Source: Dethiobacter sp. (GTDB taxonomy: Bacteria; Bacillota; Dethiobacteria; Dethiobacterales; Dethiobacteraceae). Taken from it: a DNA stretch of 64,000 nucleotides. The position numbers were made by a program, and so were the translations under genes. A model generated the notes under the pieces. That model was not told the origin of the DNA. It saw only the letters and a list, made by a program, of their open reading frames with translations, and ran no database searches. Positions 1 through 64,000 of the stretch are shown piece by piece. The stretch spans positions 1 to 64,000 of the forward strand of contig DYEY01000054.1 in the NCBI GenBank assembly GCA_020725465.1. Direction: 5' to 3'. Position 1 is the stretch's first letter, and every line of letters begins with the position of its first letter.

Positions 1-2344
1 GCGACATGTTCAGCGTGATGACAAGTCGCCGGCGCAGCTCGTCCTGATAGAAAAGCGGGGGCTTGATGAGAATACCATCGGAACGGATGAACTGTTCCAC
101 AATCCGCACCAGCTGGGCCAGCAAAACCTCGCGGCTGCCGCGCCAGTTATGCTTCATCTGGTCGAACACGTCTCGCGCCGTCTCAAATATGATGCGCTGG
201 GTGCGGAACTCCCGTGCCAGCCGCTCCAGTTCGATGCGGCTGACCTGGCTCACATCTGGTTTGCCTTCCAGCACCGGGGCCATTTCGGCCACCTGCGCCG
301 TTTGTCCGGCGTCTAGTTCAAGGGTACGCACCGCGGCCCAATCCAGCGCCAGCGTCGGCTGCAGCACGCGCTCAATGCGCACCACATTGGGCCAGCTGAT
401 TTCAAATTCCGCCTTGGCCAGGTCCGGTTCGACAGCTGTCTTGGGCGTAGGTGGCGGAGGCGGCCCGTCCCCGGTCCCTTCGTGGGGCAGAAAGGTGAAG
501 GGCACGCCAAAGATATTGACGTATTCCGGTTCAAACAGCTCCACTTCCGCACCAGTGTCAGGATCAACAGTCTTCTTCACTTCGTAAGATGTCCGCCGCA
601 GGCCGCGCCCCACCACCTGCTCACACAACAACTGGCTACTGAAAGCGCGCAGGCCCATGATGTGCGTGACCGTCTTGGCGTCCCAGCCCTCGGAGAGCAT
701 CCCCACGGAAATTACCTTCTGGATACCCGCCCCCGGCTGACCGGGCTTGCCCACCGTGTCCACCGTCCGCCGCAGCAGCTCGGCCTGTTCGGCTTTGGTC
801 AGCCTGGCACTCCGTTCAAGCGCATCGGCTTCTTCGGTTTCGGCGTCCGCTTCCGCCGTCTCCGGAGACGCGACCGGCTCTTCGCGCGCTTCCGCCTCCT
901 GCAGAACCTTGGAGTCGATGTGCAGGATGCGCTCCGGGTCGCACAGCTCGTCAATATGGATGCGCCGGGAGTTAAAGGCATGCTTCACCCGCGCCGCTGT
1001 CTCCGTCCGGTTGCAGATGGTGATCATCACCGGTGGGGTGGGCAGATGGGCATCTTTCCACGCCTTCCATGTCTCGCGCCAGTCCCAGCCCAGGAGATAG
1101 TAGGCATTCAACACCAGGTCGGGCAGCGGTTCTTCCGGACCGGCCGGACGGTTCAGGTCGTCTTTTACGTCCGGGTCGTTATAGATGTGGTATAGGCGCG
1201 ATTTGTAGGTCTTGGCATCGGGCACGGCGTCGTCGCGCACCACCACGCGCGGGGTCTTGACCAGCCCCGATTCGATGGCGTCGTTCAGCCCGAAGTCGCT
1301 GACGATCCAGCCAAATAGCGCCTCCTCGCTACTCTTCTTGCCCGACGGCGTGAATGGCGTTGCGGAAAAGTCGTAGCAGGTGAGGATACCCCGCGAACGG
1401 TGCAGCCGGTCCAGCCCGCCGATCCAGACCGTGGCCTCCTCGGCGCTGTCCTTCATATCCCGGCTGCGCAGGTATTTACCTTCCGCCTCCCAATTGACCC
1501 GCCAGGCGTGGTGCGCCTCGTCGTTGATTACCAGCAGGTTGCGGGTGTTGGCCATCTCGCCCAGCACCTCGCGGGTGTAGGCTTCGTCGCTCTTGGCGCC
1601 GCGCTTGTCCACGCTGCGCCGCTTCCTGACCTGCTCCTCGCTTTCCCAGGCCAGAGCGTGCCAGTTGCGCACCAGCACCTTGCCCTGGCGCAGCTTATCC
1701 AGCAGCGCCGACGGCACAATTTGAAACGCCTGGTAATAATTACCTCCAGCCGCCGGTTCCAGCACCGCCAGCCGGCTCTTCACCGTCAGCCCCGGAGCCA
1801 CCACCAGCACGTTCCTGGCAAAGCGGCTGTCTTGCGGATAGGTGACTTTGTTCAGAATCTGCCAGGCGATGAGCATGGACATGACGATGGTCTTGCCCGT
1901 TCCAGTGGCCATCTTGCAGCACTGGCGCGTAAATTCTCCGCCGTCGCCGGGAATCTCGATGCCGACGCGCTCGGCCGGAGGCGCTTCGCAGAGCCACACC
2001 AGCGTTTCCACCGCTTCCAACTGGCAGAAAAAGAAACGCCGCCACCCGAACTCTTCCGGGTCGCGCCAGTGCTCCAGCAGCCGCTTGGTGATGCTGGTGA
2101 CACCGGGGTAGCCCGCCTCGCGCCAGGCTTTTACGCGCGGGCGAATCTGGTTGACCAGCGGGATCTCCACAAAGATGCCGGGGTCGTCGAAAGCCTTGGA
2201 ATCGCCCGAGGCCACTACGTAGCCCGCCGGGCGGCGGCCCTCCACCAGGTCGAAGGTCCGCGTCTCGCGCGCGTAGCGCCAATAGCGCGCCGGTTCTTCA
2301 TAGGGTGAGTTGATGATCAGACGGTCAATGGTTGTTCTGGCCAT
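1..2344 (-). CDS. res: Type III restriction enzyme, Res subunit (3' part off window)
   Basis: This is the ATP-dependent helicase/nuclease subunit of a type III restriction-modification system, which cuts DNA after meeting unmodified sites. About 781 codons are visible and the C-terminal nuclease end lies beyond the left edge. A Walker A motif (ATGTGKT, about residues 146-152), a DEAH-type Walker B (NDEAHHAW, about residue 274) and a motif VI (QVVGRGLRR) mark a superfamily 2 helicase. The ATG at 2344 overlaps the TGA of mod (TGATG), so the two subunits are translationally coupled. No frameshift is seen in the visible part. The conserved C-terminal endonuclease residues cannot be checked here. 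Confidence 0.92.
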   Translation of the reverse strand, partial: MARTTIDRLIINSPYEEPARYWRYARETRTFDLVEGRRPAGYVVASGDSKAFDDPGIFVEIPLVNQIRPRVKAWREAGYPGVTSITKRLLEHWRDPEEFGWRRFFFCQLEAVETLVWLCEAPPAERVGIEIPGDGGEFTRQCCKMATGTGKTIVMSMLIAWQILNKVTYPQDSRFARNVLVVAPGLTVKSRLAVLEPAAGGNYYQAFQIVPSALLDKLRQGKVLVRNWHALAWESEEQVRKRRSVDKRGAKSDEAYTREVLGEMANTRNLLVINDEAHHAWRVNWEAEGKYLRSRDMKDSAEEATVWIGGLDRLHRSRGILTCYDFSATPFTPSGKKSSEEALFGWIVSDFGLNDAIESGLVKTPRVVVRDDAVPDAKTYKSRLYHIYNDPDVKDDLNRPAGPEEPLPDLVLNAYYLLGWDWRETWKAWKDAHLPTPPVMITICNRTETAARVKHAFNSRRIHIDELCDPERILHIDSKVLQEAEAREEPVASPETAEADAETEEADALERSARLTKAEQAELLRRTVDTVGKPGQPGAGIQKVISVGMLSEGWDAKTVTHIMGLRAFSSQLLCEQVVGRGLRRTSYEVKKTVDPDTGAEVELFEPEYVNIFGVPFTFLPHEGTGDGPPPPPTPKTAVEPDLAKAEFEISWPNVVRIERVLQPTLALDWAAVRTLELDAGQTAQVAEMAPVLEGKPDVSQVSRIELERLAREFRTQRIIFETARDVFDQMKHNWRGSREVLLAQLVRIVEQFIRSDGILIKPPLFYQDELRRRLVITLNMS

Positions 2345-5229
2345 CATTCCACCTCCAGAACCTTCAGGCTCTCAATACCCCGGTCGTCCACGATCTTAAC
2401 GGCGATGCGCCGGTGCTCGCCCGGCACAAAGGGCAGCGAGACCGTACCACGATAAGCCTCCAGCAATTCCCCGTCGATTTCGGTCCTGAGGCTCTTTGCC
2501 AGCCTGGCCCAGCCTTCCTTGGCCCCAGCCATCGGAAAGAACACCTGCCGTGGATAGAGGCTGCGGCCGTCGTAGTCGGTGTCCAGCAGCCAGAGGGCGA
2601 TCTTGTCCGCACCGCCCGATTCGATGGCGCCGGTCTTGGTGTTGTAGTAGTCGAAGCCGTGTACAGAAACGCGGTATTGGCCCTTGTCCGCGCCCTCTGT
2701 GATGCGCTCCACCTCCACATCCGGCTGGCCGATCAGCCAGAAGGATTGGTTGGTGGCCCGTTTTTTCTTTAAGTCGTCGGTCAGGAGGTCGGCATTCATC
2801 TGCGCTTTCAGCAGGGTGACACCTGGCCAGTTGATTTCGTCAATGTCCTTTGCCGCCTCCGGGTCAAATTGGAACGCGGCGAAAACAATGAGTTTGGGCC
2901 GGGGAACCAGGGTTTGTGCCTCTTCGATGGCTTGGGCCACCTGGCGCTGTTCCAGCGGGGCGTGCTCCGGGCCGAAGGAAACGGCGACGCGCTGCGGGGC
3001 GTAGGCTGTGCCTTCTTCGTGTACTGAGTCGGTCCCTTCGCTGCTGGGCCGGGTCTCGCCGTCAGCATGTAAAAAGCGACAGCCGGGCAAAGGCTCCAGG
3101 CGTGCGAAGCGGATGTATTGTCCGGCTTTCCCCCGGATACCAGTTCTCAGCAGTTCGTCGCGCCATTCAGCCTGGCGGAGCGTTTCGCCTGAGCGGGCGA
3201 TGGAAACATCGGCATGTTGCGGCTGGTTTTCTAAAATCTCCTCCACCGATTTCACAACCGGTGCCGGCACAGCCTCCACCGTGAACGGACCGCTGACGCG
3301 CTTTTTCTTGCGGTCCACCAGCGGTTGGTCGTAGAGCGTCTCCTGCGGCGCGTGCCGGGCGATGGCCTCGTCCATGGCCTTTTGCATTACGCGGCGGGCG
3401 TCATGGAAGGCCTCAAACGCGGTGCGCACCGCTTCTGGCCACCCGGCCGGGAACTCAAACGGCACCTCCCATTCCAGCAGCGCGCCAGCCGGGGCGCCCT
3501 GGCCTGACGGCAGCTTGACCGTCTCGCCCTCTGGTTTGCGGAAGTCCACGGTCTTTCCAGCCCGTCCGCCCTGCGTCACCTTAAACGGCGCGGGCGGATT
3601 TGCACGCAGCGCAAGGTTCAGTTCTGCCAGCGCCTGCTCAACGGACGGATGCAAGCGGGCGAAAATGCCATCGATCTCCGGGTTATTGGCGATGGACTTG
3701 AGGGTCACATGCGGTACGGTCTTGTATTTAAAGCCGGAACCGACACCCTCTTCAGGGTGCGCCAGTTCGTAGTAGTCGAACACAGCAGTCATCAGGCGCT
3801 GTTTCGCCAGCGTTAACGCCACGCGCGAGGTGTCGCAGGTAATCCAGCGCCGGCCCCACTGCTCAGCCACATAAGCCGTGGTACCGGAACCGCAGGTCGG
3901 GTCGAAGACCAGGTCACCGGGGTCAGTGGTCATGAGGAGGCAGCGCTCGATAATTTTAGGATTAGTTTGTATAACATAAATCTTTTCCAGTGCACCAGCA
4001 GTGTCTAACCATGGATTAGTAAGTTTTTGATATGGAAAATCATCATGATATAAAATATATCTTGGTAAATCCCCATCTACTTGTAATCTTTTTTGTGAAG
4101 CTAATATTTCCATTTTTTCTTTTGTGGTAAGCCAACATTGTCCTTTTGGTGGCCGATATACTCTTCCTTCAAATTCGAAATCATAAACATTGGATTCGGA
4201 ATATGAAGGAGCCAACTGAGAAACTGTAGTATAAACCCTTGAACATTCGGGAAGCGGCACTTTACCATTTCTCTCATCAGAAGTTAGTGGTCTTCTTGTC
4301 TCATCTTCCAATTCAACAAATCTCCATTGTGTGCTTAGAGGCTTAATTTTTATATATAACTGATAGTATTTGATTTTATTTTTTGCATACCATAAAATGT
4401 AATCACACATATTTTCTAAGGTTTTACCACCTAATGGCATTAATTTCTTTCTAAAAGTAATTAAAGAAACAAAATTGTCTTTCCCAAATAATTCATCCAT
4501 TAAGCATCGGATTAAGTGAACATTTTCATCTCCAATCTGTACAAAACAGCTCCCACTTTCAGTAAGTAACTCTTTTGCCAGCAACAGCCGGTCACGCAGG
4601 TAGGTCAGGTACGAGTGGATGCCCAGCTCCCAGGTGTCGCGGAAGGCGCGGATCTGCTCCGGTTCAGCGGTCAGGTCCTCGTCTTTGCCGTCTTTCACGT
4701 CGCGCTTGTTGACGAAGGGCTGGAAGTTGGAGCCATATTTGATGCCGTAGGGCGGGTCGATGTAGACCATCTGCACCTTGCCCGCCATACCCTCTTTTTC
4801 CAGCAGCGAGTTCATCACCAGCAGGTTGTCGCCGGCCACCAGGCGATTGCTCCAGCCGTGGGCATGCCTGTAAAACTCGATGGCCTGGCACAGCGGCGGG
4901 TTTTCTTCGGCAGTCTCGAAAAGTGTCAGTTGCCTCTGGCTGTCGCCGTTGCGTTTGCGTACCGCCTCAATGATGGTGCGCGGGTCGATGCGCTCGTGGA
5001 CGTGCAGCGAGACGGTCGGCACCTGGAAGGAGGTGTGCTCGGCCTTGCCAGCCCAGACCAGCTGCGGATCCAGGTGCGGGTCGTAGGTATAAGTTTTCGT
5101 TTTCTGTCCCACGTCCGGGTCGGTATCTGGCGTGACTAGCCCGACTGGCGGATTGTTTGCCCGCTGCTTGCCTTTATGTTCGTAGGATTCTATCAGGCGT
5201 TTAGCTTTCTTCTTTTCTGTTCTGGCCAT
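2344..5229 (-). CDS. mod: Type III DNA methyltransferase, Mod subunit
   Basis: This is the modification and specificity subunit of the type III system, probably an adenine-N6 methyltransferase. The DPPY catalytic motif (residues 158-161) comes before the AdoMet-binding DPTCGSGT motif (about 440), the beta-class order. The region between them should be the target recognition domain and is strikingly AT-rich (see the separate entry). ATG 5229 is chosen because AAAGGTGG lies just upstream; an open frame continues 35 codons further without such a site. At about 961 residues the protein is longer than many Mod proteins; the long C-terminal part is not assigned. It is followed directly by res. Confidence 0.92.
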   Translation of the reverse strand: MARTEKKKAKRLIESYEHKGKQRANNPPVGLVTPDTDPDVGQKTKTYTYDPHLDPQLVWAGKAEHTSFQVPTVSLHVHERIDPRTIIEAVRKRNGDSQRQLTLFETAEENPPLCQAIEFYRHAHGWSNRLVAGDNLLVMNSLLEKEGMAGKVQMVYIDPPYGIKYGSNFQPFVNKRDVKDGKDEDLTAEPEQIRAFRDTWELGIHSYLTYLRDRLLLAKELLTESGSCFVQIGDENVHLIRCLMDELFGKDNFVSLITFRKKLMPLGGKTLENMCDYILWYAKNKIKYYQLYIKIKPLSTQWRFVELEDETRRPLTSDERNGKVPLPECSRVYTTVSQLAPSYSESNVYDFEFEGRVYRPPKGQCWLTTKEKMEILASQKRLQVDGDLPRYILYHDDFPYQKLTNPWLDTAGALEKIYVIQTNPKIIERCLLMTTDPGDLVFDPTCGSGTTAYVAEQWGRRWITCDTSRVALTLAKQRLMTAVFDYYELAHPEEGVGSGFKYKTVPHVTLKSIANNPEIDGIFARLHPSVEQALAELNLALRANPPAPFKVTQGGRAGKTVDFRKPEGETVKLPSGQGAPAGALLEWEVPFEFPAGWPEAVRTAFEAFHDARRVMQKAMDEAIARHAPQETLYDQPLVDRKKKRVSGPFTVEAVPAPVVKSVEEILENQPQHADVSIARSGETLRQAEWRDELLRTGIRGKAGQYIRFARLEPLPGCRFLHADGETRPSSEGTDSVHEEGTAYAPQRVAVSFGPEHAPLEQRQVAQAIEEAQTLVPRPKLIVFAAFQFDPEAAKDIDEINWPGVTLLKAQMNADLLTDDLKKKRATNQSFWLIGQPDVEVERITEGADKGQYRVSVHGFDYYNTKTGAIESGGADKIALWLLDTDYDGRSLYPRQVFFPMAGAKEGWARLAKSLRTEIDGELLEAYRGTVSLPFVPGEHRRIAVKIVDDRGIESLKVLEVE
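3945..4580 (-). other. AT-rich mosaic segment in mod (putative target recognition domain)
   Basis: Within mod, roughly residues 216-428 are encoded by DNA that is visibly far richer in A and T than both flanks, with abrupt borders near 3945 and 4580. The reading frame stays open across both borders. The segment lies between the DPPY and DPTCGSGT motifs, where beta-class methyltransferases carry the target recognition domain. Replacement of this domain by recombination is the inferred cause. Confidence 0.7.
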
Positions 5230-5339
5230 AATAAATCCACCTTTCATCGCGTCATATGCCAATACCCTGGCTTTTTTAACCTTAGCCCGGAAGAACTTTC
5301 TGAGGATTGCACCCGGCAAGGAAAAGTCTGCCACTTATC

Positions 5340-5368
5340 ATTATACCTCATCTTCTGCACCCTTAAAA
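5340..5368 (-). promoter_or_regulatory. Possible promoter of mod-res
   Basis: On the minus strand a TATAAT at 5345-5340 is preceded after 17 bases by a poor -35 (TTTTAA). It lies about 110 bases upstream of the mod start. The -10 is convincing and the -35 is not. Confidence 0.4.
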
Positions 5369-5391
5369 TAACCGATTCCTCAAAAAACTGT

Positions 5392-5419
5392 TTGACATTT
5401 GGCCGGGTTTTGGTATTAT
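5392..5419 (+). promoter_or_regulatory. Promoter of the leuA T-box leader
   Basis: TTGACA at 5392-5397 and TATTAT at 5414-5419 with 16 bases between them form a good sigma-A promoter. Transcription would begin near 5426, just ahead of T-box stem I. Confidence 0.7.
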
Positions 5420-5425
5420 AGACAG

Positions 5426-5677
5426 TAATAAATCCATTGAAAACGATGACGGGGAAAGTAAGTCAGGTAACCGGGTTCAGAGAGCCGCCGTAAGGTGTGA
5501 GGCGGTCCCGGCCCTACAGACCGAAACTCACCCCGGAGTGCCGGCCGAAAGCATTGCGAGTAGACCCGGCCGCAGCCTGCGTTAAAGGGCCTGAGAGGGT
5601 ATAACATTGTTTTGTGTTGTGCCAATTAGAGTGGTACCGCGGAGGTAGCTTTCGTCTCTATTGACGGAGGCTTTTTT
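5426..5677 (+). promoter_or_regulatory. T-box riboswitch, leucine specifier (CUC)
   Basis: This leader reads uncharged tRNA and switches between antiterminator and terminator. The conserved T-box sequence AGAGTGGTACCGCGG lies at 5628-5642. In stem I, AGTA (5457-5460) and GAAA (5523-5526) fit the specifier-loop S-turn, followed by CTC at 5527-5529 and then ACCCCGGAG, which lines up with known leaders. CUC reads tRNA-Leu(GAG), matching the downstream leuA. The leader ends in an intrinsic terminator 29 bases before the leuA start. A one-base shifted reading (ACU, Thr) is possible but fits both spacing and gene function less well. Confidence 0.93.
5648..5677 (+). terminator. T-box intrinsic terminator
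   Basis: GCTTTCGTC (5648-5656) pairs fully, with G-U pairs, with GACGGAGGC (5663-5671) and is followed by six T. It would form when tRNA-Leu is charged and stop transcription before leuA. Confidence 0.9.
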
Positions 5678-5705
5678 ATTTAAATCAGCAAGGAGGGCAT
5701 TACAG

Positions 5706-7256
5706 ATGGAAAAGGTGAAAATTTTTGATTCTACCCTGCGTGACGGTGAACAGACCCCCGGTGCCAGGCTCAACCGTGAAGAAAAACTTAAAATCGCCAG
5801 GCAGCTGGCCAGGCTTAACGTGGATATCATCGAAGCCGGTTTTCCCGTCTCTTCTCCCGGCGAACTCAAAGCGGTGCAGGCCATCGCCAGGGAGGTTAAA
5901 GGGCCGGTGATCGCCGCCCTGGCCCGGACAATACGGGAAGACATCGATGCCGCCTGGGAGGCGGTGAAATATGCAGAAAGGCCACGCATTCACACTTTCC
6001 TCGGTTCTTCGGAAATTCACATGAAGTACAAACTGCGTAAAGACCCGGAAGTCCTTCTGAACATGGGCGTGGAAGCTGTAAAGTATGCCAAAAGGTATAC
6101 CTCCGATGTGCAGTACTCCCTGGAAGACGCCACCCGCAGCGACGAGGACTACATGTGCCGTGTCATTGAGGCGGTAATTGCAGCCGGCGCCACCACCATA
6201 AACATTCCGGACACGGTAGGCTATGCGGTGCCCGAGCAGTTCAGCCGCCTGATTACCAATATTTTAAACCGCGTTCCCAATATCGACAAAGCTACCCTCA
6301 GCGTCCACTGTCATGACGACCTGGGTCTGGCTGTTGCCAACTCGCTGGCGGCGGTACAATGCGGCGCACGCCAGGTGGAATGCAACATCAACGGCATAGG
6401 TGAGCGGGCGGGAAACGCTTCGCTGGAGGAGATCGTGGTTGCTCTGCTGATTCGCCGGGATTATTTCGATAAGTACAAAACCGACATTAATTACAGGGAA
6501 ATTTACAAGACCAGCCGCCTGGTCAGCAGCCTGACCGGAATACCCATTCCGGTCAACAAGGCGGTTATCGGTATCAATGCTTTTGCCCATTCTTCCGGTA
6601 TACACCAGGACGGGGTGCTTAAAGAAAAATCAACCTATGAGATAATAAACGCTGAGCTGATCGGCGGCAAAGCGGCCCAAATGGTGCTGACCGCCCGCTC
6701 GGGGCGTCACGCCGTCAAGCACGAGCTGCAGGAAATGGGGTTCACCCTTTGCGGCGATGAGTTTGAGGAATTCTACCAGTCCTTCCTGGAGCTGGCTGAC
6801 AAGAAGAAAGAAGTGTTCCGCGAAGACCTGGAAGCGCTGATGGCGGACCGCCTGGCCTATACCGCCCCCACCTTTGTCCTGGATTACCTGCAAACGGTAA
6901 GCGGCACCAAAAGTATCCCGTCCGCTGTGGTCAGGCTGAATAAAAACGGGGAAACTTTTGTGGCCACCGACTGCGGCGCCGGTCCCATAGACGCCGCCTA
7001 TAACGCTATCGACAAGATAACCGGGTTGAATCCGCGCCTGGAAAACTACAACCTGCGCGGCGTCACCGAAGGACGCAAGGCCCTGGGTGAGGTGACTATC
7101 AAACTGACCTACCAGGATAAGACCATATTGGGGCGCGGCACTTCCACCGATATAATCGAGGCTTCGGTCAAAGCCTACCTTAACGGTGTCAACAAACTGG
7201 TCCTGCTGTCCGGTCTTAACGGTAACGGCAACGGGCAAAAAGAGAAGGGGCTTTAA
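5706..7256 (+). CDS. leuA: 2-isopropylmalate synthase
   Basis: LeuA condenses 2-ketoisovalerate with acetyl-CoA in the first committed step of leucine synthesis. The 516-residue protein opens with the DRE-TIM metallolyase signature (DSTLRDGEQTPG), has the metal-binding HCHDDLG motif, the GIGERAGN loop and the SSGIHQDG motif, and ends in an allosteric LeuA_dimer domain. AAGGAGG lies about 8 bases before ATG 5706. A citramalate synthase is the alternative in this family, but the upstream leucine-specific T-box favours LeuA. The gene stands alone, with no leuCDB beside it, and a hairpin overlaps its stop codon. Confidence 0.93.
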   Translation: MEKVKIFDSTLRDGEQTPGARLNREEKLKIARQLARLNVDIIEAGFPVSSPGELKAVQAIAREVKGPVIAALARTIREDIDAAWEAVKYAERPRIHTFLGSSEIHMKYKLRKDPEVLLNMGVEAVKYAKRYTSDVQYSLEDATRSDEDYMCRVIEAVIAAGATTINIPDTVGYAVPEQFSRLITNILNRVPNIDKATLSVHCHDDLGLAVANSLAAVQCGARQVECNINGIGERAGNASLEEIVVALLIRRDYFDKYKTDINYREIYKTSRLVSSLTGIPIPVNKAVIGINAFAHSSGIHQDGVLKEKSTYEIINAELIGGKAAQMVLTARSGRHAVKHELQEMGFTLCGDEFEEFYQSFLELADKKKEVFREDLEALMADRLAYTAPTFVLDYLQTVSGTKSIPSAVVRLNKNGETFVATDCGAGPIDAAYNAIDKITGLNPRLENYNLRGVTEGRKALGEVTIKLTYQDKTILGRGTSTDIIEASVKAYLNGVNKLVLLSGLNGNGNGQKEKGL

Positions 7257-7272
7257 ATAAGCCCCTTCTCTT
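7240..7272. terminator. Bidirectional terminator between leuA and a converging small ORF
   Basis: A perfect 14-base inverted repeat (7240-7253 and 7259-7272, loop of 5) covers the stop codons of leuA and of the converging small gene. On the minus strand it is followed by five T; on the plus strand by a pyrimidine-rich tract. It can serve both transcripts. Confidence 0.8.
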
Positions 7273-7411
7273 CTTCCTCTTCTTTCGTTGTTGTTTCTTC
7301 TTCTCTGCCGGGGAACACGGTGTTTTTCAGCGGCAGGTAATTCTCCGGAGGATAGAAAGCAATGTCGTCCAGGAAAAGGTCGTATTGCTGCCAGGGGATC
7401 ATGTTTTCCAT
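7253..7411 (-). CDS. Small acidic protein downstream of yneA (52 aa)
   Basis: A 52-codon frame opens at ATG 7411 behind GGGAGGTGG and ends in the leuA/yneA terminator stem. It begins MENMIPWQQYDLF, is rich in aromatic and proline residues in the middle (FYPPENYLPL) and ends with a run of Glu and Lys. No family is recognised. It lies 50 bases after yneA on the same strand, so it is probably co-transcribed in the SOS unit. The good ribosome site and position support a real gene; function is unknown. Confidence 0.6.
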   Translation of the reverse strand: MENMIPWQQYDLFLDDIAFYPPENYLPLKNTVFPGREEETTTKEEEEEKGLI

Positions 7412-7461
7412 GCGGCCACCTCCCACCCTGGCGTTATTCTTGCCGGAACGGGAGACTTTTA

Positions 7462-7779
7462 TTACCGGGGCAGGTTCAGCACCTGGCCGGCACGGATGAG
7501 CGGTGAAACCAGACTGTTGATAAAAATAATTTCGTCCACATATTCGCGGATGTCACGGCCCCGGGGCAGGTGGGCCGCAGCCAGGGACCAGAGCGTGTCA
7601 CCTTCCGCCACCACCAACTGAAGTGTGCCCCTTTCCTGTCCGGTGGCAGTGCGGCTCAAGGCCAGGCCAGCGGGTAGCAGCAGGGAAAGCGCCGCCAGTA
7701 GAATCAGTACGCGCAGTTTTGACCTGTTGGCCTGCCGGCGGCGTTGCCGGGCACGTTGCAGTGACTGCCGGGCCATCAT
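7462..7779 (-). CDS. yneA: YneA-like SOS cell-division inhibitor, LysM domain
   Basis: YneA proteins are short-lived membrane proteins that delay septation after DNA damage. The 105-residue product has a basic N-terminus, one hydrophobic segment (about residues 22-41) and a C-terminal LysM domain (VAEGDTLWSLA to AGQVLNLPR). It is divergent from lexA, as in Bacillus, and its promoter contains a LexA box. GGGGTGA precedes ATG 7779. Family assignment rests on architecture and position because YneA sequences are poorly conserved. Confidence 0.8.
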   Translation of the reverse strand: MMARQSLQRARQRRRQANRSKLRVLILLAALSLLLPAGLALSRTATGQERGTLQLVVAEGDTLWSLAAAHLPRGRDIREYVDEIIFINSLVSPLIRAGQVLNLPR

Positions 7780-7789
7780 TGGAAATCAC

Positions 7790-7805
7790 CCCAAACACCT
7801 GTTTG
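7790..7805. promoter_or_regulatory. Degenerate third LexA-like palindrome
   Basis: Arms of seven bases (CCAAACA and TGTTTGG) around two bases lie just downstream of the yneA -10. Compared with the Gram-positive LexA consensus two positions differ, so it would be a weak site at best. Confidence 0.35.
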
Positions 7806-7810
7806 GCCTG

Positions 7811-7839
7811 ATTCTATCACGAACACGTGTTCCTGTCAA
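7811..7839 (-). promoter_or_regulatory. yneA promoter with LexA box in its spacer
   Basis: On the minus strand TTGACA (7839-7834) and TAGAAT (7816-7811) are spaced by 17 bases. The spacer holds CGAACACGTGTTCC (plus strand 7820-7833), an exact match to the Gram-positive LexA consensus CGAACRNRYGTTYC. Repressor bound here would occlude polymerase. Confidence 0.88.
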
Positions 7840-7858
7840 CGGTTTTTGAACAAAAATC

Positions 7859-7898
7859 CGAACAAATGTTTGACTGCTGGCCGTATTATTGATATAAT
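7859..7898 (+). promoter_or_regulatory. lexA promoter with overlapping LexA box
   Basis: TTGACT (7870-7875), 17 bases, then TATAAT (7893-7898) is a strong promoter. The LexA box CGAACAAATGTTTG (7859-7872, one mismatch) overlaps the -35, giving autoregulation. The same 14-mer stands before recA. Confidence 0.88.
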
Positions 7899-7919
7899 AT
7901 GGTAAGCGAGGTGATGGCG

Positions 7920-8534
7920 ATGGACGACCTGACTCCAAGACAAATGCAGATATTGGAATTCATCAGGCGTGAAGTAAAGACCCGGAACTACCCTCCGTCG
8001 GTCCGGGAAATCGGTGAAGCGGTGGGGTTGTCCTCCAGTTCTACGGTGCATACCCACCTGGCCAAGCTGGAAAGCAAAGGCTATATCCGCCGGGACCCGA
8101 CCAAGCCCAGGGCTATCGAGTTGCTGGATGACACCCTGCCGGATATGTTTTTGCCGGAGATTGTACCGGTGCCGGTGGTGGGCCAGGTTACGGCCGGTGA
8201 ACCCATACTGGCGGAAGAAAACATTGAAGAGTATTTTCCCCTGCCAAAGGAGATGGTCCGGCAGGACACGGTGTTTATGCTGCGCATCCGCGGTGACAGT
8301 ATGGTCAACGCCGGCATCATGGACGGTGATTATGCCATCGTCCGCCAGCAGCCTTCGGCGCAAAACGGAGAAATCGTAGTGGCCCTGCTGGAAGAAGAAG
8401 CCACGGTGAAACGGTTTTACCGGGAGAAAGACCATGTGCGGCTGCAGCCGGAAAACGATGGCTATGAGCCGATCATCACTTCCGGCGTGACGGTGATTGG
8501 CAAGGTTATCGGGGTTTTCCGGCGCTTCCGTTAA
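7920..8534 (+). CDS. lexA: SOS repressor LexA
   Basis: LexA represses DNA-damage genes until RecA filaments trigger its self-cleavage. The 204-residue protein has the N-terminal winged helix-turn-helix ([12 protein letters not shown] through about residue 65) and the C-terminal S24 protease. The cleavage bond Ala92-Gly93 and the Ser127/Lys164 dyad (GDSMVN, ATVKRF) are all present, so it should be inducible. ATG 7920 is preferred over in-frame starts at 7899 and 7914 because GAGGTG ends 6 bases before it. The gene is monocistronic and divergent from yneA. Confidence 0.97.
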
Positions 8535-8730
8535 GCCGTCATTGGCGAATTACCACACCTTTGCGTTATTTATGCCCAACCTGATAAGATTACCATGCCT
8601 GGCTTTAGCTTTGTGCCACTGTTACCGGAGGCACATGCGCAGTTTTCGCCTGCCTGATGGTTCCCGCTGGCAGACCAGTACGGATTTCACGCTAAACGTG
8701 GGCTCATGCCGGGTGCACCATCACCATTAT
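8535..8730. other. Non-coding stretch after lexA
   Basis: About 195 bases lie between the lexA stop and the shared terminator. I see no convincing gene or known riboswitch. It is probably lexA 3' UTR. Confidence 0.4.
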
Positions 8731-8755
8731 AAAGCCGCCTTAACGGGCGGCTTTT
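8731..8755. terminator. Terminator between converging lexA and DUF502 gene
   Basis: AAAGCCGCC and GGCGGCTTT pair around a short loop and are followed by T residues on both strands (four on plus, three on minus). The stop codon of the converging DUF502 gene lies inside it. Confidence 0.75.
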
Positions 8756-9354
8756 CCGTTATCGTCACAGGGCCATTGCGGTGAGACAACTCCCCCGGAA
8801 ATTATCAGCTTAAGCGCCGCTTCCACCGGCATATCCAGTGGCGTCAGTTCCTCTTTGGGCACCAGCAGCAAAAACCCCGAGGTGGGATTGGGCGTGGTGG
8901 GCAGAAAAACCGTTATCACTTCCTGTTCCGTCCTGTGTTGAATTTCCGGTGCCGCCTCCACAGTGGTAAAACCCAGAGCGTATATCCCCCGCCGCGGGTA
9001 TTCAAGCAAAACCACCGACTGGAAGATTTCACGGCCGCGGGCAGAAAAGGCGTCAATAATCTGCCGCGCCGCAGAATACACCGGTTTTACCAGAGGCAGG
9101 CGGGTAAAAGCGGTCTCCAGCCACCGGATCATTTTGTGGCCGAAAACGTTGGCTCCGATCAGGCCGATGACAAATATCAGCAGTATGGTGATCACAAATC
9201 CCAGGCCGGGGACGGAGCGGCCGAAATAAAGCCGGAGCAGGTCCCCCAGCAGCGAGTCCAGCAGCCGGAAGGTAAAGACCAGCACATAAATGGTAATCAG
9301 GGTAGGCAGGCTGATCAGAAGTCCGGTCAGGAATATCCTCCGGATGGTCTTCAT
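8740..9354 (-). CDS. DUF502 membrane protein
   Basis: Two hydrophobic segments near the N-terminus (about residues 7-27 and 51-72 of a 204-residue protein) are followed by a soluble domain with the DUF502 pattern (LPLVKPVYSAARQI, VVLLEYPRRGIYALGF, FLPTTPNPTSGFLL). The family is widespread in bacteria and of unproven function. ATG 9354 overlaps the nth stop codon by four bases, so it is coupled to nth. Confidence 0.88.
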   Translation of the reverse strand: MKTIRRIFLTGLLISLPTLITIYVLVFTFRLLDSLLGDLLRLYFGRSVPGLGFVITILLIFVIGLIGANVFGHKMIRWLETAFTRLPLVKPVYSAARQIIDAFSARGREIFQSVVLLEYPRRGIYALGFTTVEAAPEIQHRTEQEVITVFLPTTPNPTSGFLLLVPKEELTPLDMPVEAALKLIISGGVVSPQWPCDDNGKAAR

Positions 9355-10031
9355 GTATTCATCTTCCCTTTCTTGCCGGCGGGCGATTTCCTGTGTTTGT
9401 AGTGGTCGCAGGCGGTACTGACCGGGCACTGTTCACACCTGGGAGAACGCGCCGTGCAGGTGTAGCGCCCGTGCAGGATAAGCCAGTGGTGGGCATCTGA
9501 CCACATTTCCCGGGGAATAATACCGGTCAGTTGGCTCTCCGCTTCTTCCGGGGTTTTGGCCTGGGCCAGGCCGAGGCGGTTTGCCACCCTGAAAACATGG
9601 GTGTCCACTGCCAGCGCCGGGACGCCAAAGGCGTTGCTGATGACCACGTTGGCGGTTTTGCGCCCTACACCGGGGAGCGACATCAGTTCTTCCGTGGCAG
9701 AGGGGACCTTTCCTCCGTAACATTCAACCACTGTTTTGGCGGCCGCCACCAGGTGGCGGCTCTTGGCGCGGAAAAGACCCACATTCTTTATTTCCTCAGC
9801 CAGCGCCTCCGGCGTGAGAGCGGCCATTTCCTCCGGCCCGGGGTATTTGGCAAAAAGCTGCTCAGTCACCCGGTTAACCTGCCGGTCGGTGGTCTGGGCC
9901 GACAACACCGCCGCCACCAGCAGCTGCCAGGGGGTCCGGTAGCGCAGTTCCGTGCGGGGATGAGGATTGGCTGCGGCCAAGGCAGAAAGCACCATCCTGG
10001 CCTGTCTTTTTCGTTGTTTCAGGCTTTTCAT
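9351..10031 (-). CDS. nth: Endonuclease III (DNA glycosylase/AP lyase)
   Basis: Nth removes oxidised pyrimidines in base excision repair. The helix-hairpin-helix [12 protein letters not shown] carries the catalytic Lys125, and Asp143 sits in VDTHVFR. A C-terminal [4Fe-4S] motif C-x6-C-x2-C-x5-C (Cys192, 199, 202, 208) is complete. At 226 residues it is of normal length. It overlaps copA upstream and the DUF502 gene downstream by ATGA, forming a tight three-gene unit. Confidence 0.96.
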
Positions 10032-12229
10032 CCCTGCACCCTGAAGCGCCGCAGCCTAAGCGAATTCATCAGGACCGACACCGAGGAAAGGGCCATGGCC
10101 AGGGCGGCTACAGCCGGGCTCAGGCGGCCGGAGGCAGCGATGGGAATGGCCAGTACGTTATAGCCGAAAGCCCAGAAGAGGTTCTGTTTGATAATTTTAA
10201 AAGTGCTGCGAGACAGCTTAAGCGCCGTTACCACCGAGCTTAAGTCGCCGCGGACCAGCGTGATGTCCGAGGCTTCAATGGCGATGTCGGTGCCGGTGCC
10301 GATGGCGATTCCCACGTTGGCCTGGGCCAGTGCCGGTGCGTCGTTGATGCCGTCGCCCACCATTGCCACCACCAGGCCCTCTTCCTGCAGGCGGCGCACT
10401 TCTGCTTCCTTTTGGCCGGGCAAGACCTGGGCCAGTACCCGGTTTATGCCGACCTGGGCGGCGATGGCTTTGGCGGTGCGCTCGTTGTCGCCGGTCAGCA
10501 TGACGGTGGTGATGCCCTCTTTTTTCAGTTGTTCAATGGCCCGGCGGGAATCTTCCTTGACTGTGTCGGCCACGGCGATGATACCGGACAGCTTCCCGCC
10601 GCGCGCCACCAGCATGGCTGTTTTGCCTTCGCTTTCCAGCTTATTTAAGGTGTCTTCCACCGCGGTGGCCGCCACTCCCTCCTCTTCCATCAGCTTCCTG
10701 TTGCCAAGGAGCACCGGGGAGCCGTCGATAACAGCCCTGATACCCTTGCCCGGGACAGCCAGAAATTCAGCGGCGGGGAGCAGGGTAAGACCTTTTTCCC
10801 GGGCTGCCGCCACCACAGCCTGCCCCAGGGGATGCTCCGAGCCGGTCTCACCGCTGGCCGCCAGCGCCAGCAGCTGGTCTTCGCTTAAATCTCCCAGGCT
10901 GACAATATCGGTGACCGATGGTTCACCGCGGGTGATGGTACCTGTTTTGTCAAAGATGATGGTGTCCACATCAATCATGGTCTGCAGGCTTTCGGCGTCC
11001 CTGACCAGGATGCCGTTTTCGGCACCCATGCCGGTGCCCACCATTATGGCGGTGGGTGTGGCCATACCCAGGGCACAGGGGCAGGCAATTACCAGCACGG
11101 CAATGGCGGCAAAAACGGCGCGTCCCGGGCCGGCATCGCCGCCGAATACCAGCCAGGCGGCAAAGGTCAGCACTGAGATGGTGATAACCACTGGCACAAA
11201 ATAACCGGTGACCCGGTCAGCCAGTACCTGGATGGGGGCCTTGGAGCCCTGGGCCTCCTCCACCATACGGATGATCTGGGCCAGGAAGGTGTCCCTGCCC
11301 ACCCTGGTGGCGCGAAACCGGATGGAGCCGTTCTTGTTGATGGTGGCGCCCACCACCTGGTCACCGGCTGTTTTTTCCACCGGGATGCTTTCGCCGGTAA
11401 CCATGGATTCGTCCACAGTGGTGTAACCTTCCAGCACTTCACCGTCGACGGGGATTTTTTCTCCCGGGCGTACCACCAGGATATCGCCGGTCTTAACTTC
11501 TTCCACTGCCACTTCCTTTTCCACCCCGTCCACCAGGATGCGGGCTGTTTTGGCTCCCAGTTCCAGCAGCTTTCTGATGGCACCGGAGGCTTTGCTCCTG
11601 GCCAGTGCTTCCAGGTAACGGCCGAGCAGGTGGAACGACATGATCATGCCGGCCACGCCCATAAAGGAAACGGCATGAGGAATGAAGAAGGCGGCAACGC
11701 CCCAGCTGAAGGCGGCCAGGGTACCAAGGGAGATGAGCACATCCATGTTGGCACTGCCGTGGCGCAGTGAGCGGAAAGCGCCGCGGTGCGTGGGCAGGCC
11801 GGCCCAGAACACGATTGGACCGGCGGCGGCCAGCATGATCCAGTCATGATAAGGAATATGCAGGTGGAAGCGGTATTCCATAAGCATTATAATCTCGGTT
11901 ATCGCTGTTACTGTCATGACGAAAAACAGGATGCGGCGGCGGGAAGCCAGTTCCGCCTTCTCCCGCTGCTCCTTATCATTGCCGGCTGTGCCAATTACAT
12001 TCTCTTCCCGTACACCATAGCCAAGACTGGTGATGGTGTCGATTATGGCGTTACGATCCAACAGTGCCGGGTCGTAACTAACCGTCACAGTCTCGGCGGC
12101 GAAATTGACCACCGCTTCCCCCACCCCCTCCTTCCTCTTCAGGGCGCGCTCGATGGCGGCGGAGCAGGCGGCACAGGTCATGCCGCTGACCGGGATGGTG
12201 ATTTTCTGTCGGGCAGGCTCTTCTGTCAT
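10028..12229 (-). CDS. copA: Copper-exporting P1B-type ATPase
   Basis: CopA pumps Cu(I) out of the cytoplasm. One N-terminal heavy-metal domain carries GMTCAAC (Cys19, Cys22). The membrane domain has the CPC ion-binding motif ([11 protein letters not shown]), followed by the phosphorylation motif DKTGTIT, the HP motif (SEHPLG) and GDGINDAP. At 733 residues it has the usual size for a single-domain member. GGAGG lies 7 bases before ATG 12229. A CsoR-like operator lies just upstream, but neither csoR nor copZ is next to it. Confidence 0.95.
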
Positions 12230-12249
12230 GGTTGGTCCTCCGTCCCTAT

Positions 12250-12268
12250 AATACCCCGGCTGGGTATT
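12250..12268. promoter_or_regulatory. Candidate CsoR-type copper operator before copA
   Basis: AATACCC and GGGTATT form a perfect inverted repeat with five bases between, 21 bases upstream of copA. The TACCC/GGGTA core resembles known CsoR sites of copper ATPase genes. The regulator itself is not in this window. Confidence 0.55.
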
Positions 12269-12320
12269 TCTTATAAGGCCAGTTTATCATATTTCCCGGC
12301 CAAGTCAACCGTTTTATTGA

Positions 12321-12348
12321 GACAGCCCGGCATAAAGCGCGGGCTGTC
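12321..12348 (-). terminator. Hairpin downstream of glnA
   Basis: GACAGCCCG and CGGGCTGTC pair around ten bases, 22 bases past the glnA stop. The following minus-strand sequence has no good T tract, so termination may be incomplete. Confidence 0.5.
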
Positions 12349-12369
12349 CGGGATACCTGTTCTTTGTTG

Positions 12370-13698
12370 TCAGAAAACGGTGAGATATTGGTCCAACTCC
12401 CATTGGTGTACCTGGGTACGGTAGCAGTTCCACTCGATGGTCTTGGCTTCCATGAAGCGGTTGTAGACGTGGTCGCCCAGCGCTTCTCTAACCACCCGGT
12501 TTTTTGCCAGCTCTTTCAGAGCGTCGCCCAGCGTCTGCGGCAGGATATCGATTCCCAGTGCCAGGCGCTCTTCTTCAGTCATGTCATATATATTGGAGCT
12601 TACCGGGGGAGGCGGCGTCAGACGGCGGCGTATGCCGTCCAGGCCGGCCATCAGGGTAACGGCCAGGGCCAGGTAGGGGTTGCAGGAGGGATCAGGGTTG
12701 CGCAGCTCCACCCGGGTACCAATACCGCGGCGGGCGGGTATCCGGATCAGCGGGCTGCGGTTGCGTTCGCTCCAGGCGATATAGACCGGCGCTTCGTAGC
12801 CGGGCACCAGGCGCTTGTAAGAGTTGACCAGCGGGTTGGTAATGGCGGTGAACCCCTTGACATGTTCCATCAGGCCAGCCACGTACCAGCGGGCCACGTC
12901 GGAAAGCTGCGAAGGCTGTGAAGGGTCATAGAAAGCGTTCTGGCCGTCGCGGAAAAGTGACTGGTGGGTATGCATCCCTGAGCCGTTGATTCCTACAATG
13001 GGTTTGGGCATGAAGGTGGCATGCAGGCCGTGATGCATGGCGATGGTACGTACCACCAGCTTAAAAGTGGCGATATTATCAGCGGTGGTAAGGGCATCGG
13101 CGTATTTGAAAGCGATTTCATGCTGGCCGGGAGCAACCTCGTGGTGGGATGCCTCGATTTCAAATCCCATCTCCTGCAGGGTCAGGACCATGTCACGACG
13201 GGCGTTTTCGCCCAGATCCACCGGGGAGAGGTCAAAATAGCTGCCCTTGTCGTGGGTGTTGGTGGTGGCTGTGCCGTCGGCGGCTTTCAGGAAGAGGAAA
13301 AACTCAGCTTCCGGTCCGGCCACCATTTCAAAACCCATTTTGGCCGCTTCGGCAATGGCGCGGCGCAGGGTGTTGCGTGGACAGCCCTCAAACGGGGTAC
13401 CGTCGGGGTTATAGATATCACAGATGAGGCGGGCAGTAGCTCCTTCCCTGGTGTTCCAGGGGAAAATGGTAAAAGTGTTGGGGTCAGGACGCAGGTACAT
13501 ATCTGATTCTTCAATACGGACAAAGCCTTCGATGGAGGAACCGTCAAACATCAATTCCCCGTCCAGGGCTTTCTCCAGCTGCTGCACCGGGATGGCAACG
13601 TTTTTACTGATGCCCAGCACGTCGGAAAACTGGAGCCTGATAAATTTGATGTTCAGATCTTTTACAAAATGTATAATGTCCTCTCTGCCGTACGCCAT
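12370..13698 (-). CDS. glnA: Glutamine synthetase, type I
   Basis: GlnA makes glutamine from glutamate and ammonia. The 442-residue protein has the beta-grasp start and the catalytic motifs [41 protein letters not shown] and the Glu/Arg-rich [11 protein letters not shown] segment. It matches the shorter I-alpha (Bacillus-type) form, which is not adenylylated. ATG 13698 is chosen because AGGGG is eight bases upstream; GTG 13704 is too close to it. The promoter lies in the end of ynbB. The repressor gene glnR, which accompanies glnA in Bacillus, is absent. Confidence 0.96.
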
Positions 13699-13754
13699 TG
13701 ACACATCCCCTTTTTTCTTTTATGTGGTGACTTCCCCGGCGCTAATCATATAAG

Positions 13755-13784
13755 ATTATATCTTCAGAAACTGAAGGCTGTCAA
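13755..13784 (-). promoter_or_regulatory. glnA promoter with internal palindrome
   Basis: On the minus strand TTGACA (13784-13779) and TATAAT (13760-13755) are spaced by 18 bases and overlap the last codons of ynbB. The spacer contains a perfect palindrome TTCAG-N3-CTGAA (13763-13775), a possible repressor site or hairpin. Confidence 0.75.
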
Positions 13785-15048
13785 GGACAGCACGGGGTGC
13801 CACCCCGAGCGCGGCGAGGATTTCGGACAGGGCCAGCCTGACGTGGGCAAAAGTAAGGCCTCCCTGCAGGAAAACGGTGTAGGGCGGGCGCAGCGGGGCA
13901 TCGGCGGAAAATTCGCTGCCGGCACCCTGGATAAAAGTGCCCGCGGCCATGATGATTTGGTCTTCGTAACCCACCATGGGAGCCGGTACCGGTGTAAGGT
14001 GGCTGTCCACCGGGGAGGCCTGCTGCACGGCCCGGCAGAATTTCTGCAGGAGTTCCGGGTTGCCCAGCCGCACCGCCTGGATAATATCGCCCCTTTCCTC
14101 GCCGCATTGGGGGGAAACACCAAAACCCAGGGCGGAAAACAGGGCGCCGGCCAGGATAGCCCCTTTCAGAGCCTGTGCCACCTGGTGCGGCGCCAGGAAA
14201 AGGCCCTGGAAAAACTGCCTCTTAACGCCGACCATGCTGCCGATGCCCGCTCCCAGCCCGGGAGCGGTCAGCCTCCAGGCCACCCGTTCCACCAGGTCGG
14301 ACCGCCCGGTCACGTAGCCGCCGGTGGGCGCCAGGCCTCCGCCCGGATTTTTTATGAGCGAACCGGCCGCCAGGTCGGCGCCCAGGTGGCAGGGCTCCTG
14401 TTCCTGCACGAATTCGCCGTAACAGTTGTCCACCAGGATTACCGCCTCCGGCCGGCGCTTTTTGACTTCCTGCACCAGGTTGCCGATGGCGGTTGTGGTC
14501 AGGGAGGGACGCTCAGCGTAGCCGCGGGAACGCTGGATAAAAACCAGCCGCGTTTTTCCCGCCAGCAGCTTATCAAGAAGTTTGCCGTCAAAGGTACCGG
14601 AAAAATCCGCTTCCGCGTAATGAATCCCGGTGCCCGCCAGGCTGCCGGGAAACGCCTGGCCGTACCCCATGACCCGGTGCAAAGTGTCGTACGGCTTCCC
14701 GGTCAGGGAAACCATCCTGTCCCCGGGTGCCAGGACAGCGTAGAGGCAGGCGGTAATGGCATGGGTGCCCGAAACGAAGTGGGGGCGGACCAGTGCCGCT
14801 TCGGCGCCGAAAACCCTGGCATAGACGGCGTCCAGTTTGTGGCGGCCCAGGTCGTGGTAACCGTAGCCAGTGCTATCGGCGAAACAGTATTCGTCCACTT
14901 GCTCAGCCCGGAAGGCGTCCAGCACCCGTGCCTGGTTTACCAGGGCTGTCCTGTCCACTGCCGCCAGGCAGTGCTCCACCGTCTTTTCCACCTGCTCCAA
15001 TGCCGCCAGGTATTGCCGCCGGGTTTCTTCTCCTGGCACTGTGGTCAT
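13756..15048 (-). CDS. ynbB: YnbB-family PLP enzyme (methionine gamma-lyase/aluminium-resistance family)
   Basis: This PLP-dependent fold-type I protein belongs to the family annotated as aluminium-resistance or methionine gamma-lyase-like proteins. No physiological reaction is firmly established. The 430-residue sequence has [11 protein letters not shown] in the cofactor region, VDNCYGEF with the PLP-contacting Asp, and the Schiff-base Lys in SLIKNPGGG. It overlaps hflX by four bases (ATGA) and precedes glnA, the Bacillus order ynbA-ynbB-glnRA without glnR. Confidence 0.9.
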
Positions 15049-16307
15049 TCCTTTTCCTCCAGCATGGCCCGCAGCCTGCCGGCGGCCGCCGCCGGCAGCA
15101 CCGCCTGCACCAGGGTGGCCTCAGGACCGTACTCGATACTCTCAATGGTCCCCTGCCGGCTGATATAAGCCAGCGCTTCCTCCCGGCCGTAGGGAATGGT
15201 ATAAACGGCGCGGCGACCGGTTTCCCGCAACATCTCCCCGATAGCAGCCAGCAGTTCCGCCAGGCCCAGCCGGCGCAACGCCGACACTGCCACCCCGGTA
15301 TTGCCGCCGGCGGACAGGGACGGCAGGGCTGAAACGCTCTCCGGCAGGTCCATCTTGTTGTAAACCGTCAGTATGGGCAGCTTATCCGCTTTCAGTTCTC
15401 GCAGGATCATGTTCACTGCCACCACCTGCCGGGCCGCTTCCGGGTGCGGTGTATCCACCACGTGGAGCAGCAGGTCGGCGGCCAGCACCTCTTCCAGGGT
15501 GGCGCGGAAGGCTGCCACCAGGTGGTGGGGCAGCTTACGGATAAAGCCCACGGTATCAGTGAGCAAAAACATGCGCCCTCCCGGCAGCTCCACCTTCCTG
15601 GTAGTGGGGTCCAGGGTAGCGAACAGCTTGTCCCCGGTAAAGGTATCAGCGGCCGTCAGAGCGTTCATCAGGGTGGATTTCCCGGCATTGGTGTAGCCCA
15701 CCAGCGTTACCACCGGCACCGGCACCGACATTCTGGCCTGACGGTGCAGAGCGCGGTGTTTCCTGATTTCCGCTATTTCCCGCTTCAGGTCTCCGATTTT
15801 TTTGCGGATGGCGCGCCTGTCTGTTTCCAGCTTGGTTTCACCGGGGCCGCGTGTGCCAATGCCGCCGCCGAGCCGGGACAGCTGTTCGCCAAAGCCGGTA
15901 AGACGCGGCAGCAGGTAGGTGAGCTGGGCCAGCTCCACCTGCAGCTTGCCTTCCCTGGTACGGGCCCTGCCCGCAAAGATGTCAAGAATAAGGGCGGTCC
16001 GGTCCACCACGCGCCTGCCGGTTACTTTCTCCAGGTTCCTGGCCTGGACGGGGGAGAGCTCATCGTCAAATATTATCAGGTCGGCGCTGGCTTCGGCAGC
16101 CACCAGCGCTATTTCTTCCGCTTTGCCTTTACCCACATAAAAAGCGCTGTCAGGCGAGGGGCGCTTCTGGACGATTTCGGCCAGCGTCTGCGCGCCTGCC
16201 GTCCTTGCCAGCAGCGACAGCTCGCGCATGGTTTCGGCGGCCTGTCCTTCGGTTGCCGGCGTTTCCAGTCCGACCAGGACGGCTCTTTCCTGTTCCATAA
16301 ATATCAT
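15045..16307 (-). CDS. hflX: Ribosome-associated GTPase HflX
   Basis: HflX binds the 50S subunit and splits stalled ribosomes under stress. An N-terminal HflX domain ([25 protein letters not shown]) leads to a glycine-rich linker ([15 protein letters not shown]) and a G domain with [14 protein letters not shown] and NKMD. ATG 16307 follows a GGAGAGG; ATG 16298 is the alternative. Bacillus calls it ynbA. It forms a coupled pair with ynbB. Confidence 0.94.
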
Positions 16308-16340
16308 CCCTGCCTCTCCTGCTCTATTGTAGCAGAAAGA

Positions 16341-16371
16341 GCACCCCGCGGCAATTATGGCCGCGGGGTGC
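16341..16371 (-). terminator. Terminator after spoVK
   Basis: A perfect 12-base GC-rich stem (16341-16352 with 16360-16371, loop 7) follows the spoVK stop by a few bases. The next minus-strand bases are T-rich (TCTTTCTGCT). Confidence 0.75.
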
Positions 16372-16375
16372 CGTG

Positions 16376-17359
16376 TCACCACACAGACAAATCTTCAGCG
16401 GTTTCGTTTGCCCCCGGGTAAAGGTCCTCCCGGTCCAGCAACATCAGTTCGTCCCGCCCGCAAAGATTGCCGTGAACCAGCCGCAAAGCCTGCCTGCGGA
16501 TGGCCCGCTCCAACAGGTTGCGCACCAGCCTGGCATTACTGAAATTGTGCCCGCCCGCAGTCTTCAGGTATAACTTCAGGTATTCCAGGGCGGCGGGGGT
16601 CAGGCGGTATTGTCTCTCCCGCAGCATGAGGAAAGCTATTTCCAGCAGCTCGTCAGCGGTATAGTCAGGGAAGTGAATGTGAATTGGGAATCGCGAACGC
16701 AGGCCGGGATTGCTGCGCATGAAATGCTCCATTTCCAGGCGGTACCCCGCCAGTATCAGAACGAACTCGTTTTTATGGTCCTCCATAGCCTTGACCAGCG
16801 TGTCTATGGCTTCCTTGCCGAAGTCTTTCTCGCCGCCCCTGGCCAGGGAGTATGCCTCATCTATAAACAGGATGCCGCCCATGGCTTTCTTAACCTGTTC
16901 ACGGGTTTTCTGGGCCGTGTGCCCTATGTATTCTCCCACCAGGTCCGCCCTTTCCACCTCCAGCAGGTGTCCTTTGGGCAGCACTCCCAGCCCCGCCAGC
17001 AGGCGGCCCAGGATGCGAGCCATGGTAGTCTTGCCGGTGCCGGGGTTGCCTTTGAACACCATGTGCAGAACCAGGCTGTCGCTTTTCAACTGGTGCTGGC
17101 GGCGGCGGTGCGAGATTTCCACATAGGCGCGTATCTCTTTTATTAGCTTCTTTACCCTGTGCAGGCCGACCAGGCTGTCTATTTCCGCCAGGATGGCCCC
17201 GGGGTCAGCGGGGACCGCCGGGTCCCGGGCACCGGCTTTTTCGGCCTGTCGCAGGAGTTTCAGCACGCCCTGCGAGGCTGCGTCTCCCTCTTCAAAGCGT
17301 TTCTGCAGCTCCATGTCTCCGGGCCGGTAAGTAAAGGTGTGGCGACCGCTTTTCTTCAT
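16376..17359 (-). CDS. spoVK: Stage V sporulation protein K (CbbX-type AAA ATPase)
   Basis: SpoVK is a AAA+ ATPase of the CbbX/CfxQ group needed for late spore maturation in Bacillus. The 327-residue protein has Walker [10 protein letters not shown], Walker [11 protein letters not shown], a sensor 1 region (FVLILAGY) and an arginine-finger segment (NPGLRSRFP). GGGAGGG precedes ATG 17359 by seven bases. It lies between hfq and hflX, each separated by a terminator, and is a clear marker of a spore-former. Confidence 0.93.
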
Positions 17360-17407
17360 TTCCGAACCCTCCCCGCCAACCATTATATGCGCCTGGCGGC
17401 AAAAAGA

Positions 17408-17456
17408 AAAAAAGACGGGACAGGCTCACCCCGGCGAACGCCGGAGGAGCCTGTCC
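17408..17456 (-). terminator. Terminator after hfq
   Basis: GGACAGGCTC pairs with GAGCCTGTCC around an inner GC-rich hairpin, followed on the minus strand by a run of T residues. It begins about 25 bases past the hfq stop. Confidence 0.85.
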
Positions 17457-17481
17457 GCAGTCATAAAATATAAGAAAGGAG

Positions 17482-17712
17482 TTATTCCACAGTCTGGTTC
17501 AGGTTAAGGTTGCGGAAGGGGATAATGGTGGAGACAGCATGCTTGTATACCAGCTGCTGCTTGTTGTCCACGTTGAGCAGGATGGTGAAATTATCAAAGC
17601 TTCTGACAGTCCCCTTGATCTGGTAGCCGTTGACCAGGAAAACAGTCAGCATCATTTCCTCTTTTCTGGCGATGTTTAAAAAATTGTCTTGCAGGTTTAT
17701 GGTTTTGTTCAT
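17482..17712 (-). CDS. hfq: RNA chaperone Hfq
   Basis: Hfq forms a hexameric Sm ring that binds small RNAs and mRNAs. The 76-residue protein has Sm1 ([19 protein letters not shown]) and Sm2 with YKHAVSTI, the RNA-binding KH motif of the proximal face. GGAGGG precedes ATG 17712. It follows miaA by 32 bases, the near-universal miaA-hfq order. The C-terminal tail is short, as usual in Firmicutes. Confidence 0.96.
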
Positions 17713-17744
17713 GCCGATCCCTCCAGAGATGATATCTGTATTTT

Positions 17745-18695
17745 TCATGTATTCTCTTCTGCCTGGCAATATCCTGCCAATTGCCTGCAAATATTTTCCG
17801 CCGTCCGCACCGGCCCTCCTTCTGCACAGACGTCCAGCCACCTGATATCCTCATCCCGTTTAAACCAGGTCAGTTGCCTCTTGGCAAAGCGGCGGGTGTC
17901 CCGTTTAATCAGTTCCACCGCTTCTTCCAGAGTCAGGTCTCCGCATAAAGAGTCTGCTATCCGGCGGTAGCCCAAGCTCATCATGGCTTTGCTTTTCCTG
18001 CTGTAACCGCGGTCCAGCAATGATTGCACCTCCTGCACCAGCCCGTTTTCCACCATGCGGTCCACCCGTTCCCCGATCCGCCGGTAAAGCAAGTCGCGCG
18101 GCATGGTCAGGCCGAACATGAAAAGCTTTTCACCCGGGTCCGGTCCGGGTGTGGCGGCAGCCTGCTGTGACAGGGGCTTAGCGCCTTGCAGGCAGACTTC
18201 CAGCGCCCTGATGACGCGGCGCAGGTCATTGGGGTGTATTTTCTTTGCGGTTACCGGGTCGGCTTCAGCCAGGCGGCGGTACAGGGCTTCCGCTCCGTGC
18301 AGCTCTGCTTCGCGCCGGAGTTTACGGCGCAGGGTATCATCCGGGCCGGTCGGGGCAAATGCGTAATTCCGCACCACCGCCCTGATATAAAGGCCGGAAC
18401 CGCCTACCAGCACCGGCAGGCGCCCGCGTTCCCTTACAGCGGCAATGGCCAGGCGGGCGTCATGCTGAAAATCAGCCACCGTGTATTCTTCATCCGGGTC
18501 GACCAGGTCAATCAGGTGGTGCGGGACGGCGGCCCGCTCCGCGGGCGTCGGCTTGGCGGTGCCGATATCCAGGTAACGGTAAACCTGGACGGAATCGGCG
18601 GAAACAATTTCACCGTTCAGCCGGCGGGCCACGGCCATTGCCACCTCCGACTTACCCACCGCCGTAGGCCCTGCTATAACAAGCAGCACCGCCAT
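17745..18695 (-). CDS. miaA: tRNA dimethylallyltransferase
   Basis: MiaA adds the dimethylallyl group to A37 of tRNAs reading UNN codons, the substrate later thiomethylated by MiaB. The P-loop GPTAVGKSE, the DSVQVYR motif, GGSGLYI and the catalytic-channel [13 protein letters not shown] are present. Length is 316 residues. ATG 18695 sits one base after the mutL stop, so it is in the mutS-mutL-miaA-hfq transcript. Confidence 0.96.
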
Positions 18696-18696
18696 A

Positions 18697-20436
18697 TCAG
18701 CGCCTCCTGAAAAATTTCGCCAGCTCCGGCGCTGTTATGAGCATGGTGGTGGGGCGCCCGTGCGGGCAGGTGTACGGCTGCTTTGCCCCGCGCAGGTCGG
18801 AAAGCAGGCTGGACATCTCCTCCCTGGCCAGGACCTGGTCTGCTTTTATTGCCGCCTGGCAGGCCATCATCTTTACCGTTTCCTCAAACAGCGCCGGCTC
18901 CTCTCCGGTTTCGGCGGTGGCGGCCAGCATTTCCTGAATTTCATCCTGATTAAGGCAATGGCGGTAAAATAAGGGCACTGTTCGCAATATGAAGCTATTA
19001 TTACCAAAAGATTCAAATGTTAATCCCGCCCGGGCCAATATTTTCAGGGATTTTTCCAGGGACTGCGCTGAAACCGGGTCAAACTGGAAAACCAGCGGCA
19101 CTATTTCCTGCACCGGCAGCTGTCCGGACTGCGCCTCATCCAGCAGCAGCTCGTAGAGAACGCGCTCGTGGGCGGCGTGCTGGTCAATGATATAGAGATC
19201 ACCGGTATCCTTCTGCGCCAGGATATAACCGCCGGCGGCGCGTCCCAGCACTGCCAGGACCGGGAAAGACCCTTCGTCTTGCCGGCTTTCGGCAGCTGCT
19301 GGCGTTGCAGACGCCGGATCTGCGGTGGCGAAATACGGCAGAGCGGCCTGCTCGGCAGCAAAGGAGAATGCCTGACTGGTGGCGGGCCAGACCGCGCGCT
19401 CCGGCAAGGAGCGTTCTAATGACTGATGAGTCATTTTATGTACCAATAAGTCATTTTTTAAAGCCTGCCGCACGCCGGCCAGCACGTCCCGGTAGACATC
19501 CCGTTCCCCGGAAAAACGCACTTCCCGCTTGGCCGGGTGAACGTTTACGTCCACCTCCGCCGTGTCTGCGGTTATAAACAGCACAGCGGCGGGAAAGCGC
19601 CCGCGGGTGAGCAAAGTCTGGTAGGCAGTCTGCAGCGCGTCGGACAACAGCGGCGAACGGACAAAGCGTTTGTTGACGAAAAATGACTGCAGTGACCGGT
19701 TGGCACGGGCCAGCGACGGGTGCGAAACATAGCCGGTGAGGCGAAGCTTTGCCCCCTGCCAGTCTACCGGCAAAAATAGCTTCACGGCCTGCCGGCCGTA
19801 AACCTGGCAGCAGACGTCCGCCAGGCTGCCATTGCCCGCTGTAGTCAGCAACGGCCTGCCGTTGACGGTAAGAGAAATAGAAATATCGGGACGGGAGAGC
19901 GCCAGACGCTGTACTGTGTCGGTGATTTTCGCCGTCTCGGCTCCTTCGCTTTTAATAAATTTGAGCCGGGCCGGAGTGTTGAAAAATAAATCTTTTACGC
20001 TTATTTCTGTCCCCGCCGGACAGCCGTGCTCCTCCAGAGCCAGGATACGCCCCCCCTCCACCAGCGCCAGGGTGCCGGCCAGGTCGGAAGGCTGCCTGGT
20101 GGCCAGGCGGAAGCGGGAAACGGCGGCGATGCTGGGCAGGGCTTCGCCACGGAAACCCAGGGTCAGTACCCTGGAGATATCCTCGGCCGTCCTGATCTTA
20201 CTGGTGGCGTGGCGCTGCAGCGCCAGGGGGACATCCTCCGGCGCCAGGCCGCAACCGTCGTCAACAACGCGGATTAGCTCCAGGCCGCCGCCCGCTACCG
20301 CCACATCCACCCTGGTGGCGCCGGCATCGAGGGAATTTTCCACCAGCTCCTTGACAACCGAGGCGGGGCGGTCCACCACTTCTCCTGCTGCAATCTTGTT
20401 GGCGGTGTTTTCATCTAGCAGGACTATTTTCCCCAT
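18697..20436 (-). CDS. mutL: DNA mismatch repair protein MutL (nicking type)
   Basis: MutL links mismatch recognition by MutS to strand removal. The GHKL ATPase domain (ELVENSLDAGA, DDGCGL, TLGFRGEALPSI) occupies the N-terminal third. The C-terminal domain has the metal-binding endonuclease motif DQHAAHERVLYE, ACQAAIKA and CPHGRPT, so this MutL should nick DNA itself, as expected where no MutH exists. ATG 20436 is chosen as the conserved family start (MGKIVLLDE); AAGGAG lies near the end of mutS. The protein is 579 residues long. Confidence 0.96.
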   Translation of the reverse strand: MGKIVLLDENTANKIAAGEVVDRPASVVKELVENSLDAGATRVDVAVAGGGLELIRVVDDGCGLAPEDVPLALQRHATSKIRTAEDISRVLTLGFRGEALPSIAAVSRFRLATRQPSDLAGTLALVEGGRILALEEHGCPAGTEISVKDLFFNTPARLKFIKSEGAETAKITDTVQRLALSRPDISISLTVNGRPLLTTAGNGSLADVCCQVYGRQAVKLFLPVDWQGAKLRLTGYVSHPSLARANRSLQSFFVNKRFVRSPLLSDALQTAYQTLLTRGRFPAAVLFITADTAEVDVNVHPAKREVRFSGERDVYRDVLAGVRQALKNDLLVHKMTHQSLERSLPERAVWPATSQAFSFAAEQAALPYFATADPASATPAAAESRQDEGSFPVLAVLGRAAGGYILAQKDTGDLYIIDQHAAHERVLYELLLDEAQSGQLPVQEIVPLVFQFDPVSAQSLEKSLKILARAGLTFESFGNNSFILRTVPLFYRHCLNQDEIQEMLAATAETGEEPALFEETVKMMACQAAIKADQVLAREEMSSLLSDLRGAKQPYTCPHGRPTTMLITAPELAKFFRRR

Positions 20437-20444
20437 AAACCGTT

Positions 20445-23030
20445 TTACTCCTTTTTCAGCGCCTGCTGAAGGGCATACAGCAGCTGTATGGCTTCCAGAG
20501 GTGTGGTAGTCATCAGGTCCGCCTGTTTCAGGTTTTCCAACGCTGCCTGCATTTCCGGGCCGGGAACAAACAGCTGCAGCTGGCAACCCTCCTGAGCAGG
20601 GGCCGCCTCTCTTATCACCGGTGCGCCGGCAGCCTCCAGGGAGAGCAGGAGTGCTTTTGCCCTCTCAATTACCAAAGCGGGCAGACCGGCCAGCCGGGCG
20701 ACCTGGATGCCGTAACTGCGGTCTGCGCTGCCCGGGATGACCTTATGCAGGAAAATAATGTCCTCACCTTTTTCCTTAACCGCCGTGGCCAGGTTAAAAA
20801 CACCGGGCATCTCCAGGGCCAGGCCGGTCAGTTCGTGGTAGTGGGTGGCAAAGAGGGTGCGCGCTTTCAGGCGGTGGTAAATATACTCCACCACAGCCCG
20901 GGCGATGCAGAGGCCGTCAAATGTGCTGGTCCCCCGGCCCACTTCATCCAGCAGCACCAGGCTGCGGGCGGTGGCGTGCTGCAGGATCCCGGCCACTTCG
21001 CTCATTTCCATCATAAAGGTGCTGCGGCCACCCACCAGGTCGTCAGCGGCACCGATGCGGGTGAAGATGCGGTCCACCAGCCCGATGCGGGCACTTTTGG
21101 CGGGTACAAAGCTGCCTGCCTGCGCCAGCAGGACGATGAGTGCCGTCTGGCGCATATAGGTAGATTTGCCGGCCATGTTAGGGCCGGTGACTACCAGGAT
21201 CCTGTGCTCCTTTCCGTCCAGCCGGGTATCGTTGGCCACAAAAAGACGGCCGGCCGGCATCACCTTTTCCACCACGGGGTGGCGCCCCTCGCAGATTTCA
21301 ATTTCATCTCCGCTGTGTACAATTGGGCGCACATAGCGGTTTTCCCGCGCCACCTGCGCCAGGGAGGCGAAAGCGTCCACCTCGGAGAGCACGGAGGCCG
21401 CCTCCTGCACCAGTGGTGTGTAACCGGCGACCCGGGCGCGGATTTCCAGGAATATTTCATATTCCAGAGCACAGACTTTTTCCTCCGCCCCCAGAACCAG
21501 GTCTTCATATTCCTTCAGTTCCGGCGTGAGGTAGCGCTCGGCACCGGCCAGGGTCTGCTTTCTCTGGTAATCCGCCGGTACCAGGTGTACGTTGGGTTTG
21601 GTCACTTCGATATAATAGCCGAAAACCTTGTTGTAGCCGACTTTCAGCGATTTGATGCCGGTCCTTTCCCTCTCCCTCTGCTCCAGCGCAGCTATATCGT
21701 CACGGCCACGGCGACGGGCACGGCGCAGCCTGTCCACATCGCCATTAAAGCCGTCCGCCAACAGGCCGCCTTCCTTCAGGGACAGGGGAGGGTCCGGATT
21801 AAGCGCAGCTTCCAGGAAAGCGGTAAGTCCGGTCAGGTCGGGCAGGGTGGCGGCCGCTTCTTTCAGGACGGGCCCCCCTTCTTCCTGCAGCACCCTGCTG
21901 AAGCGTGGCAGCAGCTGCAGGCTGTTTTTCAGGGCCAACAGGTCCCTGGCGTTGGCGGTGCCGTAATCCACCCGCGCCATGAGGCGCTCCAGATCGTAAA
22001 CACCGCCCAGGATTTCATGCAGTTCCGACAAAAGCGGCATATTCCCGGCCAGTTCCTCCACCGCATCCAGCCGCCGGTTAATGGCGGCCAGGTCCAGCAA
22101 CGGTTGCTCCAGCCAGCGCTTCAGCGTCCTGCCCCCCATGGCGGTCCGGGTTTTGTCCAACACCCATAGCAGGGAACCGGTTTTGCCGCCGTCGCGGCTG
22201 GCACGTGTAAGTTCCAGGTTGCGCCGGGTAGCGGCATCCAAAGCCATAAAACCGTCAGCGGCAATGACCCGTGGCAGTTTCAGGTGATTGGGGCTGCTTT
22301 TCTGGTTTGCCGCAAGATACAGCACGGCTGCCCCGGCCGCCACCGCCGCCAGGGGCAGCGCTTCCAGTCCCGGCACGGAGCTGCCGCCGAACTGGTCTGC
22401 CAGAGCTCTGAGAGCGCTTTTGGGTCGAAACAGGATATCCTGCCTTTCCACAGCAGGTTGGCGGCCCAGGTTGCTGATGGCATCAAAAAGCGGGGTACCG
22501 GCGGCCGCCTCCTCACTGGTGATAATTTCAGCAGGCTGCAGGCGGCAGAGCTCATCGCGCAACGTTGATGCCGCCCGCGCGCCCCTGGCTTCCAGGACAA
22601 AAAAATCACCGGTGGAAGCATCGACACCGGCCAGGCCGAAGCCCTGGCGCGCGGCATAGATTGACACCAGATAGTTATTGGCCTTTTCTTCCAGCAGAGC
22701 GGCCTCGGTTACCGTGCCCGGCGTAATGATACGGACGATTTCCCGGCGTACCAGCCCCTTTACCAGCCTTGGGTCTTCCACCTGCTCGCAGATGGCCACC
22801 TTATAGCCTTTACTGATCAGGCGCGCCAGGTAGGTTTCCAGGGCGTGGCAGGGAAAGCCGGCCAGAGGCACAAAGTGACCCTTCCCGGTTTCACGGGAGG
22901 TCAGGGTTATCTCCAGTTCCCTGGCCCCCACCCTGGCATCCTCATAAAACATTTCGTAAAAGTCGCCTACCCGGAACAGCAGTATCTTGTCGCGGTTCTT
23001 CTCTTTTATTTCCCGGTACTGGCGGATCAT
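20445..23030 (-). CDS. mutS: DNA mismatch repair protein MutS
   Basis: MutS recognises mismatches and small loops. The mismatch-contacting Phe-x-Glu (F24-Y-E26 in GDFYEMF), Walker A GPNMAGKST, the FMMEMSE signature, Walker B LVLLDEVGRGT and ATHYHEL are intact in 861 residues. ATG 23030 is chosen because AAGGAG stands six bases before it; a TTG five codons earlier would overlap miaB. The end carries a QLQLF beta-clamp-like motif. It is co-transcribed with miaB upstream and mutL downstream. Confidence 0.97.
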   Translation of the reverse strand: MIRQYREIKEKNRDKILLFRVGDFYEMFYEDARVGARELEITLTSRETGKGHFVPLAGFPCHALETYLARLISKGYKVAICEQVEDPRLVKGLVRREIVRIITPGTVTEAALLEEKANNYLVSIYAARQGFGLAGVDASTGDFFVLEARGARAASTLRDELCRLQPAEIITSEEAAAGTPLFDAISNLGRQPAVERQDILFRPKSALRALADQFGGSSVPGLEALPLAAVAAGAAVLYLAANQKSSPNHLKLPRVIAADGFMALDAATRRNLELTRASRDGGKTGSLLWVLDKTRTAMGGRTLKRWLEQPLLDLAAINRRLDAVEELAGNMPLLSELHEILGGVYDLERLMARVDYGTANARDLLALKNSLQLLPRFSRVLQEEGGPVLKEAAATLPDLTGLTAFLEAALNPDPPLSLKEGGLLADGFNGDVDRLRRARRRGRDDIAALEQRERERTGIKSLKVGYNKVFGYYIEVTKPNVHLVPADYQRKQTLAGAERYLTPELKEYEDLVLGAEEKVCALEYEIFLEIRARVAGYTPLVQEAASVLSEVDAFASLAQVARENRYVRPIVHSGDEIEICEGRHPVVEKVMPAGRLFVANDTRLDGKEHRILVVTGPNMAGKSTYMRQTALIVLLAQAGSFVPAKSARIGLVDRIFTRIGAADDLVGGRSTFMMEMSEVAGILQHATARSLVLLDEVGRGTSTFDGLCIARAVVEYIYHRLKARTLFATHYHELTGLALEMPGVFNLATAVKEKGEDIIFLHKVIPGSADRSYGIQVARLAGLPALVIERAKALLLSLEAAGAPVIREAAPAQEGCQLQLFVPGPEMQAALENLKQADLMTTTPLEAIQLLYALQQALKKE

Positions 23031-23041
23031 CGGCGTCTCCT

Positions 23042-24367
23042 TCAAGCTTCCACTCTCCCCACCAGGCTCCAGGTACGGGCCCCGGTGATTTCCACCGGTA
23101 CCAGGTCCCCCGGCTTGACATTTTCCCCGGTAAAGTTGACCGTCTTGTTGCCGCGGGTGCGGCCGGTCATCACCTCTTTGCGGGTTTTGCTCGGCCCCTC
23201 CACCAGCACTTCCTCCACCCTGCCCACCATCGCCCGGTTGCGCTCAAGACTCCAGCGGTTTTGTACCTCCAGCAGCCGGTTAAAGCGTTCCTTTTTAACG
23301 CTTCGGGGCACCTGCCCCGGCAGCGTGGCCGCCGGCGTGCCTTTACGCGGCGAATAAAGAAAGGTAAAGGCGGAGTCGAACCCCACTTCTGCCACCAGGT
23401 CCAGGGTAGCCTTAAAATCTTCCTCCGTTTCACCCGGGAAGCCAACGATCAGGTCGGTGGTCAGGGTACAACCGGGCACCATTGACCGCAGCATCTTCAC
23501 CAGTTCCAGGTAGTGCTCCCTGGTATACCCCCTGTTCATAAGATCCAAAATGTGATTGCTGCCCGACTGGATGGGCAGGTGGACATGCTCGCAGATACTT
23601 TTGCCAAGGGCGATGGTTTCCGCCAGTTCCCGGGTAAAATCACGGGGATGGGAGGTCATAAACCTTACACGGGCGATGCCGGTTTCCCTGTCCACCCGCT
23701 GAAGCAGGGAGGCAAAGTCCACCGGTTCCGCCAGTTCCCTGCCGTAGGAACTGACATTTTGGCCAAGCAGGGTAACCTCTTTAAACCCACCGGCGACAAG
23801 ACCCTTAACTTCCGCCAGTATATCAGCGGGAAGCCGGCTCTTTTCCCGCCCGCGCACATACGGCACTATGCAATAAGAACAAAAATTGTTGCAGCCGTAA
23901 GTTATATTCACCCAGGCTTTTACATGGTCCCGGCGGGCAACCGGAAGGCCCTCTGCCACTTCTCCCCCTTCGTCCCGTAGGTCCAGCACCGGTTCGGCGC
24001 TCTCCTCCGCTTTCTTTAAAAGCTCCGGAAATACGGCGATGTTGTGGGTTCCGAAAATCAGGTCCACAAAAGGGTACTGCTTCTTAATCCTTTTGGCTAC
24101 CGCCTCCTGCTGCACCATGCACCCGCAGATGGCGATGACCATGTCCGGATTTATTTCCTTTAGCCTGCCCAACCTGCCGATGAGACCGAACACCTTTTCT
24201 TCCGCCTTCTGGCGGACCGCACAGGTATTCATTATGACAAGGTCTGCCTGTTCCCTGTTTTCCGTTTCGCAGTAACCCATTTCATCCAGGAAGCCGCGCA
24301 GCGTCTCGGCATCCCGCTCGTTCATCTGGCAGCCGAAAACGGTCATATTGTAAGTTTTATTTTGCAT
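23042..24367 (-). CDS. miaB: tRNA-2-methylthio-N6-dimethylallyladenosine synthase
   Basis: MiaB is a radical-SAM methylthiotransferase acting on i6A37 of tRNA. The N-terminal cluster Cys13, Cys49 and Cys83 and the radical-SAM motif C159-x3-C163-x2-C166 (CNNFCSYC) are present, followed by a C-terminal TRAM domain. The GTHNI motif is typical of MiaB rather than MtaB or RimO. Length is 441 residues. It heads the miaB-mutS-mutL-miaA-hfq unit, so both enzymes of the ms2i6A pathway are encoded together. Confidence 0.95.
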   Translation of the reverse strand: MQNKTYNMTVFGCQMNERDAETLRGFLDEMGYCETENREQADLVIMNTCAVRQKAEEKVFGLIGRLGRLKEINPDMVIAICGCMVQQEAVAKRIKKQYPFVDLIFGTHNIAVFPELLKKAEESAEPVLDLRDEGGEVAEGLPVARRDHVKAWVNITYGCNNFCSYCIVPYVRGREKSRLPADILAEVKGLVAGGFKEVTLLGQNVSSYGRELAEPVDFASLLQRVDRETGIARVRFMTSHPRDFTRELAETIALGKSICEHVHLPIQSGSNHILDLMNRGYTREHYLELVKMLRSMVPGCTLTTDLIVGFPGETEEDFKATLDLVAEVGFDSAFTFLYSPRKGTPAATLPGQVPRSVKKERFNRLLEVQNRWSLERNRAMVGRVEEVLVEGPSKTRKEVMTGRTRGNKTVNFTGENVKPGDLVPVEITGARTWSLVGRVEA

Positions 24368-24520
24368 GTGCCGGCATACTCTCCCATTTTTTCTGACAGA
24401 TTATATTATCATTGTAATACAGTTTGCCCGAAAAGCAAAGCGGAGCCGTTCACGAACTTAAATGCAGGCGGCAATCGACTGCGCAGGACCGAAACACGTT
24501 AGCGCCAGCGCATATTGTGC

Positions 24521-24560
24521 CCGCAAGTAAAGACCGCCCGCGGGCGGTCTTTACTTGCGG
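24521..24560. repeat. Perfect 40-bp palindrome at the end of the TetR gene
   Basis: Two 20-base arms are exact reverse complements with no spacer (24521-24540 and 24541-24560). The right arm contains the last codons of the TetR gene. No T tract follows on either side, so it is not an ordinary intrinsic terminator, though it would form a strong cruciform or RNA hairpin. It could still act as a barrier between the TetR gene and miaB. Confidence 0.75.
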
Positions 24561-25147
24561 TAAAATGAAAGCAGCATGGCCACGGCGTCTTCGGGCGCGG
24601 TGGAGGGGAAGCCTCCCAGGCAAAGGCCTTTGGCCGCACTGTCAAGCAAAAGCGCCGCCGCCCCGGGGTCGCACAGGCTGACTTCGCCCCCTTCCAGGCA
24701 AATTGCCAGCGCGTCTTTTACCAGCTCGCTTTTTCTTGCCAGTGCTCCGGTTATTTTTTCTTCAAATGAGCGAAAAAGCCGGGCGGCGATAAAATCCTCG
24801 CCTTCCGATGCGGTCTTCAGCAGGTGTCCCGCCGTAAACAACAGGTGGACCGTGCGGTGGTGAAACTCAACCAGCAAGGCGCACAGGCCGGGCAAAACCG
24901 GCCGGCGGCCCGGGTCCGTCAGAGTTGCCAGTTTCATGTTCAGGGTCTCGGTCTCATCATATAAAATTGTAAAGACAAGCTCGTCTTTATTGTAAAAATA
25001 TTTATAAAAGCTGCCTTTGCTAAAACCCGCTCTTGCAGTGATATCGTCCACCGTCACACTATGGTATGGTGATTCCAAAAACAAGGCGGCAGCCGCCTCC
25101 GCAAGGAGCTTGCGGCGAAACTGTCTCTCTTTTTCAGTGCGGGTCAT
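24551..25147 (-). CDS. TetR-family transcriptional regulator
   Basis: The N-terminal TetR helix-turn-helix (about residues 8-55, with VTVDDITARAGFSKGSFYKYFYNKDEL) is well conserved. The ligand domain (to residue 198) is not assignable. Its promoter is overlapped by a near-perfect inverted repeat, pointing to autorepression. The immediate neighbour at 25285-25593 is transcribed the same way and lies upstream, so the controlled target is not obvious. Many such regulators control efflux or fatty-acid genes, but nothing here decides that. Confidence 0.88.
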   Translation of the reverse strand: MTRTEKERQFRRKLLAEAAAALFLESPYHSVTVDDITARAGFSKGSFYKYFYNKDELVFTILYDETETLNMKLATLTDPGRRPVLPGLCALLVEFHHRTVHLLFTAGHLLKTASEGEDFIAARLFRSFEEKITGALARKSELVKDALAICLEGGEVSLCDPGAAALLLDSAAKGLCLGGFPSTAPEDAVAMLLSFYRK

Positions 25148-25167
25148 AATAACCGTCCATTCTATAA

Positions 25168-25202
25168 ATTATACTAACTGGTTTATAAAATGACCAGATA
25201 GT
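25168..25202 (-). promoter_or_regulatory. TetR promoter and operator
   Basis: ACTAACTGGT and ACCAGATAGT (25173-25202) are inverted repeats matching at 9 of 10 positions with a ten-base spacer. On the minus strand TATAAT (25173-25168) abuts it and TGGTCA falls at the -35 position, so bound repressor would cover the promoter. Confidence 0.65.
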
Positions 25203-25284
25203 CACATTTTTCAGAATATCAGTCACCGGGCATGTTGTCAAGGGCAGGCAAAAAAATGCCCGGACATTTTAGCGGGCATCCCTG

Positions 25285-25593
25285 CTATATTTCCACCCTG
25301 GCTTTTATCCGATCGTATTCCTGTTCGCTGATTTGTTTGGCGCCCCGGAGCAGCTTGCCGCGCAGCATCGCGAAGAAGGCGCTTTTGGCGGAATCGTGGT
25401 TATAACTGGTGACGGGGTAAACTTCGGAAACGGGCCGTCTCGCTTTTTCTTTGCGGAAATTGGTCATCTTGATATTGGTATGTACAATGATGGCTTTGTC
25501 TTCACCGGTGTTCTCGTCTTTTACCATAGACGTTATTACCGGGTAAACCTTGTAAGCAATTGCCCTTTCATCATCATAGTAGTATTCACACAT
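25285..25593 (-). CDS. Hypothetical protein (102 aa)
   Basis: A 102-residue protein with a strong ribosome site (GAGGAGG before ATG 25593). It starts MCEYYYDDERAIAYKVYPV, has a basic middle and ends with a segment (ISEQEYDRIKARVEI) that recalls the short C-terminal SHOCT-like helical motif. No enzymatic motif is visible. It lies just upstream of the TetR gene on the same strand but about 140 bases away, with the TetR operator between. Confidence 0.65.
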   Translation of the reverse strand: MCEYYYDDERAIAYKVYPVITSMVKDENTGEDKAIIVHTNIKMTNFRKEKARRPVSEVYPVTSYNHDSAKSAFFAMLRGKLLRGAKQISEQEYDRIKARVEI

Positions 25594-25680
25594 CTGATAC
25601 GCCTCCTCGCAGGTGTATTTGTGCCGGCCGTTAATTAATTATATTTTCTAGACAAGGTGACTGTTTCCTGCCGCTTTCAT

Positions 25681-25706
25681 AAAAAAACAGGCGCATATAA
25701 CGCCTG
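25681..25706 (-). terminator. Terminator after the cysteine desulfurase gene
   Basis: CAGGCG and CGCCTG pair around seven bases and are followed by seven T on the minus strand, about 140 bases past the stop of the desulfurase gene. Confidence 0.85.
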
Positions 25707-25846
25707 ATAAACTTATTGTCTCGCTGTTGCGGGCAATGCGCAAATGGACCGCTCCTCTGCTGAAAGATGCTGAATTTAGTATTGCGGATATGTCCCGGAT
25801 TATACCGCTTTCCCCGGGAAAAAACATTATATTTTCCGGGAAATAA

Positions 25847-27010
25847 TCAGGGCTTGCCGCCCCGGGTAATTTCACGCAAAGCCCCCAGTATGTATTCTAT
25901 TTCTGCCTTGGTATTACTGTACCCAAAGGAGAACCGCAGAGTCCCCTCCGGAAAGGAACCTATGGTGCGGTGGGCCAGCGGAGCGCAGTGCAACCCGGAG
26001 CGGGTCATAATGCCGTAAGCCTGTTCCAGCACAAAACTGAGATCACCGTTGTCAAAGCCGGCCAGGTTAACGGAAACCGTGGCGGTGGTGGCGCTGGCAT
26101 CGGCCGGCCCGTAGATTTGCACGCCGTCAATGCTTTTCAGGCCTTCCAGAAAAGTGCCCGTAAGGTCCTTTTTATGCCGTTCAATTTCTTCCCGTCCCAG
26201 GGAGCACAGTACCGCGACGCCGGCGGCAAGGCCGGCAATACCCGGGACATTTTGAGTGCCGCTCTCATACTTGTCGGGCAGGAAACCGGGCTGCTCCTCC
26301 TGCTCTGAGCGGCTGCCGGTTCCACCCTCCACCAGCGGCCGGGTAACTGCCACGGCACGCTCACTGATAACCAGCCCCCCTATTCCGGGCGGTCCCAGCA
26401 GTCCTTTATGGCCGGTAAAAAGCAGGTAGTCGCAGCGCAGGGCGGAAAAGTCCACCGGTTCCGCTCCCGCCGTCTGTGCCGTATCCACCGCGTAAAAGAT
26501 GCCTGTGCCGGCCAGCATCTCCCCCACTTCATAAACGGGCAGCAGGGTGCCGGTTACGTTGGAGGCGTGGGTCAGTACCACCAACTTCGTCTGCGGCCGC
26601 AGTGCGCTCCTGACACTGCCGGGGTCCAGCCTGCCGTCGGCCCCGCAGGGCAGGTATTCCACCAGAATCCCTCTCTCCCTGCGCAGGCGGTCCAGGGGCC
26701 GGACCACTGCGTTATGTTCCATGGCAGAGGCGATCACGTGGTCCCCTTCCTGCAGCAGCCCCTTCAAAAGCAGGTTAAGAGAATAGGTAATGCTGGGTGT
26801 GAATACCACCTGCTCCGGCCGTGGCGCATTGAAAAAACGCGCCAGTGCTTCCCTGGCTCCAAAGACAAGCCGCGCCGCTTCCAGGGCACGGCGGTAACCT
26901 CCCCGGCCGGGACTGCAGCCGATGTCGGCCAGGTAAGAGGTCATGGCGGCAGCTATTTCCGGTGGGCGGGGGAAAGTGGTAGCCGCATGGTCGGCATATA
27001 TTTCATTCAT
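25847..27010 (-). CDS. Cysteine desulfurase-like PLP enzyme (selenium-associated type)
   Basis: This 387-residue NifS/SufS-fold enzyme should release sulfur (or selenium) from cysteine (or selenocysteine). It has YADHAATTFPRP, the SAMEHNAVVRPL segment, DTAQTAG, the PLP lysine in FTGHKGLLGPPG, and RSGLHCAPLAH, whose Cys is the likely persulfide carrier. This branch is known to occur with YedE, YedF and DUF3343 proteins, which lie divergently here. ATG 27010 follows GGAGGT and overlaps the LysR gene by eight bases. Confidence 0.85.
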   Translation of the reverse strand: MNEIYADHAATTFPRPPEIAAAMTSYLADIGCSPGRGGYRRALEAARLVFGAREALARFFNAPRPEQVVFTPSITYSLNLLLKGLLQEGDHVIASAMEHNAVVRPLDRLRRERGILVEYLPCGADGRLDPGSVRSALRPQTKLVVLTHASNVTGTLLPVYEVGEMLAGTGIFYAVDTAQTAGAEPVDFSALRCDYLLFTGHKGLLGPPGIGGLVISERAVAVTRPLVEGGTGSRSEQEEQPGFLPDKYESGTQNVPGIAGLAAGVAVLCSLGREEIERHKKDLTGTFLEGLKSIDGVQIYGPADASATTATVSVNLAGFDNGDLSFVLEQAYGIMTRSGLHCAPLAHRTIGSFPEGTLRFSFGYSNTKAEIEYILGALREITRGGKP

Positions 27011-27917
27011 TTTCTTTACCTCCAAGTACAGAAATCAGATAATCACGCATCTCCGCCGCCGCCACCGACATCACCCTCCGGTCATGGTAAACCAGGCAGA
27101 AACGGCGGTGAAGCGACAGGTCCTGCAGGGGCCGCGTCAAAAGCAGCCCGAAAGCTTCATAATCTTCCACCACAAAACGCGATATGACGGTAAGTCCAAT
27201 GCCCTGCCGGACAGCCTGCTTGATGGTTTCCTGGCTGTCGTAGACACTGACAGTGAAGCTATTCAGGCTTTCACCCATTCTGGCCAGCTCTTTTTCCAGT
27301 AGCGAGCGCGTGCCGGAACCGGGTTCCCGGACCAGCAGGCGGTAAGGCGCCAGGTCAGCCAGGGACAGCTCGGCCTTTGCCGACAGGCCGGCGTAATCAG
27401 CCCCTGCCGGGAAGGCCACCACCAGCTCATCCTCAATGAGGGGGTGGTACCGGAGCCTGGGTAAATTATACCGTTCTCCCACCACCGCCAGCGGGTACCG
27501 GTAGTTAAAAACGTCCTCGCAGGCTTTGCGTGAGTTTTCCTGTTTCAGGGCGACACGGACCTGGGGAAAATCCTTTTCAAACCGGGCCACCACCCGCGGC
27601 AACAGGTACTGGCAGGGTACGGAGCTGGCGGCAACAGCCAGCGTTTCCACCCCCACCTGGTTCGAACCCAGCACTTCCGCCCGGGCCCGGTCCCGCAGAT
27701 CAAGCAGATCCCTGGCATAACGGTACAGGGCCTCCCCCGCCGGGGTCAGGTTCAGTTCGCTTTTCCCCCGGTCAAACAACGGGCGGCCCAGCTCATTCTC
27801 CAGGCTTTTGACATGGGTGCTGACAGTGGGTTGGCTTAAAAACAGGACTTCTGCGGCACGGGAAAAAGATTTGTGAGCCACCACGTTCACGAAAGCTTCC
27901 AGCTGATAAAATTCCAT
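27003..27917 (-). CDS. LysR-family regulator (selenium-associated type)
   Basis: A 304-residue LysR-type regulator: N-terminal winged helix (FYQLEAFVNVVAHKSFSRAAEVL) and a C-terminal periplasmic-binding-like effector domain. It is divergent from yedE-yedF-DUF3343 and overlaps the cysteine desulfurase, the arrangement of the LysR group annotated as selenium-metabolism associated. It probably controls both arms. The effector is unknown. GGGGTGAG precedes ATG 27917. Confidence 0.87.
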   Translation of the reverse strand: MEFYQLEAFVNVVAHKSFSRAAEVLFLSQPTVSTHVKSLENELGRPLFDRGKSELNLTPAGEALYRYARDLLDLRDRARAEVLGSNQVGVETLAVAASSVPCQYLLPRVVARFEKDFPQVRVALKQENSRKACEDVFNYRYPLAVVGERYNLPRLRYHPLIEDELVVAFPAGADYAGLSAKAELSLADLAPYRLLVREPGSGTRSLLEKELARMGESLNSFTVSVYDSQETIKQAVRQGIGLTVISRFVVEDYEAFGLLLTRPLQDLSLHRRFCLVYHDRRVMSVAAAEMRDYLISVLGGKENE

Positions 27918-28007
27918 GTTCTCACCCCATCCTTAATACTTTCACCTGCCGGGTCCCAAATCCTGCCGTAGCGCAAAACATCACGATCTTTATACACATA
28001 CTTTTAT

Positions 28008-28071
28008 CTATAGCTGGACAGGCATTATAGAGTAAAGCTATTTGTCGCCCTGACCGCCGGGTTTGTATAAT
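28008..28071 (+). promoter_or_regulatory. yedE promoter and possible LysR site
   Basis: TTGTCG (28042-28047), 18 bases, then TATAAT (28066-28071) is a plausible promoter for yedE. Just upstream, CTATA-N13-TATAG (28008-28030) is an interrupted dyad of the T-N11-A type used by LysR proteins. Confidence 0.5.
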
Positions 28072-28111
28072 TGATAATGAGTTGTGAAAAAAATGACAGG
28101 GAGTGGTTTTA

Positions 28112-29194
28112 TTGAGCCGACGTTTGATTTTGTTCTCGGGCCTGTTGCTTGGCGTTTTGGGGGTAGTCCTGGTGAAACTGGGCAACCCCGCCAATATGGG
28201 TGTCTGTGTCGCCTGTTTTGTCAGGGATATTGCCGGTGGTTTGGGGCTGCACCGGGCAGCGGCCGTACAGTACCTGCGCCCGGAAATATCGGGATTCGTG
28301 CTCGGTTCTTTCCTCGCGGCACTATATGCCGGTGAATTCAGGGCCCGCGGCGGGTCTTCGCCCATGCTCCGCTTTTTTATCGGTTTTGCCGTTATGATCG
28401 GTGCCCTGGTTTTCCTCGGTTGCCCGCTGCGTATGGTGCTGCGCCTGGGTGCCGGCGACCTAAACGCTCTGGTTGGACTTATAGGGTTTATTGCCGGTAT
28501 CGGCGCCGGGGTTTTATTCCTGCAGCGCGGTTTTTCCCTGGGCCGTTCCCAGAACCTGGTGAAAGCCAATGGCGTGGCGATGCCGGTCCTGGCCCTGGCT
28601 GTACTGGCACTGGTGGTGACCGCTCCTGTTTTTATCTTCTTCAGCGAGACAGGACCGGGGTCATTGCGGGCGCCTTTCCTTATTTCGCTGGGAGCCGGAC
28701 TTGTGATCGGCATCGTCATCCAGCGCAGCCGCCTGTGCCAGGCGGGAGCTTTCCGTGACCTGTTTCTGCTCCGGGATCCGCACCTGTTTTATGGGACTCT
28801 GGCCATCCTGGCCGGCGCTCTTGTCTTTAATTTTGTGTTCGGCTACTTTAAGCTGGGCTTTGCCGGTCAGCCCGTGGCTCATACCGATGGTTTGTGGAAT
28901 TTTACCGGTATGCTGGTGGTGGGACTTGGCGCCACGCTGCTGGGCGGGTGCCCAATCCGGCAAACGGTAATGGCAGGTGAGGGTGACGCCGACGCCGGCA
29001 TGGCTTTTTTCGGCCTGCTGGCCGGGGCCGCTTTTGCCCATAACTTCGGTATGGCTTCCAGCCCCGCCGGCGCCACCGTGGCCGGCAAAATCGGAGTTAT
29101 TCTTGCGCTGGCGTTCCTGGTCACTGTGGGCCTGGCGGCGGAACTACCCAAGACTGTTACAATGAGTAAAGGAGGCGCTAAAATTGGCGGCTAA
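28112..29194 (+). CDS. yedE: YedE-family transporter (putative selenium/sulfur importer)
   Basis: YedE/YeeE proteins are polytopic membrane proteins; this branch is a candidate selenium transporter. The 360-residue protein has about ten hydrophobic segments in two repeated halves, each with the hallmark G-C-P motif (FLGCPLRMVLRLGAGD and LLGGCPIRQTVMAGEGD), plus conserved Cys in MGVCVACF and RLCQAGAFRD. TTG 28112 is chosen because AGGGAG lies eight bases before it; GTG 28103 is an alternative. It is followed by an overlapping yedF. Confidence 0.88.
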   Translation: MSRRLILFSGLLLGVLGVVLVKLGNPANMGVCVACFVRDIAGGLGLHRAAAVQYLRPEISGFVLGSFLAALYAGEFRARGGSSPMLRFFIGFAVMIGALVFLGCPLRMVLRLGAGDLNALVGLIGFIAGIGAGVLFLQRGFSLGRSQNLVKANGVAMPVLALAVLALVVTAPVFIFFSETGPGSLRAPFLISLGAGLVIGIVIQRSRLCQAGAFRDLFLLRDPHLFYGTLAILAGALVFNFVFGYFKLGFAGQPVAHTDGLWNFTGMLVVGLGATLLGGCPIRQTVMAGEGDADAGMAFFGLLAGAAFAHNFGMASSPAGATVAGKIGVILALAFLVTVGLAAELPKTVTMSKGGAKIGG

Positions 29195-29411
29195 ACAGAA
29201 TGTGCTGGATGTGCGCGGGCTTTCCTGCCCCGAACCGGTGGTGCGGACCAGGCAGGCGCTGGCGGCGGACCCGTCCGGCGAGCTGGTTGTTATAACCGAT
29301 AACCGCGTTTCGGTGGAAAATATCCGCCGTTTTGTCACAGGGGCCGGTTACTCCTTTACCGTGGCAAATGACAACGGAGATTATCTCATTTCAGTGAAGG
29401 CAAAGCAGTAA
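29184..29411 (+). CDS. yedF: Short YedF/TusA-like sulfur-carrier protein
   Basis: This 75-residue protein is a single TusA/SirA-like domain with the CPxP motif (GLSCPEPVV), whose Cys can carry a persulfide or perselenide. Selenium-associated YedF proteins are usually about 200 residues with a second DsrE-like domain, which is missing here. TTG 29184 lies inside the end of yedE behind AAGGAGG, so the two are coupled. It likely passes sulfur or selenium between YedE, the desulfurase and the DUF3343 protein. Confidence 0.82.
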   Translation: MAAKQNVLDVRGLSCPEPVVRTRQALAADPSGELVVITDNRVSVENIRRFVTGAGYSFTVANDNGDYLISVKAKQ

Positions 29412-29422
29412 GGAGAAAAGCT

Positions 29423-29713
29423 TTGGAAAAATACCTGGTGGTCACCTTTCCTTCCGTTTCCCACGCGCTCAGGTTTGAAAAGCTGATGCTTGGTTTACAG
29501 GCACCGGTAAAGCTTATCCCTGTGCCCCGTGTTATTTCCTCATCGTGCGGTATCGCTGCCAGGCTTCCCGCGGAAATGGCGGGCAAGGTGGCAGAACTGG
29601 CACTTTCAGGGCGGGCGGAACTGGAGAAGGTCTATATGTTTACCGGTGAAACGGGCAGGATAACATCGGTACAACCCTGTGCCGGACCCTGGGAGGCGCC
29701 GGAAGAATACTAG
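29423..29713 (+). CDS. DUF3343 protein (putative Se/S carrier)
   Basis: A 96-residue DUF3343 protein with the conserved SSSCGIAAR motif. The family regularly accompanies YedE, YedF and a desulfurase and is thought to carry selenium or sulfur, though this is unproven. TTG 29423 follows AAGGAG. It closes the yedE-yedF operon; the next gene yggT begins 55 bases later behind its own ribosome site. Confidence 0.82.
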   Translation: MEKYLVVTFPSVSHALRFEKLMLGLQAPVKLIPVPRVISSSCGIAARLPAEMAGKVAELALSGRAELEKVYMFTGETGRITSVQPCAGPWEAPEEY

Positions 29714-29768
29714 CCAAACAGATAAGCCTGTGATACAATAGTCCTGAAATACGAGAGGAGCTGGTAAA

Positions 29769-30023
29769 GTGTCACAGGCACAGGCGGTTGTAAACCTTTT
29801 TTTTAACATATTGATCTATTTGTTGTTCGCCCGTGTCATTCTCTCCTGGCTACCCACCGCCCGGAACAACCCGCTGGTGCGCTTTATCTACGAAATCACC
29901 GAGCCGCTGCTTTCACCCTTCCGCAGGATTATGCCCCGCACCGGTATGCCTGTTGACTTTTCTCCCATACTGGCCTTTTTTGTCCTGCAGATAGTGCGTA
30001 ACTTCATTATACGTATGCTCTGA
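29769..30023 (+). CDS. yggT: YggT-family membrane protein
   Basis: An 84-residue YggT protein with two hydrophobic segments and the family core FARVILSWLPTARNNPLVRFIYEITEPLLSPFRR in the first half, then IMPRTGMPVDFSPILAF. In other bacteria the family is linked to the division/cell-envelope gene neighbourhood and osmotic tolerance. GTG start at 29769. A terminator follows. Confidence 0.88.
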   Translation: MSQAQAVVNLFFNILIYLLFARVILSWLPTARNNPLVRFIYEITEPLLSPFRRIMPRTGMPVDFSPILAFFVLQIVRNFIIRML

Positions 30024-30039
30024 CGACGCGCATAATATC

Positions 30040-30074
30040 CTCCTGTGGTTAAAGACTAACCACGGGAGTTTTTT
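30040..30074 (+). terminator. Terminator after yggT
   Basis: A 12-base stem with one mismatch (30040-30051 with 30057-30068) is followed by a run of six T. Confidence 0.9.
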
Positions 30075-30137
30075 ATGCAAACGGTTATGTATTAAATAGT
30101 TTTATGCCTCCTCTGTAATATTTTAGTGTCACAGGCC

Positions 30138-30174
30138 TTGACACCGGGTGCTTCCCGACGTATAATCATAACAA
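30138..30174 (+). promoter_or_regulatory. Consensus promoter of the rubrerythrin gene, PerR-like box
   Basis: TTGACA (30138-30143), exactly 17 bases, TATAAT (30161-30166): a perfect sigma-A promoter. Bases 30160-30174 match 11 of 14 fixed positions of the PerR box (TTATAAT-N-ATTATAA) and overlap the -10, so peroxide-sensing repression is plausible. Confidence 0.7.
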
Positions 30175-30202
30175 CAATAATTATTAATAAGGAGTGGATT
30201 AT

Positions 30203-30619
30203 ATGGAGCTGGTAAACGAGAACATCATTGGCGTGTGCAAGGACACCTGCGTTACAGACGAGGTGGGAACCGAATTTAAGGGCGAGACCTGGGAAGTGGG
30301 TATTTATCTGGCCATGGCCAGACAGGCGCAGCGGGAGGGTTACCCGGAAGTTGCCCTGGTGCTGAAGGAAATCGCCATGGAAGAAGCCCAGCACGCAGCC
30401 TTGTTTGCCGAACTGAGCGGCAAAATTTCCAAAAGCACCAAGGAGAACCTGGAAAAGATGTTAAAAGGCGAAATTGAAGCCAACAAAGGCAAGCGGGCTG
30501 CCGCCATGAAGGCGAAAGAAGCCGGCATTGACCAGGCGCACGACGTTCTGGATGAGTCTAGCCGTGACGAAGCACGGCACGCCCGTGCCCTCAAAGGGCT
30601 CCTTGACCGTTATTTTTAA
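30203..30619 (+). CDS. Rubrerythrin-like diiron protein without rubredoxin domain
   Basis: A 138-residue ferritin-like protein. Two ExxH pairs (EEAQH, DEARH) plus upstream Glu residues form a diiron site of the rubrerythrin type, used to detoxify hydrogen peroxide in anaerobes. The C-terminal rubredoxin domain of classical rubrerythrins is absent, so electrons must come from a partner. ATG 30203 follows AAGGAG by eight bases. It is a single-gene unit with a perfect promoter and its own terminator. Confidence 0.88.
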
Positions 30620-30626
30620 CAGGCAG

Positions 30627-30658
30627 ACGGCAGGCCACAAGCCTGCCGTTATTGTTTT
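30627..30658 (+). terminator. Terminator after the rubrerythrin gene
   Basis: ACGGCAGGC pairs with GCCTGCCGT around five bases, followed by a T-rich tail. Confidence 0.85.
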
Positions 30659-30729
30659 ACACAGCTCGGTCCGCTATAATAATCAATAGGAAAAGACAGG
30701 TAGCTGCCTGTACGGGAAGGGGAAGGACA

Positions 30730-31143
30730 GTGAGCCAGATAGAAAGCAAAATGATTGCTGCTGCGGCCATCCGCCTGGCGCTGACCACTGACAGGGAAAC
30801 GGAAAAAGAGCTCAAAACGGAACTGGCGCGCCAGGGGATCCGGTCCACCGCCGTGGATTACGGCGGAGAATTTATTTCCTCAGTCCAGAAAGTGGTGGAA
30901 AGAGCAGTGGTGGCAGCCAAGCGCGAAGGTGTTATTGAAACTACCCACCTGGGCGAAGGTGGTGTGGCCGGGGCCACCCGGGAAGCGCTTTCCCAGATTA
31001 TGCCCAAGGCACTGGGACTTAATGTGGGGGGTAAGGTCGGCATCGCCAGAAAAGGCGACCACGTGGCGGTGGCTATCTTCTTTGCCATCGGATTGCTGCA
31101 TTTAAACGAGGTAGCCATTGGTCTCGGCCACAGGGCTATTTAG
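30730..31143 (+). CDS. HutP-like RNA-binding protein
   Basis: The 137-residue product resembles HutP, the histidine- and Mg-dependent RNA antiterminator of the Bacillus hut operon, in its second half (VGIARKGDHVAVAIFFAIG, GLGHRAI). No histidine-degradation gene is present here, so the RNA target is unknown. GTG 30730 has a purine-rich ribosome site. The gene converges on dinB and their 3' ends overlap by eight bases. Confidence 0.65.
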   Translation: MSQIESKMIAAAAIRLALTTDRETEKELKTELARQGIRSTAVDYGGEFISSVQKVVERAVVAAKREGVIETTHLGEGGVAGATREALSQIMPKALGLNVGGKVGIARKGDHVAVAIFFAIGLLHLNEVAIGLGHRAI

Positions 31144-32323
31144 GTCCACCTCCCTTGGTTTGGCAGAGCCGGGCGCGCTGCAGCGAATCGTCACCAAAAC
31201 GGTCTTTTAACCGGTCCACCGTCCTGGTCAGCCTTTCCAGCCGTTCACTGTCCGCACCAAAGAGGCTGAGCTGGTGCCCGACTCCCGCCTCTGTCAGGTT
31301 GGAGACGGTGACGCCAAGCAGCCTGATTTTGCGCCAGGGTTCAAATGAATGCCGGTGAATTTCCCGCGCTGTGTGGTAAATAACCTCGGTCAGCCCCGTA
31401 GGCTCACCCAGGGTGCGGGCACGGGTCATGTTAACAAAATTATGGTCCCTGACGGTGAGGGATACCGTCCTGGCCAGGCAGCCGCTGCGACGCAGGCGCC
31501 TGGCCACTTTATCACAGAGATCCAGCAGTACCGTATCCACCTCCGCGGGGTCACTGATATCCCTGGGCAGTGTTACCGAGTGGCCGACGGACTTGACCGA
31601 ATCCAGCGCCGAAGGGTCCACCGGCGATTCGTCGTGCCCCCGGGCCAGCTGGTGCAGGATCTCTCCCATTACACCGAAGCGGCCGGAGAGGAGCCGTACC
31701 GGCATGGCCGCCAGCTGCCCGATGGTGGCAACCCCCATTTCCTGCAGAACAGGGATGGTCTTTCTGCCCACTCCCACCATTTCCCCCACCGGCAGTGGCC
31801 AGAGTACAGCCGGCACCTGTTCCGGGTAAAGCACGGTGAAGCCGCGGGGTTTTTGCCGCTCCGAGGCCATTTTGGCCAGGAATTTGTTTGACGAAATTCC
31901 CACCGAGCAGGGAAGCTCCAGTTCATCCCCAAGGCGGCGCTGCAGGTCAAGGGCTATTTCCTCCGCCGGCCCGAACAGGCGCCCGCAACCGGTTACATCC
32001 AGCCAGGCCTCGTCGATGGAATAAGGCTCCACCAGCGGTGTGTAACGGAGCAGGATGTCCAGGATGCGGCGGGAGTAATCAAGATAAAGCCGGTGATCCG
32101 GCCGGATGAACAACCCCTCCGGGCACAGTTTTCTCGCCTGCCAGACCGGCATGGCAGTCTTTACCCCGCTCGCCCTGGCTTCATACGAGGCGGTAAGTAT
32201 GATGCCGCGGCGCTCCCCGGGATCACCGGCCACCAGGACGGGCCTGCCCCTCAGCCCGGGTTCCCGGGCCTGGTGACAGGAAGCAAAGAAGGCGTTCATG
32301 TCCACGTGAATGATCCGGCGCAC
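31136..32323 (-). CDS. dinB: DNA polymerase IV (Y family)
   Basis: DinB performs translesion synthesis after DNA damage. The palm motifs HVDMNAFFAS and YSIDEAWLD carry the catalytic acids, SVGISSNKFLAKMAS is conserved, and a little-finger domain ends with a QLSLF clamp-binding motif. The length is 395 residues. GTG 32323 is chosen because GGGAGG precedes it by seven bases. A LexA box abuts the ribosome site, so the gene should be SOS-induced. Confidence 0.95.
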   Translation of the reverse strand: MRRIIHVDMNAFFASCHQAREPGLRGRPVLVAGDPGERRGIILTASYEARASGVKTAMPVWQARKLCPEGLFIRPDHRLYLDYSRRILDILLRYTPLVEPYSIDEAWLDVTGCGRLFGPAEEIALDLQRRLGDELELPCSVGISSNKFLAKMASERQKPRGFTVLYPEQVPAVLWPLPVGEMVGVGRKTIPVLQEMGVATIGQLAAMPVRLLSGRFGVMGEILHQLARGHDESPVDPSALDSVKSVGHSVTLPRDISDPAEVDTVLLDLCDKVARRLRRSGCLARTVSLTVRDHNFVNMTRARTLGEPTGLTEVIYHTAREIHRHSFEPWRKIRLLGVTVSNLTEAGVGHQLSLFGADSERLERLTRTVDRLKDRFGDDSLQRARLCQTKGGGPK

Positions 32324-32336
32324 AAAAAAGCCTCCC

Positions 32337-32385
32337 CGAACACGTGTTCTGCTTTCATTATAACAAAAGTACGGCGCTGCGGCAA
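32337..32385 (-). promoter_or_regulatory. dinB promoter and LexA box
   Basis: CGAACACGTGTTCT (plus strand 32337-32350) matches the LexA consensus except the last base. On the minus strand TTGCCG (32385-32380) and TATAAT (32362-32357) are spaced by 17 bases, placing the operator at the start of transcription. Confidence 0.82.
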
Positions 32386-32408
32386 ACAAAAAAGCGGAAC
32401 TGCCCCGC

Positions 32409-32960
32409 CTAAATTTTCAGTATTTTTTTCAGGGATTTTTCCGCCACTTCGGCCATTTCTTCGTAACCGTCGATGGTTGGGTGGCAGCCGTCGGTGGTCA
32501 GCTCCACCCGGAAACGCCCGGTGGTAGCAATAAACGCTTGGTTAAAGGGAATCACATCAAGTCCGTACCGGGCGGCCAGGTCCAGGTATTGAGCGCGGTA
32601 GCCGGCCAGCACGCCTTCCACAGCAGGCTCGTCCACCGGTGTGGGGAGTCCCAGTATGGGTACCACACCAGCCTCCTGAACCCGGCGGCAGATCTCCTCC
32701 GCCTCCCTGCCGATGCTGGCGGCCTGGCGTCCCCAGTAGGCGTCGTTGGCGCCGCCAAGCAGGATAAGGTGGCTTGGCCCTGCGGCAAGCGCCCGCGGCA
32801 GGCGCTGCAGCATATTAGAGACTGTGTCGCCGTTTATGCCGCCGTTGATTATCCGCAGCTTCAGCCTGGCTGATACCATTTTTACCCAGGAATGGTTTGG
32901 TCCGTACGGAAAACCGTAGGTAATGGAATCCCCCAGGGCATAGATAAGTATCCCGTCCAT
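32409..32960 (-). CDS. SGNH/GDSL-family hydrolase
   Basis: A 183-residue SGNH hydrolase with block I GDSITYG (nucleophile Ser), block II Gly in INGGINGDT, block III GGANDAYWG and block V DGCHP with the catalytic Asp and His. These enzymes act on esters of lipids, sugars or thioesters; the substrate is not predictable. There is no signal peptide, so it is cytoplasmic. It stands alone between dinB and the VanW gene. Confidence 0.9.
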   Translation of the reverse strand: MDGILIYALGDSITYGFPYGPNHSWVKMVSARLKLRIINGGINGDTVSNMLQRLPRALAAGPSHLILLGGANDAYWGRQAASIGREAEEICRRVQEAGVVPILGLPTPVDEPAVEGVLAGYRAQYLDLAARYGLDVIPFNQAFIATTGRFRVELTTDGCHPTIDGYEEMAEVAEKSLKKILKI

Positions 32961-33018
32961 TACGCATCACCGTGTAAACAGTTCGCCGCCGGACCCGCTC
33001 TTTCCTGCCGCCTGAAAG

Positions 33019-34374
33019 TCAGTCTTCCCCCGTTCCGCGCAGGTATTCGTCCGCCACGGGATGATACGTATCGCTGGAGATCATCTCCCTTCCCGTCTCC
33101 ACCCCGTCCTGGTAGAATACCCGCCATACCGTTACCCGGTACCCCGGCTGGCCTTCCTTAACCAGCTTAATCTCCCCGGCGGGCAGCTCGGTGGTATCGG
33201 TGAAATTCCGTCCCTGCCTGATAATCAGCTGGTTGGTCACGACCAGCCTGACTTCCCGGCTTTGGGCAGGGTCTCCGTACATGTTGACGGTAAGCCTGGC
33301 GCCGTCAAAGAATGTCCTGAGCCAGACGGCATACGGCCGGTCATTTAAGAAACGCAGGTCTCTCCACCCGTAGGAAACGGTGGCGTCCAGTCCCGGCGGC
33401 AGATAGCCCACAGTCAGGCTGTGGTTGGCTCGTTCCAGCACGCTTAATTCCGCCAGCAGCACCGTATTGTACAGCGTGGAGGAAACCTGGCAGACGCCGC
33501 CGCCTATCCCCTCCACCAGTTTTTTGTTCATAATAACCGGAGCTTTTTTATACCCTTTCTCAGCATCGGTGCTTCCTACCACCCTGTTAAAGGAAAACTC
33601 CTCGCCCGACATAATAATAATGTTGTCCAGGGCGGCGGCTGCCAACCTGATATTGTGCACCCGGTTGGGTATGGCGGATGACACAGGGGTACTGGCGCTG
33701 GCAACCAATGACCTGATGCCAAGCTTGGCCAGAACAGGTTCCGTGATCTTTGGTTCCACTTCCTCCACCGCTATCTCTGTGGTGCCAATCTCCGGAAAAG
33801 AGGCCAGGGCGGCAATCAGGCCTTCCAGTGTACGGCTTAAGTCCACTATCCTGCCCGCTTTTTCCGGGACGATTACCACGGTGGTGTTATTGTCAGAAAG
33901 CTCAAAACGGGCATCTTCTGGCTCGCGATAAAGCTCCGACCGCAGCCCGTTCATGGCCTCATAAAACAGTCCTTCATCCACCTGGAAGGCCAGGGGCAAG
34001 TTGACACGGTTTATTATCAGGCGGAACCTGGACGGATAATCAAGCACATGCAGACCCTGCCTGGCCGTATGGTAAGCTGCCGCCACAGAGCCGGAGATAT
34101 CCGGTTTTACCCCAAGCTCAGCCCAGTCAAAGGACCAGGATTGCCCGCAGTATTGAAATAACAGCGGTCTTGCCGGCATTTCCTCCTTTTTGAGCCATTG
34201 CTCAAGGCGCCGAGCCGCCTGCTCCGCGGTAAGTCCGCCGAGAGGGATACCGCTTATCATAACGCCGTGGTAAATTCTCCTTTGGCAGTAATAATAGTCG
34301 GCGCCAAACAAAGCCAAAAACAAGGCCAGGACTGCCAGGCGCCAAAATAAATGGCGGAACCGTCTTTTGTCCAT
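33019..34374 (-). CDS. VanW-family cell-wall protein
   Basis: A 451-residue exported protein. An N-terminal membrane segment (about residues 11-30) is followed by a peptidoglycan-binding-4-type region, then the VanW domain with GGGVCQVSSTLYN and YLPPGLDATVSYG, and a C-terminal G5-like region. Such proteins are common in spore-forming Firmicutes and are presumed to act at the cell wall; the VanW role in glycopeptide resistance is unknown. No resistance genes accompany it. Confidence 0.9.
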   Translation of the reverse strand: MDKRRFRHLFWRLAVLALFLALFGADYYYCQRRIYHGVMISGIPLGGLTAEQAARRLEQWLKKEEMPARPLLFQYCGQSWSFDWAELGVKPDISGSVAAAYHTARQGLHVLDYPSRFRLIINRVNLPLAFQVDEGLFYEAMNGLRSELYREPEDARFELSDNNTTVVIVPEKAGRIVDLSRTLEGLIAALASFPEIGTTEIAVEEVEPKITEPVLAKLGIRSLVASASTPVSSAIPNRVHNIRLAAAALDNIIIMSGEEFSFNRVVGSTDAEKGYKKAPVIMNKKLVEGIGGGVCQVSSTLYNTVLLAELSVLERANHSLTVGYLPPGLDATVSYGWRDLRFLNDRPYAVWLRTFFDGARLTVNMYGDPAQSREVRLVVTNQLIIRQGRNFTDTTELPAGEIKLVKEGQPGYRVTVWRVFYQDGVETGREMISSDTYHPVADEYLRGTGED

Positions 34375-34455
34375 TTATTTAGTTCCCCTGCTCTTCTCAG
34401 TTTTCCGTCAAATACAGCTATATTAATTTTATGGGTAGCAGTGATTAATTATGTT

Positions 34456-34504
34456 AAAAAAAAATTATTGCCCGGCGTATATTTTAGTCTGGCCGGGCAA
34501 TAAT
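34456..34504 (-). terminator. Terminator downstream of the oadB operon
   Basis: A 12-base stem (34464-34475 with 34493-34504) is followed by a run of nine T on the minus strand. It is the likely end of the oadG-biotin carrier-oadB transcript, about 100 bases past the oadB stop. Confidence 0.85.
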
Positions 34505-34511
34505 AAGAGTG

Positions 34512-34589
34512 AACCTCACAGTGGCCGAAAGTTGCATGTAAATGGCTCAATTTACATCAACCCAACAAAAGCCTTCTGTGAGGTTTTTT
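34512..34589. ncRNA. Structured element between VanW and oadB genes
   Basis: The outer arms (34512-34521 and 34576-34585) pair over ten bases. Inside are a GGC/GCC helix (34523-34525 with 34571-34573), an asymmetric internal loop (CGAAA opposite nine bases) and an 11-bp stem with a single bulge (34531-34542 with 34551-34561) capped by eight bases. Six T follow on the plus strand. It could be a plus-strand small RNA with its terminator or part of the oadB 3' UTR. It matches no class I know. Confidence 0.45.
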
Positions 34590-34605
34590 GGTTGATAACC
34601 GGTTT

Positions 34606-35754
34606 TTAGCCGAGCAGGGAAAGGAGGATACCGGCAGCAATGGCTGAACCTATAACGCCGGCAACATTCGGCCCCATAGCATGCATGAGCAGGTAGTTGT
34701 TGGGGTTTGCTTCCTTGCCCACCACCTGGGAAACACGGGCGGCCATGGGCACGGCGGATACCCCGGCCGAGCCGATGAGGGGATTAACCTTACCTCCGCT
34801 TATTTTGCACATGATCTTGCCCATGATAACACCGGCGGCGGTACCCACGGCGAAGGCAGCCAGGCCCAGGACAATGATGGAAATTGTACTGAAAGTAAGA
34901 AACTTGTCGTAGCTGGCGGAAGCACCCACCGCGGTGCCAAGCATAATGACAACAATATTGTTCAGGTCATTCTGGGCCGTTTTGCTCAGGCGGTCGGTGA
35001 CGCCGCACTCCCGGAACAGGTTGCCCAGCATCAGCATGCCCAAAAGCGGAATAGCCGGCGGCAACAGCAGGCCGCAGAGGATGACCACGATTACCGGGAA
35101 CAGCACCCTCTCCGTCCGGGAAACCGGACGCAGCTGTTCCATTACGATCTGCCTTTCTGCCTTGGTGGTAAGCAGTCTCATTATGGGTGGCTGGATAATC
35201 GGCACCAGGGCCATATAAGAGTAGGCAGCCACCGCCACCGAGCCCAGCAGGTGAGGTGCCAGCTTGGAAGTGAGAAAGATAGCGGTGGGACCGTCGGCGC
35301 CGCCGATAATCCCGATGGACCCGGCTTCGGCGGCATTGAAACCCAGCAGCATGGCGCCGATGAGGGTGGTGAAAATGCCAAACTGCGCGGCGGCACCAAG
35401 GAGCAGCGTCTTGGGATTGGCAATGAGCGGACCAAAGTCGGTCATGGCGCCGATACCGAGGAATATCAGGGGCGGGAATATCCCCCGCTCGATACCCATG
35501 TAGAAATAACGAATCAGACCTCCGGTGGAAAGCAGCTGTCCGGTCTCTGAAAACACCGGATTGTCCATTATCCCGCCCAAAGGCAGGTTTACCAGCAGCA
35601 TGCCGAAACTGATGGGCACAAGCAAAAGAGGCTCATATTTTTTTTCCACACCCAGGTAAAGCAATGTGCAGGCGACCACCAGCATCATCAACTGGGGGAG
35701 CGTCATGGCGGCAAAACCGGTGCCCTCGATGAACATAAGAATTTTATCTAGCAT
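34606..35754 (-). CDS. oadB: Sodium-pumping decarboxylase beta subunit
   Basis: The beta subunit decarboxylates carboxybiotin and exports Na+ in oxaloacetate, methylmalonyl-CoA or glutaconyl-CoA decarboxylases. The 382-residue polytopic protein has the conserved IGIIGGADGPTAIF segment, PPIMRLLTT and PLIGSAGVSAVPMAARV. It is preceded by the biotin carrier and OadG-like genes. The carboxyltransferase alpha subunit, which decides the substrate, is not in the window, so OadB and MmdB cannot be told apart. Confidence 0.92.
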   Translation of the reverse strand: MLDKILMFIEGTGFAAMTLPQLMMLVVACTLLYLGVEKKYEPLLLVPISFGMLLVNLPLGGIMDNPVFSETGQLLSTGGLIRYFYMGIERGIFPPLIFLGIGAMTDFGPLIANPKTLLLGAAAQFGIFTTLIGAMLLGFNAAEAGSIGIIGGADGPTAIFLTSKLAPHLLGSVAVAAYSYMALVPIIQPPIMRLLTTKAERQIVMEQLRPVSRTERVLFPVIVVILCGLLLPPAIPLLGMLMLGNLFRECGVTDRLSKTAQNDLNNIVVIMLGTAVGASASYDKFLTFSTISIIVLGLAAFAVGTAAGVIMGKIMCKISGGKVNPLIGSAGVSAVPMAARVSQVVGKEANPNNYLLMHAMGPNVAGVIGSAIAAGILLSLLG

Positions 35755-35765
35755 TGATCCCCCCC

Positions 35766-36191
35766 CTATTCTATGACAACCATCAGATCACCCGTGTTAA
35801 CATTGGTCCCCTTGCTGACGGCAACCTCTTTCACAGTACCTCCCACCGGCGCCGTCACTTCATTTTCCATTTTCATGGCTTCCAGAATCAGCAGGACCTG
35901 GCCGGCTTTTACTTCCTGGCCGGCGCTTACCAGTACATTTATAACCACGCCGGGCATGGGAGCGGTAACTGAATTGCCGCCCGCTGCCGCTTTGGCCGCC
36001 GGTTTGGGCGGAGGCGGAGCCGGTCTGGCCGCTGCCGCCGGCGGTGCAGCTACCGGGGCTGCTTGCGGTGCAGCAGGGCGCACAGGAGCAGGGGGCGCCA
36101 TAGCAGGCGCCGGAGCAACTGCCGCCGCTCCCAACTCTTCAACGACCACATCGTATGCCTGTCCATTGACTGTTACTCTGAATTTTCTCAT
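35766..36191 (-). CDS. Biotin carrier subunit of the sodium-pumping decarboxylase
   Basis: A 141-residue protein: a short N-terminal domain, a long Ala/Pro-rich flexible linker (about residues 25-70) and a biotinyl domain whose Lys lies in EAMKMEN. It shuttles the carboxyl group from the carboxyltransferase to OadB. It overlaps the OadG-like gene upstream by four bases and lies 11 bases before oadB. Confidence 0.93.
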
Positions 36192-36622
36192 CTTCTCTTC
36201 TCCCTTCGCAAAAGAAATAAATCCTGGCGCCTTTCCATCAGCTTTTTCCTACCGGCAAGACCCCATTCTGTTGTCCGCAGGTAACCAGCGGGACATGGAT
36301 TAACCTGGACCGGCTCGATGGAACTGATGGTGAATTCTTTTCCAGGTGCGTCGAGACAGGCAGCAATGGCAGCCGTTAAAACGGCTACGATGTCTTCACC
36401 CAGGCTGTGGACCTGCTCGCTTACTGTGGCCGCCACCGGGGCGGCTACCGCTTCTGCCAGCACGCTTTCCGCAGGCGCCTGCGTCGCTGGCCCGGCGGCT
36501 TTCTTTACACCAAAGACCTGACTAAAACCGGTAAGTATGAGATATAAGACGTAAAGGGTAATCATTACAACCGCAAAACCGATTACCATAACCTGTAAGC
36601 CAAACTCAATTGTTTCCTGCAA
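36188..36622 (-). CDS. OadG-like small subunit of the sodium-pumping decarboxylase
   Basis: A 144-residue protein with a single N-terminal membrane segment (about residues 10-32), an Ala-rich linker and a basic C-terminus, matching OadG/MmdD subunits that hold the complex together. TTG 36622 follows GGAGGAG by seven bases. It is the first gene of the operon OadG-biotin carrier-OadB. Confidence 0.82.
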
Positions 36623-36838
36623 ATCTTATCTCCTCCCGGTGCAACTGTTTTGTTTGCAGCAACGTCTCCTCCTGTTGGTTGCCGTCCACCTCCCCCCGGC
36701 AGTGTTTTGTCAGAACACACGTGCCCTGCCTGAATTGAACTTTTTGAAACTCCCGGTAAGACGCATTTGCGATAATTCTAAAAAAAAATACCCAAACCGT
36801 ATATTTTTTAAAAATTATATCATTTATTCGCGCCCGGG

Positions 36839-37699
36839 TCAAAAAATCCTTTTTTTAATCTTTGGAGTTTTACCGGCCAATGCCGCCGCCCTAAGCAGTG
36901 ACAGCGTTTTCCTGTCTACGCCGCAGGAGGCCAGTTCACCGCCCGTGCTGCTTTGACCTCCGTGATAGTCTGAACCACCGGTTACAATCAAACCCAAAGC
37001 GCCGGCCAGGGCACTGAACCGTTCAACCTGTTCAGCGTCATGCTCGGGATGGCGGGCTTCCAGTCCCTGCAGTCCGGATTTTACCAAATCTTCGATAAGC
37101 GCCTCAACTCCCGATAGGCCGGGATGGGCCAGTACAGCCACCCCTCCCGCCTCCTTTACCAGTTCAATCGCCTCACACGGGGTCAACTTAAAGCGTTCAA
37201 CATAGGCGGGCCCGCCGTAAGCCAGCAGGGTATCAAAAGCCTGGCGGACACTCTCTATAAAGCCCTTTTCCAGCAGCGCCCTGGCAATATGCGGTCTGCC
37301 GGGGGCTGCTTTTCCGGCGATTTGACAGACCCTCTCCAGCTCTATCCCGTAACCCAGTTCCGCCAACCTGGCTACCATCTTTTCAGCGCGGCCTACCCTG
37401 CTTTGGCGCAACTCACGCAGAAGCCGCATCAACCTGGGGTGTCCCGTGTCAATATAGTAGCCCAGGATATGTATTTCGTGGCCGGCATATTCGGTGCTGA
37501 GTTCAATGCCCGGTATAACCTCCAGGCGACGGGAACTTCTCCGGGCCGGGATGATACCGTCCACGGTATCATGGTCGGTAATGGCAATGGCAGAGAGGCC
37601 GATGGTTGTCGCCATCTCCGCCACTTCAGCCGGGCTGTACAGGCCATCGCTGGCGGTGGTGTGTACATGCAGGTCTGCCGCAACCTCTTTTTCTTTCAT
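36839..37699 (-). CDS. PHP-domain phosphoesterase
   Basis: A 286-residue metal-dependent phosphoesterase of the PHP family. The metal ligands DLHVHTTASDG, ITDHDTVDG, PGIELST, VLAHPG and GGSDYHG are all present. Relatives (YciV/RNase AM group) hydrolyse 3',5'-nucleoside bisphosphates and short RNA ends. ATG 37699 starts one base after the dipeptidase stop, so the two form a pair. Confidence 0.9.
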   Translation of the reverse strand: MKEKEVAADLHVHTTASDGLYSPAEVAEMATTIGLSAIAITDHDTVDGIIPARRSSRRLEVIPGIELSTEYAGHEIHILGYYIDTGHPRLMRLLRELRQSRVGRAEKMVARLAELGYGIELERVCQIAGKAAPGRPHIARALLEKGFIESVRQAFDTLLAYGGPAYVERFKLTPCEAIELVKEAGGVAVLAHPGLSGVEALIEDLVKSGLQGLEARHPEHDAEQVERFSALAGALGLIVTGGSDYHGGQSSTGGELASCGVDRKTLSLLRAAALAGKTPKIKKRIF

Positions 37700-37700
37700 T

Positions 37701-38684
37701 TCAGGTCTCCGTTTTTAAGATTTTATCCAGCACCCGCAGGAAATTGCCCCCCATAATCTGCTGCGTTTCCAGGGCGGAAAACCCACGTTTTTGCAATCCT
37801 TCCCCCAGGACCGGCAGGTACGAGGCGTCGTTGAGTCCGTCCACTGAGCGGTCAATTCCGTCAAAATCGGAACCCACAGCCAGGACCGCCACTCCAAACC
37901 GTGCCGCCACGTAGCAATAGTGGTCCAGCAACTGTTCCAGGCCGGCCTGCCCCGACTGGTGGACAAAGGGGGGATAAAAGGACATGCCGATAACCCCGCC
38001 CTGGTCGCGCAGCGCCCGCAATTGTTCGTCATCAAGGTTACGGCGGTGAGGGCAGATGGCATAGGCATTGGCATGGGTAACAACAACCGGGGACGTGGAG
38101 TGCTCCAAAACGTCAAAAAAGGAGCGGCGCGAAAGGTGGGCGGCATCCACCATCATGCCAAGACGGTTCATTTCGCTTACCACTTCCCTGCCAAAGTCAG
38201 TAAGCCCGCCCGCGGCATTGCCCACCCCTACCCCGTCGGCCAGGTCATTCCTGTCATTCCAGGTTAAACCGAGGCCCCTGGCGCCCAGACGGTACAGAGA
38301 GCGCAGCACTTCCAGTTCCCCTTCCAGTGACTCACCGCCCTCGACCGTGAGAAGTGCCGCCACTTTTCCGCTTTCCAGAGCTTCGCGCAGAGTGCCAGAA
38401 CCGATCACCAACATGATGCTTTCTTTATTTTCCTCCAGTACACGGTGGAAATGCCCGAACAGGACCAGGGTGCGCCGCAGGGCCCCCCAGGGCTTAAATG
38501 CCGGCTCCAGGCAGACAGCAAAGCATTGCAGGGCAACGCCTCCCAGCCTTAACCTGGGCAAGTCAATATGGCCCGTCCGGTTCAGGCGGGCAAAATCGTA
38601 GCTTTCCCGACTCCGCAGGAACAGGGAAACCGTGTCACAATGGCCGTCAGCAACAAAAAATTTAAATTTATCCTTATTGTCCAT
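37701..38684 (-). CDS. Membrane dipeptidase-family peptidase (M19)
   Basis: A 327-residue zinc dipeptidase of the renal dipeptidase family. Zinc ligands are seen in DGHCDT, the bridging Glu in TVEGGES, DAAHLS, THANAY and GSDFDG. There is no signal peptide, so it is probably cytoplasmic despite the family name. It likely hydrolyses dipeptides including D-amino acid ones. It lies upstream of the PHP gene. Confidence 0.92.
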   Translation of the reverse strand: MDNKDKFKFFVADGHCDTVSLFLRSRESYDFARLNRTGHIDLPRLRLGGVALQCFAVCLEPAFKPWGALRRTLVLFGHFHRVLEENKESIMLVIGSGTLREALESGKVAALLTVEGGESLEGELEVLRSLYRLGARGLGLTWNDRNDLADGVGVGNAAGGLTDFGREVVSEMNRLGMMVDAAHLSRRSFFDVLEHSTSPVVVTHANAYAICPHRRNLDDEQLRALRDQGGVIGMSFYPPFVHQSGQAGLEQLLDHYCYVAARFGVAVLAVGSDFDGIDRSVDGLNDASYLPVLGEGLQKRGFSALETQQIMGGNFLRVLDKILKTET

Positions 38685-38761
38685 ACTTTAAATTCTATCA
38701 CCTGTCGGCGGCAAAAAAAATACCCCCAGCTGTTGACTGTGGGTCTATGCTATAAAAATTT

Positions 38762-39022
38762 TCAGCGGGGCTCCACTATCAGTTTGATTGCCGTTCTTTC
38801 TTCACCATCAATGACGATGTCTGTAAAGGCGGGTATACAGATGAGGTCCATACCGCTTGGGGCAACAAAGCCGCGTGCAATAGCCACCGCCTTTACCGCC
38901 TGGTTTAGCGCACCGGCCCCAATGGCCTGCATTTCAGCGCCACCGCGCTCACGCAATACCCCTGCCAGTGCTCCTGCCACAGAATTCGGGTTGGACTTTG
39001 CTGAAACCTTTAATACTTCCAT
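38762..39022 (-). CDS. spoVS: Stage V sporulation protein S
   Basis: An 86-residue Alba-like protein, almost identical in pattern to SpoVS of other spore-formers (EVLKVSAKSNPNSVAGALAG, AIGAGALNQAVKA, IPAFTDI). It acts in spore development. ATG 39022 follows AGGAGG. A sigma-H-type promoter lies about 40 bases upstream, and ymdB is the upstream neighbour, as in Bacillus. Confidence 0.97.
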   Translation of the reverse strand: MEVLKVSAKSNPNSVAGALAGVLRERGGAEMQAIGAGALNQAVKAVAIARGFVAPSGMDLICIPAFTDIVIDGEERTAIKLIVEPR

Positions 39023-39061
39023 TGCCGGCCTCCTGTATATTTTGACTTTTCTGACAATTAT

Positions 39062-39091
39062 AAATTCATCGCAACTATCGAAAATTCCTGC
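39062..39091 (-). promoter_or_regulatory. Sigma-H-type promoter of spoVS
   Basis: On the minus strand GCAGGAATT (39091-39083), 12 bases, then GATGAATTT (39070-39062) fits the sigma-H consensus RNAGGAWWW-N11-12-RNNGAATWW at every fixed position. Bacillus spoVS is also a sigma-H gene. Confidence 0.85.
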
Positions 39092-39127
39092 AAAAGGGGA
39101 AAATTTTTTCATGGCAAAACGCATTGT

Positions 39128-39910
39128 TTATCCGTAAACCTCGTTGATTCTGGTGATGGAGCGGGCAAGGCCGCTGCCGGTGTCAATTTCCACCACCACG
39201 CCGTTTAACTGTTTTTCCTCTCCCGCGGCCACTTCGAACCTTACCGGCAGCTGGCTGGTGAACCTGGCAATCACGTTTTCCGGTTTGACGCCCAGCACCG
39301 ATTCATACGGGCCGGTCATGCCCACATCGGTGATATAAGCAGTTCCCGCGGGCAGGATACGTTCATCAGCTGTCTGGACGTGAGTATGTGTACCCAACAC
39401 GGCGGAAACCCGCCCGTCCAGATAATAACCAAGGGCTATCTTTTCCGAAGTGGCTTCGGCATGAAAGTCTACAATAATCAGAGGGGTTATGGCGCGAAGC
39501 CTTTCCGTTTCAGCGGCGGCAGCGCGAAAAGGGCAGTCAAGCGGCGGTAGAAAAACACGGCCGCTTAAATTGATCACAGCCAGTTTGCAGTCCCCCGCCT
39601 GAAAAACTCCTGAACCCGCCCCCGGTGTGCCGGGCGGGTAATTAAGCGGGCGGATAATTTTTTTTTCCCGGGCGATGTAAGTGAGCGCCTCTTTTCTGTC
39701 CCAGACGTGATTCCCCATGGTCAGCACGTCCACACCTGTTTTAAAGATCTCAGAGGCCGTGCTTTCATTGCAGCCCACACCGCCTGCCAGGTTCTCGCCG
39801 TTGGCAATGGTAAAGTCCACCCGGTAGTTTTCTTTCAGCCTTGGCAGCAGGTCCCGTACGCACTCACGTCCCGGCCTGCCGACCACGTCCCCGATCATCA
39901 GAACACGCAA
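39128..39910 (-). CDS. ymdB: YmdB-family metallophosphoesterase
   Basis: A 260-residue TIGR00282 metallophosphoesterase. Ligands are visible in MIGDVVGRPGR, NGENLAGG, MGNHVWD, VDFHAEATSE and GTHTHVQT. Bacillus YmdB hydrolyses cyclic nucleotides and influences biofilm and motility decisions. TTG 39910 follows AGGAGG by eight bases. It lies between spoVS and an unknown gene, near rny. Confidence 0.93.
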   Translation of the reverse strand: MRVLMIGDVVGRPGRECVRDLLPRLKENYRVDFTIANGENLAGGVGCNESTASEIFKTGVDVLTMGNHVWDRKEALTYIAREKKIIRPLNYPPGTPGAGSGVFQAGDCKLAVINLSGRVFLPPLDCPFRAAAAETERLRAITPLIIVDFHAEATSEKIALGYYLDGRVSAVLGTHTHVQTADERILPAGTAYITDVGMTGPYESVLGVKPENVIARFTSQLPVRFEVAAGEEKQLNGVVVEIDTGSGLARSITRINEVYG

Positions 39911-39973
39911 GCGGTTTCCTCCTGTCCTGATATTTTTACGCTGCGGTAAATCTGGGCCTGCACCTATATTTGT

Positions 39974-40486
39974 CTACTTGTCGCAAACGTATACTTTCCC
40001 CGCTTCCCGGAAAGCAATAAGGTTGTCTTTATGCCCGCCTGCCTGGCCCAGCAGGTATTCTATTATCTCTTCCTGCCTTACCATTTCCTCGTCATGGCAA
40101 AGCTCGCAAGACTCCGGGTCTCTTACCATAGAGGCGGAAAATTCCGCTTCCACCAGGGCGGTTATCAGTAAGATCAGCTCCAGGCTAAGCAGCGCCGTCC
40201 CGCAGGTTATGCCGACCAGGCTGATCTTGCCAAACCTTTCAAATTCGGCCTTCACGTCATACATGGTTCCTTTCAGTTCGCCGTATGCAGCCAGTGAGCT
40301 TTTGAGCATGGCTTTAAACGAGGTGAATTCTTCTTTGACAACGCCGCCGTGCAGCATGAAGGTAAATTTGCAACGTTCCCGCGGCATATCCAGGTTTATG
40401 GACATTATTTCAGGGAAACGCAACAGGAGGGAAGTCAAAAGGTTGGCAACATGAGTGTCCTGCTTCTGTTGTTTTGCTCTGAGCAC
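39974..40486 (-). CDS. Hypothetical protein between rny and ymdB (170 aa)
   Basis: A protein of unknown function. GTG 40486 is chosen because GGAGGT ends seven bases before it; an ATG 15 codons upstream lacks such a site. The sequence has one hydrophobic stretch near the middle (about residues 95-120), then CELCHDEEMVRQEEI with a Cys-x2-Cys-His arrangement, and a charged C-terminus ending VYVCDK. It lies on the rny-ymdB-spoVS strand but is separated from rny by a strong terminator. Confidence 0.7.
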   Translation of the reverse strand: MLRAKQQKQDTHVANLLTSLLLRFPEIMSINLDMPRERCKFTFMLHGGVVKEEFTSFKAMLKSSLAAYGELKGTMYDVKAEFERFGKISLVGITCGTALLSLELILLITALVEAEFSASMVRDPESCELCHDEEMVRQEEIIEYLLGQAGGHKDNLIAFREAGKVYVCDK

Positions 40487-40591
40487 AGCGGTAACCTCCG
40501 GTTGTTTCTTTCTGCCAAAGCTACATTCCATAAGGGCCGGGAGAATTCCTTCCTGTCGGCCTCAAAATGTAAATTGCAAAATTTGCCTTCC

Positions 40592-40629
40592 AAAAAACAC
40601 CGGCAACAGAAGCAGTCGCCTGTTGCCGG
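40592..40629 (-). terminator. Terminator after rny
   Basis: A perfect ten-base stem (40600-40609 with 40620-40629) is followed by six T on the minus strand, 17 bases past the rny stop. Confidence 0.92.
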
Positions 40630-40645
40630 TATCCTGCCGGTTATA

Positions 40646-42187
40646 TTACTTGGCGTAATCCACCGCCCTGGTTTCCCTGATTACTGTTACTTTGATCTGT
40701 CCCGGATATTCCAGGTCTTCCTCTATCTTTTTGACTATCTCCCGGGCCATCTGGACACTGGCCAGGTCGTCGATTTTTTCCGGTTTTACCATAATCCTGA
40801 TTTCACGCCCGGCCTGGATGGCGTAAGCTTTGTCCACGCCTTCAAAAGAGTCGGCTATTTCTTCCAGCTTTTCCAAGCGTTTGATATAGGCTTCCAGCGT
40901 TTCCCTCCGGGCGCCGGGACGGGCGGCGGAAACAGCGTCTGCAGCCTGCACCAGCACAGCCTCCAGCGTCAGGAATTCCTCGTCTCCGTGGTGAGCTACA
41001 ATGGCGTTGATTACTTCCCTGGACTCACGGTATTTTTTGGCCAGGTCGCCGCCGATGGTAACGTGGGGGCCTTCAATTTCATGGTCCACTGCTTTACCGA
41101 TGTCATGCAGCAAGCCAGCCCGTTTCGCCAGCTGGATATCAAGGCCCAGTTCCGCCGCCATCGAGCCTGCCAGGTGCGCTACCTCCACAGAATGTTTGAG
41201 GACGTTCTGGCCGTAGCTGGTGCGGAAACGCAGCCTGCCCAGCAGCTTCACCAGCTCCGGGTGCAAGCCGTGCACGCCGGCCTCAAAGGTGGCCTGTTCG
41301 CCTTCTTCCCGGATACGGGCTTCCACTTCCTGCCTGGCTTTCTCCACCATTTCCTCGATACGGGCCGGGTGGATACGGCCATCGGCCACCAGTTTCTCAA
41401 GGGCAATTCTCGCCACCTCGCGGCGGATAGGGTCAAAACCTGATAAAATAACGGCTTCCGGGGTGTCGTCTATTATCAGGTCAATACCGGTCAGGGTTTC
41501 CAGGGTGCGGATATTTCTGCCTTCACGGCCGATTATCCTGCCCTTCATTTCATCGTTGGGCAATGAAACCACCGATACCGTAGATTCTGACACATGGTCG
41601 GCGGCAAACTTTTGAATAGCCAGGGTTATAATATGCCTTGCTTTCTTTTCGCTCTCTTCCCTGGCCTGGGATTCCATATCTTTGATCATCATGGCCATCT
41701 CATGCTTTACTTCTTCCCTGACACGGGAAAGAATCAGTTCTTTGGCTTCTTCCGTGGTCAGCTCCGACAATCTCTCCAGTTCAGCCAGCTGCTGCTTCAG
41801 AATTTCCTCAATTTTTTCCTGTAGCTCGCTTATGCTGTTCTCCCTGGCTTTAATCTCCTCTTCCTTTTTTTCAATCTGGGAAGTTTTTCTGTCCAGGGTC
41901 TCTTCTTTTTGCAGGAGGCGGCGCTCCATTCTCTGAAATTCAGCCCTTCTCTCCCGGCTTTCCTGCTCTAAATCCCTTCTCATCCGGTGGGCTTCTTCTT
42001 TGGCTTCCACCAGTTTTTCCCGTTTTAAAGACTGTGCCTGCTTTTCTGCCTCCTCCAGCAATTTTTTTGCTGCTTCCTCGGCTGAGCCTATTTTACGCTC
42101 CGCTGTGCGCCTGCGGATAAGATAACCGGCGACAAACGAAAAACCGGCAGCGGCCAGTACTATAAGGACAACTGCCCATGGCGGCAT
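40646..42187 (-). CDS. rny: Ribonuclease Y
   Basis: RNase Y is the membrane-anchored endoribonuclease that starts mRNA decay in Firmicutes. The 513-residue protein has an N-terminal membrane helix (residues 5-24), a long coiled coil rich in Glu, Lys and Arg (about 30-200), a KH domain with [10 protein letters not shown], and an HD domain (LLHDIGKA). GAGGTG precedes ATG 42187. The gene has a leader of about 190 bases with a terminator hairpin close before the start (separate entry). The Bacillus neighbours ymdB, spoVS, recA and cinA are nearby. Confidence 0.96.
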
Positions 42188-42224
42188 GTTTTTCACCTCT
42201 TCTTTCGCTTCTTTGCTTTGTTGC

Positions 42225-42368
42225 AAAAAATAAATAGCTGTGTGGGTACACAGCTATAAAGAGAAACCATATCCATCTTACTGGAATTTGTCCGGAAATA
42301 TGCTTTTTGCCAGTAAAAGATTTATATGATTAGGCACTTTAGGCCGCTTGCTCTTTATTTACCCACAC
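42225..42368 (-). promoter_or_regulatory. Candidate transcription attenuator in the rny leader
   Basis: Minus-strand RNA. An 8-bp stem with a four-base loop (42236-42255) followed by a T-rich tail with six T (42230-42225) forms an intrinsic terminator about 40 bases before the rny start. The early leader segment 42368-42351 can pair over 17 bases with 42263-42256 and 42248-42240, which include part of the terminator stem and its loop, so the two folds exclude each other. A third hairpin (42278-42316) lies between. The signal is unknown. Confidence 0.7.
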
Positions 42369-42386
42369 CAAATATACCTGCCATAA

Positions 42387-42415
42387 ATTTTATCCTGTTT
42401 ACGCCTGTATGTCAA
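42387..42415 (-). promoter_or_regulatory. rny promoter
   Basis: On the minus strand TTGACA (42415-42410), exactly 17 bases, TAAAAT (42392-42387). It gives a leader of about 190 nucleotides and shows rny is transcribed independently of recA. Confidence 0.85.
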
Positions 42416-42436
42416 GATTGCCGCCAAATTCTTCTT

Positions 42437-42583
42437 TTAGGGCAAAAATTGCCGCATCTCTTGGAAATCTTCTGTTCTGCAGCGCCCTGCCCGGTCGCGG
42501 CAGACTGTTACCCTTTCTTCACGCCGGCAGTACAGTGCCAGCTCCCGTTTCGGGCTGACCCTTTCCCACAGCGCGCTCCCCAA
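42437..42583 (-). CDS. Possible 48-aa ORF between recA and rny
   Basis: The roughly 200 bases between recA and the rny promoter hold no recognised gene. One minus-strand frame from TTG 42583 encodes 48 residues rich in Arg, Glu and Cys (LALYCRREERVTVCRDRAG). An AGGAGG lies 12 bases upstream, rather far. It might be a small gene or chance; it does not look like RecX, which often follows recA. Confidence 0.3.
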   Translation of the reverse strand: MGSALWERVSPKRELALYCRREERVTVCRDRAGRCRTEDFQEMRQFLP

Positions 42584-42623
42584 GCAGGCACAGTGCCTCC
42601 TGCTTCAGCTTTCCCCGCCTCCA

Positions 42624-43646
42624 TCACTTGCCGGCCGCCTGCCCGCCCGGATTGACCGGCGCCGGCAGCCCGTGGGCCTCACGGATTTTGCGCTCAAGCT
42701 CTGCCGCTATATCGGCATGTTCTTTCAGAAACTGCCGGGCGTTCTCACGGCCCTGCCCCAGCCTCTCCTCGCCGTATGAAAACCAGGCGCCGCTCTTTTG
42801 CACCAGGTCCAGGTCCAGCGCCAGGTCCAGCAGAGTGCTTTCCCGGGATATGCCCTCGCCGTATATAATATCAAAGTCGGCCTGACGGAAAGGTGGCGCC
42901 ACCTTATTTTTTACCACTTTGGCCCGGGTGCGGCTGCCCACCGATTCGTTGCCCTGTTTAAGTGTCTCCATGCGGCGGACATCAAGGCGAACCGACGCAT
43001 AAAATTTAAGCGCCCGGCCGCCCGGCGTGGTTTCAGGGTTACCGAACATCACGCCTACCTTTTCCCGGATCTGGTTGATAAAAATGGCGGTGGTATTGGA
43101 CTTGGCGATAGCACCGGATAGCTTGCGCAGCGCCTGTGACATCAGCCTGGCCTGCAGCCCGACGTGGGCGTCGCCCATTTCTCCCTCAATTTCCGCTTTG
43201 GGCGCCAGTGCCGCCACCGAATCGATAACAATCACATCAATAGCGCCGCTTCTGACCAGCGATTCGGCGATTTCCAGCGCCTGTTCCCCGGTATCGGGCT
43301 GGGACACCAGAAGCTCGTCAATATTAACTCCCAGCTTCTGGGCATATGACGGGTCCAGGGCGTGTTCCGCATCGATGAAAGCGGCGTAGCCGCCGGCTTT
43401 TTGCGCTTCAGCTATGGCATGCAGGGCAACCGTGGTCTTGCCGGAAGACTCTGGGCCAAAAATCTCGATCACCCGACCGCGGGGGAATCCTCCCACACCC
43501 AGGGCTATATCAAGGGCCAGTGTTCCGCTTGGAATGACCGATAAGCCGTTTCGTCCCGCCGAATCGCCAAGACGCATGATAGAACCTTTGCCGAACTGTT
43601 TTTCAATTTGAAGCAAAGCCATTTCCAGGGCTTTTTGTTTTTCCAT
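42624..43646 (-). CDS. recA: Recombinase RecA
   Basis: RecA drives strand exchange and triggers LexA cleavage. The 340-residue protein has Walker [10 protein letters not shown], Walker [11 protein letters not shown], loop L1 region [10 protein letters not shown] and the [14 protein letters not shown] segment. AGGAGG precedes ATG 43646 by eight bases. A LexA box identical to that of lexA lies just upstream. It is the master activator for the SOS genes yneA, lexA, dinB and possibly ruvCAB in this window. Confidence 0.97.
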
Positions 43647-43664
43647 TTTAAAAATCCTCCTAAC

Positions 43665-43678
43665 CAAACATTTGTTCG
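43665..43678. promoter_or_regulatory. LexA box of recA
   Basis: Read on the minus strand it is CGAACAAATGTTTG, the same 14-mer as the lexA box at 7859-7872. It lies 19-32 bases before the recA start, next to a TATAAC -10-like sequence. Confidence 0.85.
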
Positions 43679-43724
43679 TTATAATTTCTCCGTCCTGCTG
43701 AAAAATCCTGCCGTGTCTGTAAAA

Positions 43725-44273
43725 TTATTTTTGTAAAAGTATAAATTCCGCTCTCTTTTTGTAAACAGGTCCGCGCGGTGTCAGGGTGCTTTCCAGGCAG
43801 TAAAAGCTTTCCACCGGAAAAACGCTGGACACAAGAATCTCCGGGGCGGCTTCAGGCAGCGGCGGCGCCTGCCGGCCATCCCTGACCCTGCCCAGGGTAA
43901 AATGGGCCCGGAACGGTTTGTCCGGCCGGATCCCCAGGTTAAACGCCAGGCGACCGGCCAGAAAGTGCAGTTCCCTTTCACCCCGTCCCACACCGGCGAA
44001 AATAACCCTGGGGCGATTCCGGCCGGGAAAGGCGTTTAAACCGGCTATCTCCACGGTGAAAGCGGTTACTTCTCCCGCCGTCTTTTCCGCTGCCGCCGAA
44101 AGCCCCGCCAGGCGCTCCTGGGGTGTCTCGCCGATAAACAGCAGGGTAAGGTGCAGGTTTTCTTGTTCCACCCACTTCACAGCCCCGGGGACCAGGTCCA
44201 GGCGCAGCTGTGCCGCCGCCAGCCTTTCTCTGACAGCCCGGGGCGGTATTATGGCAAAAAACAGCCTGGCCAC
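43725..44273 (-). CDS. thpR: RNA 2',3'-cyclic phosphodiesterase (LigT/ThpR)
   Basis: ThpR opens 2',3'-cyclic phosphates on RNA. Two HxTL/HxTx motifs (HLTLLFIG and HFTLGRVR) about 80 residues apart form the catalytic pair in a 182-residue protein. GTG 44273 is preferred (start of ARLFFAII) with AGGGGG upstream; the open frame extends far beyond but overlaps the terminator of the upstream gene. It lies between the metallophosphoesterase gene and recA. Confidence 0.9.
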   Translation of the reverse strand: MARLFFAIIPPRAVRERLAAAQLRLDLVPGAVKWVEQENLHLTLLFIGETPQERLAGLSAAAEKTAGEVTAFTVEIAGLNAFPGRNRPRVIFAGVGRGERELHFLAGRLAFNLGIRPDKPFRAHFTLGRVRDGRQAPPLPEAAPEILVSSVFPVESFYCLESTLTPRGPVYKKRAEFILLQK

Positions 44274-44320
44274 ACGCCGGCCCCCTTTCTTCCTCTCCCG
44301 GATAACTTTGACAACAGCAT

Positions 44321-44351
44321 AAAAATTCCTGCCGCAATATGTGCAGGAATT
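44321..44351 (-). terminator. Terminator after the metallophosphoesterase gene
   Basis: A nine-base stem (44324-44332 with 44343-44351) is followed by five T on the minus strand and touches the stop codon. Confidence 0.75.
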
Positions 44352-45762
44352 ACTCGCCGGTATCGGTCCCTGGTGCCGCCGCCGTGCCAAACAAGCGCCG
44401 CTCCAGGGAAAAACCGCTCTGAAACTGAAATACCCGGATGATATCCCCCGCTTTAAGGTAAAACTCACCCTCTTCGTTTTGGTCAAAATGCAGCAGCACC
44501 AGCGAGAACGGCGTTTCCCGGCGGGCCTGCAGTCCCCTGATACCGGAGGCTCCGGTGCTTCCGGCATTGATCATCACCGAGCCCCCCCGCTCGGCTATGC
44601 TCAGCTGATGGGTGTGGCCGGTCAGAATTACTTTAGCCCGTCCCAGCATCGCCCCGGCAACACGGGGGTGGTGCGCCGCCACCACGTGGGGCTCCTGCTC
44701 CGCCTCCTCCGTCACGCGCCGCAGGCGCTCCCCGTAATCATCAAGAATCGGGTCCGGAGCCACCAACATGCCGCTGTCACGGGAAGAGGGGTCAGCTATG
44801 CCGGCAATGCGCAACCCCCTGACGGTGACCATCCCCTCTTCAATAACAACAACGTTGTTAATCTCCCTCATTCGTTTTATCACTTCCGGTGAATCATGGT
44901 TGCCCGGGATAAATACATAGGGAATGCCGAACCCTTCAATAGGCGAGGCTATTTCAGTTTCAATCTGGGTGCCGAAATCGGTAATGTCTCCGGTGTCAAT
45001 CACCAGGTGTACCCCGAAGGTGGCTACAACCTGCCCCACCAGGTCCAGGCCGGCCGGGTTGTTGTGCAGGTCGGAGACGTGGGCGACTTTGAGCAGGCCG
45101 TCCACCGTGCCCAGTGGTTCCAGCCTGGCCACTTGCTCAAAGAGTACACTGATGTTGGCGGCGATAAGTTCCAGCTGCTCACCCAGTGTTTTCACCTTGA
45201 ACAGAGTCTCTTCCAGCAGGCCGAACATCCAGGGTGCGGCCCTGAGAATTCCCTCAAACTCCGGGTTTAAAAAAGCCAGGGGCCGGTAGGTAGCGTAAGA
45301 GGCAGCCAGCAGGACGCCCAGGACCAGCATGCCGGTTAAACCGGCCGCCAGCAAGCGTTTCCGCTCCCTCTCTCCGAAAAATAACGACGCGGCAATCCCG
45401 CCGGTAAAAGCCAGCAACAGGAGCCTGGCCACAAATATCCGGACCGCACGGCGCGCTTCCGCGCGCAGGGAAGCCAGGAAAGTCTCGTCTTCCAGCCTGG
45501 TCAGCACCTCCTGCAGCTGGTCAAGGTTGACATTGACCAGCCCGGCTTTCAGCATCAGCGGCGGCAGGTGGGTACGGGCGCGCACCCGCCCCAAAGGCGG
45601 CAGCTCAAGCTGGGTAAAGCCGCGGTCGAAAATCATCAGTTTCAGTTCAACCTGAAAAGCACTGATGGTGGTGGTAAAGTTGCCAAGCAGGCCGACAAAG
45701 GTGAGCATTCCTATGATGGCAAGTATGACAAGGGCCGTGTTGCGCCGGAGATATTGGTCCAA
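44350..45762 (-). CDS. Membrane-anchored metallophosphoesterase
   Basis: A 470-residue protein with one N-terminal membrane helix (about 10-30), two more hydrophobic segments (about 112-165) and a C-terminal calcineurin-like phosphoesterase domain. Metal ligands lie in HVSDLHNN, DTGDITDFG, PGNHDS, AAHHPR and GHTHQ. The region between the first helices is a likely extracytoplasmic domain. The substrate is unknown. TTG 45762 follows AGGTGA at the cinA end, so the two are coupled. Confidence 0.88.
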   Translation of the reverse strand: MDQYLRRNTALVILAIIGMLTFVGLLGNFTTTISAFQVELKLMIFDRGFTQLELPPLGRVRARTHLPPLMLKAGLVNVNLDQLQEVLTRLEDETFLASLRAEARRAVRIFVARLLLLAFTGGIAASLFFGERERKRLLAAGLTGMLVLGVLLAASYATYRPLAFLNPEFEGILRAAPWMFGLLEETLFKVKTLGEQLELIAANISVLFEQVARLEPLGTVDGLLKVAHVSDLHNNPAGLDLVGQVVATFGVHLVIDTGDITDFGTQIETEIASPIEGFGIPYVFIPGNHDSPEVIKRMREINNVVVIEEGMVTVRGLRIAGIADPSSRDSGMLVAPDPILDDYGERLRRVTEEAEQEPHVVAAHHPRVAGAMLGRAKVILTGHTHQLSIAERGGSVMINAGSTGASGIRGLQARRETPFSLVLLHFDQNEEGEFYLKAGDIIRVFQFQSGFSLERRLFGTAAAPGTDTGE

Positions 45763-45766
45763 GCCG

Positions 45767-47011
45767 TCACCTGTTGTTGCTTAAAAGGTACAGGCGGAGC
45801 ATGTTAAGTGCCGCGGCTGCCGCCCGTTCCTTGATAGTTTCCCGCGTGCCAAAGAAATTAAACCTGCGGCAATTTGCACCCTCCGGCGTGGCCAGCGCGA
45901 TATAAACCAGCCCCACCGGCTTGGTTTCGGTCCCCCCGTCAGGCCCGGCAATGCCGGTGATGGCCAAAGAAAGCCCTGCTCCGCTCCGGCGCCTGATGTT
46001 TTCAGCCATGGCCCTCGCCGTCTCCTCGGAAACGGCGCCGTACTCACGCAAAAGGGATGGCTTAACTCCCAGCAAATCCTGCTTGGCGGCGTTGCTGTAT
46101 ACAACGGCGCCCAGCAGAAAAGAGGCGGATATGCCCGGAGAATTGGTTAACAGGTGCGAAAGCAGGCCGCCGGTACAGGATTCCGCCACTGCCAGCTTCC
46201 ACCCGCCCGCGAGCAACAGCTTCGCCACCGCCCCGGCCAGAGTTTCGTCTCCTGCTCCGTAAATGGCCGGACCAAGGCGCTCCCTGACCCTGCTTTCCAG
46301 GCCTGACAGCATCGCTTCCGCAGCGCTGCGGTCAGCGGCCTTGGCGGTAAGGCGCAGGTGGACCTCGGTGTGCCTGGCCAGCGGTGCCAGCGTGGGGTTG
46401 GACTGGCTGTCAATAAGATCGGCGATGGCTTCCTCCATAGCGGATTCACCCAGTCCAACCACTTTCAGCACCCGGGAGATGATCACCGCGCCGCCACCCC
46501 TGCCGGCGAGGCGGGGTTCCACCTCCCGTTCAAACATGGCTTCCAGTTCGCGCGGCGGACCCGGCAGCAGCACGACGGAGCGGCCCTGGTGTTCGATCCA
46601 CAGTCCGGGCGCCGTACCCTGGCTGTTAAAAAGAAGCCTGGCCCCCAGGGGGACCAGCGCCTGGCGGCGGTTGTTGTCTGTCATACGCCGGCCCAACTTT
46701 TTAAATAATGTTTCCAGGCGCTCCTCCCAGGCCCGGTCCGCCTGCAGGGGCAGTCCCAGTACCCCGGCCACCGTCTCCCTGGTCAGGTCGTCTTTGGTAG
46801 GGCCCAGGCCGCCGCAGAGAATGACCAGGTCAGACCGCGACAGCGCAACCCTGAAGATTTCTGCCAGCCGGTTAGCGTTGTCTCCCACCGCGGTATGCCA
46901 GTAAACGTCAATCCCAAGACCAGCCAGCCTTTCCGAGAGGTAACGGGCGTTGGTGTTGGCGATCTGGCCAAGCAAAAGTTCGGACCCTACAGCTATTATT
47001 TCCGCCTTCAT
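45767..47011 (-). CDS. cinA: CinA, nicotinamide-nucleotide amidohydrolase family
   Basis: A 414-residue two-domain protein: an N-terminal MoCF/COG1058 domain (AVGSELLLGQIANTN, GGLGPTKDDLTRE) and a C-terminal CinA domain with SCTGG and the NMN-deamidase motif AITGIAGPDGG. It takes part in pyridine nucleotide salvage and is linked to competence. ATG 47011 overlaps the mnmA stop by four bases. It lies near recA, as in many Firmicutes. Confidence 0.95.
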   Translation of the reverse strand: MKAEIIAVGSELLLGQIANTNARYLSERLAGLGIDVYWHTAVGDNANRLAEIFRVALSRSDLVILCGGLGPTKDDLTRETVAGVLGLPLQADRAWEERLETLFKKLGRRMTDNNRRQALVPLGARLLFNSQGTAPGLWIEHQGRSVVLLPGPPRELEAMFEREVEPRLAGRGGGAVIISRVLKVVGLGESAMEEAIADLIDSQSNPTLAPLARHTEVHLRLTAKAADRSAAEAMLSGLESRVRERLGPAIYGAGDETLAGAVAKLLLAGGWKLAVAESCTGGLLSHLLTNSPGISASFLLGAVVYSNAAKQDLLGVKPSLLREYGAVSEETARAMAENIRRRSGAGLSLAITGIAGPDGGTETKPVGLVYIALATPEGANCRRFNFFGTRETIKERAAAAALNMLRLYLLSNNR

Positions 47012-48120
47012 GCTCTTTTCCCCTCCCTGATGGCACGTTCAATGGTGCCTCCACCCAGCACGTCGTCACCAATGTAAAACACCACTGCCTGACCGGGCGT
47101 AATCGCCCTTTCCGGCCGTTCAAAGTCAATGCGGGCCAGGCCCCCGGGCAACGGCGTAAGCGTTCCCGGCACCTCACCGGCATGGTAGCGCACCCGCACT
47201 GCCACAGCCATGGCTTCAGCGGGTGCATTATTGGCAATGTAGTTCAGGTCGCCGGCAATGAGCCCGCTGAAATATACATCGCGGTCTGTCCCGACGGTGA
47301 TGGTATTTCTTTCCCTGTCAACTTCCACCACGTAGAGCGGATGTCCGGCGGAAAGGCCCAGGCCTTTGCGCTGCCCTACGGTGTAATAGGAAACCCCCCG
47401 GTGCGTGCCAATCCGGTTGCCATCCAGGTCAAGGATGGGACCAGGGGTATCCTTCAGACCGGTTTCTTCCCGCAGAAAACGCCGGTAATCATCGTCAGGG
47501 ATAAAACAGATTTCCTGGCTGTCCGGTTTATCCGCCACCGCCAGGTCAAATTCGGCTGCCAGCGCCCTGACCTCGGTTTTTAACAACCCGCCCAGCGGAA
47601 ACAGGATGTGCCGGAGCTGTTCCTGGGTCAGGTTATAGAGGGTGTAACTCTGGTCCTTTGCCCTGTCGACGGCTTTTTTCAGGTGCCAGCGGCCGCTCCC
47701 TGAGTTGTACTCCACCCTGGCGTAGTGTCCGGTGGCTATATACCAGGCCTCCAGTTCCCACGCTTTACGCAGCAGGAGGTGGAATTTCATAAACCGGTTG
47801 CAGGCTATACAGGGGTTTGGTGTGCGCCCCCGGGCATATTCACTGACAAAATAGTCCACCACTTTTTCCCGGAAGGCTTCCCTGAAATTCAGCACATAAA
47901 AAGGTATATCCAGCTTGTCCGCAACGCGTCGCGCGTCTGCCACGGCGGCCAGGGAACAGCAACCACGCCCGGAATGACTGGCTTCTTCTTCAAAACCGCT
48001 GTCAACCCAAAGGCGCATGGTAACACCGATGCACTCATAGCCCTGCCGCTTTAGCAGGGCGGCGGCCAGGGAGCTGTCAACGCCGCCGCTCATGGCCACC
48101 AGTACCCGTTTTTTATTCAC
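47008..48120 (-). CDS. mnmA: tRNA-specific 2-thiouridylase
   Basis: MnmA thiolates U34 of Lys, Glu and Gln tRNAs. The PP-loop SGGVDSS, the catalytic Cys in NPCIACN and the QEICFIPDDDY motif with the second Cys are present in 370 residues. GTG 48120 follows GGAGGG by seven bases. The GRGCCSLAAVADARRVA segment is typical of clostridial MnmA. The sulfur donor desulfurase is not adjacent. Confidence 0.96.
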   Translation of the reverse strand: MNKKRVLVAMSGGVDSSLAAALLKRQGYECIGVTMRLWVDSGFEEEASHSGRGCCSLAAVADARRVADKLDIPFYVLNFREAFREKVVDYFVSEYARGRTPNPCIACNRFMKFHLLLRKAWELEAWYIATGHYARVEYNSGSGRWHLKKAVDRAKDQSYTLYNLTQEQLRHILFPLGGLLKTEVRALAAEFDLAVADKPDSQEICFIPDDDYRRFLREETGLKDTPGPILDLDGNRIGTHRGVSYYTVGQRKGLGLSAGHPLYVVEVDRERNTITVGTDRDVYFSGLIAGDLNYIANNAPAEAMAVAVRVRYHAGEVPGTLTPLPGGLARIDFERPERAITPGQAVVFYIGDDVLGGGTIERAIREGKRA

Positions 48121-48200
48121 CGCTTTTCCCTCCGGGCAGGTAATACTCAAGCCAACTTATTCCTGAATCCTTACGGTTACACTTCCCCTGGCCAGATTTT

Positions 48201-48380
48201 CTATCCATAAGCATATTCGTTATAAGTGGCATGGGCAAACTCCCTGGAAACAGACAAAATGAAAGCACGGGCCTCTTTTTCTGTCTCCACCGGTGCTACC
48301 GGAGCGATAAACCGGCAACTGTCCACCGCAATTTTCACCCTGGCTGCCCCGGCAACTGTCCGGTAACGGTCACTTTCCAC
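48201..48380 (-). pseudogene. Truncated YigZ/IMPACT-family gene, N-terminal fragment
   Basis: GTG 48380 behind AGGAGGGG opens a 59-residue product (DRYRTVAGAARVKIAV, CRFIAPVAPVETEKEARAFI, ATYNEYAYG) that matches the N-terminus of the YigZ/UPF0029 family, normally about 200 residues. It stops right after the motif corresponding to THNxYAY, and the 80 bases before mnmA contain no continuation. The ribosome site and spacing are intact, so it may still be translated. The missing part appears deleted rather than frameshifted. Confidence 0.65.
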
Positions 48381-49707
48381 CGTTTTTGCCCCTCCTGTTA
48401 CCCTTCCAGCAGTCCAGCCGGTCACGGATGGTACGCTCATAACCGTTGCCGGTGGGACGGTAAAACCTCACCGTTGCCAGGCCGGCAGGCAGGTAATCCT
48501 GAGCTACGTAATTTCCCGGGAAATCATGGGGGTAGAGATAATCTTTGCCGTGCCCCAGATTGGCGGCGCCGCTGTAGGAAGAATCTCTCAGGTGAACAGG
48601 GACACAGTCGCCAGGCCTTTGCTTTACCGTCTTCATCGCTTCTTCCACAGCAAGGTAAGACGAATTGCTTTTGGGAGCGCAGGCCAGGTAAGCGGTTGCC
48701 TGGGCCAGGGTTATCCTGGCTTCCGGCATGCCAATCATATGTACAGCCTGAGCGGCGGCTACTGCTACCAGGAGTCCGTGCGGGTCGGCGTTGCCGATAT
48801 CTTCGGAGGCCAGTATAGTCAGCCTGCGCGCTATAAACAGCGGGTCCTCCCCAGCCTCCAGCATCCTGGCCAGCCAATATATGGCCGCATCAGGATCGGA
48901 GCCACGTACGGACTTGATAAAAGCAGAAATGGTGTCAAAATGGCTGTCGCCGTCCCGATCATAGACAACAGCACTTTTTTGTACCGCCATTTCCACCGCG
49001 GCCTTGTCCACCACCCGGGAGCCGCTGTCAGCAGCCGGTGCAATGGCCGCCGCCAGTTCCAGCGCGTTCAGCGCCACCCTGGCATCGCCACCGGCTAAGG
49101 CGGCAAGGGTTGCGGCGGCATCTTCAGTCAGGGTCACGCCGGCCAGACCGCTCTCCGAACAGGCCAGCGCCCTGTCCAGGAGTTGCCGTATATCCTCCGG
49201 CGCCAGCGGTTCAAACGGGAAAATCCGCATCCTGGAGAGCAGCGGAGCGTTAACTGTAAAATACGGGTTTTCAGTGGTAGCCCCAATCAGAGCCACCACC
49301 CCTGCTTCCACCGCCGGCAGCAGGGCGTCCTGCTGAGCCTTGTTGAAACGGTGGATTTCGTCGATGAAGAGGACCGTCCTTTTCCCCTCACGGCCCAGGC
49401 GCTGCCTCGCTTCCAGGATAATCCGGCGCAGCTCCGCTATGCTGGAGGAGACGGCGTTGACCAGGCTGAAGTGAGCACTGGTGGAAGCCGCTATAATCTC
49501 GGCCAGAGTGGTCTTGCCTGTCCCGGGCGGACCGTAGAATAAAAGTGATGACAGCAGGTCGTTTTCCACCAGGCGGCGTAGCGGTTTGCCTTCGCCTACC
49601 AGGTGGCGCTGGCCCACAAAACCGTCAAGGCTTCGTGGTCGCAGGCGCAGCGCCAGCGGGCTGTGCCTGCTGATTTCTTCCTCTTCACGGAAAGAGAAAA
49701 TATCCAT
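48370..49707 (-). CDS. rarA: Replication-associated recombination protein RarA (MgsA)
   Basis: RarA is a AAA+ clamp-loader-like ATPase working at stalled forks. The 445-residue protein has Walker A GPPGTGKTT, Walker [17 protein letters not shown], sensor 1 GATTENPYF and the C-terminal MgsA domain (DAAIYWLARMLEAGEDP, HLRDSSYSGAANLGHG). GAGGTG precedes ATG 49707. It overlaps the truncated yigZ by 11 bases. Confidence 0.94.
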   Translation of the reverse strand: MDIFSFREEEEISRHSPLALRLRPRSLDGFVGQRHLVGEGKPLRRLVENDLLSSLLFYGPPGTGKTTLAEIIAASTSAHFSLVNAVSSSIAELRRIILEARQRLGREGKRTVLFIDEIHRFNKAQQDALLPAVEAGVVALIGATTENPYFTVNAPLLSRMRIFPFEPLAPEDIRQLLDRALACSESGLAGVTLTEDAAATLAALAGGDARVALNALELAAAIAPAADSGSRVVDKAAVEMAVQKSAVVYDRDGDSHFDTISAFIKSVRGSDPDAAIYWLARMLEAGEDPLFIARRLTILASEDIGNADPHGLLVAVAAAQAVHMIGMPEARITLAQATAYLACAPKSNSSYLAVEEAMKTVKQRPGDCVPVHLRDSSYSGAANLGHGKDYLYPHDFPGNYVAQDYLPAGLATVRFYRPTGNGYERTIRDRLDCWKGNRRGKNGGK

Positions 49708-49712
49708 ACAGC

Positions 49713-51086
49713 TCACCTCACCTGAGAGAGCATTCTCATGGCCTGCAGGTAAAGGCCGCACTCCACCCTTTTGCGGTGCAGCAGGCAGCCCAGGCGATAA
49801 GGTTCCTCCAGCCGCCCGTTTTGCAGCCAGGCAGCGGCGTGGCAACCTCCGCCGCAAAAATAGCGGGCAAAGCAGGAGCGGCATGCTTCTTTCCGATCAG
49901 GACCGACCTGGCCAAAAGGAGCCAGTACGGCAGCATTTCTGCCAGCGGTAACGTGACCGGCGGCAAATTCAGCCAGGCCGACAAACTGATGACAGGGATA
50001 GAGTGTGCCGTCAGGTGACACAGCCAGGTAGGCGGTTCCGGCGCCGCAGCCGGCGGAGCGTTTCCTGACACAGGGGCCCTGCTTTAAATCCAGCTCGAAG
50101 TGAAAGAAGTATACCCGCTCTCCCCTGGTTTCCATCTGCCAAAGCTGCCGGGCCAGGCGTTCATACCCGGCGTACAGCACTGCCAGGTGTCGCTCGGAGA
50201 GGGCAGCGGCATGTTCCGGCGGCAGCACCGCCGGTTCCAGGGAGATCCGTTTGAAACCGAGAGCGATCATAGCTTCAGCGTCAGCGTCAAAGTCCGTGTT
50301 ATAACCGGTATAGGTGCCCCGCAGGTAATAATTGTCACCATCGCGTTCCCGGACCAGCCGCAGGGCATTGGGCAGGACCAGGTCAAAGCTGCCGCTGCCG
50401 TCCGGAAGCCGCCGCAGGCGGTCATGCACCTCTTTCCTGCCGTCGAGGGATAAAACCAGGCTGATATTTTCCGCGTTCAGATACGCGCGTTCGGCCTCAC
50501 CCAGCTCCAGGCAGTTGGTGGTAACGGTAAACTTTAGTATCTTGCCCAGCTCACCCGCCCGTTCCCTGCCATAGGCCACAGTTTTTTTCAGCACTTCTAA
50601 ATTGAGCAGCGGCTCGCCCCCAAAAAAATCTATTTCGCAGTGACGCCTGCCTTTGCTTTCACGCAACAGAAAATCGACTGCAGCCCGGGCAACCTGTTCC
50701 GGCATCAGGCTCCTTTTCCCCCCGTAATGGCCTGTACCGGCAAAGCAGTAGGAACAGCGCATGTTACAATCGTGGGAAAGGTGAAGACACAGCGCCTTCA
50801 CCACGTCTTCGTTTCCTTGCGGCACAAGCGCCGGAGCTCCAAACAGCAGACCCCGGCCGCGCAGTTCATCTATCTCCTGCATAACCGCAGCGGCGGTCCT
50901 GCCGCCAAAGGCCAGCCCCAGCTCCCGCAGGACTTCTTCCCGGTCGGCGCCATCCTTAAGCCGGGACAGGGCCAACCAGGCTGGCTCGTCCAGGATGTGC
51001 AGGGTATTGCTTTCCACATCCAGTGCCAGCCGGAGTCCATGCAGCTCAAACATATGTACCATAGGCGTATTGTTTTCTGTCAGCAT
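49713..51086 (-). CDS. scfB: SCIFF peptide maturase, radical SAM/SPASM
   Basis: ScfB installs thioether cross-links in the SCIFF peptide encoded just upstream. The 457-residue protein starts with a peptide-binding domain (VHMFELHGLRLALDVES), has the radical-SAM motif CNMRCSYC, the FFGGEP segment, and a Cys-rich C-terminus for auxiliary clusters (RSAGCGAGTAYLAVSPDG, CRSCFARYFCGGGCH). No good ribosome site precedes ATG 51086; the family start MVH (51062) is an alternative. A terminator separates it from scfA. Confidence 0.93.
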   Translation of the reverse strand: MLTENNTPMVHMFELHGLRLALDVESNTLHILDEPAWLALSRLKDGADREEVLRELGLAFGGRTAAAVMQEIDELRGRGLLFGAPALVPQGNEDVVKALCLHLSHDCNMRCSYCFAGTGHYGGKRSLMPEQVARAAVDFLLRESKGRRHCEIDFFGGEPLLNLEVLKKTVAYGRERAGELGKILKFTVTTNCLELGEAERAYLNAENISLVLSLDGRKEVHDRLRRLPDGSGSFDLVLPNALRLVRERDGDNYYLRGTYTGYNTDFDADAEAMIALGFKRISLEPAVLPPEHAAALSERHLAVLYAGYERLARQLWQMETRGERVYFFHFELDLKQGPCVRKRSAGCGAGTAYLAVSPDGTLYPCHQFVGLAEFAAGHVTAGRNAAVLAPFGQVGPDRKEACRSCFARYFCGGGCHAAAWLQNGRLEEPYRLGCLLHRKRVECGLYLQAMRMLSQVR

Positions 51087-51100
51087 AACGGTATGTCTAC

Positions 51101-51130
51101 AAAAAAAAGTAGTCAGCGACTACTTTTTTT
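51101..51130 (-). terminator. Terminator/attenuator between scfA and scfB
   Basis: A 13-base stem (51102-51114 with 51118-51130, loop of 3) contains the scfA stop codon and is followed by eight T on the minus strand. Partial readthrough would give more precursor peptide than maturase. Confidence 0.8.
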
Positions 51131-51278
51131 CCCCTTCTTTTATGCACACCTGGTTGCCCACGGTGCAGGAAGTCTTGCAAGCCGACTGGCATGAGGTGGG
51201 GCATTCCCCGCATCCTGTCCCCGGATCCCTGGCGGCAGCCGCTTCCGGGTTTAAGGTAATGATATGTCTGTTTTTCAT
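51120..51278 (-). CDS. scfA: SCIFF ribosomal peptide precursor
   Basis: A 52-residue peptide of the 'six cysteines in forty-five residues' family. Its core CGECPTSCQSACKTSCTVG followed by NQVC holds all six cysteines, preceded by a leader MKNRHIITLNPEAA. The maturase ScfB is directly downstream. GGAGG precedes ATG 51278. SCIFF peptides are nearly universal in Clostridia; their function is unknown. The gene has its own promoter and terminator. Confidence 0.96.
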   Translation of the reverse strand: MKNRHIITLNPEAAAARDPGTGCGECPTSCQSACKTSCTVGNQVCIKEGEKK

Positions 51279-51308
51279 CTGAGCACCTCCCTGGCATAAT
51301 ACAGGTTA

Positions 51309-51337
51309 ATTATAGCATACCTGGCAGGCACGGTAAA
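51309..51337 (-). promoter_or_regulatory. Likely promoter of scfA
   Basis: On the minus strand TTTACC (51337-51332), 17 bases, TATAAT (51314-51309), about 30 bases before the start codon. Confidence 0.6.
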
Positions 51338-51470
51338 GCCGGCCGGTTCCCGGACACTTCACCCTGGCCGGAGAGTTGCACCGACAGGGAGATTAACCGG
51401 CGCCCAGGATGGCAACCGCCTGCAGCGGGTGGCAGCCGCGGTGAAATGCGCCTTTGCCGAAGATACCGCT

Positions 51471-51671
51471 CTATGCCTCGTTCATCTCGTTTAGCAAATT
51501 TTCCAGGTTGATGCCGTGGGCCATGGCAGCCTGCTCTACGGTTTCACCGGTAGCTGACGCGCAACCCAGGCAGTGCATGCCATAACGCATAAAGATGGCA
51601 GCTGAATTGGGTTTTTTACGCAGCACCTCGGCAATGGTCATATCCTTTTTAATCTTTTCGTGATGACCCAA
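51471..51671 (-). CDS. DUF1858 protein
   Basis: A 66-residue single-domain protein of the DUF1858 family (ITIAEVL-like start MTIAEVLRKKPNSAAIFMRYG, then MHCLGCASATGETVEQAAMAHGI) with the conserved Cys-x2-Cys. Such proteins often occur near or fused to hybrid-cluster and redox proteins; the function is unclear. TTG 51671 follows AAGGAG. It stands alone upstream of scfA. Confidence 0.85.
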   Translation of the reverse strand: MGHHEKIKKDMTIAEVLRKKPNSAAIFMRYGMHCLGCASATGETVEQAAMAHGINLENLLNEMNEA

Positions 51672-51753
51672 AAAAAATCACTCCTTCCCGTTTCCTTTCA
51701 TTCTACTCCTATAAACCTGATACGTCAAGAAAACTTCAGAAATCCGCGCCACC

Positions 51754-51947
51754 ATGATCCTGGTGTCTCAGGGGCAATCAGCCAGGCTGGTGTTCCTGGG
51801 AGCCGCCTCGGCGCTGGTCCTGTCTTCGCTGCTCGGAGTGGCGCAGGCGCTTGGTTGGCGCGGCTCCTCACCCCCCATGTGCTGCAGACGGGAGCAGGGG
51901 CAGCATTTATTTTTGTCGGCGCTCTTCTCCTGCTTGGCAGGATATAA
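51754..51947 (+). pseudogene. Decayed GDT1/UPF0016-type membrane transporter fragment
   Basis: Two plus-strand frames together spell the end of a GDT1/TMEM165-type protein. One frame gives LVFLGAASALVLSSLLGVA (to about 51842), and a shifted frame continues with GAWLARLLTPHVLQTGAGAA and FIFVGALLLLGRI, stopping at 51947. The N-terminal half and the ELGDKTQ motifs are missing. The gene is both truncated and frameshifted, so it is surely not functional. Confidence 0.6.
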
Positions 51948-51970
51948 AAAAAAGACCGCCTGCGCGGTCT
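51946..51970 (-). terminator. Terminator after the TIGR04086 gene
   Basis: AGACCGC and GCGGTCT pair around four bases and are followed by eight T or more on the minus strand, 14 bases past the stop. It probably ends the long ruvC-to-TIGR04086 transcript. Confidence 0.9.
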
Positions 51971-51983
51971 GTGTCCCGGAGCC

Positions 51984-52382
51984 TTATGAGTTGATACCGA
52001 AAATGCCGCCGGCCGCCCCTGCGACAAAAGCCAGGAATATCTTGGAAATGTAGCCGGCGTGGATTTTAAACTCCGGCAGTAAAATCAGGGCGAAAATCAA
52101 CAGTCCAAGCAGGTAAACCAGTCCGGTTATACCTCCGTTCAGCCAGCCCCTGGTCTTTAGACGGTTGGCAACATAAGCTGCCCCGATAAAGATGGCGACC
52201 AGGGCGGTGGCATAAGTTACATAGGGGAGGACGGCTTCGGAAAGGCGCGTATACCGGACAAGGACACTAACCAGCAGGAAAACCAGCAGAGACAAAAAAT
52301 AAGCATAAAGTACTCCCCTGGCCATTACCGCAACGGTGGCAGGAGGTTTCATCGGCACACCGGCGGTGCTTCTTTTCGGCAT
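51984..52382 (-). CDS. TIGR04086 family membrane protein
   Basis: A 132-residue protein with four predicted membrane helices (about residues 20-45, 52-72, 80-100 and 105-130). The family is known from Clostridia, regularly beside yajC and the SCIFF genes, and has no assigned role. ATG 52382 follows GGAGGTGA by about five bases. Confidence 0.85.
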   Translation of the reverse strand: MPKRSTAGVPMKPPATVAVMARGVLYAYFLSLLVFLLVSVLVRYTRLSEAVLPYVTYATALVAIFIGAAYVANRLKTRGWLNGGITGLVYLLGLLIFALILLPEFKIHAGYISKIFLAFVAGAAGGIFGINS

Positions 52383-52456
52383 GGGCGTCACCTCCACATT
52401 CTTTATTTGAATGTATGTGCCCAAGCCCTCTAATATGTCAGCTATTTTCCAGGTTC

Positions 52457-52723
52457 TTATTCTTTGTCCCGTATAATACTTTCCACGCCGAACCTGGCCA
52501 GGCGGACCCTGGTGTTTTCGGCAATCCGAACTGTAAGCTCATCGTCTTTTATCTTTTCAATAGTCGCGTACAAGCCGCCGATAGTCCTGATCTTATCTCC
52601 TTCCTTCAGTGAGCTGAGAAGCTCCTTGCGCTTTTTTTGCTGGGTCATCTGAGGTCTGATCAGGAGAAAGTAAAAAACAACGATCAGGATTATGAAGGGG
52701 AAAAACTGTTGAATACCTTCCAT
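52457..52723 (-). CDS. yajC: Preprotein translocase accessory protein YajC
   Basis: An 88-residue protein with one N-terminal helix (FIILIVVFYFLLIRPQ) and the conserved QMTQQKKRKELLSSLKEGDKI-type cytoplasmic domain, with GGLYATI. YajC associates with SecDF. It follows tgt by three bases, the standard tgt-yajC order. Confidence 0.96.
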   Translation of the reverse strand: MEGIQQFFPFIILIVVFYFLLIRPQMTQQKKRKELLSSLKEGDKIRTIGGLYATIEKIKDDELTVRIAENTRVRLARFGVESIIRDKE

Positions 52724-52726
52724 CGG

Positions 52727-53866
<1,140 letters not shown>

Positions 53867-53902
53867 TTAGTTTACCTTTGCAGGCACTGCTTGTCAATTA
53901 TA

Positions 53903-54928
53903 TCATATGATAAGCATGGCGTCGCCAAAGCTGAAGAAACGGTATCTTTCCTGCACCGCTTCCCGGTAGGCGTTTAAGATGTTTTCTCTGCCGGCCAGGG
54001 CGCTGACCAGCATCAAAAGGGTGGACTTGGGCAGGTGGAAATTGGTCAGCAGCGCGTCTACCCCGCGGAAACGGTGGCCGGGGTAAATAAAGATATCGGT
54101 CCAGCCGGAGCCGGGACTGATTCTGCCGTCACCGTCAGCCACTGTCTCCAGAACACGGCAGGACGTGGTGCCCACCGCCACTATCCGTCCCCCTGACTCT
54201 TTGCAGCGGTTGAGCGTATCCGCCGCCGCCGGCGGAACCCGGTAAAATTCGCTGTGCATTTTGTGTTTTCTTATATCGGTTACTTTTACCGGCCGGAAGG
54301 TGCCAAGGCCGACGTGCAGTGTGAGGTAGACCAGGGCCACCCCGCTGGCGGCAATTTTTTGCAGCAGTTCCGGAGTGAAATGAAGCCCGGCGGTGGGAGC
54401 GGCGGCTGAGCCTTCTTCCCGGGCGTAAACAGTCTGGTAGCGCTGCCTGTCGGCCAGCTTTTTGCGGATATAGGGCGGCAGTGGCGCCTCCCCCAGTTCG
54501 TCCAGCACTTCTTCAAAGACGCCGTCATATTCAAATTCAAGACAGCGCAACCCTTCCGGCAGCTCCGCGGTAACACGGCATTTCAGCCTGCCGCCGCCAA
54601 AGATTACTTCCGCCCCGCACTTCAGGCGGCGTCCCGGCCGGACCAGTGCCTCGTAGCTGTCTTTGCCCCGGCGCCGGAGCAGCAGCACCTCCACCGCGCC
54701 GCCGCTTTTGGCCCGCACACCGGTCAGGCGTGCAGGAATAACCCTTGTGTCGTTTAACACAAGGGCATCACGCGGGGTAAGATAGTTTAAAATATCGGCA
54801 AAACGCCTGTGCTCGACCTGCCCGCTCCGGCGCTCCAGCACCAGGAGCCGGGAGGCGTCGCGGTCCCGGAGGGGTTCCTGGGCAATCAGCTCCTCCGGCA
54901 GGTAATAATCAAAGGAGTCGGTGCGCAT
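53903..54928 (-). CDS. queA: S-adenosylmethionine:tRNA ribosyltransferase-isomerase
   Basis: QueA transfers and rearranges the ribose of AdoMet to make epoxyqueuosine. The 341-residue protein has the family motifs [41 protein letters not shown] and [13 protein letters not shown]. It lies between the SpoIID-like gene and tgt on the same strand. Confidence 0.96.
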
Positions 54929-54937
54929 ATCTCACTC

Positions 54938-56524
54938 TCACTGTGTACCTATTGTAATGCCCTGGAAATAGTATTGTAAGATCTGGCTGTACGTATACCC
55001 GTGGCGGGCCATTTCAAAGGCGCCCCACTGGGACATGCCAACACCATGCCCCCATCCCCGTCCGTCAAAGGAAAACCCGACCGGCAACACCGATACCTGG
55101 CGCTGGCGGCCGATTCCGGCCATCCAGACACCGGAGGCGGCAGAGGTAACAGTCCCGCCAGGACCGGTCACAGATAACCTTTCACTTACGCTTATCTCCC
55201 TCACCCGGCCGTCTGCGCCGATGGCATGGACGCGCCTGTGTATGGGGATTATTTCATAAAGGCTGCTGAACAGGTTAAAGGTAAAGCGGGTAGCACTGCG
55301 GGTCAGAACTCTTTCGCCGTCTGTCCCCCTTACCAGAATTTCCAGGTGACGCCCGCCCGCAGAGCGGGACAGGGAACGGATTTCAAGCAAAGTGCCCACC
55401 CCCAGCTCTTTGGCAGCCAGGAGCAGTTCCAGTTCTTCTCTGGTAAAGGAGAGGAGCCAGCGGGCCGGAAATTCTCCGGAACTGTCGCTGCGGGATACCA
55501 GGTGACCAACCAGTGGCTCACTGACGGAAAAAGGGTCGAAGACTGCTCTGGCAAAAGGAAGGGCTGATGACCAGACATCTTCACTGTTCTCTGTATGGCC
55601 GCCGCTGTTGGAGTGATAAAACAGCTGGACGACCTGGCCGCCAAACTTAGCCACTTGCCCCGTCGTCTCCTCCACCGCCCGCCTGGAATTCACGTGGCTG
55701 GCGCTGAAACCGGCATATTTCTGGCAGCATAAAGCAGAATCACACAGTTCAAACCCCTGGGCCAGGTGCTTGCTCCGGTTTGCCACTGCAAAAGAACGGG
55801 CTGCCACCGCCTGTGCTTTAAGCGCTTCCAGCGGCCAGGAGTCACTCATTTCATATGGAACCACTCCGGCAACGTATTGCTCTGTGTTCAGAACATTAAC
55901 CACAGATACCTTGCCTGCGGTTCCCCTGATTTCAAATGATCCCTCGTACTGACGTGCCTGATGGCCTGACGCTGACAGGTTGGTGGGAACCCGGGTAACT
56001 GGCGTAAGCAGTATTCGTGCCCTGTCGGCGGCAACCAGTCCGGGGCTGTTGCCTGTAACATCACACAGGCGGAGGGAATCAGCGCCGGCGTTGACGGCAA
56101 ACGCGCCATGGTATTGAACTCTGACAGCGGCTTCCACCCCTTCTACCCAGACCTTGAAAGGATGCTTTGAACCGTCCTGCCGGTAAGCAACGTAAGCTTT
56201 AAAGTTCCAATTGTTCCTGGCTTCCCTCGCCAACTGCCAGGCGCTCTCAAAATTTTGACCCGCTCCTACCTGTACATACTTCCCCGGGCCTGTATCAACG
56301 GTGACATGGGAGAAGATGGCAGGGATGTCCAAGCGCTCTGTAAGTAGGAATGAGGCGCCAAGACCGCTGTTGTTGTTAAAAGTGACCCATTCTGCAATGT
56401 TGGCGTTGTCGGCAATATTGTAATACAGGCCGATGCGTACAGTCTGCGCAAAACCGTTTGCAGAGGCTGGTGCCGCCATCAGCATCATTGTAAGCAAAAA
56501 CACAGGCAATAATCTGTTTTTCAT
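54938..56524 (-). CDS. SpoIID/LytB-domain cell-wall protein
   Basis: A 528-residue exported protein. A signal peptide (residues 1-23) is followed by about 190 residues that may form repeat/SPOR-like binding modules, then the SpoIID/LytB domain (YVAGVVPYEMSDSWPLEALKAQAVAARSFA, YHSNSGGHTENSEDVW) and the ending GRGWGHGVGMSQWGA. SpoIID proteins are lytic transglycosylases of denuded glycan. The long form among ruv and que genes is common in Clostridia. AGAGGTG precedes ATG 56524. Confidence 0.92.
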   Translation of the reverse strand: MKNRLLPVFLLTMMLMAAPASANGFAQTVRIGLYYNIADNANIAEWVTFNNNSGLGASFLLTERLDIPAIFSHVTVDTGPGKYVQVGAGQNFESAWQLAREARNNWNFKAYVAYRQDGSKHPFKVWVEGVEAAVRVQYHGAFAVNAGADSLRLCDVTGNSPGLVAADRARILLTPVTRVPTNLSASGHQARQYEGSFEIRGTAGKVSVVNVLNTEQYVAGVVPYEMSDSWPLEALKAQAVAARSFAVANRSKHLAQGFELCDSALCCQKYAGFSASHVNSRRAVEETTGQVAKFGGQVVQLFYHSNSGGHTENSEDVWSSALPFARAVFDPFSVSEPLVGHLVSRSDSSGEFPARWLLSFTREELELLLAAKELGVGTLLEIRSLSRSAGGRHLEILVRGTDGERVLTRSATRFTFNLFSSLYEIIPIHRRVHAIGADGRVREISVSERLSVTGPGGTVTSAASGVWMAGIGRQRQVSVLPVGFSFDGRGWGHGVGMSQWGAFEMARHGYTYSQILQYYFQGITIGTQ

Positions 56525-56615
56525 GCCAACACCTCTTTTCTCTGCAAGACATTTCGACACCCGCAAAAAGATCTCCTGCCGCCCGGGGGGTGAAAAATAC
56601 CTGTATTAAAGGGCA

Positions 56616-56637
56616 AAGCGGCTGTATGCAGCCGCTT
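56616..56637 (-). terminator. Weak hairpin before the SpoIID-like gene
   Basis: AAGCGGCT and AGCCGCTT pair around six bases between the DUF2905 and SpoIID-like genes. The T tract after it is poor, so readthrough is likely. Confidence 0.45.
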
Positions 56638-56668
56638 AATGCTTACGGTGATAACAAAATCCGGGAAA

Positions 56669-56884
56669 TTATATCCGGCGCAGCAGGTAGAACAGCAGGC
56701 TAACCACAATGCTAAGTACAATCCCGGTCATAAGCGGGAAATAAAAAACAAAATTTTCTTTCCTGATCAGGATATCACCGGGGAGACGCCCGATTCCCAG
56801 GCGTCCTCCCGCCATGAGCAAAAGCCCGATCACCAGCAGCAAACCGCCGGCTGTGGCCAGTATCCGTCCCATCTGTTCAGGCAT
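56669..56884 (-). CDS. DUF2905 membrane protein
   Basis: A 71-residue protein of two membrane helices around the conserved GRLPGDILIRKENFVFYFPL motif of DUF2905. The function is unknown. It overlaps queH by eight bases and often accompanies ruv and que genes in Firmicutes. Confidence 0.9.
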   Translation of the reverse strand: MPEQMGRILATAGGLLLVIGLLLMAGGRLGIGRLPGDILIRKENFVFYFPLMTGIVLSIVVSLLFYLLRRI

Positions 56885-57428
56885 CGCTTACCCTCCCTGA
56901 TTTTCCGTGGTAACTTTCCCATTCACTGAAAAGGCAACCGCAGTATCGCTGCCGGTAGAGGCCGAGCTGGCGTGATTCTGCCACGCTCTCTCCAAAGCCC
57001 TGGCGCAGGTCGCGGTAGATAAACTCCGCTCCGTGCCGGCGTCCTGCCTCTTCTCCCGCGCTCCGCAGCAGATCATGATCCTGATAAGGGCTGACGGCCA
57101 ACGTGGTGGAAAAATAAGGTACTTCCAGCCTGGCCGCTTCCCTGGCGGTTTCTGCCAGCCTCAGGCGGTAGCAGGCAGCGCAGCGGCCGCCGGGTGTTAA
57201 CATGACTTCGCGCAGATAGCTTTCCGGGTCATACCTGTCGCGGACAACAAGAGGTATTGCCGCCAGGTTGCAATAGCCAGTGAGCGTATCCAGGCGACGG
57301 CGGTATTCCCCGTAAGGGTGAATGTTGGGATTGAAGAAAAAGCCGCGTACCTGGTACCCAAGCTCACCAAAATGCCGGGCGCTGTAGGTGGCACAGGGCG
57401 CGCAGCAGATGTGCAATAATATTTCCAT
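56877..57428 (-). CDS. queH: Epoxyqueuosine reductase QueH
   Basis: QueH reduces epoxyqueuosine to queuosine, replacing the cobalamin enzyme QueG. The 183-residue protein has the CC motif near the N-terminus (LLHICCAPC), a second Cys pair in GGRCAACYRLR and RYCGCLFSEWE, which bind an iron-sulfur cluster and a metal. It follows ruvB by eight bases and is followed by queA and tgt. Confidence 0.93.
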   Translation of the reverse strand: MEILLHICCAPCATYSARHFGELGYQVRGFFFNPNIHPYGEYRRRLDTLTGYCNLAAIPLVVRDRYDPESYLREVMLTPGGRCAACYRLRLAETAREAARLEVPYFSTTLAVSPYQDHDLLRSAGEEAGRRHGAEFIYRDLRQGFGESVAESRQLGLYRQRYCGCLFSEWESYHGKSGRVSDA

Positions 57429-57436
57429 GTTATCAC

Positions 57437-58453
57437 CTACCAGATAGTGTCCTGCCTGTCCTTGCCCTGTATGCCAAGATGACGGCAGGCGGCAGCTGTC
57501 ACCACCCGGCCTCTGGGAGTTCTTTGCAGGAAACCCAGCTGCATCAGGTACGGCTCGTAGATATCTTCTATTGTCTCCGCCTCCTCGGCTATAGATGCGG
57601 CCAGTGTGTCAAGTCCCACCGGACCCCCGCCATATTTCTCCACCATGGTCAAAAGCAGGCGGCGGTCGATTTCATCCAAGCCCAGCCTGTCCACCTCCAG
57701 CATCCCCAGTGCCAGTTCCGCCACCTCGCCGCTGATAACCCCGCCGGCACAGACCTCTGCAAAATCACGCACCCGCCTGAGCAGACGGTTGGCCACCCTT
57801 GGCGTACCGCGGGCCGAGCGGGCGATTGCCGCCGCTCCCTCCGCGGTGATATTCACCTTCAGTATGCCGGCGGAACGCACCACAATCTGTTTTAATTCTT
57901 CCGGACCGTAGAAGTCCAGCCTTTCCACCACGCCGAAGCGGTCACGCAGCGGCGATGACAGCGCCCCCGCCCTGGTGGTAGCTCCCACCAGGGTAAATGG
58001 AGTCAAATCCAGTCGAAGGGAGCGGGCACTGGGTCCCTTGCCGATGATAATGTCAAGAGCAAAATCCTCCAGGGCCGGATAGAGAATTTCTTCCACTGTC
58101 CGTTGCAGCCGGTGAATTTCATCAATGAACAGGACATCAAAGGGGCTCAGATTGGTAAGGATGGCGGCCAGGTCCCCCGGGCGCTCAATGGCGGGCCCTG
58201 AGGTGGTACGAAGGTTAACGCCCAGTTCTGAGGCAATAATGGAAGCCAGCGTGGTTTTGCCGAGGCCGGGGGGACCGTAAAGCAGCACATGGTCCAGCGC
58301 GTCACCTCTTCCCCTGGCGGCGCTGATAAAGATACGCAATTTATCCTTTATCTTGTCCTGTCCGATGTACTCACTGAGGGTACGCGGCCTGAGGCTTACC
58401 TCCTGCCAGTCATCCTCGCTCTTCCTGCCTGCCGCTATAATTCTGTCTTCCAC
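57437..58453 (-). CDS. ruvB: Holliday junction helicase RuvB
   Basis: RuvB is the motor of branch migration. The 338-residue AAA+ protein has Walker [10 protein letters not shown], Walker [11 protein letters not shown], sensor 1 GATTRAG and the Arg finger in SPLRDRFG, then a winged helix ([12 protein letters not shown]). GTG 58453 has AGGG upstream. It lies in ruvC-ruvA-ruvB order. Confidence 0.97.
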
Positions 58454-58463
58454 CAGGCTTCCC

Positions 58464-59054
58464 TCACTTTGCTCCCAGTCTGGCCAGGGCCAGGCGCAAC
58501 AGTTCACTACCCGACAGTTTTTCGCCGGGTTTTTGTACTCCGTGCAACGCCGCTTGCGCTTCGGCAGAGTTATAGCCCAGGGCCAACAGCGCGTCTAAAG
58601 CCTCGCTGTAACCCTCGGCAGGCTTATCCCGGCCCGAGGCGGGCAGCCCCAATCCGGTTATTTTATCTTTAAGTTCCACCAGGAGCCGTTTTGCCGTCTT
58701 GGCGCCGATGCCCGGCACCCGTGTAAGTTTTTTTTCATCCCCGTGCAGCACCGCCAGGTAAAAATCAGTGGCGCCAAGGGCGGAAAGAACCGACAAGGCA
58801 CCCCGCGGGCCTATGCCGGACACGGAAAGCAAAAGCAGGAAGCATTCTCTGTCAGCCGGGTCGGCAAAACCGTATAGCGATATCTCGTCTTCCCTGACGG
58901 CCAGGTAAGTATAAAGCAGTATTTCGGTGCCCTGCCCGCCTGTTTTGCTTAAAGTGGACGCCGGAACCGACAGGCGGTAGCCGATTCCATTGTTTTCCAG
59001 AACCACGGCGTCTTTTTCGGTCCGGGCAACAGTGCCCTTTATAAAATCATACAC
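58464..59054 (-). CDS. ruvA: Holliday junction-binding protein RuvA
   Basis: RuvA binds four-way junctions. The 196-residue protein has an OB fold, two helix-hairpin-helix motifs ([13 protein letters not shown] and [13 protein letters not shown]) and a C-terminal domain III that contacts RuvB. GTG 59054 follows AAGGAG by six bases and lies inside the end of ruvC. Confidence 0.97.
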
Positions 59055-59550
59055 GGTGACTCCTTTCCAGGGCGGTTCTCCGCCCGCTGCCGTTAATGTG
59101 ACAGAGCGCCACCGCCAGAGCATCGGCGGTGTCGTCGGGGGAAGGCGCCCGGCTTAAGCCCAGCAGCAGGCAAACCATCCGCTGTACCTGTTCCTTGTCG
59201 GCCCGCCCGTAGCCGGCCACTGCCTGCTTCACCTGCAGGGGCGTGTATTCGAAAACATTTATTCCGGCATGGCAGCCGGCCAGTACCGCCACACCCCTGG
59301 CTTCACCGACTTGCAGGGCGCTGGCGGTGTTCCTGTTAAAAAATATTTTTTCCACCGCCATTGCCTGGAAGTTATACCGCCGTGCCAGCAAAAGCAATCG
59401 ACTGTAAATGGTATCAAGCCGCGCCGGGGTGTCCTGGGCCGCTGTGGTTGTTATACAGCCGCACTCCACCAGCCTTTCCCGTCCCCCGCTGCTTTCCACC
59501 ACGCCAAAGCCTGTCATGGCCAGACCCGGGTCCACGCCCAAAACCAGCAT
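59047..59550 (-). CDS. ruvC: Holliday junction resolvase RuvC
   Basis: RuvC cuts Holliday junctions. The 167-residue protein has the first catalytic Asp in LGVDPGLAMTG, a Glu in AVEKIFFNRN, and paired acids in SPDDTADALAVALCH. ATG 59550 follows GGGAGGGG. It heads ruvCAB-queH and the genes after it. A LexA-like box lies 26-39 bases upstream. Confidence 0.96.
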   Translation of the reverse strand: MLVLGVDPGLAMTGFGVVESSGGRERLVECGCITTTAAQDTPARLDTIYSRLLLLARRYNFQAMAVEKIFFNRNTASALQVGEARGVAVLAGCHAGINVFEYTPLQVKQAVAGYGRADKEQVQRMVCLLLGLSRAPSPDDTADALAVALCHINGSGRRTALERSHRV

Positions 59551-59575
59551 CTTTTCCCCTCCCCACCAGGCGACA

Positions 59576-59589
59576 CAAACATATATTCG
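59576..59589. promoter_or_regulatory. Weak LexA-like box before ruvC
   Basis: On the minus strand CGAATATATGTTTG. Compared with the recA/lexA box CGAACAAATGTTTG the only consensus-breaking change is one C to T. The position just ahead of ruvC fits SOS control of ruvCAB. Confidence 0.5.
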
Positions 59590-59636
59590 GCAAACAACCC
59601 GCAAAATCCTGCTACTTTCATGAATGCCCTCACAGG

Positions 59637-59673
59637 AATTGTCAGGGGAATTGTCAGGGGAAATTGTCAGGGG
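59637..59673 (+). repeat. Three tandem 12-bp repeats
   Basis: The unit AATTGTCAGGGG occurs three times exactly (59637-59648, 59649-59660, 59662-59673), the third after one extra A. It lies between ruvC and the DUF3786 gene, about 100 bases before the latter's start. It may be a slippage product or tandem binding sites. Confidence 0.8.
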
Positions 59674-59770
59674 GACGGGGGAGGTGACACATATACCTTA
59701 TCACAATTATTTCCGCACCGGAAGGGAAAACAGGTACAAGTGCAGAATCCGTGAGAAGGAGGCTGATAAT

Positions 59771-60421
59771 TTGTCAAAACCGTATTTACCGCTGAAGCCT
59801 TTTTCCGACCCGCGCAATTACGGTATGGCGCTCTCTGTGTCAAGAAACACTCTCGCCGCCGGCGACCCATTGCTGATGGCTGCCCGCAGCGGCTGCTCCT
59901 TTGACGGGGCGGCATCTGTGTTTGCCGTAACCTGCCTTGACCACCTGTTTAATGTTTCCTATCCCGCAGGACAGGTCAGGTATGCCGGTACTGAGCTGGA
60001 ACCATGGTTTTCGCTTCAGATCATCATGCTCAATTACCTGGCCCGCGCTGACGGCACTCCTCTGACTTATAATTTTATCCCTTACCGTGAGCTGGACGGC
60101 GGGCGGGTCTACTATGACGCTTTTCACCGCACCGCCATCAGGCCGCTGATTGCCGCTTTCGGGCCTGAACCGGAACTGCTTCCCCGGGCCGCCGCACCGT
60201 TTGGAGGCATTCCTTACAGCCGCGGCTCCGGCACCGGTGTACTGCTCTTCTTCCTGCCCAGGGTACCGTTGCTCTTTCAGGTCTGGCCGGGCGACGAGGA
60301 GTTCCCCCCGGGCGGCAGCATCCTGTTTGATGCTTCCGCCAACCATTATCTGCACACCGAGGACTTGGCCGCTATGGATTTAGTCACCCGTCTCCTGATC
60401 AAAAATTTACAATCGATTTAG
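59771..60421 (+). CDS. DUF3786 protein
   Basis: A 216-residue protein of the DUF3786 family, found in anaerobes, sometimes next to corrinoid or acetyl-CoA pathway genes. It has no membrane segment. Motifs include AARSGCSFDG near the start, FGGIPYSRGSGTGVL and FDASANHYLHTEDLA near the end. TTG 59771 is chosen because GAAGGAGG lies eight bases before it. The function is unknown and no partner is adjacent. Confidence 0.75.
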   Translation: MSKPYLPLKPFSDPRNYGMALSVSRNTLAAGDPLLMAARSGCSFDGAASVFAVTCLDHLFNVSYPAGQVRYAGTELEPWFSLQIIMLNYLARADGTPLTYNFIPYRELDGGRVYYDAFHRTAIRPLIAAFGPEPELLPRAAAPFGGIPYSRGSGTGVLLFFLPRVPLLFQVWPGDEEFPPGGSILFDASANHYLHTEDLAAMDLVTRLLIKNLQSI

Positions 60422-60739
60422 AAGGCGGTGAACAACCCTTTTAAGGCATAATAGTATTATATATTAATATCAGTTATAGTGATGCTTTTTTTTTATGCCA
60501 TTGAAGCAATAAACGCAACTATTTTAAGGGGTTTACAGGCATGGTGATTTTTATGTATTTATTCCTGGTATCTTTTGGAAAAGGGTTTTAAGATACAATT
60601 ACGAATTATTATTTATAATGTTGTATGTGCTATTTTTTTAAACTGGTTGCCATGAAGAAGGGGGGCGTTTTAAAAATTTTTTTGGAATCAGCATTGTACA
60701 GGTATTAGTCTTTTAGCCTATGATGGGAGTGTGGTAAAA
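60422..60739 (+). other. AT-rich intergenic region before rnfC-like
   Basis: About 320 bases, much richer in A and T than the coding DNA. A TATAAT (60614-60619) is a possible -10 but no good -35 accompanies it. Near 60444-60495 a long-range GGCATAA/TTATGCC pair encloses an AT-rich stretch. No gene, known riboswitch or clear FNR/Crp site was recognised. Confidence 0.5.
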
Positions 60740-62047
60740 GTGACTTCAAAAACATTTAGCCAGGGGGTCTATCTCCCGCACTACAAGAAATTTTCAGAAG
60801 ATAAGTCCATCACCGTAATATCGCTGCCGGAAGAGGTGGTGATTCCTTTGCACCAGCATACGGGAGCGCCCTGCCATGCTGTGGTGAAGGTGGGAGACAC
60901 AGTTAAGACCGGCCAAAAAATCGGCGAGAGCGCAGCTTTTGTCAGCGCTTTTATCCATGCCAGCGCAAACGGAACGGTTAAGGCCATTGAGCCCCGACCC
61001 TACTTTAACGGGCTACTTGTGGAAAGCGTAGTCATTAGCGTTAATCCCGAACAGGAAGAGCCCCGGTGGAATGAAAAGGACGTGACAGAACTTTCACGGG
61101 ATGAAATTAAGGCTGCCATAAAGGAGGCGGGCATAGTAGGTATGGGCGGGGCTGCCTTCCCTACCCATGTAAAACTGAGCCCTCCAAAGCCTATAGATGC
61201 TATTATCATCAACGGCTGTGAATGTGAACCCTTTTTAACCTGTGACCACCGAATGATGGTAGAGATGACTGATTCACTGGTCGAAGGAGCAAAACTTATT
61301 GCCAGGGCGGTTGAAGCACCGCATATTATCTTTGGTGTAGAAGCTAACAAACCGGATGCTATTCAAGCTATTGGCGCAAAGATCGCAGGTGACAGCAACA
61401 TTGAAATAGCTGTCCTGGACGTAAAATATCCACAGGGTTCGGAAAAACAGCTGATTAAAGCTGCAATGAACCTTGAAGTTCCACCTGGAAAACTACCTTT
61501 TGATGTAGGTGTGATTGTGAACAATGTAGCAACCGCCATTGCTGTTTATGAGGCATGCCGATACCAGAAGCCCCTTTATGAAAGGGTATTGACTTTTTCC
61601 GGTGACGGCGCCGCCAAACCAGGCAACGTGAAGGTTCGCATCGGTACCCCTATCAGTCATGTGATTGATCAGTGCGGTGGCCTGCCAAGTCAGGTAGGGA
61701 AAGTAGTGTTGGGTGGTCCCATGACCGGCTGGGCCCAAAGCAGACTGGATGTTCCGGTGGTTAAAGGGACCAGCGGTATATTAATTTTTACATCGTCTAT
61801 GGTTGATGATTACGGACACATGGACTGCGTGCGTTGCGGTAAATGTGTGGAGCACTGCCCCATGTATCTGTATCCCAACTATATCGGCGTGTATGCAGAA
61901 ACGCGCCGCTATCCCATGGCTGTTGAATGGGGAGCCATGGATTGTTTTGAGTGCGGCATTTGTGTGTACGTTTGCCCTTCCAACCGGCCCATTGTCCAGT
62001 TTGTAAGGGATACGAAAAAGCATGTCGCTGCCCGTAGCAGTAAATAA
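60740..62047 (+). CDS. rnfC: RnfC-like electron-transport subunit
   Basis: RnfC takes electrons from NADH by an FMN/NADH-binding SLBB-type module and passes them through two [4Fe-4S] clusters. The 435-residue protein has GIVGMGGAAFPTHVKL (nucleotide-binding region), NGCECEPFL, and the ferredoxin motifs CVRCGKCVEHCP and CFECGICVYVCP. GTG 60740 has GGGAG ten bases upstream; GTG 60731 is too close to it. It is followed by an rnfD-like gene, but rnfG, rnfE, rnfA and rnfB are not present, unlike a full Rnf operon. Confidence 0.88.
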   Translation: MTSKTFSQGVYLPHYKKFSEDKSITVISLPEEVVIPLHQHTGAPCHAVVKVGDTVKTGQKIGESAAFVSAFIHASANGTVKAIEPRPYFNGLLVESVVISVNPEQEEPRWNEKDVTELSRDEIKAAIKEAGIVGMGGAAFPTHVKLSPPKPIDAIIINGCECEPFLTCDHRMMVEMTDSLVEGAKLIARAVEAPHIIFGVEANKPDAIQAIGAKIAGDSNIEIAVLDVKYPQGSEKQLIKAAMNLEVPPGKLPFDVGVIVNNVATAIAVYEACRYQKPLYERVLTFSGDGAAKPGNVKVRIGTPISHVIDQCGGLPSQVGKVVLGGPMTGWAQSRLDVPVVKGTSGILIFTSSMVDDYGHMDCVRCGKCVEHCPMYLYPNYIGVYAETRRYPMAVEWGAMDCFECGICVYVCPSNRPIVQFVRDTKKHVAARSSK

Positions 62048-62080
62048 TTTTACCCCTGATTACTACAAGGAGGGATACCA

Positions 62081-63106
62081 TTGAGTATGAGCAGTGAGTT
62101 AAATTTGAGCGTATCCACCTCTCCGCACCTGCGCAGTAAAGAGAACGTTCCCAATGCGATGAGAGATGTGGCTGTTTCATTATTGCCAGTTAGCGCAGTT
62201 TCAATCTACTGGTTCGGACTGAATGCCCTGTTCTTGATAGTCCTCTGCATGGCTACAGCGTTGCTGACCGAAGTTGTTTTCAGGAAAATGCTAAACCGCC
62301 GCTCTAAACGTTTTGACGGCAGCTCTCTTGTCACCGGCCTGTTAATAGCCCTCTGTTTCACTGTCAATACCTCCTGGTGGACTGCAGTTATCGCCACAGT
62401 TATAGGAGTGGGTATAGCCAAGGAGCTGATGGGTGGTATAGGCTGGAACCTTTTTAATCCGGCCCTTTTTGGCAGAGTATCCGTGGTTATTTTTGCTCCT
62501 CTCCTTTTGAACGAGGTAAACATCGCCTTCAAGCCACTGGGCTTCAGTCTCAGTACCGTGGATGTGGTCACGCAGGCAACTCCGCTGGCGCTGCTAAAAT
62601 ATGGCAGCGGACTCCCTTCTCTGAGCTCACTTTTCCTGTCTTTCCCCGGAGGGGCTTTAGGTGAAACCTCAGCTCTTGCCCTGATTGCCGGCGGCGCATA
62701 CCTGATTTATCGGAAGCATATCCGCTGGCAGACGCCAGTTTCAATTATTGCCACTGTTTTTGTTATAGCCCTGTTGCTTGACAGCGGCCGGTTGGGCATT
62801 GCTGCACCGCTATATCACATCTTTAGTGGTGGGGTACTGTTAGGCGCCATTTTCATGGCTACAGATTGGGTCACATCTCCTATCACAACCAAGGGTAAAA
62901 TCATATTCGGTGTATCTGTGGGCATCCTGATTATGGTTTTCCGTCTCTTCCTTGCCCCCGTTGAAGGGACAGCATTCTCCATCCTGATTATGAACGCTTT
63001 TGTCCCGTACATTGACCGGGCAACAAAGCGTCCCCGTTTTGGTGAAGTTGCAGCCACGGCAAAGATGGCTCCCGGTGTCAGTCAGCCGGTTCAGAGGAGT
63101 GTTTAG
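62081..63106 (+). CDS. rnfD: RnfD-like membrane subunit
   Basis: RnfD is a membrane subunit carrying covalent FMN. The 341-residue protein has about nine membrane helices, a GIGWNLFNPALFGRVS segment, and VVTQATPLALL where the family has the S/T-G-A-T flavinylation motif; the acceptor Thr is kept but Gly is replaced by Gln. DWVTSPIT is conserved near the end. TTG 62081 follows AGGAGGG by six bases. It continues the rnfC unit and leads into the TorD-like gene. Confidence 0.86.
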   Translation: MSMSSELNLSVSTSPHLRSKENVPNAMRDVAVSLLPVSAVSIYWFGLNALFLIVLCMATALLTEVVFRKMLNRRSKRFDGSSLVTGLLIALCFTVNTSWWTAVIATVIGVGIAKELMGGIGWNLFNPALFGRVSVVIFAPLLLNEVNIAFKPLGFSLSTVDVVTQATPLALLKYGSGLPSLSSLFLSFPGGALGETSALALIAGGAYLIYRKHIRWQTPVSIIATVFVIALLLDSGRLGIAAPLYHIFSGGVLLGAIFMATDWVTSPITTKGKIIFGVSVGILIMVFRLFLAPVEGTAFSILIMNAFVPYIDRATKRPRFGEVAATAKMAPGVSQPVQRSV

Positions 63107-63202
63107 GTTATCAAAACAAAAAAAGATAGTTTGAGAAACGCGCAACTCAAAACAAGTTGGAGGGATTTAAATCTCAGAAACTACCGAAGGGAGCGGTCAG
63201 AA

Positions 63203-63817
63203 ATGTTCCGTGCCTGCCAATACGACGTACTCTCCCGGTTGTTCTCTGACCAGAGCGACAGCAAAGATATTGAGGCTTACCTGGGATATCTTGCACCGCC
63301 GTCCAGCGAACATGACAGCGCAGCTGCGGCTTTTTCCCGCCAGCTCAGGCTGTGGCTAAATTCAAAAGAGCCTGATCACCTTTTGCGCACCGAGTACGCC
63401 AGGCTGTTTATAATGCCAGGAGGAATCCGTCCCTACGAATCGGTTTATCGCGGCAAAGTCCCGTTGCTTATGCAAGAACCATGGTTAGAGGCAAAGCAAT
63501 TCTACCGGAGGTGTGGCCTGAAGCTGGAAAATCCGTCACGACATCCGGAAGATCATATTTCATCAGAATTGGCGTTCATGCTCTACCTGATCGAGATGGG
63601 TAACCGGAAAGCAGAAGAAAAAGCCTTTTTCAGACAGCACATTGACTGCTGGGTGCCACAGATGCTGGAAGATATTAAAAAGCACACTCATGCCCATTTT
63701 TTCAAAGATGTAGCAAATTTCGGCCGCGCATTTCTGGAAAGCGAGCGTGAATATTTAAGCGGTGATAACAAAGATACGTTATTCCCGCCAGCACAATTAC
63801 AGGGGAGTGATAAATAA
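63203..63817 (+). CDS. TorD/DmsD-family molybdoenzyme chaperone
   Basis: A 204-residue all-helical protein of the TorD group, which holds apo-molybdoenzymes and their Tat signal until cofactor insertion. The EYARLFIMPGG...PYESVY and HPEDHISSELAFM segments are the family signatures. ATG 63203 follows AAGGGAG by nine bases; the open frame extends 24 codons further without a site. The Tat-signal oxidoreductase directly downstream is the expected client. Confidence 0.85.
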   Translation: MFRACQYDVLSRLFSDQSDSKDIEAYLGYLAPPSSEHDSAAAAFSRQLRLWLNSKEPDHLLRTEYARLFIMPGGIRPYESVYRGKVPLLMQEPWLEAKQFYRRCGLKLENPSRHPEDHISSELAFMLYLIEMGNRKAEEKAFFRQHIDCWVPQMLEDIKKHTHAHFFKDVANFGRAFLESEREYLSGDNKDTLFPPAQLQGSDK

Positions 63818-63818
63818 A

Positions 63819-64000
63819 ATGAAGGCAGAAAAATTTAAAATTAAACGCCGCACTTTTATGAAACTGGCACTGGGAACCGGCGCTGCTTTAAGCACCGGCC
63901 TGTCAGTTCCCAGGTTTGTGGAGGCTACTGATGAAATAGTTGAAGACTCTGAGAGGGAGGTTTTTACCTACTGCGCGGTTTGCAGCGGCGGATGCTCCAT
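63819..64000 (+). CDS. Tat-exported molybdopterin oxidoreductase, N-terminus (cut by window)
   Basis: The first 60 residues are visible. A twin-arginine signal (KRRTFMKLALGTGAALSTG) is followed by a Cys motif CAVCSGGCS, the start of the [4Fe-4S] domain of DMSO-reductase-family enzymes (C-x2-C-x3-C). ATG 63819 is one base after the TorD-like stop codon. The substrate (for example polysulfide, thiosulfate, arsenate or other) cannot be told from this part. Confidence 0.8.
   Translation, partial: MKAEKFKIKRRTFMKLALGTGAALSTGLSVPRFVEATDEIVEDSEREVFTYCAVCSGGCS

Follow-up and report, generated by a model that had tools for sequence, protein, structure and literature searches.

The window (the whole stretch of DNA that was analysed, 64,000 nucleotides) ends in an operon in which genes for RnfC and RnfD are followed by a chaperone gene and the beginning of a molybdoenzyme gene, the rest of which is located on the same contig (C44). 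The features of the locus are as follows:

60731..62047, forward strand: rnfC of a split-off branch, cytoplasmic NADH/FMN and 2x[4Fe-4S] subunit (TIGR01945)
61826..61978, forward strand: codons of the two [4Fe-4S] cysteine motifs of RnfC (aa 366-416)
62081..63106, forward strand: rnfD, membrane subunit with the predicted covalent-FMN threonine; TTG start, AAGGAGG upstream (TIGR01946)
62561..62581, forward strand: RnfD flavinylation motif D161-V-V-T-Q165-A-T167 (alignment with 9eri_D/7zc6_D)
63131..63817, forward strand: torD-type maturation chaperone for the molybdoenzyme (Pfam Nitrate_red_del, 86 bits)
63819..64000, forward strand: start of a predicted Tat-exported PhsA/PsrA-like molybdoenzyme of 779 aa; the window end cuts the gene, which runs to 66158
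66190-66927, outside the window: FdnH-like Fe-S beta subunit

The operon has the order rnfC-rnfD-torD-Mo-FeS, and an FtsH-like gene on the opposite strand lies past the Fe-S gene. Genes for RnfG, RnfE, RnfA, RnfB, NrfD, or cytochrome b were not found in the operon, including its extension past position 64000. The original prediction, made from the window alone, that rnfC and rnfD occur without rnfG, rnfE, rnfA, and rnfB and run into a TorD chaperone and a Tat molybdoenzyme was thereby borne out, the latter part by Pfam and NCBIfam matches and the signal KIKRRTFMKLALG encoded by the gene beginning at 63819. Continuation of the sequence beyond the window, proposed there as a check, revealed the molybdoenzyme, then the Fe-S subunit and the end of the operon, which rules out the remaining Rnf subunits immediately downstream. 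Promoter and terminator consensus scans gave no signal above shuffles.

RnfC scored 508.6 bits against TIGR01945 (cut-off 246) and 410 bits against RnfC of C. tetanomorphum (7zc6_C). It comprises the domains Complex1_51K, RnfC_N, and SLBB and carries the motif GIVGMGGAAFPTHVKL at aa 134-149 and two CxxCxxCxxxCP motifs. RnfD scored 282 bits against TIGR01946 (cut-off 207), NQR2_RnfD_RnfE was its sole Pfam domain, and its best Foldseek matches were 9eri_D and 7zc6_D, followed by NqrB. The best NCBIfam match of the chaperone was TorD (TorD/DmsD), with a score under the cut-off.

As anticipated, RnfD retains the flavin threonine: T167 of the DxxTxAT motif is the predicted site of covalent FMN attachment, and within the split-off RnfD branch this position is Thr in 43 of 45 rows and Ser in 2. 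The Gln reported in place of the motif Gly is a real substitution, yet no anomaly, being present at residue 165 in 34 of the 45 rows of the branch versus 0 of 56 canonical ones, which have G, T, A, S, or M at this position (Thr in the solved clostridial RnfD). Degeneration of the flavin motif was ruled out on the grounds that canonical RnfD is itself variable at this site and that Gln is characteristic of the branch. The split-off branch has lost many residues that are invariant in canonical RnfD, for example, S138, G187, T284, G291, and P294. Glu115 is invariant in the branch (45/45), has no counterpart in canonical RnfD, and aligns with a Glu of NqrB; its equation with the known Na+ residue of NqrB was dropped, as residue numbering gave no support.

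The molybdenum subunit belongs to the DMSO reductase superfamily. It scored 308 bits against the nearest PsrA (2vpw_A), 200 bits against ArrA, and 387 bits against the PhsA model, below the cut-off of 694 for the curated PhsA equivalog. Annotated PhsA proteins among the matches listed shared 28-29% identity with it, and all plasmid matches were below 60%; homology gave no decision on the substrate, and the chances that it is a sulfur compound are about even. The Fe-S subunit is of the four-cluster beta type with 17 Cys, matching FdnH (134 bits) and PsrB (115 bits); the alignment with FdnH (1kqf_B) extends through the C-terminal helix tail, where the PsrB match ends.

In the RnfD tree, one branch (support 100/99, 100% of bootstraps) parts this type from canonical RnfD, and canonical RnfC is likewise set apart with support of 99, except for one long NQR-like row. 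The split-off RnfD was present in 26 of 60 relatives, and loci of the branch were found in Bacillota, Chloroflexota, and Actinomycetota; carriers include the culturable Anoxynatronum and Natronincola. The linkage of RnfCD to exported enzymes recurs in three phyla, as shown by the search for similar gene strings in other genomes that had been proposed as a check. Apart from two UbiA-linked loci, every complete neighbourhood contained an exported formate dehydrogenase (FDH; the commonest partner), a PhsA-type molybdoenzyme, in one genome a Tat [NiFe] hydrogenase, or, failing these, their Fe-S subunit. RnfG, E, A, and B were absent from all loci linked to FDH, PhsA, or hydrogenase and from those with the Fe-S subunit only. 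Three gene orders were observed, including rnfD-rnfC (L191), and therefore the association between RnfCD and the enzyme survives rearrangement. In each of four genomes with rnfC-rnfD-FeS only, exactly one FDH catalytic subunit of the family was encoded at another site, where neither a beta nor a gamma gene adjoined it; a fifth lacked such an FDH and carried genes for a Tat [NiFe] hydrogenase in the same operon. In most Fe-S subunits of the branch, there are 16-18 Cys and a C-terminal helix resembling that of FdnH; those of L088 and L089 lack the tail helix, and the gene is missing from two actinobacterial loci. A literature search on Geothermincolaceae for this subject found no paper.

Besides the window operon, the genome contains a second rnfC-rnfD pair in the cluster fdhE-rnfC-rnfD-fdhA(Sec)-fdhB-tatC, which encodes an exported selenocysteine formate dehydrogenase. 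It also encodes ApbE and, on contig C69, its only full Rnf set, rnfCDGEAB. The statement that the locus is not explained by standard Rnf holds insofar as the proteins form a separate branch linked to exported enzymes, with the qualification that a complete Rnf coexists in the same genome.

RnfC and RnfD probably form an NAD(H)-linked reversible transmembrane conduit serving the exported molybdoenzyme via a membrane-anchored Fe-S subunit. Its observed base is gene content, recurrence, the separate branch, and the retained cofactor motifs. Since the RnfB ferredoxin module, the RnfA/E [2Fe-2S] module, and RnfG are absent from the locus, RnfCD is not a partial Rnf. Electrons could move in either direction between NADH, the FMN and [4Fe-4S] clusters of cytoplasmic RnfC, the flavins of membrane-embedded RnfD, including FMN attached covalently to Thr167 close to the outer side, the Fe-S subunit, presumably by direct contact with RnfD, and the Mo site outside. 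RnfCD would thus replace the quinone-linked gamma subunit of the FdnI, PhsC/NrfD, or HyaC type. It would pump no ions, and the transfer would be charge-separating because electrons cross the membrane without them. With formate or H2 as the donor and NAD+ as the acceptor, energy would be stored; in the outward mode, CO2, H+, or an oxidised compound would receive NADH electrons driven by the membrane potential. Either direction is plausible for FDH-linked RnfCD. The partner in the window is a PhsA/PsrA-like reductase, and therefore NADH electrons most likely flow outward there, the acceptor being of the sulfur type or similar. The earlier idea that RnfC and flavinylated RnfD relay NADH electrons to an externally facing enzyme thus stands in its core, given the branch, the recurring linkage, and the lack of another membrane subunit, whereas that of a unidirectional reductase chain confined to this locus does not. 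Whether RnfCD constitutes a distinct class of conduit that parted from Rnf a single time and was later combined with three or more kinds of exported enzymes (formate dehydrogenase, PhsA-like reductase, and [NiFe] hydrogenase), and that is charge-separating and works near equilibrium and without quinones, is evenly balanced.

Alternatively, the two proteins could be spare paralogues that join RnfG, E, A, and B encoded by the full operon on the other contig, the molybdoenzyme being a mere neighbour. RnfA/E occur in 58 of 60 relatives, and full Rnf is present in nearly all of them, as well as in this genome; therefore, on gene content, RnfG, E, A, and B could be borrowed. No firm case was obtained of a genome with RnfCD but lacking full Rnf, which would have proved independence: in G005 and G010, the candidates, only short RnfA/E gene fragments were seen, one at a contig end, and the full operon may therefore lie in assembly gaps. 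Spare paralogues are nevertheless quite unlikely, since the same kinds of exported enzymes are linked in three phyla and three gene orders, RnfC and RnfD each branch apart from the canonical proteins, and the split-off RnfD lacks many of the canonical invariant residues. Na+ or H+ could also be pumped across RnfD by the passage of electrons between NAD(H) and the outer enzyme, considering that RnfD and NqrB are members of ion-translocating complexes and that the invariant Glu115 is aligned with a Glu of NqrB. In Rnf and NQR, the coupling between redox change and ion movement is attributed to the [2Fe-2S] RnfA/E pair; this pair is missing here, and an ion pump is unlikely.

Two further readings concern the carrier beyond RnfD, and both are very improbable. 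A flavin shuttle between RnfD and the Fe-S subunit might be a small single-domain FMN_bind protein or RnfG of the full complex. Three small FMN_bind proteins with one predicted helix each are encoded in the genome besides RnfG, and an RnfG-like gene adjoins rnfC-rnfD in the remote branch member L068. However, none of the three genes is located near the rnfC-rnfD clusters, and for lack of such linkage these proteins were rejected as RnfG substitutes; all FDH- or PhsA-linked operons lack an FMN_bind gene, and a membrane helix is already part of the Fe-S subunit. If RnfCD instead reduced quinone and the quinone pool served the molybdoenzyme, it would act like its kin NqrA/NqrB, which reduce ubiquinone. 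The remote loci L068 and L120 adjoin UbiA genes, L120 also polyprenyl synthase genes. A quinone, by an unspecified route, may exist in this genome, since it encodes two UbiA proteins and a cytochrome-b-linked [NiFe] hydrogenase 14 kb away, containing the only b561-type cytochrome b. On the contrary, the molybdoenzymes lack a quinol-oxidising subunit, and searches of the whole genome found no NrfD, no MqnA/D-type match of the futalosine route, and no MenB over the cut-off.

A conduit of RnfC and RnfD would allow these anaerobes to connect their NADH to external formate or hydrogen. How electrons of NADH are driven uphill to external formate or hydrogen is a long-standing question for syntrophic and alkaliphilic anaerobes; here, the membrane potential would drive them onto CO2 or protons, and formate or hydrogen oxidation would store energy, quinone-free. 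Exported FDHs in genomes of such organisms were reported without an identified membrane partner (PMC10608574, PMC6295475), and the two-subunit module with its sequence signature offers a concrete, testable candidate. Rnf would then be modular, its return leg alone being reusable as a wire, and "truncated Rnf" annotations may need re-reading (PMC5080403, PMC6295475).

Like Rnf of A. woodii and C. tetanomorphum (RnfABCDGE), the system contains RnfC and RnfD with NADH/FMN, [4Fe-4S], and flavin-Thr motifs, and both score within their families. Unlike it, they are not co-encoded with RnfB, RnfA, RnfE, and RnfG, do not group with canonical proteins, and have an exported Mo or Ni enzyme as a partner. 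RnfC and RnfD beside FDH were described in 2016 in the syntrophic Firmicute unFirm_1, and RnfC and the adjacent FDH were detected in the metaproteome of this syntrophic acetate oxidiser (PMC5080403). That report, based on one incomplete genome, considered them a truncated ion-pumping Rnf and included no separate branch, Fe-S/chaperone logic, or Mo-reductase and hydrogenase variants. NQR/RNF-like two-gene systems (PMC8238504, PMC11334425) share an NqrB/RnfD-type membrane protein and the proposed outward, one-way flow of NAD(P)H electrons, but their NAD domain is fused and of the NqrF type, an FMN-bind protein accompanies it, and the flavin Thr is missing; in the window, RnfC is separate, Thr is kept, RnfD consists of NQR2_RnfD_RnfE only, and the operon has no FMN-bind gene. 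RnfC as an NADH module outside Rnf is also found in the methylene-THF reductase of A. woodii, which uses RnfC2, as cited in PMC6895022; it is soluble, without RnfD or an exported enzyme. FdnGHI, PhsABC, and PsrABC share the Tat-exported Mo subunit, the four-cluster Fe-S subunit, the C-terminal helix of FdnH, and the TorD or FdhE chaperone, while RnfC-RnfD would here stand in the place of their quinone-linked gamma subunit, which is either cytochrome b or NrfD.

The rnfC and rnfD genes near the end of the window lie on a contig of 99163 bp (C44) from a 2.91 Mb genome of 98% completeness, and are followed by three more genes:

60731–62047: rnfC, clear by family models
62081–63106: rnfD, clear by family models
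63131–63817: TorD-type chaperone gene, clear by family models
63819–66158: PhsA-like molybdoenzyme gene (779 aa, Tat signal; KIKRRTFMKLALG), crossing the window end at 64000
66190–66927: Fe-S subunit gene, directly after the molybdoenzyme gene and outside the window

With intergenic gaps of 33, 24, 1, and 31 bp, all five appear to form a single operon; within the 20 kb read beyond the window, the coding strand switches after the Fe-S gene. Genes for RnfG, RnfE, RnfA, RnfB, cytochrome b, and NrfD were missing from the operon. The original prediction of an RnfC-RnfD pair without the other Rnf subunits, running into a TorD chaperone and a Tat-exported molybdoenzyme, was thus confirmed by family models and gene order, also past position 64000, and the molybdoenzyme lacks its own membrane quinol-oxidizing subunit in the operon. 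The enzyme scored 387 bits with the PhsA model (cut-off 694) and 308 bits with PsrA.

The window RnfC has lost neither its two [4Fe-4S] motifs nor the glycine-rich NADH/FMN motif, and the predicted fold of RnfD is closest to solved RnfD, then NqrB. The predicted retention of the RnfD flavin threonine was borne out. The glutamine two residues before it, noted as replacing the motif glycine, is real but no anomaly, being typical of a split-off branch of RnfD proteins (34/45, versus 0/56 canonical rows), in which the threonine is found in 43 of 45 sequences and serine in the other two. Glu115 is invariant across the branch and absent from canonical rows. The Fe-S subunits of branch loci mostly contain 16–18 cysteines and a C-terminal hydrophobic stretch. 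In the window protein, the FdnH alignment extends through the C-terminal helix while the PsrB match ends ahead of it, which fits a beta subunit predicted to dock on a membrane partner.

RnfD matches among 60 relatives fell into two groups, with 51%–63% (26 relatives) and <49% identity. Neighborhoods were read for the RnfD loci of these relatives and the best 80 loci from a named genome collection. In the first group, rnfC-rnfD was accompanied by an exported formate dehydrogenase (FDH), a PhsA-like molybdoenzyme, or at minimum an Fe-S subunit; the second comprised mostly full Rnf operons and a few orphan RnfD-like genes, and distant Actinomycetota members of the split-off branch likewise showed <49% identity. 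Three orphans (L071, L072, L074; 42%–44% identity to canonical RnfD) had no recognized Rnf, molybdoenzyme, or Fe-S neighbor. In the more careful of two RnfD trees (55 proteins), a single branch (100/99 support, present in every bootstrap tree) set canonical RnfD apart from the window type, a comparison that the original prediction had proposed. The quick 69-row RnfD tree gave the same split, as did the RnfC tree except for one long NQR-like row. The split-off branch includes Bacillota, one Dehalococcoidia MAG, and Actinomycetota (Geothermincolaceae); close matches occurred in 7 of 299 genomes sampled across the phylum, counting the window's own.

The predicted rnfC-rnfD-torD-molybdoenzyme string recurs in other genomes. 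Contiguous same-strand runs had the order of the window, torD-Mo-FeS-rnfC-rnfD, rnfC-rnfD-fdhA-fdhB, or fdhE-fdhA-fdhB-rnfC-rnfD, and at one locus (L191) rnfD preceded rnfC. No further candidate electron-carrying membrane subunit was found in any FDH- or PhsA-type-linked run. In four genomes, the operon consisted of rnfC-rnfD-FeS alone, and each encoded elsewhere exactly one matching FDH catalytic gene, with fdhE alongside where the contig reaches far enough and without an adjoining beta or gamma (quinone-linked membrane subunit) gene in all four. Were there no relation between the pair and the enzymes, such complementarity would be difficult to account for.

Other arrangements were also observed. 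In the only hydrogenase-linked case among the loci examined (L043:5658-10440, G046:C80), rnfC-rnfD-FeS continues into genes for the small subunit of a Tat-exported [NiFe] hydrogenase, the large subunit, and maturation proteins; a matching FDH catalytic gene was not found in this genome. One Syntrophomonadaceae MAG (L076) carries rnfC-rnfD-torD-PhsA-like-FeS followed by fdhE-fdhA, and therefore one RnfC-RnfD pair may serve two enzymes. Two Geothermincolaceae operons (L091, L092) encode RnfC, RnfD, and a molybdoenzyme, without an Fe-S subunit gene. At L094:6875-9958 and L190:9991-13014, the place of RnfC is taken by a protein of 1007–1027 aa with 32 cysteines and only 26% identity to RnfC; its neighbors are a PhsA-like enzyme and an RnfD that has diverged. 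Remote branch members at L068:7809-11828 and L120:6974-12023 adjoin a UbiA prenyltransferase gene, accompanied by a polyprenyl synthase gene in L120, which suggests a quinone-related use of RnfC-RnfD; L068 also contains an RnfG-like FMN_bind gene.

The window genome encodes three RnfC proteins. One belongs to a complete rnfCDGEAB operon on contig C69, and another to the cluster fdhE-rnfC-rnfD-fdhA-fdhB-tatC on contig C9, where fdhA encodes an exported FDH with an in-frame TGA read through as selenocysteine. Therefore, a single genome combines a full Rnf with two RnfC-RnfD pairs that adjoin different exported molybdoenzymes. The full Rnf is also present in nearly all relatives, so the case for the independence of RnfC-RnfD draws on its linkage, its separate branch, and the complementary gene pattern. 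The canonical-operon RnfG (G000:C69:26937-27758; L008:8937-9758) has a tandem pair of FMN_bind domains (LAGATVST, SGATGSS), and three further FMN_bind proteins, all small, single-domain, and predicted to have one helix, are encoded away from Rnf genes (G000:C55:260-457, C4:20057-20245, C47:15662-15844). One ApbE flavin transferase and no NrfD were found in the genome. MqnA/D-type genes were not found and no MenB match exceeded the cut-off, which suggests that menaquinone was lost, a reading tempered by two UbiA proteins. The sole b561-type cytochrome b belongs to a Group-1-like [NiFe] uptake hydrogenase (L159; G000:C44:77886-81070) located 11–14 kb downstream of the operon and present although menaquinone pathway markers were not found.

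A syntrophic acetate oxidizer with only RnfC and RnfD, adjoining FDH, was described in a 2016 metagenome paper, which named this set truncated Rnf and detected RnfC and FDH in the metaproteome (PMC5080403). For one haloalkaline acetate oxidizer, the reported Rnf genes are limited to C, D, and two copies of G (PMC6295475); another encodes an exported FDH with a C-terminal helix on its beta subunit and no named partner (PMC10608574). Two surveys of flavinylated electron transfer mention neither RnfC nor molybdoenzymes, and our search, confined to open-access literature, found no description of the RnfC-RnfD/exported-enzyme module as such.

The predicted transfer of NADH electrons via RnfC and RnfD to an outer-face enzyme agrees with the recurrent linkage and the separate branch, but not as a one-way chain, since FDH partners make both directions possible. 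In solved Rnf and NQR, the NqrB/RnfD flavin lies on the side of the outer face, and the way back to the cytoplasm for electrons is via RnfD and then RnfC. Here this return leg appears to be used alone, with direct transfer to or from the Fe-S subunit of the exported enzyme, which would stand where RnfG would be. Standard potentials are about −430 mV for CO2/formate, −414 mV for H+/H2, and −320 mV for NAD+; since the gap between formate or H2 and NAD+, about 100 mV, is similar to a modest membrane potential, an RnfCD conduit of this kind would be reversible. Inward flow from formate or hydrogen to NAD+ would store energy, and in outward flow the membrane potential would drive electrons from NADH to CO2 or protons. 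With the window's PhsA-like enzyme, electrons would most likely run outward, NADH being the donor and a sulfur-type or similar compound the acceptor; direction, substrate, and any ion coupling are inferred. In Salmonella, PhsABC performs proton motive force-driven thiosulfate reduction with menaquinol.
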